This document shows positions 1 through 31,445 of a DNA stretch of 31,445 bases, in pieces. The stretch comes from a virus, in IMG/VR virus record IMGVR_UViG_3300013088_000004, positions 1 to 31,445 of that record. One strand, 5' to 3'. A program made the translations under genes and the position numbers. How positions within the stretch are numbered: position 1 is the stretch's first letter; each line of letters opens with the position of its first letter. Below the pieces are notes generated by a model. It was given only the letters and a program-made list of their open reading frames with translations, made no database searches and had not been told where the DNA came from.

Positions 1-123
1 ATTAGTCAGAGAGGAAAACTACCATGGAACAAAGGAAAAAGAAAGGAGGCAAAAGCATAATATCAAAATAAATTCTTAATCGTGACACAAAAAATCCAAA
101 ATACGAAGTTATAAGGAGACAGA
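1..123 (+). other. Upstream leader of the SSB-like gene
   Basis: No substantial gene lies here. A 15-codon ORF at 24-71 (begins MEQRKKKGG, lysine rich) follows a purine-rich GAGAGGAAAA and could be a tiny leader peptide, but this is weak. The end carries a clear ribosome binding site, AAGGAG, shortly before the ATG at 124. I could not identify a well-spaced promoter; GTGACA at 82-87 has no correctly placed -10 partner. Confidence 0.3.
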
Positions 124-885
124 ATGTCAAGCCAACCAAATCCCAATGCAATCGCGCTTCCCGCCGAATTGCAAACCGAGATCGAGAACATTAACAAAGC
201 CGACAAGAACAATGCATATCGACCCCTGAAACTCTTCGCGGTAATAAATAAAGACCGGCTCTGGATCACACAACAGGGGTCAGATGAGCCTCTGAAAAAA
301 TATGAAGAGATGGACGTGCACATCATCGCCGCGAAGATCACGCGCGCGGCGTACACGAACCGTGAGCAGAAAGCCCCGTCGTGTGTTTCAACTGATGGCG
401 GTCACACTGGGACTCTGCACCCCGAGTTTGGGCAATTGCTTGAAATCACCGGCAAGGATTGCGATATTTGCCCACTGAACCAATGGGGAACCGGTAAGGA
501 CGAGAATGGAAATCCGACAAGGGGAAAATTCTGCAAGGAACGCAGAAATCTATTGGCGATGTCGCCTGACTTTACTGACCCATTGATTGTCTCTCTCTCT
601 CCCATGAGCATCGGAAAGTGGGATGCCTACGCCAGCGGACTGACTCAACTCAAGCCGCCCAGCGCCTATATCACACAGATGACACGCATCGGGGTCGAGG
701 TAGTTACGGACGCCGGGCGCGAATTCGGAACCGCAACGTTTGCAGCAATAGGAGCGCTGTCCACTGATGCCGTGCGCCAAGCCATCGAGCTTAGGAAACA
801 GTACCAGAACGTTATCGGAGGCATCGTGGTCGCGGAGCCGGTGGCGACTACCGCGCCGACAAGCGAAGAAGAATTACCGTTCTAG
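124..885 (+). CDS. Putative phage single-stranded DNA-binding protein
   Basis: 253 residues. The last residues are SEEELPF, an acidic tip ending in Pro-Phe like the C-terminal tail of bacterial SSB proteins (DDDIPF in E. coli), which recruits replication partners. The middle holds a cysteine cluster (CDICPLNQWG, then a Cys in GKFCKERR) that may bind zinc, followed by a segment (SLSPMSIGKWDAY) of a kind I associate with hypothetical phage DNA-replication proteins. There is no clear OB-fold motif by eye, so the call rests on the acidic tail and the nearby primase and helicase. The start has a good AAGGAG site. The stop codon falls at the left edge of the first attC-like site, as if a cassette array had been inserted directly behind the gene. 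Confidence 0.55.
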   Translation: MSSQPNPNAIALPAELQTEIENINKADKNNAYRPLKLFAVINKDRLWITQQGSDEPLKKYEEMDVHIIAAKITRAAYTNREQKAPSCVSTDGGHTGTLHPEFGQLLEITGKDCDICPLNQWGTGKDENGNPTRGKFCKERRNLLAMSPDFTDPLIVSLSPMSIGKWDAYASGLTQLKPPSAYITQMTRIGVEVVTDAGREFGTATFAAIGALSTDAVRQAIELRKQYQNVIGGIVVAEPVATTAPTSEEELPF

Positions 886-968
886 CAAATTGCAGCTGAC
901 CCGCCTACCGACGCGCAATTCGATGACTTTGATGATACAACGGCGGGCAGCTGAACCGCGTGTTATGC
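879..968 (+). repeat. attC-like recombination site a
   Basis: The right core GTTATGC (962-968) matches the integron consensus GTTRRRY. The inner arms pair as CAGCTG-A-CCCGCC on the left against GGCGGG-CAGCTG on the right, leaving one unpaired A (T on the bottom strand), the hallmark extrahelical base of attC L boxes. The left core is degenerate (about GTTCTAG) and overlaps the stop codon of the SSB-like gene. Confidence 0.65.
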
Positions 969-984
969 CGCATCGGAGGAAGAA

Positions 985-1188
985 ATGGAATTTCCGCAGA
1001 TTGATACAAGTACATGGTTTTACGAGAATTGCAAGCGACAGCGCAAAAATGCCGCCAAGATTTGCCAAGTATGTCCATTTCGTGCCGGGATTGAAATCCA
1101 AGAAAAGGAGCGGCATAACCAGCGTTTGCAACCGAAGCGGCAAAGCCGCGTTTCTAAGAGTGGCGCGATACTCCCGCCGCTCGGTTGA
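985..1188 (+). CDS. Cassette ORF 1, small cysteine-containing protein
   Basis: 67 residues, preceded by GGAGGAAGAA. The N-terminal half is FYENCKRQRKNAAKICQV followed by CPFR, giving Cys-x(n)-Cys-x2-Cys. This vaguely recalls WhiB-type iron-sulfur or zinc proteins but lacks their fourth cysteine. From about residue 44 onward the protein is encoded by the following attC-like site (1113-1205), so the C-terminus is probably not a conserved domain. ORFs that run into their own attC are usual for integron cassettes. Function unknown. Confidence 0.5.
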   Translation: MEFPQIDTSTWFYENCKRQRKNAAKICQVCPFRAGIEIQEKERHNQRLQPKRQSRVSKSGAILPPLG

Positions 1189-1205
1189 AACGCAATCCGT
1201 TATGC
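1113..1205 (+). repeat. attC-like recombination site b
   Basis: The best site of the array. The cores GCATAAC (1113-1119) and GTTATGC (1199-1205) are exact reverse complements. The inner arm GCGTTTGCAACCGAAGCGGC pairs with the right arm containing GCCGCTCGGTTGAAACGC. Pairing is perfect except for two unpaired bases on the left arm (a G and an A), matching the extrahelical-base architecture recognised by integron integrases. Confidence 0.85.
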
Positions 1206-1311
1206 AGATGGCGGGCGGGTAAACGAGGGGCGCACGCATCTCATCAAAGCGCCTGACTCACACGCAAGCGGGCAGAATGAGACGAACGCTTTTAACCGCC
1301 ATCTGCATAAC
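1199..1311 (+). repeat. ORF-less cassette bounded by a 16-bp inverted repeat
   Basis: Between attC b and attC c there is no plausible gene. The ends form a perfect 16-bp inverted repeat, GTTATGCAGATGGCGG (1199-1214) against CCGCCATCTGCATAAC (1296-1311), made of the two core sites extended inward by nine bases. A second short pair, TCTCAT/ATGAGA, lies inside, so the whole cassette could fold as one long hairpin. Similar non-coding cassettes occur in large integron arrays and may carry promoters or small RNAs; nothing here identifies which. Confidence 0.6.
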
Positions 1312-1368
1312 CCTCATTGCAGCCGACTGGCGAACTACATGCCAGCGGCTGAACTCGATTCGTTAGAT
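1305..1368 (+). repeat. attC-like recombination site c
   Basis: Cores GCATAAC (1305-1311) and GTTAGAT (1362-1368). The inner stem CAGCCG-A-CTGGC pairs with GCCAG-CGGCTG with a single extrahelical A. The compact 64-bp length is typical of short attC sites. The right arm GAACTCGATTCGTTAGAT recurs almost unchanged in sites e, g and h. Confidence 0.85.
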
Positions 1369-1394
1369 TTGCTTATCTTGAAAGGAGTGTTTTG

Positions 1395-1751
1395 ATGTCA
1401 TATAATATTGATACCTGGAAAACCAAAAGTATTGACAGCCTTGAAATCCCGCTTGCGGTCATTCACAAAATGCCGGATGTAGAAGTTAAATTGTTGAATG
1501 ATAACAAAGTCTGTATTACTGGCCTTTCAGAAGGCTTTGAAATCAATGGGGATTTGAACGGCAAGAATATTGCTGTCAATGATATTACTACCTGGGGGGA
1601 AGGTTCTGGTCATACATGGGATGACCTTCTTAAAGCGTTGAAGCACAGTAAAGGAAATCTCGTTGCTACTCAAGTTTGGGAGGGTGGTGACAGTATCACA
1701 CGTCTAATCGTCAAAGATGGTACGATTACGGAAGAGAAGGTTGAATTATGA
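1395..1751 (+). CDS. Cassette ORF 2, unknown 118-residue protein
   Basis: Acidic protein beginning MSYNIDTWKTKSIDSLEIPL. The ATG at 1395 has AAAGGAG seven bases upstream and is preferred over an in-frame TTG three bases earlier. No signal peptide, membrane segment or cysteine motif is visible. The middle looks like alternating beta strands, and the C-terminal part (VWEGGDSITRLIVKDG) suggests a compact globular domain. It sits between attC c and attC d with 10 bp between its stop and attC d, the classic one-gene cassette arrangement. It is the longest non-zinc cassette protein here. Antitoxin or immunity functions are common among cassette proteins, but nothing in this sequence shows that. Confidence 0.75.
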   Translation: MSYNIDTWKTKSIDSLEIPLAVIHKMPDVEVKLLNDNKVCITGLSEGFEINGDLNGKNIAVNDITTWGEGSGHTWDDLLKALKHSKGNLVATQVWEGGDSITRLIVKDGTITEEKVEL

Positions 1752-1761
1752 TGATCGTGCA

Positions 1762-1854
1762 ATCTAACCAGCGCTTGCAACCAACTTGCTCGCGGGCGCG
1801 CAAATCCAATCATACTCGTAAGAACGCAAGCGGCTGAAACGCAATCCGTTAGCC
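1762..1854 (+). repeat. attC-like recombination site d
   Basis: Cores ATCTAAC (1762-1768) and GTTAGCC (1848-1854). The left arm GCGCTTGCAACCAACTTGC pairs with the right arm GCAAGCGGCTGAAACGC with two extrahelical bases. The mismatches are C-A pairs on the top strand, which become G-T wobbles on the bottom strand. This fits selection for folding of the bottom strand, the one integron integrase uses. The same right-arm type occurs in site b. Confidence 0.8.
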
Positions 1855-1880
1855 CGCTTAATGAATAGGAGAGAATAGAG

Positions 1881-2033
1881 ATGAAAACACATCAACGCTT
1901 TGGCTTAGCTACCTTGATCGTATGGAGTACGCTGACCCAAATTGCACCGCCACATGACGAGGTGAATTTGGTATGCTGGGGCCTGAGTCTTATTTTTGCC
2001 ATAATCTGCTTTGTGTGGGATGGGGCGGGCTAA
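1881..2033 (+). CDS. Cassette ORF 3, 50-residue small membrane protein
   Basis: Begins MKTHQRFGLATLIVWSTL and ends with a strongly hydrophobic stretch VCWGLSLIFAIICFVW before DGAG and stop. The AGGAGAG upstream of the ATG at 1881 is a good ribosome binding site. Two hydrophobic segments (about residues 8-21 and 31-46) separated by a short polar loop suggest a small two-helix inner-membrane protein. The TAA stop overlaps the left core of attC e. Small membrane proteins are frequent cassette cargo; the role is unknown. Confidence 0.6.
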   Translation: MKTHQRFGLATLIVWSTLTQIAPPHDEVNLVCWGLSLIFAIICFVWDGAG

Positions 2034-2119
2034 CCCTTCATTGCAGTTGACCGCCGCCGGTACGCCAATTTTGGATGGCCCATCTGAACACGGCGGCAAC
2101 TGAACTCGATGCGTTAGAT
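2028..2119 (+). repeat. attC-like recombination site e
   Basis: Cores GGCTAAC (2028-2034) and GTTAGAT (2113-2119). The inner stem CAGTTG-A-CCGCC pairs with GGCGG-CAACTG, leaving one extrahelical A at the same place as in sites a and c. The stop codon of cassette ORF 3 lies within the left core. Confidence 0.8.
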
Positions 2120-2133
2120 TGCTAGGAGGCCTG

Positions 2134-2337
2134 ATGTGTTACTGGTGTAAATTTGGTAAATCGCCTTCGTTCATCCGTGGCATCTTTGTCCATGCTGAGG
2201 GAGAGTGGGCCGGTGTTCGTTGGGCTAGTCTATGTACTAATGAAAGAGAGCGCCGACGCCAACTCCGGTTAGCCTATAAGCGTGGAGACATCCATAAGTA
2301 TCCCGGGATATACAGACGCAACCTAACCACGGCATGA
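2134..2337 (+). CDS. Cassette ORF 4, small basic cysteine protein
   Basis: 67 residues from the ATG at 2134, directly after AGGAGG. It starts MCYWCKFGKS (a Cys-x2-Cys pair) with a third cysteine in WASLCTNERERRRQ, followed by a very arginine-rich stretch, so a zinc-bound nucleic-acid-binding protein is possible but not shown. The last residues (NLTTA) are encoded inside attC f. Function unknown. Confidence 0.6.
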   Translation: MCYWCKFGKSPSFIRGIFVHAEGEWAGVRWASLCTNERERRRQLRLAYKRGDIHKYPGIYRRNLTTA

Positions 2338-2385
2338 AGCCGACGCCGCAAACTGCACGGCGCGGGTTAGGCCGATCCGTTCTAC
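2321..2385 (+). repeat. attC-like recombination site f
   Basis: Left core ACCTAAC (2321-2327); right core GTTCTAC (2379-2385), which departs from GTTRRRY. The inner arms CGGCATGAAGCCGACGCCG and CGGCGCGGGTTAGGCCG pair with some mismatches. This is a different sequence family from sites a-e, shared with site i. Confidence 0.65.
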
Positions 2386-2406
2386 CGCCCTAGTAAAGGA
2401 GAAATT

Positions 2407-2667
2407 ATGAATTTGCAAGAGGAATTGATTTGTATCTTTTATGAACACAGGGCGAAGTCGTTTATCTGTTGCGACAAGAGTTGCTTTTGTTGGAATGTTG
2501 AAGGCCTACTTACACTTATTGAGGCAGAGGGCGGCATAACCCTCGTTGCAGTAGACGGAGCGGATGATGGACGCGCGCCAGTGCATTGTTCTATATGCGG
2601 CGAACTGATTGCGTGGGGCGATGTATCTCACAAATGTCCGCCCCCGCTACTTAACTCGATTCGTTAG
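2407..2667 (+). CDS. Cassette ORF 5, cysteine-rich protein running through its attC
   Basis: 86 residues with AAAGGAG before the ATG at 2407. Two cysteine clusters are visible: SFICCDKSCFCW near residues 18-29, and a second, CSICGELIAWGDVSHKC, near residues 61-77. The second cluster is encoded by the loop of the unusually long attC g. The stop TAG is formed by the right core itself (GTTAG). Probably a small zinc-binding protein; function unknown. Confidence 0.6.
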   Translation: MNLQEELICIFYEHRAKSFICCDKSCFCWNVEGLLTLIEAEGGITLVAVDGADDGRAPVHCSICGELIAWGDVSHKCPPPLLNSIR

Positions 2668-2669
2668 AT
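2534..2669 (+). repeat. attC-like recombination site g (136 bp)
   Basis: Cores GCATAAC (2534-2540) and GTTAGAT (2663-2669). The inner stem AGTAG-A-CGG on the left pairs with CG-CTACT on the right with an extrahelical A. It is the longest site of the array, and its terminal loop is coding (see cassette ORF 5). Confidence 0.75.
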
Positions 2670-2688
2670 TGTTTGTTGGAGGAACACA

Positions 2689-2883
2689 ATGATGCTACTT
2701 AGATGTTGTAACCAGGGCTTTGCGGTTCAGGAAATGAAATGGTTGCTAGATGGATACGTCCTTTCGCGCAATCTTGATTCACAGGTTGGGTTTTGTCCAT
2801 TTTGCGGACGCAATCTAACCCTAATTGACGTTGCCGCACAGTGCGAAACCGACGCGGTTTCAAACGAGCCGCAGCGCAGCTGA
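2689..2883 (+). CDS. Cassette ORF 6, 64-residue CxxC protein
   Basis: Preceded by GGAGGAACAC. The protein has MMLLRCCNQGFAVQEMKW at its start and a zinc-knuckle-like FCPFCGRN near residues 35-42; with the two N-terminal cysteines this could form a single zinc site. The C-terminal third (after NLTL) is encoded by attC h. Function unknown. Confidence 0.6.
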   Translation: MMLLRCCNQGFAVQEMKWLLDGYVLSRNLDSQVGFCPFCGRNLTLIDVAAQCETDAVSNEPQRS

Positions 2884-2899
2884 ACTCGATTCGTTATGG
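2813..2899 (+). repeat. attC-like recombination site h
   Basis: Cores ATCTAAC (2813-2819) and GTTATGG (2893-2899), with the shared right arm CTGAACTCGATTC. The inner left arm pairs only imperfectly, so this site may be decayed or may be a recombinant of two sites. Confidence 0.6.
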
Positions 2900-2924
2900 C
2901 ACTTGTTGCCAAAAGGAGTTGACT

Positions 2925-3131
2925 ATGTTAGTCAAACAGTTCATCTCGCAAAAATGTATCGGTTACAGCAATGACTTCAGACGAACGCATTATGAACACA
3001 TCGTTGAGTTGCAAGATGGCAAGGTTGTAACCGTGTGGTCTACTGACATTTCCACACAAGATACGATGACGATAGAGGGTCAATTGTCAGAGAGCCATCC
3101 ATTAGTTGAACGTGCCATAACTACGGCATGA
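2925..3131 (+). CDS. Cassette ORF 7, unknown 68-residue protein
   Basis: Begins MLVKQFISQKCIGYSN from the ATG at 2925, which has AAAAGGAG upstream; a longer in-frame ORF from 2841 would run through attC h and lacks a ribosome binding site. The body (HIVELQDGKVVTVWSTD) looks like beta strands of a small barrel or ubiquitin-like fold, but I do not recognise a family. The last residues (AITTA) come from attC i, as in cassette ORF 4. Confidence 0.6.
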   Translation: MLVKQFISQKCIGYSNDFRRTHYEHIVELQDGKVVTVWSTDISTQDTMTIEGQLSESHPLVERAITTA

Positions 3132-3179
3132 AGCCGACACCGCGAACCGCGCGGCGCCGCTTATGCCGATCTGTTAGGC
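3115..3179 (+). repeat. attC-like recombination site i
   Basis: Cores CCATAAC (3115-3121) and GTTAGGC (3173-3179). The arms CGGCATGAAGCCGACACCG and CGGCGCCGCTTATGCCG pair with an extrahelical base. Same family as site f. Confidence 0.8.
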
Positions 3180-3189
3180 GGACTAAGAG

Positions 3190-3264
3190 ATGTACACTTT
3201 ACAGTGCGGCGATTGCCTTGAACTAATGCGCGAGTTGTTAGATGCGAATATGAGGGAGAATTAA
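3190..3264 (+). pseudogene. Truncated start of a DNA methyltransferase
   Basis: 24 codons beginning MYTLQCGDCLELMREL. This is the typical N-terminus of beta/gamma-class N6-adenine or N4-cytosine DNA methyltransferases (consensus near YxLxxGDCLExMxxLP). Homology stops after MREL and the frame closes after eight unrelated residues. The break coincides with a core-like GTTAGAT (3237-3243), so the rest of the gene may have been lost by recombination at that point. No DPPY or NPPY motif follows. Non-functional as an enzyme. Confidence 0.55.
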
Positions 3265-3266
3265 AA

Positions 3267-3680
3267 ATGTATCCAAATAATTACAAACCCATGTGTATGC
3301 ACGGTATGCCGTTCATCCAATCTTGCACTATATGTAGGCGTGTATGTAATACAATCGAGACTTTCCCATTTCCTAACACTCTTCCCTACCGATACAAATG
3401 TCCTCACTGTCACGGAGAGTTTGAATATTGGGAAACTTACGATATGGGATTCGGAAGGGAAAAGGAAATGGGTTGTCCATTCTGCGGACTTCGCAAGGGA
3501 AAATGGGGTGGTAGCGTTGATAAACTGCAAACTGCGCTGTCTAACCTAGTACACGATACCCAACATGAAGAGCACGAATGCGCGGATGCCAATTGTCCAG
3601 TTAGAAAAGCAAGGGAGTTGATTGCAGTTGACCACTGGAAAGCGCGGCAACTGAACTTGATTTGTTGGATCGCTTCTTGA
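3267..3680 (+). CDS. Cassette ORF 8, multi-zinc-knuckle protein
   Basis: 137 residues with at least three paired-cysteine motifs: SCTICRRVC near residues 19-27, KCPHCHGEF near 44-52, and GCPFCGLRKG near 69-78, plus ECADANCPVRKARE near 107-120. The CPHC...CPFC pair looks like a zinc ribbon, as in many phage-encoded nucleic-acid-binding proteins. The start follows GAGGGAGAATTAAAA. The C-terminal part after about residue 115 is encoded by the degenerate attC j. Function unknown. Confidence 0.65.
   Translation: MYPNNYKPMCMHGMPFIQSCTICRRVCNTIETFPFPNTLPYRYKCPHCHGEFEYWETYDMGFGREKEMGCPFCGLRKGKWGGSVDKLQTALSNLVHDTQHEEHECADANCPVRKARELIAVDHWKARQLNLICWIAS
3609..3670 (+). repeat. Degenerate attC-like site j, end of array
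   Basis: Right core GTTGGAT (3664-3670) with arms CAGTTG-A-CC and GG-CAACTG that pair with the same extrahelical A. The left core is not recognisable. Probably a decayed site marking the right end of the array, since no further site follows the next gene. Confidence 0.5.
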
Positions 3681-3689
3681 GGAGGAACG

Positions 3690-3872
3690 ATGATTGATAC
3701 GGTAAAACGGAAATGCCGCAATTGTAGTACGTGGTACAACTGGGCTCCCAATCTTGACCCCAAAAACGCACGGGATTTTTGTTCGCCTGAATGTGACTAC
3801 AGGTATTGGGAGCGACATGTTTCAATTCCTCAATCGGAATTCCAGCGATTCAAGCGAGATAAGCCCAAATAG
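3690..3872 (+). CDS. Small zinc-finger protein
   Basis: 60 residues after a strong GAGGAGG site. Cysteines are arranged as CRNC near residues 9-12 and CSPEC near 31-35, with aromatic residues between them (TWYNWAP, DYRYWERH). This treble-clef or zinc-ribbon-like layout resembles small MJ0042/HNH-associated zinc proteins. The tail is basic (RFKRDKPK). No attC follows it, so it is either the last captured cassette or the first resident phage gene after the array. Confidence 0.65.
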   Translation: MIDTVKRKCRNCSTWYNWAPNLDPKNARDFCSPECDYRYWERHVSIPQSEFQRFKRDKPK

Positions 3873-3917
3873 GAAACGTAGAAGTCAATAAAGCGGAAAA
3901 TCAGATTGGAGAAATCA

Positions 3918-4454
3918 ATGACCAAAAAAATAGTAACCGATAACCGTGCGCAATTTCTCGAAGAATGTTTTTCCAGGGGACTAACTATCGCGGATGGATT
4001 GACCACCGTCTGGATGCTGTTTGGCAACGAATCCTGCAAATTGCTAATAGACAAGGAAGCTCTTGCTGCATTCTCCGAGCCAGTAGGTTGGAGCGGCGCG
4101 TCCTGGGGGAAGGCGGCCTACCGCTTTCCAGATTGGTTCGACGGCTCGCGGGAAAGTACCACCGCAACGCAACTGATGACCCTGGCCTATTTTGCCTCTA
4201 TCAGTGTAACCAAGTCCCTTATTCTCTACAAACAATGGATGGACGAGAGCGCGAACTGGGACTTGGCAACCGCGCACGAAAAGTGCGAGGAACTTGCAGA
4301 ACGGAAGAAACGCGGAAACGCGATCAGGGTCAGAGCATCCGTCAAATTCAAAAAGGGCGAAGGCGAAATTATCGCCGCGCCTACTGAGAAATTTGCGTGG
4401 GACAAAAGTAATGGAGATTACACTATTACATTGAAAAAGGTGAAAGATGACTAA
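3918..4454 (+). CDS. Unknown early phage protein
   Basis: 178 residues from the ATG at 3918 (GGAG a few bases upstream); an in-frame TTG at 3906 is less likely. The sequence is mixed alpha/beta with a lysine- and glutamate-rich C-terminal third (EELAERKKRGNAIRVRASV). No motif is recognised. It overlaps the next gene by eight bases, so the two are probably translationally coupled. Confidence 0.7.
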   Translation: MTKKIVTDNRAQFLEECFSRGLTIADGLTTVWMLFGNESCKLLIDKEALAAFSEPVGWSGASWGKAAYRFPDWFDGSRESTTATQLMTLAYFASISVTKSLILYKQWMDESANWDLATAHEKCEELAERKKRGNAIRVRASVKFKKGEGEIIAAPTEKFAWDKSNGDYTITLKKVKDD

Positions 4455-4725
4455 ATTGCTTCCTCTCAACGAACAAGATAGAGTTGCAATTCGCAAGGCA
4501 TTGGAGCGCCATGCCAACGAGAAAGAAATCAAAGAAAAATGGCTTGCGGGGCTGAGAATAAATTATGTCCTAGACCGCAATTTCACAGCTGTTGTAATCC
4601 GTGATGGCAAAATGATTTATATTGGATCGGCAAAACGCAGCCCGCGCGATAAGTATGACGCACGAATTGGAATCAATATAGCGATTACACGTGCAATTCT
4701 CTTCGGGCCACTCAGAATTGATTGA
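4447..4725 (+). CDS. Unknown 92-residue phage protein
   Basis: Begins MTKLLPLNEQDRVAIRKALE. The C-terminal half has the pattern IGSAKRSPRDKYDARIG followed by AITRAI. This resembles a segment seen in many small phage early proteins (glycine-x-alanine-lysine, aspartate-phenylalanine/tyrosine, glycine, alanine-arginine-alanine), whose function is undefined. It starts inside the end of the upstream gene. Confidence 0.65.
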   Translation: MTKLLPLNEQDRVAIRKALERHANEKEIKEKWLAGLRINYVLDRNFTAVVIRDGKMIYIGSAKRSPRDKYDARIGINIAITRAILFGPLRID

Positions 4726-4732
4726 CTATTAA

Positions 4733-5005
4733 ATGACCAACTACTCGCGCGGAAGAGCAATAGAATGGAAATTGGTTCATCAGCATAAGACAAACAGGGC
4801 AACGGTCACCGGACGCACCGCCGGCTCTCATTCGGCTATCGACGTTTTCGCGGTCTATGAAGATACAATGACTATAGTTTTCCAACAAGTGAAACGTAGT
4901 AAAAGCGGACACTTTGAAAAAGTCAGGCCGCCATTCAGGAACGGGACATACTACGTGAGGTTCGAGGTCAAAAACTGGAAGGACGCGAAAGGATTTGTGA
5001 AATGA
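4733..5005 (+). CDS. Hjc-like Holliday junction resolvase / PD-(D/E)xK nuclease
   Basis: 90 residues. The N-terminal SRGRAIEWKLVHQ supplies the first-helix glutamate of Hjc-type nucleases, TAGSHSAIDVFAV matches their RsaGSxxxxDv block with the metal-binding aspartate, and IVFQQVKRSK is the position of the ExK motif. The usual glutamate there is glutamine (QVK), seen in some phage members. Such enzymes resolve branched DNA during replication or packaging. Length fits a minimal Hjc domain. It is separated from the gene before by seven bases and overlaps the next by ATGA. Confidence 0.7.
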   Translation: MTNYSRGRAIEWKLVHQHKTNRATVTGRTAGSHSAIDVFAVYEDTMTIVFQQVKRSKSGHFEKVRPPFRNGTYYVRFEVKNWKDAKGFVK

Positions 5006-5223
5006 ACAAACAAAAACCAGGGCGTACTATTGCCGAAACATTTATACCTTCGCTTACTACGCTTATCAAAATCGGCTCTTTGATTATCCATTATCAGGAA
5101 TGGACGTCGCGAGATGGACATCCTCAAGACAAAAACGCGATTGATACACTGGAGAGCGACCCAGAGGTGATTGAGTGGATTAGTAAGATGACAAAGATGG
5201 CGTTCTTGCCAATAAAACGATAA
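5002..5223 (+). CDS. Unknown 73-residue protein
   Basis: Starts at an ATGA overlap with the Hjc-like gene. No recognised motif; a short hydrophobic patch (LTTLIKIGSLIIHY) near residues 18-31 is amphipathic rather than clearly transmembrane. Position between nuclease and primase suggests a replication-module accessory protein, by location only. Confidence 0.6.
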   Translation: MNKQKPGRTIAETFIPSLTTLIKIGSLIIHYQEWTSRDGHPQDKNAIDTLESDPEVIEWISKMTKMAFLPIKR

Positions 5224-5252
5224 TTAGATTTGGGGGCATTGGAGCAACTTCA

Positions 5253-6176
5253 TTGGATATCGAGACAGAAGTTTTGCGCGAGTTTGGCATCGCAATACAT
5301 CGCAAGCCCACAAGGATACAGGAAGGCGAATTAGTATGGCACTCAGGATGTCCGTTTGAAGGCGCCGGCAGTGATCGCATGAGCTGGTTTGAACGCGGTA
5401 ATTATTACTGTAGATCGTGCGGCGCGAAAGGATTTCTGAAAGCAACTCCCCAACGCACCCCGCAAGAGATTGCCGAGTTCTCTGAGCGGCAGAAACTAGA
5501 AGAAGAAATCTGGCATAAGAGGCGGCTAGACAATCTAGCTAAATGGAAATCCGAAGGGCATGAGAAAGAGGTTTGGCAGTGGCACAAGAATAATCATCGC
5601 GAATATTGGGTTGGCGAAGGGGTGCCGGAATGGGCAGTGGACAAATACCAGTTTGGATATTGCGAAGCCAAGAGCATGAGACTAAAAACCGGGGAACTAG
5701 TCGCACTGCCAACTTATACCATGCCAATCTGGGAACCGGCGAAATTGGAACTCGTTAATATTCAATACAGATTATGCGACCCGCCACCGGGCGAAGGGAA
5801 ATATAGACAAGAATCGGTTATCCCAGCGGCGGCGGCATTTATGAATGACGACTACGAAGACCAAGCTATTTTTGTTGAAGGATTCAAGAAAGCAGTTATT
5901 ATTTACGATTTTATAGATTTCCATACACAGGTAGTCGGTTTCCCCAGCAACCTTCCGAGTGCGGAATTGCTCAAAGCGCAGTGCAACAAATTCAAGAAAA
6001 TCTATCTTATTTGGGATCCGAGGTCGGACAACCAAGTCCGGCGGATGGGGCGCCTGATGTCCGGCAGGGTATGGGCAATTACTCTACCCGTAAAACCTGA
6101 CGATGCCGTAACAAAGTATAACATGACTCAGGCAACATTCAGATCATATTTCGCAATAGCGGAGAGGTTGAAATGA
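5253..6176 (+). CDS. DnaG-type DNA primase (zinc ribbon plus Toprim)
   Basis: 307 residues. A zinc-binding N-terminal module is visible as HSGCPFEG (His30, Cys33) and YYCRSCGAKGF (Cys53, Cys56). The Toprim-like catalytic part has IFVEGFKKAV (glutamate at 209), then LIWDPRSDNQVRR (aspartate 255) and KPDDAVTKYN near 281-290, the usual order of Toprim acidic residues. The start is TTG at 5253, supported by GGAG nine bases upstream. It makes RNA primers for phage replication and works with the helicase encoded at 7035. Shorter than bacterial DnaG because there is no C-terminal helicase-binding domain, as is common for phage primases. Confidence 0.85.
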   Translation: MDIETEVLREFGIAIHRKPTRIQEGELVWHSGCPFEGAGSDRMSWFERGNYYCRSCGAKGFLKATPQRTPQEIAEFSERQKLEEEIWHKRRLDNLAKWKSEGHEKEVWQWHKNNHREYWVGEGVPEWAVDKYQFGYCEAKSMRLKTGELVALPTYTMPIWEPAKLELVNIQYRLCDPPPGEGKYRQESVIPAAAAFMNDDYEDQAIFVEGFKKAVIIYDFIDFHTQVVGFPSNLPSAELLKAQCNKFKKIYLIWDPRSDNQVRRMGRLMSGRVWAITLPVKPDDAVTKYNMTQATFRSYFAIAERLK

Positions 6177-6391
6177 ATAAGAAGATAAATTTCTATTCTG
6201 CATTGCGTTTTGCGGTAGACCTTAATGAATATGCAACAAAAGCAAAGCGCGGTCTTGTTCAAGATACAACCGAATATCAATACTGGCAAGGCACGGCAGA
6301 CGCAGCGCGTAAATTCGCGACTATTCTGCACGGCTGGGACATGTATTCAGATTTATTCCCAGAAGTCAAGGTAGATAGTGAAACTCATTGA
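6173..6391 (+). CDS. Unknown 72-residue protein
   Basis: ATGA overlap with the primase gene. Mostly helical by composition (ALRFAVDLNEYATKAKR, TADAARKFATILHGW). No family recognised. Probably co-translated with primase and with the next gene, which starts inside its end. Confidence 0.6.
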   Translation: MNKKINFYSALRFAVDLNEYATKAKRGLVQDTTEYQYWQGTADAARKFATILHGWDMYSDLFPEVKVDSETH

Positions 6392-6560
6392 CCGCATCGA
6401 CGGCGTATGTAACTATTATTACTTCAAGCCCTGGAAACAATTGACCGAGGCACAGAAACGCCGCTCGATTGAGCTTTACAAGCACTGGACACATTTCGCG
6501 AATACATCTTACTGGGAGGAGTGGAACAATGTCAAAGAAAGCCAGGCTGAGAAAGCGTAG
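6378..6560 (+). CDS. Unknown 60-residue protein with GTG start
   Basis: Begins at GTG 6378 inside the end of the preceding gene. It is rich in aromatic and charged residues (CNYYYFKPWKQLTEAQKRR, SYWEEWNNV). It overlaps the next gene by about 30 bases. Supported by tight packing and continuous open frame; function unknown. Confidence 0.5.
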   Translation: MKLIDRIDGVCNYYYFKPWKQLTEAQKRRSIELYKHWTHFANTSYWEEWNNVKESQAEKA

Positions 6561-6780
6561 AGTCGCGCTGAGCGGTTACCGTAAAGCGCGCGGTGGCATG
6601 GGACATCGTGTTAGTTTCAGCGAGAAGCGAACCCTGAACCCGCGCGGCCATCACCCACCGCGTGCGAGGTTCGGGGCGCGAGTGAATCCACCCGCCGGGA
6701 AAATCGGAATCGTAATCACGTTACCGAGCAAAGCGAAATACCGTATCAGCGAATACGGCAACTGGGTCAGAATTCATTGA
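6529..6780 (+). CDS. Small highly basic protein
   Basis: 83 residues from the ATG at 6529, with GGGAGGAG upstream; a longer ORF beginning at 6469 has no ribosome binding site and is rejected. The first 60 residues are very rich in arginine, lysine and glycine (SKKARLRKRRVALSGYRKAR), which suggests nucleic-acid binding. No known domain. Confidence 0.6.
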   Translation: MSKKARLRKRRVALSGYRKARGGMGHRVSFSEKRTLNPRGHHPPRARFGARVNPPAGKIGIVITLPSKAKYRISEYGNWVRIH

Positions 6781-6792
6781 GAGGAGAGCCGC

Positions 6793-6894
6793 ATGCCAAT
6801 TCCTAAGCCCAAGCCAGTCCCACCCAAAATCCCAGATACCAAGCCCAAGGGCGGAGAGGGCGGAGAAGCTGTCCGGGCAAAAGACCGGCATTAA
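6793..6894 (+). CDS. 33-residue proline/lysine-rich peptide
   Basis: Follows GAGGAGAG closely. The sequence MPIPKPKPVPPKIPDTKPKG is a Pro-Lys repeat and is probably unstructured; the rest is glycine- and glutamate-rich. Its length is below normal gene-calling limits, but the ribosome binding site and spacing are good. Confidence 0.45.
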   Translation: MPIPKPKPVPPKIPDTKPKGGEGGEAVRAKDRH

Positions 6895-6902
6895 CCGATT
6901 TG

Positions 6903-6924
6903 GGGCATGGTACAATCCATGCCC
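6903..6924. promoter_or_regulatory. 8-bp palindrome around a TACAAT box
   Basis: GGGCATGG (6903-6910) and CCATGCCC (6917-6924) are perfect reverse complements around TACAAT, which resembles a -10 hexamer. No T-run follows, so it is not a typical terminator. It lies in the non-coding gap before the membrane peptide and helicase genes and could be an operator overlapping a promoter. A matching -35 is not obvious. Confidence 0.35.
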
Positions 6925-6937
6925 TGAGAAAGCAATC

Positions 6938-7045
6938 ATGGAATTTATTATTAGCATAGGAATTCTAATCTATCTTATTGTTTCTCTTGTAACAATTTAT
7001 TTAATAGGAAAACTTCCAGACATGGATAAACTAGATGCCGACTAG
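6938..7045 (+). CDS. 35-residue single-span membrane peptide
   Basis: MEFIISIGILIYLIVSLV followed by TIYLIGKLPDMDKLDAD: one clear hydrophobic helix of about 22 residues and a charged tail. It ends inside the start of the helicase gene (11-base overlap), which suggests coupled translation. The ribosome binding site is weak. Confidence 0.45.
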   Translation: MEFIISIGILIYLIVSLVTIYLIGKLPDMDKLDAD

Positions 7046-8036
7046 CGAGGAAATTCGTGGACTATTCCATAAACCTGATCAATTAGCCCAACAGTACGTT
7101 GCGTTCATCGAAAGTATTAGGAAGGGCGGAAACGTAGACTGGGGCGTAACATCAATAGATAGCCGGGTTGTGCCAATGCGACCAGGCGAAGTAGCAGGAA
7201 TCATCGGACGCCCAGGACATGGAAAGTCGAGCGTCGCGGCCTATCTCGCCAAGCACAACGCGAATAAAATTATCGCTGAAGGCCAGCAAAAAGAAGAGTG
7301 CGTGTGCTTTGTCACTTACGAACAAAGCGTGGAAGAACTCGAGGCGTTCTTTCAGGCGGGCGAAGACTATTCCCTCGAAGACCTGGCTTGGGGCAAAATT
7401 GAGATGGACGAAATTATCAAGCGCGCGCTAGAGCGCCCCAAACTCCCTATCTGGACAATTGGCTCAAGTATAATCAAAAGGCATAAACATATTCGGATGA
7501 CGATTGACAATGTCTATTCGGCACTCAGGCAAATGGAAACAGAATTCAAAATTCACCCACGCCTGATCTGTATGGACTATATCCAAATCATCCCGGTTGA
7601 GCGCGCGCGACAGCGTGTGGAAGAAGTTACCGAAGCAGTAGTACAAAGCAAAGAGTTAGCACGGGAAATCGGCGCGGCGATGATTCTTACAAGTCAGGCC
7701 GCGCGGCGCGTAGATGATTACGACGAACAGTTACCAAACGCGAACGACAGCCAATGGACTTCGGCTTTTGAGCAAGTTATTGACAAAGGTTTCAGCATTT
7801 GGCGTCCCGCGAAAACCCACAGGGATGTCAAAGAAATCGAATTGCAGGGCCAAAAATTCCCCGTCACTGAGCAACTGATCGTCATTGAAAATTGGAAGCA
7901 ACGCCTCGCGCCATCTGCCGGTAGATTTATTCTGAACTTCCATCCCGGCCTGGTGCGACTAGCAGAAATGGAACGCGAGACGCCGAAACAATACGAAGGC
8001 GAACCGAATTGGGAAAGCGGAACATATGGTAGCTGA
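7035..8036 (+). CDS. DnaB-type replicative DNA helicase
   Basis: 333 residues of RecA-like ATPase fold. Walker A is GRPGHGKSS (58-66), Walker B is LICMDYIQII (177-186), and the H3-like sensor segment ILTSQAARR follows at about 217-225. These match the DnaB/gp4 helicase core. The usual DnaB N-terminal primase-interaction domain is absent; only about 40 residues precede the ATPase. It unwinds the phage replication fork, presumably together with the primase at 5253. It overlaps both neighbours, typical of this compact operon. Confidence 0.85.
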   Translation: MPTSEEIRGLFHKPDQLAQQYVAFIESIRKGGNVDWGVTSIDSRVVPMRPGEVAGIIGRPGHGKSSVAAYLAKHNANKIIAEGQQKEECVCFVTYEQSVEELEAFFQAGEDYSLEDLAWGKIEMDEIIKRALERPKLPIWTIGSSIIKRHKHIRMTIDNVYSALRQMETEFKIHPRLICMDYIQIIPVERARQRVEEVTEAVVQSKELAREIGAAMILTSQAARRVDDYDEQLPNANDSQWTSAFEQVIDKGFSIWRPAKTHRDVKEIELQGQKFPVTEQLIVIENWKQRLAPSAGRFILNFHPGLVRLAEMERETPKQYEGEPNWESGTYGS

Positions 8037-8325
8037 ATCCGATATCGCGAGTTTCTGGGATACCTCTGAAATCGAAATACAGGAACAAGTATTATTATTA
8101 TCCGGCAAAACAAAATACCAACTGCCCGATTGCGCCGCGTTGTATACGTGGTGGCGTTATTGCAATAAACGGTCAAAGGCTCGTCTGCGACCGGTAATCG
8201 AACAAATCTTAGAAAGAGGAGAACAAAGTGTCCGACAATCTGCAAGTGAACTATCTACGGCTCGATGCGCTCGAAGTAATGAAATGGGAGCAAAACCCAA
8301 AACTTCATGTAGACAACTTGCTTGA
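8026..8325 (+). CDS. Unknown protein, overlapping ParB-like gene
   Basis: 99 residues starting inside the helicase end. The first about 65 residues (LLLSGKTKYQLPDCAALYTW, then RSKARLRPVIEQILERGE) look like a genuine protein. The last 33 overlap the next gene in another frame and are of poor quality. Long overlaps of this kind are unusual, so a frameshift or a real overlapping end are both possible. Function unknown. Confidence 0.5.
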   Translation: MVAESDIASFWDTSEIEIQEQVLLLSGKTKYQLPDCAALYTWWRYCNKRSKARLRPVIEQILERGEQSVRQSASELSTARCARSNEMGAKPKTSCRQLA

Positions 8326-9160
8326 TGAAAGTATCGAGAAGTTTGGCTTTAACGACCCAATTGGCGTAGACTATGAACATAGCATCATAGTCGAGGGACA
8401 CGGACGTATCGAGCGACTGCGCAACCGCAAGAGCGCCGGTAAGCCCGCACCCAAAAACATTGTGATCGATGGCGCTGACGGCGAGTGGATCGTGCCCACC
8501 GTGGAGCTGTCCTTTGCAGATAAAAACGCGGCATACCTTTATGCCATCGCTCATAACCGCTCGAACACAAAAGATTTCCACTTGGAAGATTACAAAACGG
8601 ACAAACTGGCCACGATGCGCGAGGCCGGGCAACTGGACTTACTGGGCTTTGAGACCCTGGGACAGTCTGCGACGATGCCCAAATTCGAGTTACCCGAACT
8701 CAAACCCTTTGACGCCTCATCTCTGCCCGATGCGCCCGGCACGCAAATCGTTGCCCCACAGTCCTTTGTGGTAATGATTACTTTTCCAACTTACAACCAG
8801 ATGCGCGAAGCGCTCTGCGCCTTAACGTACGGCGAGCGCAAAAGTTTGCCTCAGGGGGCTAGGCTCTGTTCTATTGAAGGCGGGGCAATCTTGGCGCGGT
8901 GGAACAAAGATTTGATGCAAATTTCAATCAGCGCGCCAATTGTCGAAGCCACACAGACTGGAATGCTCGGAGTGCCGGATACCAAAGTACCGGTCATCTT
9001 TTGGGACACGCCAACAGAGCCGGGCGAACCCAAATCGCGCGGCAAAGAAAAACCAACCGAGGTCGGCGGACTGTGTACTATGTGCGGCGGAAGCAAATTT
9101 ACAATGGTCAAGAATGAAAAATTTACTTGCCCACAGTGTAGCAGGAAAGGTGAATTATGA
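8228..9160 (+). CDS. ParB/Srx-fold protein with C-terminal zinc ribbon
   Basis: 310 residues from GTG 8228 with GAGGAG upstream. The N-terminal half shows the ParB-like pattern: NPK at 23-25, EKFGFNDPIGVD near 37-48 and IIVEGHGRIERL near 53-64, followed by VELSFADKNAAYLYAIAHNR. The C-terminus is a zinc ribbon with CTMCGG (Cys283, Cys286) and CPQCSRK (Cys301, Cys304). Phage ParB-like proteins of this type often accompany DNA methylases, and some have nuclease activity. The Dam-type methylase lies just downstream. Partitioning is unlikely as no ParA is seen. Confidence 0.75.
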   Translation: MSDNLQVNYLRLDALEVMKWEQNPKLHVDNLLDESIEKFGFNDPIGVDYEHSIIVEGHGRIERLRNRKSAGKPAPKNIVIDGADGEWIVPTVELSFADKNAAYLYAIAHNRSNTKDFHLEDYKTDKLATMREAGQLDLLGFETLGQSATMPKFELPELKPFDASSLPDAPGTQIVAPQSFVVMITFPTYNQMREALCALTYGERKSLPQGARLCSIEGGAILARWNKDLMQISISAPIVEATQTGMLGVPDTKVPVIFWDTPTEPGEPKSRGKEKPTEVGGLCTMCGGSKFTMVKNEKFTCPQCSRKGEL

Positions 9161-9324
9161 CGCTAGAAGAACTTCTCAAAGAACACGAAGTTTCGGTTCG
9201 CCACGACATAAAAGATTACACGTATCTTTTGTGGGATGGAGAAACATATCTGATAATAAAGGAAAATGGCGAGAGAAACTTTGGCGACAACCTTGACGCC
9301 GCACTCGATGAGTTTCTGAAATGA
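9157..9324 (+). CDS. Unknown 55-residue acidic protein
   Basis: Begins MTLEELLKEHEVSVRHDI and continues KDYTYLLWDGETYLIIKENG. Linked by ATGA overlaps to both the ParB-like gene before it and the methylase after it, which strongly supports that it is translated. No family recognised. Confidence 0.65.
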   Translation: MTLEELLKEHEVSVRHDIKDYTYLLWDGETYLIIKENGERNFGDNLDAALDEFLK

Positions 9325-10118
9325 GCCGAGTAGTAGTCTTTGGGTGGTTCGGAGGTAAAGCCTCGCATCTCAACTTCATCTTGCCTAATTTGCCAAAGTG
9401 CCGACATTACGTTGAACCATTCGGCGGCAGCGCGGCTGTGCTACTGAACCGCGAACCTAGTCCCATTGAAACCTACAACGATCTGAATGGAGATCTGGTG
9501 AACTTTTTCCGCGTGCTGAGAGATCGAGGGCCGGAGTTACAAGAGAAACTGGAGCTGACCCTATATGCACGGGAAGAATTCCGCTTAGCACTGGAACCAT
9601 GCGAAAATGAACTGGAGAGAGCAAGGAGATTCTATATTCGTGTGCGGCAGGCATTCAAGGCATCGATGTTAGGAAATTCTTGGAGCAGAGAATATAAAAA
9701 TCCAATTGGAATTCCACGTTGGTTAAACGGGATCGAATGTCTACCAGATTGCTATACAAGATTCAAACACGTGCAGATTGACCATCTCAATGCCCTCAAT
9801 CTCATCCAAAAATATGATTCTCCTGACACCTTGTTCTACTGCGACCCACCCTATGTCTGGGATTTCAAGGACAACAAGTTCCAAGATGACTACGGAATAG
9901 CACATTCAGTCGGCGATGCAGCGGTACTTGCTCGTTCTTTACATTCAATCCAAGGTCTTGCGGCTATCAGTAATTACGCCGGAGTTTACGATGATCTGTA
10001 TCACGATTGGCGGAGACTTGAGGATAAGCCGAAAGTAAGCTCGGCGGCACTGGTTAATCGAGCAATTCGGCAAGAGATTCTGTGGTGTAATTACGACAAA
10101 GAGAGAAAAAGGTTATGA
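9321..10118 (+). CDS. DNA adenine methyltransferase, Dam/D12 class
   Basis: 265 residues. The SAM-binding start WFGGKASHLNFIL (9-21), the VEPFGGSAAVLLNR block (31-44), NDLNGDLVNFFRVLR (53-67) and the catalytic FYCDPPYVWDF (DPPY at 175-178) appear in the order of class-alpha (D12) N6-adenine methylases. It would methylate adenine in the phage DNA, likely against host restriction or as a partner of the hypermodification genes downstream. Start by ATGA overlap. Confidence 0.88.
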   Translation: MSRVVVFGWFGGKASHLNFILPNLPKCRHYVEPFGGSAAVLLNREPSPIETYNDLNGDLVNFFRVLRDRGPELQEKLELTLYAREEFRLALEPCENELERARRFYIRVRQAFKASMLGNSWSREYKNPIGIPRWLNGIECLPDCYTRFKHVQIDHLNALNLIQKYDSPDTLFYCDPPYVWDFKDNKFQDDYGIAHSVGDAAVLARSLHSIQGLAAISNYAGVYDDLYHDWRRLEDKPKVSSAALVNRAIRQEILWCNYDKERKRL

Positions 10119-10162
10119 GAGTAAGATTGTTTTTGTACATTATCTTGGTTATCGCTATTTAA
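10115..10162 (+). CDS. Possible 15-residue hydrophobic leader peptide
   Basis: MRVRLFLYIILVIAI starts at an ATGA overlap with the methylase and is almost entirely hydrophobic. Too short to be sure; it may simply be a chance frame before the radical SAM gene. Confidence 0.2.
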   Translation: MRVRLFLYIILVIAI

Positions 10163-10185
10163 TCGTGAAAAATTTGGGATACTAA

Positions 10186-11061
10186 ATGCACAATCCATAT
10201 TCCTTAAAGCCGGAGATGGTTCGTGGATGCACAATGCGGTGCGTGTTCTGTTCTTTGAGACACCAGACCTGGGCAGAAGAAAAATACGAATATATTTCCG
10301 AAGAACTCTGGAAACAATATATTGACGCCGTCGCAGAATGGTTGCCAAAATGCAGGATGGAAATAGCGAACCGCGGAGAGCAAACAATCCACTCTAAGTT
10401 TTTAGAATTGATTGCCTACGCTCGACAGAAACTCCCTCGCGTTCAAATTCTTGTCTCAACCAACGGCGATCTAAGTCAGAAAATCAGAGAAGAAAATTAC
10501 GTTTTTTGGGTAGATCAAGCCCAACAAGCCGGTGTAAATATCTTCATGTTTGATTGTTACACACAGCCACGACTCGACCAATTCACAAGATTATTTAGCG
10601 GCAGAACAGAACTTTTCTTTGACGGATTCAATCCATACCCGTATCGCAGCGGCAAATTCAAGGCTCTCTGCATCAAAGATGCCGTACCGCGCCCGGTTAA
10701 GGAGAACAGGATACTTCAATATCATAACCAAGGCGGAAATGCAGTCGTATCTGGAAAAGCCGCAGAACTCTATAATATACCCGTCCTGGAAGAGCCGCTT
10801 CAAAGAATGTGCGCTCGCCCCTTCAGAGAAATGCCGATGTGGTTAGACGGATCTATCCCTATTTGCTGTGATGACTGGGCAGATAAAGGCGTTGTCGGCA
10901 AATTCCCAGACAAGACTCTGAAAGAACTCTGGTTGCTCTACGACCCTTATCGAAAAAACCTGCTGGAGAAAAATCGCGGCGCGCAGAAACCATGTGACAA
11001 ATGTTCAGAACGAGCCGGATTCCGTTGGGCATTAGAAAAGAAGTGGTTCGATGAGAAATAA
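10186..11061 (+). CDS. Radical SAM protein with SPASM-like C-terminus
   Basis: 291 residues. GCTMRCVFCSLR holds the 4Fe-4S motif Cys15-x3-Cys19-x2-Cys22. The C-terminal third has MCARPFREMPMWLDGS, ICCDDW and PCDKCSERAG, a SPASM/Twitch-type set of extra cluster cysteines. Such enzymes catalyse radical rearrangements on peptides, RNA or DNA bases. The neighbours (thymine pyrophosphorylase-like, hmU-DNA kinase-like) place it in a DNA hypermodification pathway. In the known pathways a radical SAM isomerase acts on amino-acid-modified thymidine, and a similar role is inferred here. Confidence 0.8.
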   Translation: MHNPYSLKPEMVRGCTMRCVFCSLRHQTWAEEKYEYISEELWKQYIDAVAEWLPKCRMEIANRGEQTIHSKFLELIAYARQKLPRVQILVSTNGDLSQKIREENYVFWVDQAQQAGVNIFMFDCYTQPRLDQFTRLFSGRTELFFDGFNPYPYRSGKFKALCIKDAVPRPVKENRILQYHNQGGNAVVSGKAAELYNIPVLEEPLQRMCARPFREMPMWLDGSIPICCDDWADKGVVGKFPDKTLKELWLLYDPYRKNLLEKNRGAQKPCDKCSERAGFRWALEKKWFDEK

Positions 11062-12058
11062 ACAAGATACGTTTACGACAGAAGAACATTTCAAGTTCTT
11101 CTCTGAATTCTGCAAATTGGAAATGCTGAGCGGTGGTCCAGATCCACAGATTCCACTTGTCGGAGAGATGAGCAAAAACGAATCTATGCAGGAGCGCATC
11201 TGGCGCGCCGGTTGCTATATATCGGTTTACAATGTTCCATTTGCGGCGGCCATTTGGCAAAATTGGTCTTGGGAGAGAATGGAAAAAGAGAAAGAGAATC
11301 TCTTGCCTTGGCTACAAGAAAACTGGAAAGGCATCGTTACTCGACTTGAACGGCGATGCGTTCGACGACCAGAATGGATGAACGAATACTTTTTAAGTTA
11401 TTTTGATTTCGCCAAGAACATTCTGCCAGAATTACAAAAAGCCACAGAACAATTCTCTCCGGAACAACGGTACGTTGCATTCTGGGACATATCCAACGAA
11501 AAGATTAGCCGATTCGGTCGTTATGTCGCGCTCAAGCTCTTAGAGTCTTACAAACAATATTGTGGCATGAAACTCGAAGCTCCGGACATTCGGCCAAAAG
11601 ACGGTTGGTCGCCAAGAATAACGCTGGCTAGGTTGTACTCCTCTGACTCCGCTGCCTTAAATTCAAAAGACAACGCGCAAATACCGTTAGTCAACAAACG
11701 AGTTGCCGAACTGCAGGAACGTCTCAAGGGGTCTGGGGTAAATATCGATCTATTCAAATTGCAAGTAGTTCTTTGCGAATATCGCGAGAGTTACGAAGGA
11801 CTTAGACAATACCCCGGTCGTTCTCACGACAGCGAACTCGGCTATTACAACAAGGCAATCAATTATTGGAAACAGGTGCCGGGGTTGCTTGAAACACGGA
11901 AAGCGATATTCCCGAATCAGCATCTCGGAGAAATTGGCGGATGGGAAGTCGCAAGAAATGAACTGGGAGAAGTATTATCGAAATACAAATACACTTGGAG
12001 TGATTTATTATTCGATTATAAGGCGACGGCAGACTTCGCTTATCCGGTGAAACGATGA
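11051..12058 (+). CDS. Alpha-glutamyl/putrescinyl thymine pyrophosphorylase-like protein
   Basis: 335 residues, mostly alpha-helical. Features suggesting the aGPT-PPlase (amino acid:DNA transferase) group include RAGCYISVYNVPFAAAIW near residues 52-69, LERRCVRRPEWM near 98-109, FGRYVALKLLESY near 155-167 and DIRPKDGWSPRITLARLY near 178-195. In phages such as SP10 and phiW-14 these enzymes replace the pyrophosphate of 5-pyrophosphomethyl-uracil in DNA with an amine or amino acid. I rely on remembered patterns plus the adjacent kinase-like gene. Overlaps the radical SAM gene by 11 bases. Confidence 0.6.
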   Translation: MRNKQDTFTTEEHFKFFSEFCKLEMLSGGPDPQIPLVGEMSKNESMQERIWRAGCYISVYNVPFAAAIWQNWSWERMEKEKENLLPWLQENWKGIVTRLERRCVRRPEWMNEYFLSYFDFAKNILPELQKATEQFSPEQRYVAFWDISNEKISRFGRYVALKLLESYKQYCGMKLEAPDIRPKDGWSPRITLARLYSSDSAALNSKDNAQIPLVNKRVAELQERLKGSGVNIDLFKLQVVLCEYRESYEGLRQYPGRSHDSELGYYNKAINYWKQVPGLLETRKAIFPNQHLGEIGGWEVARNELGEVLSKYKYTWSDLLFDYKATADFAYPVKR

Positions 12059-12480
12059 AGATCTACGAGATTCTTCCCGGTAAACTGTACCAATGCGGAA
12101 AGACTAACGAACTGTCCCCAGAGCAAAAAGCAAAATTGATATCAGATTACGGAATCACAACAGTCGTCAACTTCTGGCGATTCGAAGATCCCGACTTAAT
12201 TTCTTCTGTTGAATACGAGCATTGCTATATCCCGGATGGAAAACTTCATTGTCCAGAAGAGATGCGACTACTCGCCAAAAAGACGGCAGAAAAAATAAGG
12301 GGAGGCAAAGTAGTACTCTCTCAATGTTATGGGGGGCGCAATCGCTCTGGGTTATTTAGCACAATGGTGTTAAAGGAATTGCTCGGAATTAGCGGAAAAG
12401 AGGCGGTCGCGATTGTTCAGAAGCAAAGACCCAATTCGCTAGTCAACCCGATCTTCCGTCAGTTCTTGGAATCCGAATAA
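12055..12480 (+). CDS. Tyrosine/dual-specificity phosphatase-like protein
   Basis: 141 residues. VVLSQCYGGRNRSGLFSTMV carries the CX5R phosphatase loop (Cys91, Arg97 followed by Ser-Gly); the usual His before the Cys is Gln. The N-terminal ILPGKLYQCGK and ITTVVNFWRFEDPD blocks also match small dual-specificity phosphatases. It starts at an ATGA overlap with the pyrophosphorylase-like gene, so it belongs to this operon. Its substrate may be a phosphorylated nucleotide or DNA intermediate rather than protein, but that is only inferred from context. Confidence 0.75.
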   Translation: MKIYEILPGKLYQCGKTNELSPEQKAKLISDYGITTVVNFWRFEDPDLISSVEYEHCYIPDGKLHCPEEMRLLAKKTAEKIRGGKVVLSQCYGGRNRSGLFSTMVLKELLGISGKEAVAIVQKQRPNSLVNPIFRQFLESE

Positions 12481-12526
12481 ATTTTTAAGGTTCGAAACAA
12501 GAAATCTGTAGTATAATGGAGGCAAG

Positions 12527-12802
12527 ATGTTTTGCAAAATATTCGAGAATAAACAATTTGACGGTTTTCCCGGCGCAAGTGACTTTGAGAATGGGAAGCC
12601 ACTCGTTTATGAAGCCGACAACAGAATGTTTGTTGCCGACGATCACGGCGTTGGTCTATTTCTGGGCGATGAACAAGACGAAAAGGGCGGCTATTTCATC
12701 GAGTATCCCCGTCACTTCAAGCAAGCTCAAGCAGATTTATTTGTCAAGTCTTTGTCTTCTTTGACAAACAAAGAACTCAAAGAGATTGCGACAATCCTAT
12801 GA
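12527..12802 (+). CDS. Unknown 91-residue protein in modification cluster
   Basis: MFCKIFENKQFDGFPGASDF begins at the ATG 12527, preceded by GGAGG. The middle has glycine/aspartate-rich turns (FVADDHGVGLFLGDEQDEKG) and the end is helical (LTNKELKEIATIL). No family is recognised. It overlaps the kinase gene by ATGA and follows a 46-base gap after the phosphatase gene. Confidence 0.65.
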   Translation: MFCKIFENKQFDGFPGASDFENGKPLVYEADNRMFVADDHGVGLFLGDEQDEKGGYFIEYPRHFKQAQADLFVKSLSSLTNKELKEIATIL

Positions 12803-13341
12803 AAATCATAGGTATCTTCGGCGAACCGGCAACCGGCAAAAGCGCTCTGATGCAAAACATCATAGCCCGTTATTCGGGATGGAAATCGCTCAAGTGGAAT
12901 CTGGTTAAGGGTCTTGTCCAAGAAGAACGCAAGATTCTTGTTCTCGGGGAATATTCGACCGGCGAGAAATTTGGCGGGACAGACCGGCTGGCTATGAACG
13001 CCCAGCCCCATGTCGAAAAATTCTTGGAGACCTGCGCAAAGATCGCAGATTACGACAATTACTTGATTCTGTTCGAGGGCGACCGGCTCTCGAACGCTAA
13101 GTTCTTTGAATTCTGTCAAAAGAACTTTGAGAGTCGGTTCTTTGCACTGGTTACCGAAGAAGCCATAAAAGAAGCGCGCCATGCCTCGCGAGATAACCAA
13201 AATAAAACTTGGCTACTTGGAAGAAAGACTAAAGTAGCCAATCTGATCAAGAGATTTAATCTGCAGACGTTTAACCACAATGTTCCAGAGGACACCGATC
13301 TGGTCGCAAACTTGATCCTGTTGCCGGATGCCGGGAGATAA
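12799..13341 (+). CDS. 5-hydroxymethyluracil DNA kinase-like P-loop protein
   Basis: 180 residues. Walker A is GEPATGKS (8-15). The family-type blocks LGEYSTGEKFGGTDRLAM (49-66), LFEGDRLSN (91-99) and a C-terminal DNQNKTWLLGRKTKV match the HMUDK group of P-loop kinases as I know them. HMUDK phosphorylates 5-hydroxymethyluracil in DNA to the pyrophosphate form, priming it for substitution by an aGPT-PPlase, which fits the gene at 11051. A thymidylate-synthase-like dUMP hydroxymethylase, needed upstream in the pathway, is not in this window. Confidence 0.75.
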   Translation: MKIIGIFGEPATGKSALMQNIIARYSGWKSLKWNLVKGLVQEERKILVLGEYSTGEKFGGTDRLAMNAQPHVEKFLETCAKIADYDNYLILFEGDRLSNAKFFEFCQKNFESRFFALVTEEAIKEARHASRDNQNKTWLLGRKTKVANLIKRFNLQTFNHNVPEDTDLVANLILLPDAGR

Positions 13342-13342
13342 C

Positions 13343-14692
13343 ATGGAACTTGAGAAAGGGTACTATTCTAGTCCAAGGTGGAGCGGAGAATTGTTAGATT
13401 GTGCATTACCCGTCACAATGGATACGTATTCAAATTGTGCGTTCAAGTGTCTTTATTGCTTTAGTGCTTACCAAAGATTGGTTGGGGCAGGCAAAGAAGA
13501 CTATAAACACAATATTTTTCAAGCGATCAGTGTTGAGCGAACCAAGAAATTATTTCGTGGTGAATTGTTGAACAGTCAATTCAACAATTATATAAAAGCG
13601 AGAATGGTAGTACAGTGGGGCGGACTCAGCGATGCCTTCGATTATGCTGAACGACAATTTGGCAAAACGCTCGAATTGCTTAGGTTTTTCCGCTCTATTG
13701 AATATCCTCTTTCCATTAGCACCAAGGGAACTTGGTTTTTGCAAGATTCGCGCTATCGCAAGGTACTGCAAAACGCAAAACACATCCACTGGAAAATTTC
13801 CATTATTACACTGGATGAGAAAAAGGCGCACGACATTGAGATGGGCGTGACTTCTCCCTTGGACAGATTCAATGCCATTTCAGAACTCAAAAAACTCGGC
13901 GCACCTGCCGTGACATTCCGTTTCCGTCCATTCATTTTAGGAATAAGTGCGGATTACCCATTCTCTGAAAATAGCAAACAGCAAATTGATGCTCTGGTCA
14001 AAATTGCTAAGGACAGCGGAGCAGATTCTGTGACCACCGAATTTATGTGCATCGAATCTCGTGCAAGAAATATCGCTGCAGAGCGCTTCGACAAAATTGG
14101 GAAAGTTTCTGGTCTTGGCGATCTGATAAAATTCTATGCCGTGAATGGATACGCGTCTGGATTAATGCGCCTTAATTACAACCTCAAGCGACCATATATT
14201 GAAGCAATACAAGAAAGTGCACAGAAATACGGACTGGAGTTTTTTGTCAGCGACTGTCATCACAAAGAGAAGAGCTGTCGCGCTGCTTGTTGTGGGTTAC
14301 CAAACTTCGCGCCCTTTGACAACTACAACCGAGGGCAATTCGCCGAGGCAATCTTGATCGCCAAACAGAAGAGCAGAGTGCATTGGTCAGATATCTCCCA
14401 AAATACCGAATGGCTTAAATCTCTCTCGTTCTTTGCCGAAGGATTCAATACTCAATCTACACAAAAACGGGCCGACAACAAATATATGTCAATGTACGAC
14501 CATATGCACCAAAAGTGGAATGACCCCAAAAGCAGAACGTCGCCCGCTATTTATTTCGGCGGCGTACTTGTGCCCAGTGCCCCCGATGAGAACGGAGATA
14601 TAGTATATCTTTACAACGAGCCATTTGTTGCGCGCGGAGAGCAAGTTAAATCAGTAGCAGAGCTGGAGCAGAAACTCAAAGGAGAAACATGA
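13343..14692 (+). CDS. Second radical SAM protein, SPL-like
   Basis: 449 residues from the ATG at 13343, which has GGGAG six bases upstream; an in-frame ATG at 13328 lies within the previous gene. NCAFKCLYCFSAYQR holds Cys32-x3-Cys36-x2-Cys39. The long barrel (AKHIHWKISIITLDEKKAHD, FRFRPFILGIS) and late cysteines (CHHKEKSCRAACCG) resemble spore-photoproduct-lyase-related DNA-acting radical SAM enzymes. Its place directly after the kinase-like gene suggests it acts on modified thymine in DNA. Exact reaction unknown. Confidence 0.75.
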   Translation: MELEKGYYSSPRWSGELLDCALPVTMDTYSNCAFKCLYCFSAYQRLVGAGKEDYKHNIFQAISVERTKKLFRGELLNSQFNNYIKARMVVQWGGLSDAFDYAERQFGKTLELLRFFRSIEYPLSISTKGTWFLQDSRYRKVLQNAKHIHWKISIITLDEKKAHDIEMGVTSPLDRFNAISELKKLGAPAVTFRFRPFILGISADYPFSENSKQQIDALVKIAKDSGADSVTTEFMCIESRARNIAAERFDKIGKVSGLGDLIKFYAVNGYASGLMRLNYNLKRPYIEAIQESAQKYGLEFFVSDCHHKEKSCRAACCGLPNFAPFDNYNRGQFAEAILIAKQKSRVHWSDISQNTEWLKSLSFFAEGFNTQSTQKRADNKYMSMYDHMHQKWNDPKSRTSPAIYFGGVLVPSAPDENGDIVYLYNEPFVARGEQVKSVAELEQKLKGET

Positions 14693-14913
14693 TTAAACCC
14701 GTCACCATGTCTACCTGGCACTACGAGGAAGGGGAAGGAACCATGAAAGAGGTTAAGGGGTATCTGCCTGGAGAATTCGACGAACGCGGATTCTTGATTG
14801 GCGTTTTACCCAATCCGTTCGCGCAGCCAGCCCTAACACCCGAGGCAGCAATGGAAATGCTAAATCGCCAACAAAATGCCCCTGATGCACCGGTCTTCCA
14901 TATTGTGCCGTAA
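14689..14913 (+). CDS. Unknown 74-residue protein, last rightward gene
   Basis: ATGA overlap with the second radical SAM gene. It contains KEVKGYLPGEFDERGFLIGV and ALTPEAAMEMLNRQQ; no domain recognised. A second ATG at 14707 or 14743 is possible. It ends six bases before the terminator stem. Confidence 0.55.
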   Translation: MIKPVTMSTWHYEEGEGTMKEVKGYLPGEFDERGFLIGVLPNPFAQPALTPEAAMEMLNRQQNAPDAPVFHIVP

Positions 14914-14918
14914 AACAA

Positions 14919-14955
14919 GAAACCGCTCGACCACAAAGCCGGGCGGTTCTCTTTT
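14919..14955. terminator. Rho-independent terminator at gene convergence
   Basis: AACCGCTCG (14921-14929) pairs with CGGGCGGTT (14940-14948) around a short loop, followed by CTCTTTTT on the + strand. On the minus strand the stem is followed by TTTCTTGTTTTA, so it may work both ways. It sits between the last rightward gene and the last leftward gene. Confidence 0.8.
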
Positions 14956-14991
14956 TAGCGCGTCAGGGGGCATCGACGCACCGAAAAGCGA

Positions 14992-15228
14992 TTACTTGCT
15001 TACCCGTGCCGATACCGAATTAGTTACTTCACTGACCACCTTTGCACCGAATCCGAAGTACTGTTTGATCAACTCCCAGAGTTTGACCAACAATGGCAAA
15101 AGCCCTTGGAGTATCGCGTAGAGTACGAACAATTGTCCCACGATCTTCGAGACAGCATCGGTGATCCCTAGCCAGTTCGAGTTGACATAGAACACCAACT
15201 GGCCGATAGCATCGAAAATAGGTTGCAT
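14992..15228 (-). CDS. Holin-like small membrane protein
   Basis: 78 residues from MQPIFDAIGQLVFYVN; the ATG at 15228 is preceded by GGAGG with eight-base spacing, so it is preferred to the upstream in-frame ATG at 15243, which overlaps that site. A hydrophobic helix (FVLYAILQGLLPLLVKLW) near residues 39-56 follows an amphipathic N-terminus. Size and membrane span fit a holin, but no endolysin gene is recognisable in the window, so the role is tentative. Confidence 0.5.
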   Translation of the reverse strand: MQPIFDAIGQLVFYVNSNWLGITDAVSKIVGQLFVLYAILQGLLPLLVKLWELIKQYFGFGAKVVSEVTNSVSARVSK

Positions 15229-15282
15229 TTTATTAACCTCCATTCTTTTCTGTCCAATTCAGGACTGGATACTTGCCCCCAT

Positions 15283-15627
15283 CTACCTTGCAAAATATAT
15301 AATAACCAAACAATCGTTTGCCTCAACGCCGAATACCTGAGACGTTGTTTTACACAGTGTTATCCGCGCGTCTTTTCCCTTCGCATGAATTCTCGCCGCG
15401 ATCTTCCTAACTGCTATCATGTCATCAGCGTCCGATGTGGTGTCTGGGACAATCATCGTCGCATCAACATAATTTTCATAGACTCTGTATTCCGGCGAGA
15501 TCATCAAGTCCCGTTGCGTGGAGGCAGATTCTACTTGATGGATAACGAGCAGCGTGCCACCAAAAAGAATCACAAAAATTGCGAGGAATAGAGCTAAGCC
15601 AATTATTACCGTAGAATTCTTTGGCAT
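15283..15627 (-). CDS. Unknown membrane-anchored protein
   Basis: 114 residues. An N-terminal membrane helix, VIIGLALFLAIFVILFGGTL (residues 7-26), is preceded by a short positively charged start, so the C-terminal 85 residues probably face outward. That part looks like an alpha/beta domain with two cysteines (LCKTTS and NDCLVI). It overlaps the upstream gene by one base. Confidence 0.6.
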   Translation of the reverse strand: MPKNSTVIIGLALFLAIFVILFGGTLLVIHQVESASTQRDLMISPEYRVYENYVDATMIVPDTTSDADDMIAVRKIAARIHAKGKDARITLCKTTSQVFGVEANDCLVIIYFAR

Positions 15628-15905
15628 CAGTCCTCCTTTAGTTTGATTTTCTTGGGAGCATAAACGGTTTTCCAGGTTACAGCGCCAGACACGTTAATGG
15701 TTCGTCGCTTGCCTGCTGCTACCAGTAAACCAGTCTGTAACAATTTCTCAGAAACCCATTCTCTAGAATGTTTACAAAATTTGACTAATTCCCGGCTTGT
15801 CCATCCTTCAATATTCTCTGATTTCTCGAGTTCCTGAAGCAGTTCGCTCAGGGTGAAATCAAGATCGGCGGCTCTGCCGAAATTGGGTACAACTTGTTCT
15901 GCCAT
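15627..15905 (-). CDS. Winged-helix-like DNA-binding protein
   Basis: 92 residues. GWTSRELVKFCKHSREWVSE followed by KLLQTGLLVAAGKRRTI has the helix-turn-helix plus wing look of small phage DNA-binding proteins. It starts inside the end of the metallophosphatase gene (58-base overlap). Possibly a late regulator. The family is uncertain. Confidence 0.55.
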   Translation of the reverse strand: MAEQVVPNFGRAADLDFTLSELLQELEKSENIEGWTSRELVKFCKHSREWVSEKLLQTGLLVAAGKRRTINVSGAVTWKTVYAPKKIKLKED

Positions 15906-16639
15906 CTGACACTATCTCCTTCTACCCACAAAATCAAACCACCTATGCTTGGAAGTGAGCGCGGGCGGCGCTTGTACATGTATGCGTTTTTTAATTGCCA
16001 AGCGGGAGTGATAAAATATAATCTCCCCATGTCGTCTGGGAACACCCCCCAGCGGTGGACGTGGGAACGAACAATCACGTCGGGAATCGGCACGTTCCAA
16101 TCGGCGTACGCTTCTTTCGCTTCGCGCCACTCGCGGGCAGGCGGAGTGGAATGGTAAACTGTTGTTGCATTGGTATGATGGGCGAAAGCAAAGCGTTTGC
16201 TATTAAGTAGCATTTCTATTTCCCATTGTGAGAATTGACCGATGCTGGAATTATTGACATTGAGTAATTTTGCCAGCATCTCGGCATCGCTGCCGGCGCT
16301 GCCGTCGTGCCACTCAGTTCCGCGTACCATATAGCGCTCTTTCGCGCCACTGAACAGAGGAGATAGAACTTGCTCAGCGGCCTTAATCATATCTGTTCGA
16401 CCCGGAACGACAATCTGTTCGTCACGGCTTGGGTGAATGCCTTGGATCGAGTCGCCGTTATGAACAACAACGTACTCTCCTATACTTTTGACTAACTCTT
16501 GGAAATCTAGCCAATTTGCCCATAACCAACGCTGAAATTTGTTCTGTGGGACTGTCGCGCTGTCATCCCGTACAAAATCGGGTGGCCACAATCCAACGGT
16601 ACTGTTAATGTGCGTGTCGCTGATAACGACAATTTTCAA
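15848..16639 (-). CDS. Calcineurin-like metallophosphoesterase
   Basis: 263 residues. Metal-binding motifs in order: SDTH (7-10), NGDS (61-64), RGTEWHDG (106-113, in place of GNHD), AFAHHTN and RSHVHRWG. The RGTE variant is, as I recall, usual among phage members. It hydrolyses phosphoesters; the phage substrate is unknown. Start is TTG 16639 with AAGGAG upstream. A 73-base gap without a gene precedes it. Confidence 0.8.
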   Translation of the reverse strand: MKIVVISDTHINSTVGLWPPDFVRDDSATVPQNKFQRWLWANWLDFQELVKSIGEYVVVHNGDSIQGIHPSRDEQIVVPGRTDMIKAAEQVLSPLFSGAKERYMVRGTEWHDGSAGSDAEMLAKLLNVNNSSIGQFSQWEIEMLLNSKRFAFAHHTNATTVYHSTPPAREWREAKEAYADWNVPIPDVIVRSHVHRWGVFPDDMGRLYFITPAWQLKNAYMYKRRPRSLPSIGGLILWVEGDSVRWQNKLYPISAEPPILISP

Positions 16640-16712
16640 CCTGTCTCCTTTTAATATGGAGTGGATTCAAATCTGATATACCACGGGCCTTGAGAATTAT
16701 TGCTTTCCCTCC

Positions 16713-17000
16713 TTACCTGACCATATTCGCCGTAAACCACAGGGCCGCGCCAACTGTAAGCGCAGAAACAATTATTTGGCTGAATACTGGATACAGAATT
16801 TTCTTCCAATTGCTCGCGGTATCCTCAGAATCTTTATCGTGTCGCGCATGCCAAATCTTCAGGTCATGCACGTCGGTCGCGATACCGTTGTTCAATGCCC
16901 TATTGATTTCATCTAGCGATTGAATAATAAAGCCATATTGTACTTCGCGCGTCGCCTTGGCGATCTCTAACTCTTTTACGCGGTCTTCAATGGTTGGCAT
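16713..17000 (-). CDS. Coiled-coil protein with C-terminal membrane anchor
   Basis: 95 residues. MPTIEDRVKELEIAKATREV begins a long helical, coiled-coil-like region, and the C-terminus ends in a membrane helix (VFSQIIVSALTVGAALWF). This layout resembles XhlA-type phage lysis accessory proteins. Preceded by AGGAGAG. A role in lysis is inferred only. Confidence 0.6.
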   Translation of the reverse strand: MPTIEDRVKELEIAKATREVQYGFIIQSLDEINRALNNGIATDVHDLKIWHARHDKDSEDTASNWKKILYPVFSQIIVSALTVGAALWFTANMVR

Positions 17001-17048
17001 GGTCTCTCCTAGAATTATATTATTTGTCGGGGTTGACTTCTATCCCAG

Positions 17049-17141
17049 TTAATATGATATTGCGAAATAGATAATCGCCGCAATCGGAACCGCGATAAGG
17101 ACAATATGCCATTTTATCTTGTTTTTCCTTTTTGCTTCCAT
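17049..17141 (-). CDS. 30-residue membrane peptide
   Basis: MEAKRKNKIKWHIVLIAVPI followed by AAIIYFAISY: a basic start and one hydrophobic span. It overlaps the end of the upstream small ORF in another frame. A competing cysteine-containing frame (MAYCPYRGSDCGDYLF) covers 17020-17202 but has no ribosome binding site. Confidence 0.4.
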   Translation of the reverse strand: MEAKRKNKIKWHIVLIAVPIAAIIYFAISY

Positions 17142-17218
17142 TCTGATTCCTGCCATAGCGACCACGCTCCGGACAAGCCAATCCAAAAGAGGACGAGGAC
17201 AATTAGAAATTCATTCAT
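17114..17218 (-). CDS. 34-residue membrane peptide
   Basis: MNEFLIVLVLFWIGLSGAWS then LWQESEWKQKGKTR: one membrane span with a charged tail. It starts three bases past the stop of the preceding small ORF. Together with its neighbours it forms a run of tiny genes typical of phage lysis regions. Confidence 0.4.
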   Translation of the reverse strand: MNEFLIVLVLFWIGLSGAWSLWQESEWKQKGKTR

Positions 17219-17219
17219 G

Positions 17220-17318
17220 TCATTCCTGCCTTATCTCTATTCCGGTCAATGTTTGCATCGGGTCAAAATCAGCGCCGCGCGCTTTTTCGATTAGCCCAAA
17301 GAGTGCGGAGACTAGCAT
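17220..17318 (-). CDS. 32-residue small protein
   Basis: MLVSALFGLIEKARGADFDP then MQTLTGIEIRQE. Starts at a TAATG overlap with the preceding small membrane gene, supporting coupled translation. Function unknown. Confidence 0.4.
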   Translation of the reverse strand: MLVSALFGLIEKARGADFDPMQTLTGIEIRQE

Positions 17319-17428
17319 TATCTGGGCGACCACTGGAAATAGAATAGGATCATGGGTAAAATGACAACCAGGGCCCATAGAATCCAGAACAATGATAGAC
17401 TAAGTATTTCTCCACTAGCTTGTTTCAT
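17318..17428 (-). CDS. 36-residue membrane peptide
   Basis: MKQASGEILSLSLFWILWAL then VVILPMILFYFQWSPR: one strongly hydrophobic helix. Good GGAGGGAAA ribosome binding site, lying within the end of the upstream gene. Confidence 0.5.
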   Translation of the reverse strand: MKQASGEILSLSLFWILWALVVILPMILFYFQWSPR

Positions 17429-17936
17429 TTTCCCTCCATCCAAACGCCGTCAGCAAATTTTCTAAGGGTAGTCCCGCATCTTTTGCTATCATATAGAGCA
17501 ACGCATTTGCCAAGAGCTTCTTTGCAGCTATCGGCGCGTCCTTTGGATTCCAATCCAGCGCCAGTCGTCCATTCTTAAATGCAACCAAGACCATTGCTTC
17601 ACCGGTACCGAGGTCAATTCGTCCATCGCCCTTTGTGAAATATTCACAGATGGATTGTGCGCCCTCGGCGGTGATGACTGATTGCATTAGCAATGTTGCC
17701 TCGGTCGCGTGCAACGTAATTCCGAGCCCATCTAAGTTCGCCGATGCCTGCCAAGATAACTTGGCGTGCAGCGGATCATTGGTAATGGTAATAGTCTGTA
17801 GTGCTTCGGTGTCCGAGATTTGCTGTGGCGCGAATCCCTTTTCTCGCCAAGCCGTGACTACTTCTTCTGTTGTTAGGGCATTAGGAATTTGCGCCATCGG
17901 ATAGCGCGGCTGAATCTTTGCTAGTTTTTTGCTCAT
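17415..17936 (-). CDS. Unknown 173-residue late protein
   Basis: Begins MSKKLAKIQPRYPMAQIPNA at an ATGA overlap with the tail fibre gene. The middle has SWQASANLDGLGITLHATEA and the end is helical (KKLLANALLYMIAKDAG). Its position just after a fibre gene could suggest a fibre-assembly chaperone, but there is no recognised domain. Confidence 0.6.
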   Translation of the reverse strand: MSKKLAKIQPRYPMAQIPNALTTEEVVTAWREKGFAPQQISDTEALQTITITNDPLHAKLSWQASANLDGLGITLHATEATLLMQSVITAEGAQSICEYFTKGDGRIDLGTGEAMVLVAFKNGRLALDWNPKDAPIAAKKLLANALLYMIAKDAGLPLENLLTAFGWRENETS

Positions 17937-18796
17937 GTGGATTTTTTCATCGCCAATAACTGGATATAAGGCGCAAAGTCACCAGTAGAGCCACTGCCCG
18001 TATTTTGTGTGCCATCTGAGCCGGTCGCGCCGGTGCCTGCTGCGCCGGTCGCACCAGTGCCATCTGCACCAGTTGCGCCAGTGCCAGCCGCAGTTGTTCG
18101 ATGCATCCATGTTGTTCCGCTAGCACCCGGATTCCACCCGGCAATACTTGCAAATTGAGTGATATTAAACGTGTCTCCTGCCGGAGTGGCTTGATAGAAT
18201 CCGTTGGCATCGAATTTGAATGGGACATCGTGGGTATGGCTCGGCCCAGTGTGCGTATGGCTCGGCCCAGTGTGCGTATGGCTCGGCCCAGTGTGCGTAT
18301 GGCTTGGGCCGGTGTGTAAGTGAGTCTTATTCTGTAGATTCGTCATTGCCGCGCCGACCGTGCCGCCCGTTGTCCCAGAGGTCGGCGTCGCAACGATATA
18401 TCGTCCGCCGGCGGTTGCGCTGTAATCACTCCATCCCGAAAGTAACACACCATCAGTATAAGCAATCATTACCGCGAAACAACCTAAGTTGTCACGAACT
18501 TCTTGGTTCAATTGTGCCGCTGTTACGATTTCATTGGTGACCCACGTTCTCACGTTTGTTACTCGCGCTTTCGCGCGGATGAACCATTTCTGATTCATTC
18601 TGCAAGTTCTTGTTTACTTGCAGGTCGGACTATGCTTTCATCCACTAGGGATGCACCGTCTCTAGTCTCTACACACGCCCAGTCTTGCGACTTGCTGGCT
18701 CGCTCTCTGCCTCACAGCCTTTAAGCGACTTTACGGTGTTCTAGCATGTAGATCGCTCTACTGCCGCCCAAGAAACTTAGGCGAAGACCATGCCAT
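17933..18796 (-). CDS. Tail fibre/collar protein, split by a group I intron
   Basis: The proposed mature gene joins exon 1 (18796-18779, MAWSSP) to exon 2 (18550-17933), giving 211 residues beginning MAWSSPRTWVTNEIVTAAQL. This matches a very common phage tail-protein start of the form MAWT(A/S)PRTWxTGEVVTAAQLN. Exon 1 has AAGGAG six bases upstream. The alternative ATG at 18598 has no ribosome binding site and lies in intron hairpins. The middle carries GPSHTHT repeats (HxH metal-binding style, as in phage fibre tips), and the C-terminal part is collagen-like (GTGATGADGTGATG). It is likely involved in host recognition at the tail tip. Confidence 0.8.
18234..18317. repeat. 21-bp tandem repeats in the fibre gene
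   Basis: The unit GTATGGCTCGGCCCAGTGTGC occurs three times almost exactly, with a degenerate fourth copy. It encodes a seven-residue GPSHTHT repeat on the minus strand. Copy number of such repeats can vary by slippage. Confidence 0.85.
18551..18778 (-). ncRNA. Group I self-splicing intron (about 228 nt)
   Basis: Read on the minus strand. P1: exon end CGCCU pairs with the guide GGGCG, ending in the required U-G at the 5' splice site. P2: GTAGA-GCGA-TCTAC. P3: CACCGT pairs with ACGGTG. P6-like hairpin: AGTC-GCAA-GACT. P7: GACTA pairs with TAGTC, with the conserved AAAGCATAGTCC segment. P8: CATCC-CTAGT-GGATG. P9 region: CTGCAAG...CTTGCAG, then CGCGC-GAAA-GCGCG. P10: UUCU pairs with the exon 2 start AGAA, and the intron ends in G. 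No homing endonuclease is encoded. Splicing removes a stop and fuses MAWSSP to RTWV. Confidence 0.88.
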
Positions 18797-18831
18797 ATTT
18801 ACTCCTTTCTATTTTACTTTCTGTTTATAAT

Positions 18832-20301
18832 CTAATATGCCAACCGTGTGCCAGTGCCTAACTGCGCTGTCCCAATGATCCAATAAGACAAAGTGTTTGC
18901 TTTTTCGAGTTTGTAAGTGACCACGTGATTTGTTCCCGCTAAATCAATAGTATGCTGCATTTGCCCAATCCAATAATCCCGTCCGGCAATTCCCGTTACT
19001 GTCTCACTCACAGTCACACGCCCACCAATTTCTTGGCTCAGAGCTTGGTACATCAGCGCGGCGCTGCGATTAGCATGATATGTAAATCCAACTACTGAAT
19101 AAGGATCACCATATAATCCCAATAGATAGTCAGAGAAATCTTGCGCGGTTAGCGAGTTTTGTTGCCAGGGTAAATCAAGTTCAAAAGCATTCTTGAAATA
19201 AGCCGTGATACTAGACGCATTAGAAGAAATTGCCTTAGTTGGATTTGGAGTGTAGAGTGGAAAACCGCGCACTTGTAATTTAGTAACATACATCTGGCTT
19301 GCGCCATTCTTAATATGTATCTTCGCGGTTTCGTTGAAATCAGTAAATGTAATACTTGCCGATGAAGTGCCATCTTTTGCACTGTTATCTGAAGCAGCAT
19401 TCAGATAATAATCTGTACTAGCTGCCGGAGCTACCGAACTAAGCGCCGGGGCATAGGCAAAAGTAACCGGATTGGTATACTGTGCCCAGAAATCTGCGCT
19501 CGCATTCGCCTGCATCGATGGCTTGTCGGTCATTGACCATACTGTAGTTGATGCACTGATACTGCGGGGATGGGCAATTACAGTGACGTGATTATAGAGC
19601 TGCTGATCGTTAAAGTCGTAACGAAAGTCGCTGAAAACATTTTGGAATGTGCCAGTTGCGGTGGATGAAGAAATTCGATGATTGCGATTCTGGAAGACTC
19701 CTAAGCCACTACCATTGATAAAAAACAGTCCCCACTCTGACTTTGCGACTTCGTTGATCGCATTGCGCGCATTCTTGGCGGCAATCCACCAATAAGGTAG
19801 TGTATCCAATGACGCCTCAAAGGATCGCGAGGCGGATGGAAATGGCACATCATCTAGTATCTTGCCAATTGCACAGGTGGTCGTAATGCTCTGATTCATC
19901 GCTACATTGATTGTAGCATCTCGGTCAATGTTACGCAGGGCGTCTTCCGCCTCAATAATACACTGTGTCTTATCGCCTACTATCGGTTGCGGTTGGAGTC
20001 GCCGAATATAGCCGGTGAACAATTGAAATGCACTACCCGATTGAGTAGCCCGAACTCGGATTGGGCGGGTAGGGACTAAGTTACCTGCGCCGATAGGAGT
20101 GCTTGTGTTCTCTGGCGAAAAACGGCGATCGGTATTGTCAAGTTGAAACGAGGCAAAACCAATTTCGGGCAACGTAAACTCGTTCGCGCGCCCGCGTGAG
20201 AATGTCATGGCGCGCGTAAAACTTGTAATATCGTCATACGTTCCATTAAACGACCCAGAGTTATTCCAAGAAACTTCGACAAAATAGGTTGCTAAACCCA
20301 T
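18832..20301 (-). CDS. Minor tail / baseplate protein
   Basis: 489 residues directly after the tape measure gene (one-base overlap). MGLATYFVEVSWNNSGSFNG and FQLDNTDRRFSPEN near residues 52-65 resemble phage distal-tail or minor-tail proteins that follow the tape measure, including those with long insertions. The C-terminal half has beta-rich segments (TVSETVTGIAGRDYWIGQMQ). It probably forms part of the tail tip connecting to the fibre gene downstream. Confidence 0.7.
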   Translation of the reverse strand: MGLATYFVEVSWNNSGSFNGTYDDITSFTRAMTFSRGRANEFTLPEIGFASFQLDNTDRRFSPENTSTPIGAGNLVPTRPIRVRATQSGSAFQLFTGYIRRLQPQPIVGDKTQCIIEAEDALRNIDRDATINVAMNQSITTTCAIGKILDDVPFPSASRSFEASLDTLPYWWIAAKNARNAINEVAKSEWGLFFINGSGLGVFQNRNHRISSSTATGTFQNVFSDFRYDFNDQQLYNHVTVIAHPRSISASTTVWSMTDKPSMQANASADFWAQYTNPVTFAYAPALSSVAPAASTDYYLNAASDNSAKDGTSSASITFTDFNETAKIHIKNGASQMYVTKLQVRGFPLYTPNPTKAISSNASSITAYFKNAFELDLPWQQNSLTAQDFSDYLLGLYGDPYSVVGFTYHANRSAALMYQALSQEIGGRVTVSETVTGIAGRDYWIGQMQHTIDLAGTNHVVTYKLEKANTLSYWIIGTAQLGTGTRLAY

Positions 20302-22682
20302 TATTCCCTACCCTCCTGTCTCTGGAGGTAGGGTCTAATGCGCTGTGCGATCCGTGCCATTTCATAGTCATTGGGCGGAACCAGAGATTGAAATACTATA
20401 GTTACGTCGGAATTTCCAGAGGACACTCCGCCCGCGCGATTCACGTCTACTTTTTCGCCAGTCGTTAGCCCAACTATAAATGTATCGTTGGGATAGCCTG
20501 GCGGAACAGTAAAACTACCACCGGCCTGATGCCCCGCTATCGCCGGGTAAGACGAAACAGGCGCGGGCGTAGGGATGGTTTTCTTTTGATCCCCACTGCT
20601 ATCGTTTACGTCAACATGATGGGTAGTAATAGTAATATCGGTATTTTTGGGCAAGTCGTCAATGGCCTTTCGAATTGCGTAAATATCATCCCTGGCCTTG
20701 GTACTCATGTCGTCGAAGTTCTTGACAGAGTCGTTTTTGAACGATGCCACCTTATCGCCCATCGAGCCAAACTCAGTCATGTGTGACTTGGATAAATCAG
20801 AGGTTTGAGTACGAGCTGAGAGAACAAAGGCCTGGGCATCCTTGTCCATTGTCGTATATTTGCCATGAACAAAATCTCCTGTCCTGGCGAAAGATTCTTG
20901 TACTGCTAAGCTACCACCATCAAAATAAGTTTTCATCAGCCCTGTATTGAGCTTGGCACTCTCTGCCATGCTGCCCTGACCACCCTTGATTTGATCCATC
21001 GCGCCGGTCATTACTCTAGATATTTCCGGCCCTAGTGGAATGACACCGGATTTAATAGCATTGAACGCATCCTGCCCTGATAGATGAACACCACCAAAGA
21101 ATTTATCCAATTCCCCTTTCTGGCTCATCAGTTCCAGCGCATAGACCTGCAACCGTTCTTCTGATTGCCTTTTGAAATCGGCTTTTTCTTTGGCATACTG
21201 ATCAGCCGCAAGTTGGTTTTGGGTTTTATATTTATCTTTGACTTTTAGAATCTCGTCAGCATAACTATTATCCAATGTCCTCATTTTATCATTATAAATA
21301 TCATCCCACCACTTTTCGGCGGCAATTTCTTCTTCTTTCGTCCTCTTGTTTGCGCCTTCCCGTACCCAGGCAATTTTGTCCTGCCATTCCTGTTCTAGTT
21401 TTGCTTTTGTATCACCGAACTTGGTGTCTTGATCGGCCAAAGCAGCCCTTAGTTCCGCGTTACTTTTCAGGGCAGACGCGTTATATCTGGCTTGTGCTTC
21501 TTCCTGTTTAGTAAAATCAGTTGTTCCGCCGGTTGCAAATGTAATCTCGGCTTTGAGTCCGCTGGCAGCAATCTCCTGTGCCTTCTTTTTCAGTTCATCC
21601 AACTGCTTAGTGGCGATATCGGCGGCATTTCCTGTATCTATAACTGATTTGCCAAAGTCCTTTGCGGTTGAAGAACCATGAACAAACATATCACCAGCTG
21701 CTTGAATTACTTTTGACATAGCGGCAGTTTGCACCGCTGCCGCTTCTGCAGCCGTGCCGCCCGCTCTGATTGTGTCAATATATGCTCGATTGCCTGCAAT
21801 TTGTGCATCGTTCATTACTATAGCGCGTTGGGTTGCGTCTATACCTTCTTTAGTAATATTCAGAAATTCTGATAATCTCTGTGCTGCTTCACCAATTGCC
21901 GGCGCGAGCAGTTTGCCGAATGCCAGTGCAAGGTTTTCTGCTGCTACTTTAGCGCGTTTCATTGAATCTTCTGCTTTATCTGCACCACCGGACAGATTGC
22001 CTAATTCACCCTGGCTTTGTTTCAGAATCGCGTTAAAAAATGCCTGCTGTTGCTCCTGCTCAGTTAGCGCATCCACAGATTTGTGAATTGACTCCGCATA
22101 AAGTCTATATGCCTCTTTGGTATCTAGTACCAATCCTACGCTTCTCAGCATACGCGGGGACTGATACTCAATCGCACGCGTGATGGTCTCATATGCCTGT
22201 CCTGTCTCGATCCCAAAGGCATTGGCGCGGTCTTTTGCTAACATCATCAAATTGCTCATCTGACCCAGGTCAAGCGATAAACCCGTAGCCAGTGTTTTTG
22301 CGCCAATAGAAACTAACTGCATCTCTGAAACCGTACCCTCGGACGCCGTTCGCATCGTATTGAGCATCGCTTCCGAGGACAATCCTGCCTGGGCAGCAAG
22401 AGTTTTGAACGCGCCTTCCTGCGCCAAAGACGCCGCGCCCATTTCTGCTAACCGTCGAACACCTTCAACACTTAATGAAATTCCAAGCGCACTGATAGCA
22501 GTACTCAAAATACCTGCCGCACTGCCCATTATATTAAAGCCCGCAGAAGTTCCTTCTGCTGCCTGCTTAGCTTCTCCGCCCTTTTGCGTCAACCCCTTAA
22601 GTCCTTCTTCAACGGACTTCAGATTGCGGGACGCCTCATCTACGGCGGAGATAAGGATACGGATTTGCTCGTCAGAAGCCAC
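20301..22682 (-). CDS. Tail tape measure protein
   Basis: 793 residues, GTG start at 22682 with AAGGAG eight bases upstream. Alanine-rich, with a hydrophobic segment (IMGSAAGILSTAISALGISL) near residues 50-70 and long helical and coiled regions (KFGDTKAKLEQEWQDKIAW, EEIAAEKWWDDIYND). The N-terminal EQIRILISAVDEASRNLKSV is typical of tape measures. At about 0.15 nm per residue this predicts a tail near 120 nm. Located directly after the tail chaperones, the standard siphovirus order. Confidence 0.9.
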   Translation of the reverse strand: MASDEQIRILISAVDEASRNLKSVEEGLKGLTQKGGEAKQAAEGTSAGFNIMGSAAGILSTAISALGISLSVEGVRRLAEMGAASLAQEGAFKTLAAQAGLSSEAMLNTMRTASEGTVSEMQLVSIGAKTLATGLSLDLGQMSNLMMLAKDRANAFGIETGQAYETITRAIEYQSPRMLRSVGLVLDTKEAYRLYAESIHKSVDALTEQEQQQAFFNAILKQSQGELGNLSGGADKAEDSMKRAKVAAENLALAFGKLLAPAIGEAAQRLSEFLNITKEGIDATQRAIVMNDAQIAGNRAYIDTIRAGGTAAEAAAVQTAAMSKVIQAAGDMFVHGSSTAKDFGKSVIDTGNAADIATKQLDELKKKAQEIAASGLKAEITFATGGTTDFTKQEEAQARYNASALKSNAELRAALADQDTKFGDTKAKLEQEWQDKIAWVREGANKRTKEEEIAAEKWWDDIYNDKMRTLDNSYADEILKVKDKYKTQNQLAADQYAKEKADFKRQSEERLQVYALELMSQKGELDKFFGGVHLSGQDAFNAIKSGVIPLGPEISRVMTGAMDQIKGGQGSMAESAKLNTGLMKTYFDGGSLAVQESFARTGDFVHGKYTTMDKDAQAFVLSARTQTSDLSKSHMTEFGSMGDKVASFKNDSVKNFDDMSTKARDDIYAIRKAIDDLPKNTDITITTHHVDVNDSSGDQKKTIPTPAPVSSYPAIAGHQAGGSFTVPPGYPNDTFIVGLTTGEKVDVNRAGGVSSGNSDVTIVFQSLVPPNDYEMARIAQRIRPYLQRQEGRE

Positions 22683-22867
22683 GCGCGTAACTCCTTGAGA
22701 TAAGCCAGTAATTTGAATTGTTCCGGCGTTCGGTCAAAAATGTCTTCACCACACTCCTTGAGTGTTTGTTGTAGCACTCGTGCAGCGTGAACACGCCGCA
22801 AAATTACTATATCCTCGTTCTCTAACTCTGAAGGCAGGCATCCAAATTCCTTACAGAAATAGGACAT
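22640..22867 (-). CDS. Second tail assembly chaperone frame (gpGT-like)
   Basis: The open frame reads upstream of the ATG at 22867 to about 22948, where an in-frame TGA stops it. The ATG has GGAG immediately adjacent, too close for normal initiation. The region therefore looks like the C-terminal extension made by a -1 frameshift from the gene ending at 22900, as in lambda gpG-gpGT. Residues include VILRRVHAARVLQQTLKECG. It overlaps the tape measure start by 43 bases. Confidence 0.65.
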   Translation of the reverse strand: MSYFCKEFGCLPSELENEDIVILRRVHAARVLQQTLKECGEDIFDRTPEQFKLLAYLKELRAWLLTSKSVSLSPP

Positions 22868-22899
22868 CTCCAGGTATTCATCGCCATCACCCTTGCCCT

Positions 22900-23403
22900 C
22901 TACTGCGTCGGCGATGGCGACAATGGAAGGGGGCTTAGTTGAAAGTCCTCACTCAAACTCTTACGTACTGCCTCCACGATCCAGGGCAGCAACGCGAGTT
23001 CCAGATTATCTAATGGACTAAGTCGCGCCGCAAGTTCTTGCCGCTGTGCCTCGGCAATCAGATTTTCATAGTACAAGACCGCAATGGATCGCGTACTGAT
23101 CTTTTGTGCGGGCGGAGAATCCGAAGTATCCAAGTCTTTTAGTTCCTGTTCTCGTTTACGTCGTAGATCGACGACCTGGATTATAGCTAATTGGTTTTCT
23201 TGAATAGCAGCACATGGCTGCGGTGCAGTAGACCCATCGACATTTTTCAGATTCCAGCCGACCAGTAGCTCTGAGAACATCTTCTGTGTGGTTTCGTAGT
23301 CTGCCCTTCGCCACTCGTTATACTGCTTGATAGTCACCTTATCCACGCGCTCGATCCATTCGCCCGCGTGTCCGGGTAGATCACAAAGAATCTTCTTTGG
23401 CAC
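22900..23403 (-). CDS. Tail assembly chaperone (gpG-like)
   Basis: 167 residues between the tail tube genes and the tape measure, the position of tail assembly chaperones in siphoviruses. It is helical, with WIERVDKVTIKQYNEWRRAD near residue 16-35 and a proline/serine-rich end (SPLPLSPSPTQ). A fraction of ribosomes probably shift to the -1 frame to make a longer product. Confidence 0.7.
   Translation of the reverse strand: MPKKILCDLPGHAGEWIERVDKVTIKQYNEWRRADYETTQKMFSELLVGWNLKNVDGSTAPQPCAAIQENQLAIIQVVDLRRKREQELKDLDTSDSPPAQKISTRSIAVLYYENLIAEAQRQELAARLSPLDNLELALLPWIVEAVRKSLSEDFQLSPLPLSPSPTQ
22929..22933 (-). other. Candidate -1 frameshift slip site
   Basis: On the minus strand a run of five C residues (context AAGCCCCCTTCC) lies where both frames are open. 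The -1 frame has a TGA about 15 bases upstream and the zero frame stops at 22900, so the shift must happen in the short window containing this run. Confidence 0.5.
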
Positions 23404-23420
23404 TTTGCCCCCTTTTGATT

Positions 23421-23849
23421 TTAATAGACACCTTTGGTTACACTACCACTAGCCAATGAAAATGTCGCACGTGCGGTAACCAATCCTGCGACCGGCGCTC
23501 TGACCTCGTTGCTATCCACTAGCATACACGCAGTGTATTTCACTGCGCCGGTTGCCGATCCCGCCGGGCCAAACGTAAGCAGCGTGATGTAGCCACTGAC
23601 ACCAGAGCCAGTGAGTACCGCCAAGTTTCCGCTGGCAGAATCGTCCCCGGCCCAGCCTTCGTACTGAAATTTGGCATCCCCTAACCCAGAGCCAGAGCGT
23701 TGTACGCTGTTGTCACCAAATCCGGTGACTTCGGGATTATTAACCGATTCAGTCAGCAGACAGTTATTTCCGTCGCCGCCAATGTTGACTGTAGTGCCAG
23801 CGGCGTTGACCAGGGTGAGACTGGAATTTTTTCCGTGAATATTTGCCAT
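23421..23849 (-). CDS. Major tail (tube) protein, copy 2
   Basis: 142 residues starting MANIHGKNSSLTLVNAAGTT. The NIHGKN start, glycine-rich strands and length fit phage tail-tube proteins. It is clearly paralogous to the gene immediately upstream (shared NCLLTESVNNPE, DAKFQYEGWA, RAPVAGLVT). One copy may form the tube and the other a specialised ring or terminator element. Confidence 0.75.
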   Translation of the reverse strand: MANIHGKNSSLTLVNAAGTTVNIGGDGNNCLLTESVNNPEVTGFGDNSVQRSGSGLGDAKFQYEGWAGDDSASGNLAVLTGSGVSGYITLLTFGPAGSATGAVKYTACMLVDSNEVRAPVAGLVTARATFSLASGSVTKGVY

Positions 23850-23858
23850 ATTATCTCC

Positions 23859-24311
23859 TTATCCTGAAATCGTATTCTGCCAGCAAGCACTCTTGACAAT
23901 GCTTGCACTGGCAAGCGAAAGTGTTGCACGCATCGTGACTAGCCCCGCGACCGGCGCGCGAATCTCCGCGCTATCAATCAACATACACGCGCAGTATTTG
24001 ACCGGACAAGTGCTGCCAACAATAGAGCCGGAGGGTGCATAGGCAATTTGTGTGATCGTGCCTTTAAGCCCTGCAAACACTGCCATATTACCCGTAGTCG
24101 CAGTGTCGTTTGCCCATCCCTCGTACTGGAATTTGGCATCATTCAATCCACTGCCGGCGCGTGCTACGTTGCTCATTCCGAAACTCGTGCGCTCTGGGTT
24201 ATTAACCGATTCAGTCAGCAGACAGTTTTTTCCGTCGCCGCTGAGATTCTGACTTGCGCCTGCCGCATCTACAAATGCGACAAAGGCATTTCGACCGTGA
24301 ATGTTCGCCAT
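23859..24311 (-). CDS. Major tail (tube) protein, copy 1
   Basis: 150 residues starting MANIHGRNAFVAFVDAAGAS, with CLLTESVNNPE, LNDAKFQYEGWAND and EIRAPVAGLVTMRATLSLA. It is a tandem paralogue of the next gene, separated by nine bases. A 29-bp identical stretch (24199-24227 and 23737-23765) lies within the two genes. Preceded by a purine-rich AAGGAG ribosome binding site. Confidence 0.75.
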   Translation of the reverse strand: MANIHGRNAFVAFVDAAGASQNLSGDGKNCLLTESVNNPERTSFGMSNVARAGSGLNDAKFQYEGWANDTATTGNMAVFAGLKGTITQIAYAPSGSIVGSTCPVKYCACMLIDSAEIRAPVAGLVTMRATLSLASASIVKSACWQNTISG

Positions 24312-24347
24312 AGATAATTCTCCTTTCTATATAGATCGTTTATAAAT

Positions 24348-24848
24348 CTATTCTACCCCATTGCGGTATTCTTGTTTCCGCCGAAACGAATTATCATCAA
24401 TGGATTTATCTAGTCGTGGAGAGACATTGAACAAGTCAAGAAATCCTTGATTGCGATATTCGTAGCCACCCAAGTTTCCCCAAAACACCAACCACTCCGC
24501 TTGGGTGGGCTCACGCCCGTGGCTTGATTGCATTAGCGATGCGAACTCGTTGCCCTTTTTGGCGTTCCATGCAATGTCTGCAAGGACGACATCATTCAAC
24601 GGCTGTCCGATAAATTCCGCCGCCGGAACTAACCAATCGCCTCCATTGTGAATGTATCCATCAATACACTCCTGTTTGCATGGAGGATTTCCGTACAACG
24701 CATAGTCAAATTGTGCTTTCAGTTCAGAGATAATCCTTGCTCGCATCTGAGGAACCGTTTCGGCGCTCGCCACCCGAGGAGTTGTGAGCAAAATGGATGC
24801 CAACATAAGTGCCACTGAAACAACGATCGTTCCAATTTTCCACTTCAT
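24348..24848 (-). CDS. Secreted protein of unknown function
   Basis: 166 residues. A clear signal peptide MKWKIGTIVVSVALMLASIL with a probable cleavage after VASA, then ETVPQMRARIISELKAQFDY. Cysteines CKQEC could form a disulfide outside the cytoplasm. The segment AETxxQMRARxxxEL is shared with the frameshifted gene at 30643. An exported protein among tail genes is unusual; possibly a superinfection-exclusion or host-envelope factor. ATGA overlap with the methyltransferase gene. Confidence 0.7.
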   Translation of the reverse strand: MKWKIGTIVVSVALMLASILLTTPRVASAETVPQMRARIISELKAQFDYALYGNPPCKQECIDGYIHNGGDWLVPAAEFIGQPLNDVVLADIAWNAKKGNEFASLMQSSHGREPTQAEWLVFWGNLGGYEYRNQGFLDLFNVSPRLDKSIDDNSFRRKQEYRNGVE

Positions 24849-25609
24849 TACATTTGCTCCTTGCCAGAATACTCTGGCGCTATAGTTACTGGAATATGTC
24901 GTTTTGCTTTTCGTTCCGATAGAACAACTTGTTCGCTCGGCTTATATACTAAGAACCGGGCATAATTGAAATCCCGCTCTTGGATAATTTCTGAGTGTCC
25001 CTTGACCCAATCCACTAATTCTTGTGGATCGTGATAATAGTATAAATGTTCTTTCCCGTCGATAGCGTTGCCAGCATTCGTCAGGAAGTTCACCGCGACG
25101 CATTTACCCAATCGCTCGATTGTCTGGAGCAATACCTTTGGATCAGGGACACGCTCTATCACATCGAACGCAAATACTAAGTCCGCTTTATCGCGGTATT
25201 CATCGAATGGATAGAACTGTGCATTGATCTCGTGAAGTTTGAGCCGCCATTCTAGGAACTTGGTGCATTCGCTCGGATAATCGGTGAACGCGACCTTATA
25301 TCCACTTTCCGCAAATTGGATTCCGTCCGTGCCTACACCACAACCGAATTCTAATAATGAAGCCGGCGGCGCAAAATTCTCGCGAATGATGCGGCGATAG
25401 GGAATTTTCCACTGGTCTTCACCAAACCAGATCAAATGATAGAGTAACGTTTGGCTCTCGCGGTAGAATTGCTCAGCAGTTTTGCCACTTTGCAGAAACA
25501 CGTCAAACTCTTTTTGCACCGTTTCATCGTGCCCACCCGCCCACTCGGGCTTGAACTCTTCCCCAGTTTCACGTAAATAAGAGTATAAATCTTCTATGCC
25601 TGTTGTCAC
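24848..25609 (-). CDS. Class I SAM-dependent methyltransferase
   Basis: 253 residues from GTG 25609, which has GGAGG four bases upstream; the longer ORF from 25642 overlaps the tail gene and lacks a site. Motif I is LLEFGCGVGTDG (85-96), followed by VAFTDYPSE (acidic loop) and ADLVFAFDVIERVPDPKVLL. It resembles small-molecule or glycan methyltransferases rather than DNA methylases (no DPPY). With the two glycosyltransferases nearby it may decorate glycans. Confidence 0.8.
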   Translation of the reverse strand: MTTGIEDLYSYLRETGEEFKPEWAGGHDETVQKEFDVFLQSGKTAEQFYRESQTLLYHLIWFGEDQWKIPYRRIIRENFAPPASLLEFGCGVGTDGIQFAESGYKVAFTDYPSECTKFLEWRLKLHEINAQFYPFDEYRDKADLVFAFDVIERVPDPKVLLQTIERLGKCVAVNFLTNAGNAIDGKEHLYYYHDPQELVDWVKGHSEIIQERDFNYARFLVYKPSEQVVLSERKAKRHIPVTIAPEYSGKEQM

Positions 25610-25619
25610 TGTACCTCCA

Positions 25620-26081
25620 CTATCCAACCGTCTCGCACTCAATCACGAAGTCCAAGGGTATCCATACCGTTGTGCTATTTTGACTTGACAAGAACGTCTC
25701 CCCGTTCCACCCGCCTCCGCGCGCGAGCCACACTTTCATCGCGCTACCGCCCAGAGTATCATCCGCCATAATCGCAGCGCGCAGATCGGGTTCGGCCTGG
25801 AATGTTTTGTTCATCGTCTCAACTGAATTCCCTGTATCACGGATACAACACTTGATGGAAATCGAGTAGTTGACATATTGCGCGTTACCGAACGCAAACT
25901 CTTTCGGCGCGAACGCGGGCGCGAAGAGAATGTAAATACAACCACTCGTCGTTGTATCGAGGCGCCCCCAGTCATCTTTCGTCAGATTGCCTTTCGGCGA
26001 ACTGGAATCAAAGATACTGGCGCTCTTGGAAACGAGCGTTGCTATTAAAGCATCAACGAGAATCGAGCCACTGGTTAGCAT
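25620..26081 (-). CDS. Tail terminator / tail completion protein
   Basis: 153 residues starting MLTSGSILVDALIATLVSKS, located directly after the gp10-like gene as in HK97-type phages. An N-terminal helix is followed by a beta-rich body (YVNYSISIKCCIRDTG). The assignment is mainly positional. Confidence 0.6.
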   Translation of the reverse strand: MLTSGSILVDALIATLVSKSASIFDSSSPKGNLTKDDWGRLDTTTSGCIYILFAPAFAPKEFAFGNAQYVNYSISIKCCIRDTGNSVETMNKTFQAEPDLRAAIMADDTLGGSAMKVWLARGGGWNGETFLSSQNSTTVWIPLDFVIECETVG

Positions 26082-26082
26082 A

Positions 26083-26622
26083 TCATTCCATTGTCTTTGC
26101 GACTAAATCCGCGCCGATACGTTTCGCTGTGCCTTCGACATTACTCTTGAAGCCGCCGTCCTCGATAGTCAAACGAATGAAATCCAATCCAATGCCGTAG
26201 GGGGATTGCCATGCGCCGTGTAATCCCTTTTTAAGGTAACCTTGATTTGTGCCGTAGTAGGCAATTGACCTCTGCACCGCATAACCCAGTTTCTCATCGC
26301 CTAATTTCCAGCGCGCCCATTCCTTGAGCGGCTCGATCGGCGCCCAATGCGGTCGTGTGCCGTAGAAAACATACTTTGCTTCCGGCGCAGTCGGTCCAAC
26401 TGCAAGGGTCATCTTGGCTACATCGATTTCACTGGATACCGAAGCCATCAGATTGCGCTTATATGCAACTGGCTCGAGTTTGCGTTGCATAATGCGCGTA
26501 ATCTTCACTCCCAATGATCTGAAATTAGATTCTACAATCTGTGGTGTCCACTTAGGAAACTTGGCGAATTTGCCGGCAAGTTCGGTTGCACCCTGGGTAC
26601 TGGTCTGGAAGACTACAGGCAC
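26083..26622 (-). CDS. HK97 gp10-like head-tail protein
   Basis: 179 residues. It has the gp10-type pattern of an N-terminal helix, ASVSSEIDVAKMTLAVGPTA, YVFYGTRPHWAPIEPLKEWA (residues 89-108) and a long tail. This family sits at the head-tail interface. It overlaps the glycosyltransferase gene by ten bases at its start. Confidence 0.75.
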   Translation of the reverse strand: MPVVFQTSTQGATELAGKFAKFPKWTPQIVESNFRSLGVKITRIMQRKLEPVAYKRNLMASVSSEIDVAKMTLAVGPTAPEAKYVFYGTRPHWAPIEPLKEWARWKLGDEKLGYAVQRSIAYYGTNQGYLKKGLHGAWQSPYGIGLDFIRLTIEDGGFKSNVEGTAKRIGADLVAKTME

Positions 26623-27827
26623 AATTCACCAATCCACTCTGCCACGTTCTCGGTCGCCTTGTTGCTGTAGCGCATCTGATGTAAGAAATCCTCACGCCGC
26701 TCTTCCCAGTCTACGCGCCCTGCGAGTACATTCTCTACCTCTGCTTTTAATGACTCCGGCTCGCACTCCGGGATCGCATCGTGCTGGATAGAGTAACCGG
26801 GCATCTGCACAACAACAGAGGGGACATCCATGCAAGCCGCATCTACCACTGTGTTGCTGGGACCGAGCGCAATCACGCAATCAGCGCACGCGAGCAGCGG
26901 CTCAAGATATAATCGCGTCACCAAACATCGGCAGCCAAACTCCTCTGCCATCTTCATATAGTTCTGCTCGATACCCTGCGCTTCGCCGGGATGAAGTTTT
27001 ATTACAAGTTGCTCGAATCCCGCTGTCATCACATATCGTAACACAGTCTCAAAGCGCGTGGGATCATCGTGAGCATTGGTAATTTGTCCCCAACTGGACA
27101 TATACGCTACTACTAGCTTGCTGCTATCGAGTTTTAGCGCGCGCAGCGCCCAGTCGCGATCTTTGCGGTATTCTGTCCAGCGGTCGAAGAGCGGCGAACC
27201 GGTCAAGCGTACCTCGCCCTTGTAACCATTGCGCCGGTAGAATTGTTCCATATGCGGTGTTGCGGCGAGATAATCACAGATACTTGTCTCGTGGATATCC
27301 GGTGAAATCTCGGGCAACGCATAGGGATTTGCGTGTGAGACGTGCATTGTCGGAACACCGCGCGTCTTTGCCCACTGCGCCAAGCCACCAAAAACCTCGG
27401 TCACATCCTCGTGGGTCACCACCATCTTGATTTTCCGCGCCTCGCGTAGTGTATCTAGCACAGAGAACCGTACTATCTGATTCGCGAAACTTTGATGCAC
27501 ATAACCGGGTAGCCACTGACTTAGATTTTCACCTAGTCCATTACACGAGAAGCTATACCACTCTGGCATTTCCTCGATCCGCTCTGCGATAGAGTCTACT
27601 GAATCTGCGAATACTTTTGCTGTGAGCGTGGTCGCCTCATTATATGCCATCATCTGTGCTTGCTGCGAAATGCCGCGCAGAATCGGTATTACGCGCTCGC
27701 CGTAGATTTGCGCCTGCGCCTCGGCGGTCTGGGGGTCAAATACGGCAATGTCCATTTTGCGTTTTAGGAGCAGCGGTGTCAGGGCTTTAGTTGTTACGCC
27801 GCCTGAAAGAAGAATCAGTGGATTCAT
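26613..27827 (-). CDS. GT-B glycosyltransferase / glycerophosphotransferase-like
   Basis: 404 residues from the ATG at 27827 (MNPLILLSGGVTTKALTPLL). A longer in-frame ORF to 27926 overlaps another frame and is less likely. The motifs LTGSPLFDRW (208-217), QLVIKLHPGE (273-282) and ALGPSNTVVDAACMDVPSVV (320-339) match the CDP-glycerol glycerophosphotransferase / GT-B layout. It may decorate virion proteins or the host envelope. It lies among head-tail genes, suggesting moron-like acquisition. Confidence 0.75.
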   Translation of the reverse strand: MNPLILLSGGVTTKALTPLLLKRKMDIAVFDPQTAEAQAQIYGERVIPILRGISQQAQMMAYNEATTLTAKVFADSVDSIAERIEEMPEWYSFSCNGLGENLSQWLPGYVHQSFANQIVRFSVLDTLREARKIKMVVTHEDVTEVFGGLAQWAKTRGVPTMHVSHANPYALPEISPDIHETSICDYLAATPHMEQFYRRNGYKGEVRLTGSPLFDRWTEYRKDRDWALRALKLDSSKLVVAYMSSWGQITNAHDDPTRFETVLRYVMTAGFEQLVIKLHPGEAQGIEQNYMKMAEEFGCRCLVTRLYLEPLLACADCVIALGPSNTVVDAACMDVPSVVVQMPGYSIQHDAIPECEPESLKAEVENVLAGRVDWEERREDFLHQMRYSNKATENVAEWIGELCL

Positions 27828-27829
27828 TT

Positions 27830-28021
27830 TCACTTCTGTGTACGAGATAATTGTGGCATTGGAGAGTCCTGAAAATAAATGGGTATCCGTTGTGTTGTAA
27901 TTTGTGTTCTTGTCCATTGCCAACAAGCAGTACCTTCACAATTACAATGCCTTACCCATTGTTTTCCAGCAGTAAAATATTCTATTGTGTACCAAACTAA
28001 ATGTGGAATCTCTGCATTCAT
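27830..28021 (-). CDS. Unknown 63-residue protein
   Basis: MNAEIPHLVWYTIEYFTAGK then WVRHCNCEGTACWQWTRTQI. Linked to the upstream small gene by ATGA and ends three bases before the glycosyltransferase start. Cysteines CNCEGTAC could bind metal. Function unknown. Confidence 0.45.
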   Translation of the reverse strand: MNAEIPHLVWYTIEYFTAGKQWVRHCNCEGTACWQWTRTQITTQRIPIYFQDSPMPQLSRTQK

Positions 28022-28224
28022 TTTGTTTCCACTTTCTGCGCTTTTGTGAGCAAGAGCGCTTCGGTTTTGTTCGCGCAACGATGACAATCTTCTTCAGCCA
28101 CACACCATTGTTCGCCAAATTTCTCTGCCCATCCTGCTTCTAAAGATGCACGAGCTTCCTTAATCGTTCTGATTCTCTTTGTACTTCCGTTTCTATTGCA
28201 TAAAGATTGTAGAGTTCTGTTCAT
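28018..28224 (-). CDS. Unknown 68-residue protein
   Basis: MNRTLQSLCNRNGSTKRIRT, then a helical stretch and CVAEEDCHRCANKTEALLLT with three spaced cysteines (C-x5-C-x2-C), possibly a zinc site. Starts directly after the stop of the ADP-ribosyltransferase-like frame. Confidence 0.45.
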   Translation of the reverse strand: MNRTLQSLCNRNGSTKRIRTIKEARASLEAGWAEKFGEQWCVAEEDCHRCANKTEALLLTKAQKVETK

Positions 28225-28752
28225 TCATTTACCACCAAACCACATCTTATTGAAATCAGTATCCTTGTGCTCGGTATTCTTCCAGGATTCTTCGCTAACA
28301 TCTTGTCCAACAACCCGAATGTTTCTTGGCGAAATATCTTTTGCTGATACCACACTAGATTCTGGCATTGAACTATCTCTAAATACCGTTGATCCTTTTG
28401 GTAAATAAATTTCCAATATCGAATGCGGTTCACCTTCTGAAGTATCTTGAAGCTGTTACTTGATAACCTTGACTTGCTTTAGATTCCCAAGGAATATGCC
28501 TTCTACATCATTTGGATATTCGTTTGCACCGCCTTTCCCAGATTCTCTTGCTAATAAACCTTGCTTTCTAATTGACCCAACATTTGATGTAGGAGTAACA
28601 TGATAGAGCACTGTTCCCTTGGATAAAGTATACGATGGTTGACTACCGCCCCCTCCCCCGCTCCCGCCAACTTCTCCGGGACGTCCGGCATGCTCAAAGT
28701 TACCAGAACCCTGACCCCCAAATGATTCTCTAAGTTTTATTTTCCAAAACAT
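28225..28752 (-). pseudogene. ADP-ribosyltransferase-like gene with in-frame stop
   Basis: One continuous minus-strand frame interrupted by TAA at 28456-28458. The start has FGGQGSGNFEHAGRPGEVGG, a linker common in phage minor head proteins, followed by a glycine run and YHVTPTSNVGSIRKQGLLAR, the start of an ART-like fold. After the stop, QLQDTSEGEPHSILEIYLPK and STVFRDSSMPESSVVSAKDI continue the same domain. Without the stop it would be 175 residues. Either a nonsense mutation has inactivated it, or readthrough or a sequencing error is involved. Confidence 0.65.
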
Positions 28753-30088
28753 TAGCTTTGCTCAAAAGATAACTGTTTAGGCGTTGTGTTATATCGTACT
28801 TCATCGGCGCTTTCAAATTCACTCCTCGAAAATCTGCTCCAGCAGTCCATCTGTTTGCTGCCACTGTTGCGGCAATCTGAATTTCGTCCAGTACATCGTT
28901 TGCCAGTCGCGCCGGCGGTGGCGTCTGTAGAAGAGTCGCCTGGGCTTTGAGCTGTCGTTCTCTTCGAGTTTTTTCATCGGTTGTCCAATGTACGTAGAAC
29001 GCCTGTGGTAACTGCGGCATGGCAGCCAATCCAATTCGTTCATAGGTCTCTACCAATTTGTCCAGATTATTTTCTAACGTCAATCCCCAACCAAACTTGC
29101 GCTTTCTCTTTGCATCGCGCTTCAAGAACTCGATGTTATCAATCGCCTTAATCAGCGCATCGTGCCATTGTTCCGGCGTGTTCTCGACCACCGCGCCGTG
29201 TTCCGCCAGCTCCGCATAGACGTTGCTCTTACTCGCAATCCACGGTACACCACAGATCAGATATTCCATTGCCTTAATCCACGAGCGGTGATTGTCGTAA
29301 CTCTTATATCCCTCGCGCATATCTAGCGGCGCAATTCCAATGTCGAACGTCTTAACGATGTGCGGCCATTGTTGCGGTGATACGCCGGTTTGTAGTACTA
29401 GTTGCTCTTTCGGGATATTGAGCAAATTTGCTAATCTTGGATCATTGCCACAAATCTTAATCCTGACTTGTGTTCGTTCCTTACAGACCTGTTCCAGTGC
29501 TTCTTTGATCCCACTAAATATCCATGAGTCGTAATGAGAAACCGAGCCGCCCCATCCAATAGTCACTACTCCCGGTTGCAATTTCTGTGGCTGTACGTTC
29601 AGATACCAATTACCCTGGGCGTAATTCGGCACCCAGTATCCCGGCACTACGTCTTTCCAGTCATCGAGTATAACTTTACTGGGGCTAGTTAGCCCGTCAC
29701 AATGCCTAAGTCCCTCAGTCAAAAGCGCAACCGGAGATTCAGACAGCTTTTGCGCGTTCTTGATCCAGAACTCGTGAGCAGGATTACTGTGCGGGAGACT
29801 GGGATAATCATCGTCTAAATCCGCCACAACCGCACGTCGTAAGCCGCGCCAATAATCAATTGCATCTATTATGGATCTATCGATCAGATTCCGCTGTACT
29901 ACAATCACTTGTGCCGAGCCCACCAGGTCTTGCACCGCCGGGTTAGAATAGTCAGCGAAACTCTGGATATAAACCAGTTTTGCGGTGTGCTTGCCACTAC
30001 GATTCAGCACATCTGCGGGGGAAAGGGCGCGCCACTGACTGCAATTCCACTCCGATTCTCCGTCCGCAAATATTGTACAGATATTCAA
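28730..30088 (-). CDS. GT-B glycosyltransferase with C-terminal extension
   Basis: 452 residues, TTG start at 30088 after AGGGGG. VVTIGWGGSVSHYDSW (174-189), FDIGIAPLDM (248-257) and KAMEYLICGVPWIASKSNVY (272-291) are typical of GT4-type glycosyltransferases. The last about 85 residues (RRERQLKAQATLLQTPPPA and onward) lie beyond the usual domain and may be a fused remnant of a head protein. It overlaps the ART-like frame by 23 bases. Confidence 0.8.
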   Translation of the reverse strand: MNICTIFADGESEWNCSQWRALSPADVLNRSGKHTAKLVYIQSFADYSNPAVQDLVGSAQVIVVQRNLIDRSIIDAIDYWRGLRRAVVADLDDDYPSLPHSNPAHEFWIKNAQKLSESPVALLTEGLRHCDGLTSPSKVILDDWKDVVPGYWVPNYAQGNWYLNVQPQKLQPGVVTIGWGGSVSHYDSWIFSGIKEALEQVCKERTQVRIKICGNDPRLANLLNIPKEQLVLQTGVSPQQWPHIVKTFDIGIAPLDMREGYKSYDNHRSWIKAMEYLICGVPWIASKSNVYAELAEHGAVVENTPEQWHDALIKAIDNIEFLKRDAKRKRKFGWGLTLENNLDKLVETYERIGLAAMPQLPQAFYVHWTTDEKTRRERQLKAQATLLQTPPPARLANDVLDEIQIAATVAANRWTAGADFRGVNLKAPMKYDITQRLNSYLLSKANVLENKT

Positions 30089-30107
30089 CGTTGCCCCCTA
30101 TCCTTTC

Positions 30108-30641
30108 TTACTGCCTCACCTCGATGTCATTACTCTGATCTTTCTCCTTGTGCGTTGGTGCACGCGGATTCTTGAATTGATCCTTGCTAAACCGCATTGG
30201 CTCGCGATCTCCGTCGCTCTGTACAGCAGTCTTATCGGCCACACTGATCCCGCCCACATAGCCCAGATGTCCATAAGTCAATCCGGCGCGACTCAGATCG
30301 CTTGCCAATAATAACTTAATTCCATCGTCAAAGTCTTTTTGGAAAACTTGACCCCGCGTGCGTTCGCCCGGTGCAAGACGGACATTGGTGCGCGCTTTCT
30401 CTGCGCGCGCGACCGCATAGTATGTATTCAGATCACCGAGTTGACCATAGATATTACAAGCACTATTGGCGGGCGGAGTGTAACCCTTGGTTGCCAGGAC
30501 AGTGTCAATTTGATTCGCGCCCTGAGCAATCCAATTATTCACCTGGCTCTGGGTAGGAGTGGTGCTTGCAGAAAAGTCGCTTGCATTTTGTGTCAGGTTC
30601 GAGCAATATGCTGCAACACTAGATGAAGTTGTATATGCCAT
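30108..30641 (-). CDS. Head-tail connector (gp6-like)
   Basis: 177 residues starting MAYTTSSSVAAYCSNLTQNA, with PTQSQVNNWIAQGANQIDTV near residues 28-47, the helical pattern of phage head-completion/connector proteins. The C-terminal 60 residues are charged and probably disordered. Its place upstream of gp10-like and terminator genes supports the call. Confidence 0.7.
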   Translation of the reverse strand: MAYTTSSSVAAYCSNLTQNASDFSASTTPTQSQVNNWIAQGANQIDTVLATKGYTPPANSACNIYGQLGDLNTYYAVARAEKARTNVRLAPGERTRGQVFQKDFDDGIKLLLASDLSRAGLTYGHLGYVGGISVADKTAVQSDGDREPMRFSKDQFKNPRAPTHKEKDQSNDIEVRQ

Positions 30642-30642
30642 T

Positions 30643-30850
30643 TTATTTTATCATCAATACGGATGGTTTCGCGACACTGCGTACATAACCCAAATCACAC
30701 TGTTGCTGAACATCCTTCGCGTGCTGGGCAATGAGTTCGTTCGCCACCCGCGCGCGCATCTGTGCTTGTGTCTCGGCATAGCCGGGCGCAAACGCAATCA
30801 GCGTAGCGACCACGCGGCAGAAACGCAAGGAACAAAATGTGCTTTTTCAT
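30643..30850 (-). pseudogene. Frameshifted secreted-protein paralogue
   Basis: An ATG at 30850 with GGGAGG upstream reads MKKHILFLAFLPRGR, the start of a signal peptide. A second frame then provides RVVATLIAFAPGYAETQAQM followed by RARVANELIAQHAKD, the rest of the signal peptide and a mature part similar to the secreted protein at 24348 (AETxxQMRARxxxEL). The two halves are joined only by a shift of frame near 30815-30828. The protein also ends early (about 61 residues) compared with 166 in the paralogue. Confidence 0.6.
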
Positions 30851-30859
30851 TGTGCCTCC

Positions 30860-30973
30860 CTATTTTCTTAGAATCTCTTTCATCCACTCATCGCCGCGCT
30901 TTGCCGCCTGGCACAACGCGAATGTGAACAAGTAGCAAACAGCAACGAGAACGATCAGTCCAGTCCAAATCAT
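30860..30973 (-). CDS. 37-residue membrane peptide
   Basis: MIWTGLIVLVAVCYLFTFAL then CQAAKRGDEWMKEILRK. One membrane span and a charged tail; ATGA overlap with the upstream gene. Function unknown. Confidence 0.5.
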   Translation of the reverse strand: MIWTGLIVLVAVCYLFTFALCQAAKRGDEWMKEILRK

Positions 30974-31206
30974 TTTGCCACCTCTTTCATCCTTCCGCCT
31001 TCATCCTTCATCCTTATTTTTATCACCACCTCCACCCGCCCCGCGCTCAGCCAGCGCAGCAGCCACAGCCGCAGGCGCGAGGCGCGGATGATCTGCACAT
31101 CGCCGTAAACGGTGCAGCCACGGCGAGCGAGCAGCGCGGAGACGGCGGAAACGCAGGAGGTGACGGTCTGTTCGGGAGTTGGTTGTAATGCTGGTTTGTG
31201 TTTCAA
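30970..31206 (-). CDS. Unknown 78-residue basic protein
   Basis: TTG start at 31206 with GGAGG seven bases upstream, overlapping the stop of the previous gene. The sequence has VSALLARRGCTVYGDVQIIR and RLRLWLLRWLSAGRVEVVIK. GC is higher than in neighbours. The end contains a short repeat (MKDEGGRMKE) from a CATCCTT-type DNA repeat. Confidence 0.5.
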   Translation of the reverse strand: MKHKPALQPTPEQTVTSCVSAVSALLARRGCTVYGDVQIIRASRLRLWLLRWLSAGRVEVVIKIRMKDEGGRMKEVAK

Positions 31207-31445
31207 TTCCTTACCTCCAGTTTCGCCATTCGGTTATCCAATTCCTTAATTGCTTCGACAAGGATTGGCGTCATCATACCGAAATCAATCCCCTTGGCGT
31301 CTTTAATTTCGTCATCCAGCGGCCACGTGTGAATCACTTCAGGAAACACCTTCTCCACCTCCTGCGCGATAAAACCCAGGTAGGGTTTGTTGAGTTTGTA
31401 ACCATTCAATCGGTCGTTGATTCGCTTGTTCCATTCAAAGTTCAC
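31203..31445 (-). CDS. Peptidase S74 / intramolecular chaperone domain, partial
   Basis: The C-terminal end of a protein that starts beyond the window. LGFIAQEVEKVFPEVI and GIDFGMMTPILVEAIKELDN match the S74 self-cleaving chaperone domain at the end of phage tail fibres and tailspikes. A GTG at the window edge could be read as a start, but this domain is normally fused to a long fibre, so the ORF is treated as truncated by the window. Confidence 0.85.
   Translation of the reverse strand: MNFEWNKRINDRLNGYKLNKPYLGFIAQEVEKVFPEVIHTWPLDDEIKDAKGIDFGMMTPILVEAIKELDNRMAKLEVRN

Follow-up and report, generated by a model that had tools for sequence, protein, structure and literature searches.

A probable integrase-less integron cassette array in the early region of a tailed phage

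The phage record IMGVR_UViG_3300013088_000004 raises the question of whether a cluster of attC sites lacking an integrase (CALIN) can be part of a phage genome, and of how its cassettes were brought together. We refer to the whole stretch of DNA that was analysed (31,445 nucleotides) as the window. The initial annotation of the window had described, in a phage early region, about ten sites with an attC layout whose left arm carries an unpaired A. These sites were said to be separated by small ORFs, one at a time and of common orientation, several of which ended inside the next site. It saw neither intI nor attI, and it noted that the mismatches in site d become G-T wobbles on the bottom strand. 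These claims were borne out, and the last of them extends to other sites.

The attC sites and their strand

We found ten attC sites (a to j) within about 2.8 kb (positions 886-3670). All ten lie on the minus strand and point the same way, and about nine small cassettes alternate with them, with single small ORFs between sites. Neither the window nor a second, 67 kb record of the phage gave a match to the tyrosine recombinase family (Pfam PF00589) at E ≤ 1, and no attI site was recognized by eye in the window. The array fits the definition of a CALIN (two or more attC sites close together without an integron integrase) and not that of a complete integron, which has an intI gene and an attI site. 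Both an R'' box (RYYYAAC) and an R' box (GTTRRRY) are present in eight of the ten sites, and no box departs from its consensus at more than one position except in site f, whose R' box has decayed to GTTCTAC. Sites a and j have no recognizable R'' box.

An attC covariance model had been named beforehand as a check on the array, and the array passed it. Model R1, which was built from 30 bacterial attC sites only and was blind to the window, placed its seven top matches over all 31,445 bases in the array (14.1-35.6 bits, all on the minus, or bottom, strand), and its best match elsewhere scored 11.9 bits. With R2, a model trained on Chloroflexota sites, the best match outside the array scored 11.8 bits. 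The highest scores were obtained for sites b (1113..1205; R1 22.8, R2 41.7, R3 14.7 bits), f (2321..2385; R1 26.3, R2 37.1, R3 18.6 bits), i (3115..3179; R1 29.2, R2 35.0, R3 21.7 bits), d (1762..1854; R2 32.6 bits), e (2028..2119; R1 35.6, R2 31.4, R3 33.2 bits), and c (1305..1368; R1 31.2, R2 30.1, R3 30.1 bits). Site g is long (136 nt; 2534..2669) and scored 19.0 bits with R2 and 17.5 bits with R3. Site a (886..968), in which L'', L', and an R' box (GTTATGC) are present, has 12 of 12 pairs and the unpaired A, and gave a partial match (R2 15.7 bits), as did the terminal site j (3616..3670; R1 14.1, R2 14.2 bits). Site h (2813..2899) scored just 10.7 bits with R2; its R boxes are intact and its arms are degenerate. 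On the basis of the R1 and R2 scores, we grade six sites (b-f and i) as strong, g as moderate, and a, j, and h as weak or degenerate.

A published survey of phage integron elements used a cut-off of 20 bits with its own covariance model (PMC9892861). With our models, which are not the published one, six sites exceed 20 bits by R2 (30-42 bits) and five by R1, and g, a, j, and h fall below it. The attC sites of phage TJE1, which have been assayed with IntI1, scored 22.5-25.2 bits with R2, below the six array sites, and 24.4-32.2 bits with R1. Rfam searches at the gathering score and at E ≤ 1 did not return an attC family. The poor scores of sites a, h, and j count against the CALIN reading.

The stems have the structure expected of attC sites, being imperfect, with an extrahelical base, and conserved in structure over sequence. 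Nine could be aligned (all but h), and each has one unpaired A in its left arm. Among their 101 pairs, 94 are Watson-Crick, five are A.C, and two are other mismatches; read on the bottom strand, the five A.C pairs are G.T pairs, and the top strand itself has no G.T mismatch. All array matches of at least 14 bits with R1 or R2 lie on the minus strand. This pattern points to the bottom strand as the one that would fold and recombine.

Cassettes and flanking phage genes

The array is bordered on the left by a phage gene (124..885, plus strand) whose 253-aa product is related to phrog_23155/27714 and has distant homologues that include a protein of Pseudomonas phage KPP25. Its acidic C-terminal tip, EEELPF, suggests an SSB-like role. 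On the right lies the primase/DnaB region of the phage.

All of the cassette genes are on the plus strand, in the direction of the early genes, and are preceded by strong ribosome-binding sites. Eight of the nine cassettes consist of a single ORF, a count that leaves out a 24-aa stub (3190..3264), and seven of the eight ORFs stop within or just past the next attC site; the other stops 10 nt short of it. Cassette 1 encodes a 67-aa protein with a CxxC motif and no confident family (985..1188, stop within site b). Cassette 2 (1200..1361) is tiny, has no evident ORF, and ends in a perfect 16-bp inverted repeat (GTTATGCAGATGGCGG/CCGCCATCTGCATAAC). Cassette 3 encodes 118 aa (1395..1751), for which a homologue search found none, and cassette 4 encodes 50 aa with a probable membrane segment (1881..2033), its stop codon falling within the R'' box of site e. 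The ORF of cassette 5 (67 aa, CxxC; 2134..2337) stops within site f, and that of cassette 6 (86 aa, Cys-rich; 2407..2667) crosses site g as far as its R' box, where it stops. Cassette 7 encodes a zinc-ribbon-like protein of 63 aa (2692..2883, stop within site h); a 64-aa form starting at 2689 matched DUF7575 weakly, and no relatives were found outside this phage. Cassette 8 encodes 68 aa (2925..3131, stop within site i).

The 24-aa stub that follows resembles the N terminus of phage DNA methyltransferases (weak tblastn matches to phage DNA methylases, E ~1-8) and overlaps an orphan GTTAGAT core at 3237; it is probably a fused or deleted cassette. The last cassette ORF (137 aa; 3267..3680) crosses site j and has weak zinc-ribbon matches, and a phage relative was not found. 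Beyond it lies a small Cys-rich ORF (60 aa; 3690..3872, plus strand) with weak HNH similarity (phrog_15471, E = 0.0013) and a cassette-like leader. A search downstream for an R'' partner found none, and this ORF is either the right flank or a final cassette minus its attC site. Searches with the cassette proteins as a whole turned up no relatives among phages, plasmids, or IMG/VR records, and for defence families they yielded nothing but a weak zinc-ribbon match. DNA-level sharing with Chloroflexota cassette genes was not found either.

Cassette ends and the Chloroflexota link

Each cassette has complementary ends: the R' box of the preceding site matches the R'' box of the cassette's own site, and the complementarity runs to 8-16 bases. 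The two ends within one attC site usually lack it. At the four variable bases of the R boxes, six of eight cassette pairs match perfectly (29/32 bases in all, compared with 13/32 between the two ends of a site; P = 0.0009, exact permutation test). The degenerate site h carries this footprint on both sides. The same pattern is found in bacterial arrays, in adjacent pairs from Chloroflexota (n = 23) and proteobacteria (n = 52). Cassette-end complementarity of this kind is the footprint expected of integrase strand exchange at G|TT, and it marks past recombination by an integron integrase.

By sequence likeness, sites b, d, f, and i are of Chloroflexota type, an assignment that covers these four only. 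Over 32-37 bp, the right arm of site d shares 86-91% identity with attC sites from three Chloroflexota genomes (L086-L088); matches to this arm in Chloroflexota reached E values down to 1.5e-5, with three confirmed as attC, and a comparable pile-up was not seen in 300 Burkholderiales. Integron integrase was present in about 10% of the Chloroflexota genomes sampled. Because L086-L088 were retrieved by their likeness to site d, there is some circularity in setting R2 against R3, but a simpler position-weight comparison without these d-selected loci also favoured Chloroflexota at sites b, d, f, and i, by 12-34 bits. The Chloroflexota link of the phage rests on the attC similarity of these four sites. 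We also considered the capsid protein as a guide to the host. It was uninformative, because Arthrobacter and Roseobacter phages (37% identity) are at least as close to it as its Chloroflexota prophage relatives (31-34%).

The type-1 right arm (CTGAACTCGAT(G/T)CGTTA), searched in exact and degenerate form in IMG/VR and GTDB genomes, gave only chance matches in coding sequence besides the 67 kb record, and matches to the type-2 arm in IMG/VR were confined to the same phage. As other IMG/VR contigs yielded none of the attC types of the array, we see no evidence that it has spread.

Origin of the array and comparison with known systems

The covariance models, the R'/R'' footprint, and the Chloroflexota attC similarity together support the proposal of a CALIN within a phage early region, and we conclude that the array is very probably a genuine CALIN that arose through integron-integrase recombination. 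That the hairpins are regulatory elements of the phage, such as terminators or processing sites, and resemble attC sites by chance is scarcely credible. They do lie between small early genes, and attC sites are themselves thought to hold weak terminators (PMC9892861), but terminator-like sites are no commoner in the array than in shuffled sequence, and the footprint, the A bulge, the bottom-strand bias, and the likeness to Chloroflexota attC sites would be left unexplained. Assembly of phage DNA with a bacterial integron array into a chimera is very improbable, if a little less so. Both records are metagenome assemblies, and they differ by few bases only, so they may come from one site or from shared reads. 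However, the 67 kb record contains the same array with both junctions and the same cassette order, a 144-base overlap of its ends, with one mismatch, closes it into a circle within the array, and the window runs uninterrupted through that point. The array also has the composition of the phage (GC 0.479, against a genome value of 0.478; rank 47 of 129 by 3-mer distance), and a foreign signature was not seen. In this reading the CALIN is a stable part of a tailed, apparently virulent phage of about 67 kb.

In our reading of the locus as a genuine CALIN, IntI from an integron-bearing bacterium would have joined the cassettes by one of two courses. It may have added them singly to phage DNA while replication left that DNA single-stranded, or it may have built the array beforehand in a bacterium, from which it was inserted whole into the phage beside the SSB-like gene. 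The second course has a counterpart, given a little under an even chance, in which a bacterial CALIN block entered once by illegitimate recombination and is now decaying, with exchange over. It would account for the left junction, which directly follows the stop codon ending the SSB-like gene and corresponds to the interval from R'' to L'' in site a, for the loss of R'' in j, the mutated R' box of f, and the lost arm pairing of h, and for the methyltransferase-like stub, which would mark a deletion; against it, six sites still score in the range of working attC sites, and the composition of the array is not foreign. It is somewhat doubtful that the phage lineage still gains and loses cassettes during infection via host IntI, using the array as a working platform for accessory genes. 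The interleaving of attC types (b,d / f,i / rest), together with the cassette-end footprints, shows that cassettes of mixed origin were joined by an integrase, and the intact boxes of most sites and the ribosome-binding sites and early-gene direction of the ORFs fit such a platform. The footprints could be older than entry into the phage, however, the identical cassette order in both records and the failure to find an attI argue against continuing capture, and a search for relatives in which the array is different or empty found none, none being close enough for an empty-site comparison; acquisition, gain, or loss on the phage was thus not observed. The initial annotation had proposed looking for the array in related phages: it recurred in the 67 kb record, and a variant or empty form was not found elsewhere.

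Under the CALIN reading, the phage may itself have captured cassettes, and their genes would be transcribed with the early genes as small accessory proteins. A host IntI could still use the intact sites b, c, d, e, and i, and perhaps g, whereas the boundary sites a and j, as well as f and h, may be decaying. A fuller version, in which a virulent phage without a recombinase has its platform restocked by host IntI during infection with cassettes of at least two attC families, including a Chloroflexota one, seems to us unlikely. The phage could carry integron cassettes from one bacterium to another, a role already known for a few other phages, and the array bears on how cassettes travel between distant bacteria. 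Because the cassette ends retain the footprint, the array offers concrete attC sites for testing the use of phage cassettes by host integrases.

The implication of the initial annotation that a phage-borne CALIN would be new did not stand. Seventeen CALINs have been reported in phages, virulent ones included, and five of six phage attC sites assayed recombined with attI1 through IntI1 (Qi et al., 2023; PMC9892861). Since CALINs with functional attC sites in virulent phages were published in 2023, the array is a further, large case of a known phenomenon. Temperate Vibrio and Shewanella phages and prophages also carry integron parts, but these fragments either include intI or stem from an adjoining host integron (PMC9892861), and the array shows no sign of either. 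Chloroflexota chromosomal integrons, themselves little studied and tied to the array by sequence, share the arm pattern GCGYTTGCA...TGAAACGCRATCCGTTAG with sites b and d and show the same cassette-end complementarity; unlike the array, they include intI and lie on bacterial contigs. The closest parallels are the CALINs of the virulent phages TJE1 (Tetrasphaera), P12002L (Polaribacter), and PH101 (Pseudoalteromonas), which likewise have attC sites without intI, on the bottom strand, with TJE1 scores in the same range, and, in TJE1 and PH101, single-ORF co-directional cassettes. The array differs from them in its four Chloroflexota-type sites and in belonging to an uncultivated phage whose attC sites are known from sequence, and it has about ten sites where TJE1 has three. 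It lengthens the short list of cassette arrays in virulent phages with a large and well-preserved example.

attC sites in the phage genome

Ten attC-like sites (a, leftmost, to j) lie in a single orientation in the interval from position 885 of the window, where a phage gene ends at its stop codon, to position 3670. One unpaired A is present in the left arm of all nine stems that could be aligned. About ten sites and the unpaired A had been described in the initial annotation. To test the sites as attCs without circularity, we sought integron integrases (IntI) with NCBIfam TIGR02249 in three genome sets, and found them in 62 of 119 genomes from the order of a Shewanella strain, 94 of 250 from the order of an Alcaligenaceae genome (Burkholderiales), and 31 of 301 Chloroflexota genomes. 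attC sites were extracted from the DNA surrounding 40 integrases, and 30 were used to build a covariance model, R1, that was blind to the window. R1 recovered dense arrays beside bacterial intI genes, as well as all three attCs of Tetrasphaera phage TJE1 (24.4–32.2 bits). Its top seven matches in the window were all array sites on the bottom strand (35.6, 31.2, 29.2, 26.3, 22.8, 16.8, and 14.1 bits), compared with 11.9 bits for the best match outside the array, so the covariance-model check proposed at the outset upheld the attC assignment. R2, a Chloroflexota-trained model, raised the scores (b 41.7, f 37.1, i 35.0, and d 32.6 bits); the remaining sites scored 31.4 (e), 30.1 (c), 19.0 (g), 15.7 (a), 14.2 (j), and 10.7 (h) bits. 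A covariance-model search of the rest of the 67-kb genome gave no attC matches.

Five A·C mismatches occur in the nine stems, and these read as G·T pairs on the bottom strand; the top strand has no G·T mismatches. Stem pairing is therefore kept on the strand that IntI uses, as the wobbles noted earlier for site d had implied.

Recombination footprint and cassettes

Insertion of a circular cassette at G|TT leaves two segments that derive from that one cassette: TTRRRY in the R′ box (GTTRRRY) of the site upstream and, in the cassette's own site, the R″ box (RYYYAAC). Under the integron mechanism, these segments are expected to match; the pair of boxes within an array site need not. Cassette-wise box pairs matched at 29 of 32 variable positions (six of eight pairs were perfect), versus 13 of 32 for site-wise pairs (exact permutation P = 0.0009), and in the perfect pairs complementarity extends beyond the box (8–16 bases). 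Box f is mutated (GTTCTAC), yet the bases after it still match (CCGCCC), which suggests that its decay followed recombination. The same pattern is seen in bacterial arrays. For adjacent cassettes (23 pairs from Chloroflexota and 52 from proteobacteria), cassette-wise matching is high to about position 9–10, and the within-site match drops to 0.38–0.58 at R-box positions 4 and 6. This footprint is the strongest evidence that the array was built by an integron integrase. Among loci fetched for comparison (L050, L058, L063, and others from Chloroflexota, and L066–L075), cassette ends are complementary for about 3 bases past the R box on average, similarly in Chloroflexota and Burkholderiales. Cassette-end complementarity should offer a general way to check that a cassette is authentic.

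Eight ORFs of 50–137 aa lie downstream of R′ boxes, with AGGAG-like ribosome-binding sites. The alternation of single small ORFs with sites, annotated initially, holds, and seven of the eight terminate within or just past the next site. At least five of the proteins are small and Cys-rich (CxxC), with zinc-ribbon matches that are weak at most, and no close relatives of the cassette proteins were found in the collections searched. One cassette of ~160 bases lacks an ORF; its terminal inverted repeat is perfect over 16 bp. The stub that follows site i (24 aa) weakly matches the N terminus of phage DNA methyltransferases (E about 1–8), which is suggestive only; methyltransferase cassettes are known from other phage CALINs (attC clusters without an integrase; PMC9892861). 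An orphan GTTAGAT core overlaps the stub, as though a deletion had fused two cassettes.

Array borders and the phage

The left end of the array falls in site a, between the missing R″ box and L″. A few bases to its left is a stop codon, that of a gene encoding a protein with an SSB-like C-terminal tip (EEELPF). At the other end, the last ORF continues through site j; the ORF to its right, at position 3690, is Cys-rich and has a cassette-like leader. The array does not differ from the phage average in GC content (0.479) or 3-mer use, and thus there is no compositional seam. ARAGORN called a tRNA-Arg (CCT) antisense within the SSB-like gene (window 708–787; L009:8585–8664, minus strand), a curious position ~100 bases before the array; it is probably a false positive.

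The 31,445-base window, an IMG/VR virus record, is matched at 99.96–100% identity by a second record, IMGVR_UViG_3300022553_000001 (67,249 bases, listed as linear in IMG/VR). The two ends of that record share 144 bases, with 1 mismatch, at a point inside the array that the window crosses without a break, which gives a circular map of ~67.1 kb for the genome. Among its gene products are a terminase large subunit, a Mu-type portal, a phrog_1005 capsid protein, an O-like initiation protein, a primase, and a DnaB-like helicase. Neither record gave a tyrosine recombinase match, and on that count the phage is probably virulent.

Other features were seen beyond the array. A PF18724 (amino acid:DNA transferase domain) protein near two radical-SAM-like proteins (window 11051–12058, 10186–11061, and 13328–14692) may form a pathway that hypermodifies phage thymidines. 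In the 67-kb record (L008), a run of sugar genes (L008:297–10569, minus strand; cytidylyltransferase, NeuB family, Polysacc_synt_2 dehydratase/epimerase, aminotransferase, and oxidoreductase) looks like a nonulosonic-acid (sialic-acid-like) operon. Two homing-endonuclease-like genes were also seen, of GIY-YIG type and HNH-like (L008:11865–12755 and L008:4385–5182): one separates the terminase region from the sugar genes, and the other lies inside the sugar-gene run. Two tandem related genes in the structural region (window 23421–24311; 142 and 150 aa, ~77% DNA identity over 130 bases) and a third similar protein (32126–32608 of the rotated genome) represent a duplicated virion-protein family.

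Origin of the sites and relation to known phage CALINs

When array DNA was compared with 400 Chloroflexota genomes, matches clustered at site d, on its right arm, and three were confirmed as attC sites (e.g., GCGGCTGAAACGCGATCCGTTAGCC); the identical search of 300 Burkholderiales genomes gave scattered weak matches only. A position-weight comparison of sites b to i, run without the loci fetched through site-d similarity, gave 12–34 bits in favor of Chloroflexota at b, d, f, and i and could not distinguish c, e, g, and h. The array is therefore of mixed type, with attC types interleaved along its length. This supports, without proving, a Chloroflexota host or donor.

The array is a genuine CALIN carried by a phage genome; it bears integrase footprints, and its sites are in part of Chloroflexota type. 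The identity of the integrase, its possible action on phage DNA, any remaining activity of the sites, and the roles of the proteins are matters of inference. The CALIN may be a decaying block, to which we give somewhat less than an even chance; active cassette exchange on the phage seems rather unlikely, and the balance of probability is unassigned or falls to artifact. No close relative of the phage, with which arrays could be compared, was found in the collections searched.

In a screen of 10,705 phage genomes, Qi et al. (2023; PMC9892861) found 17 CALINs, some in virulent phages, and IntI1 recombined five of six tested phage attC sites with attI1. The present array is of the same kind as those CALINs, but larger and newly found.
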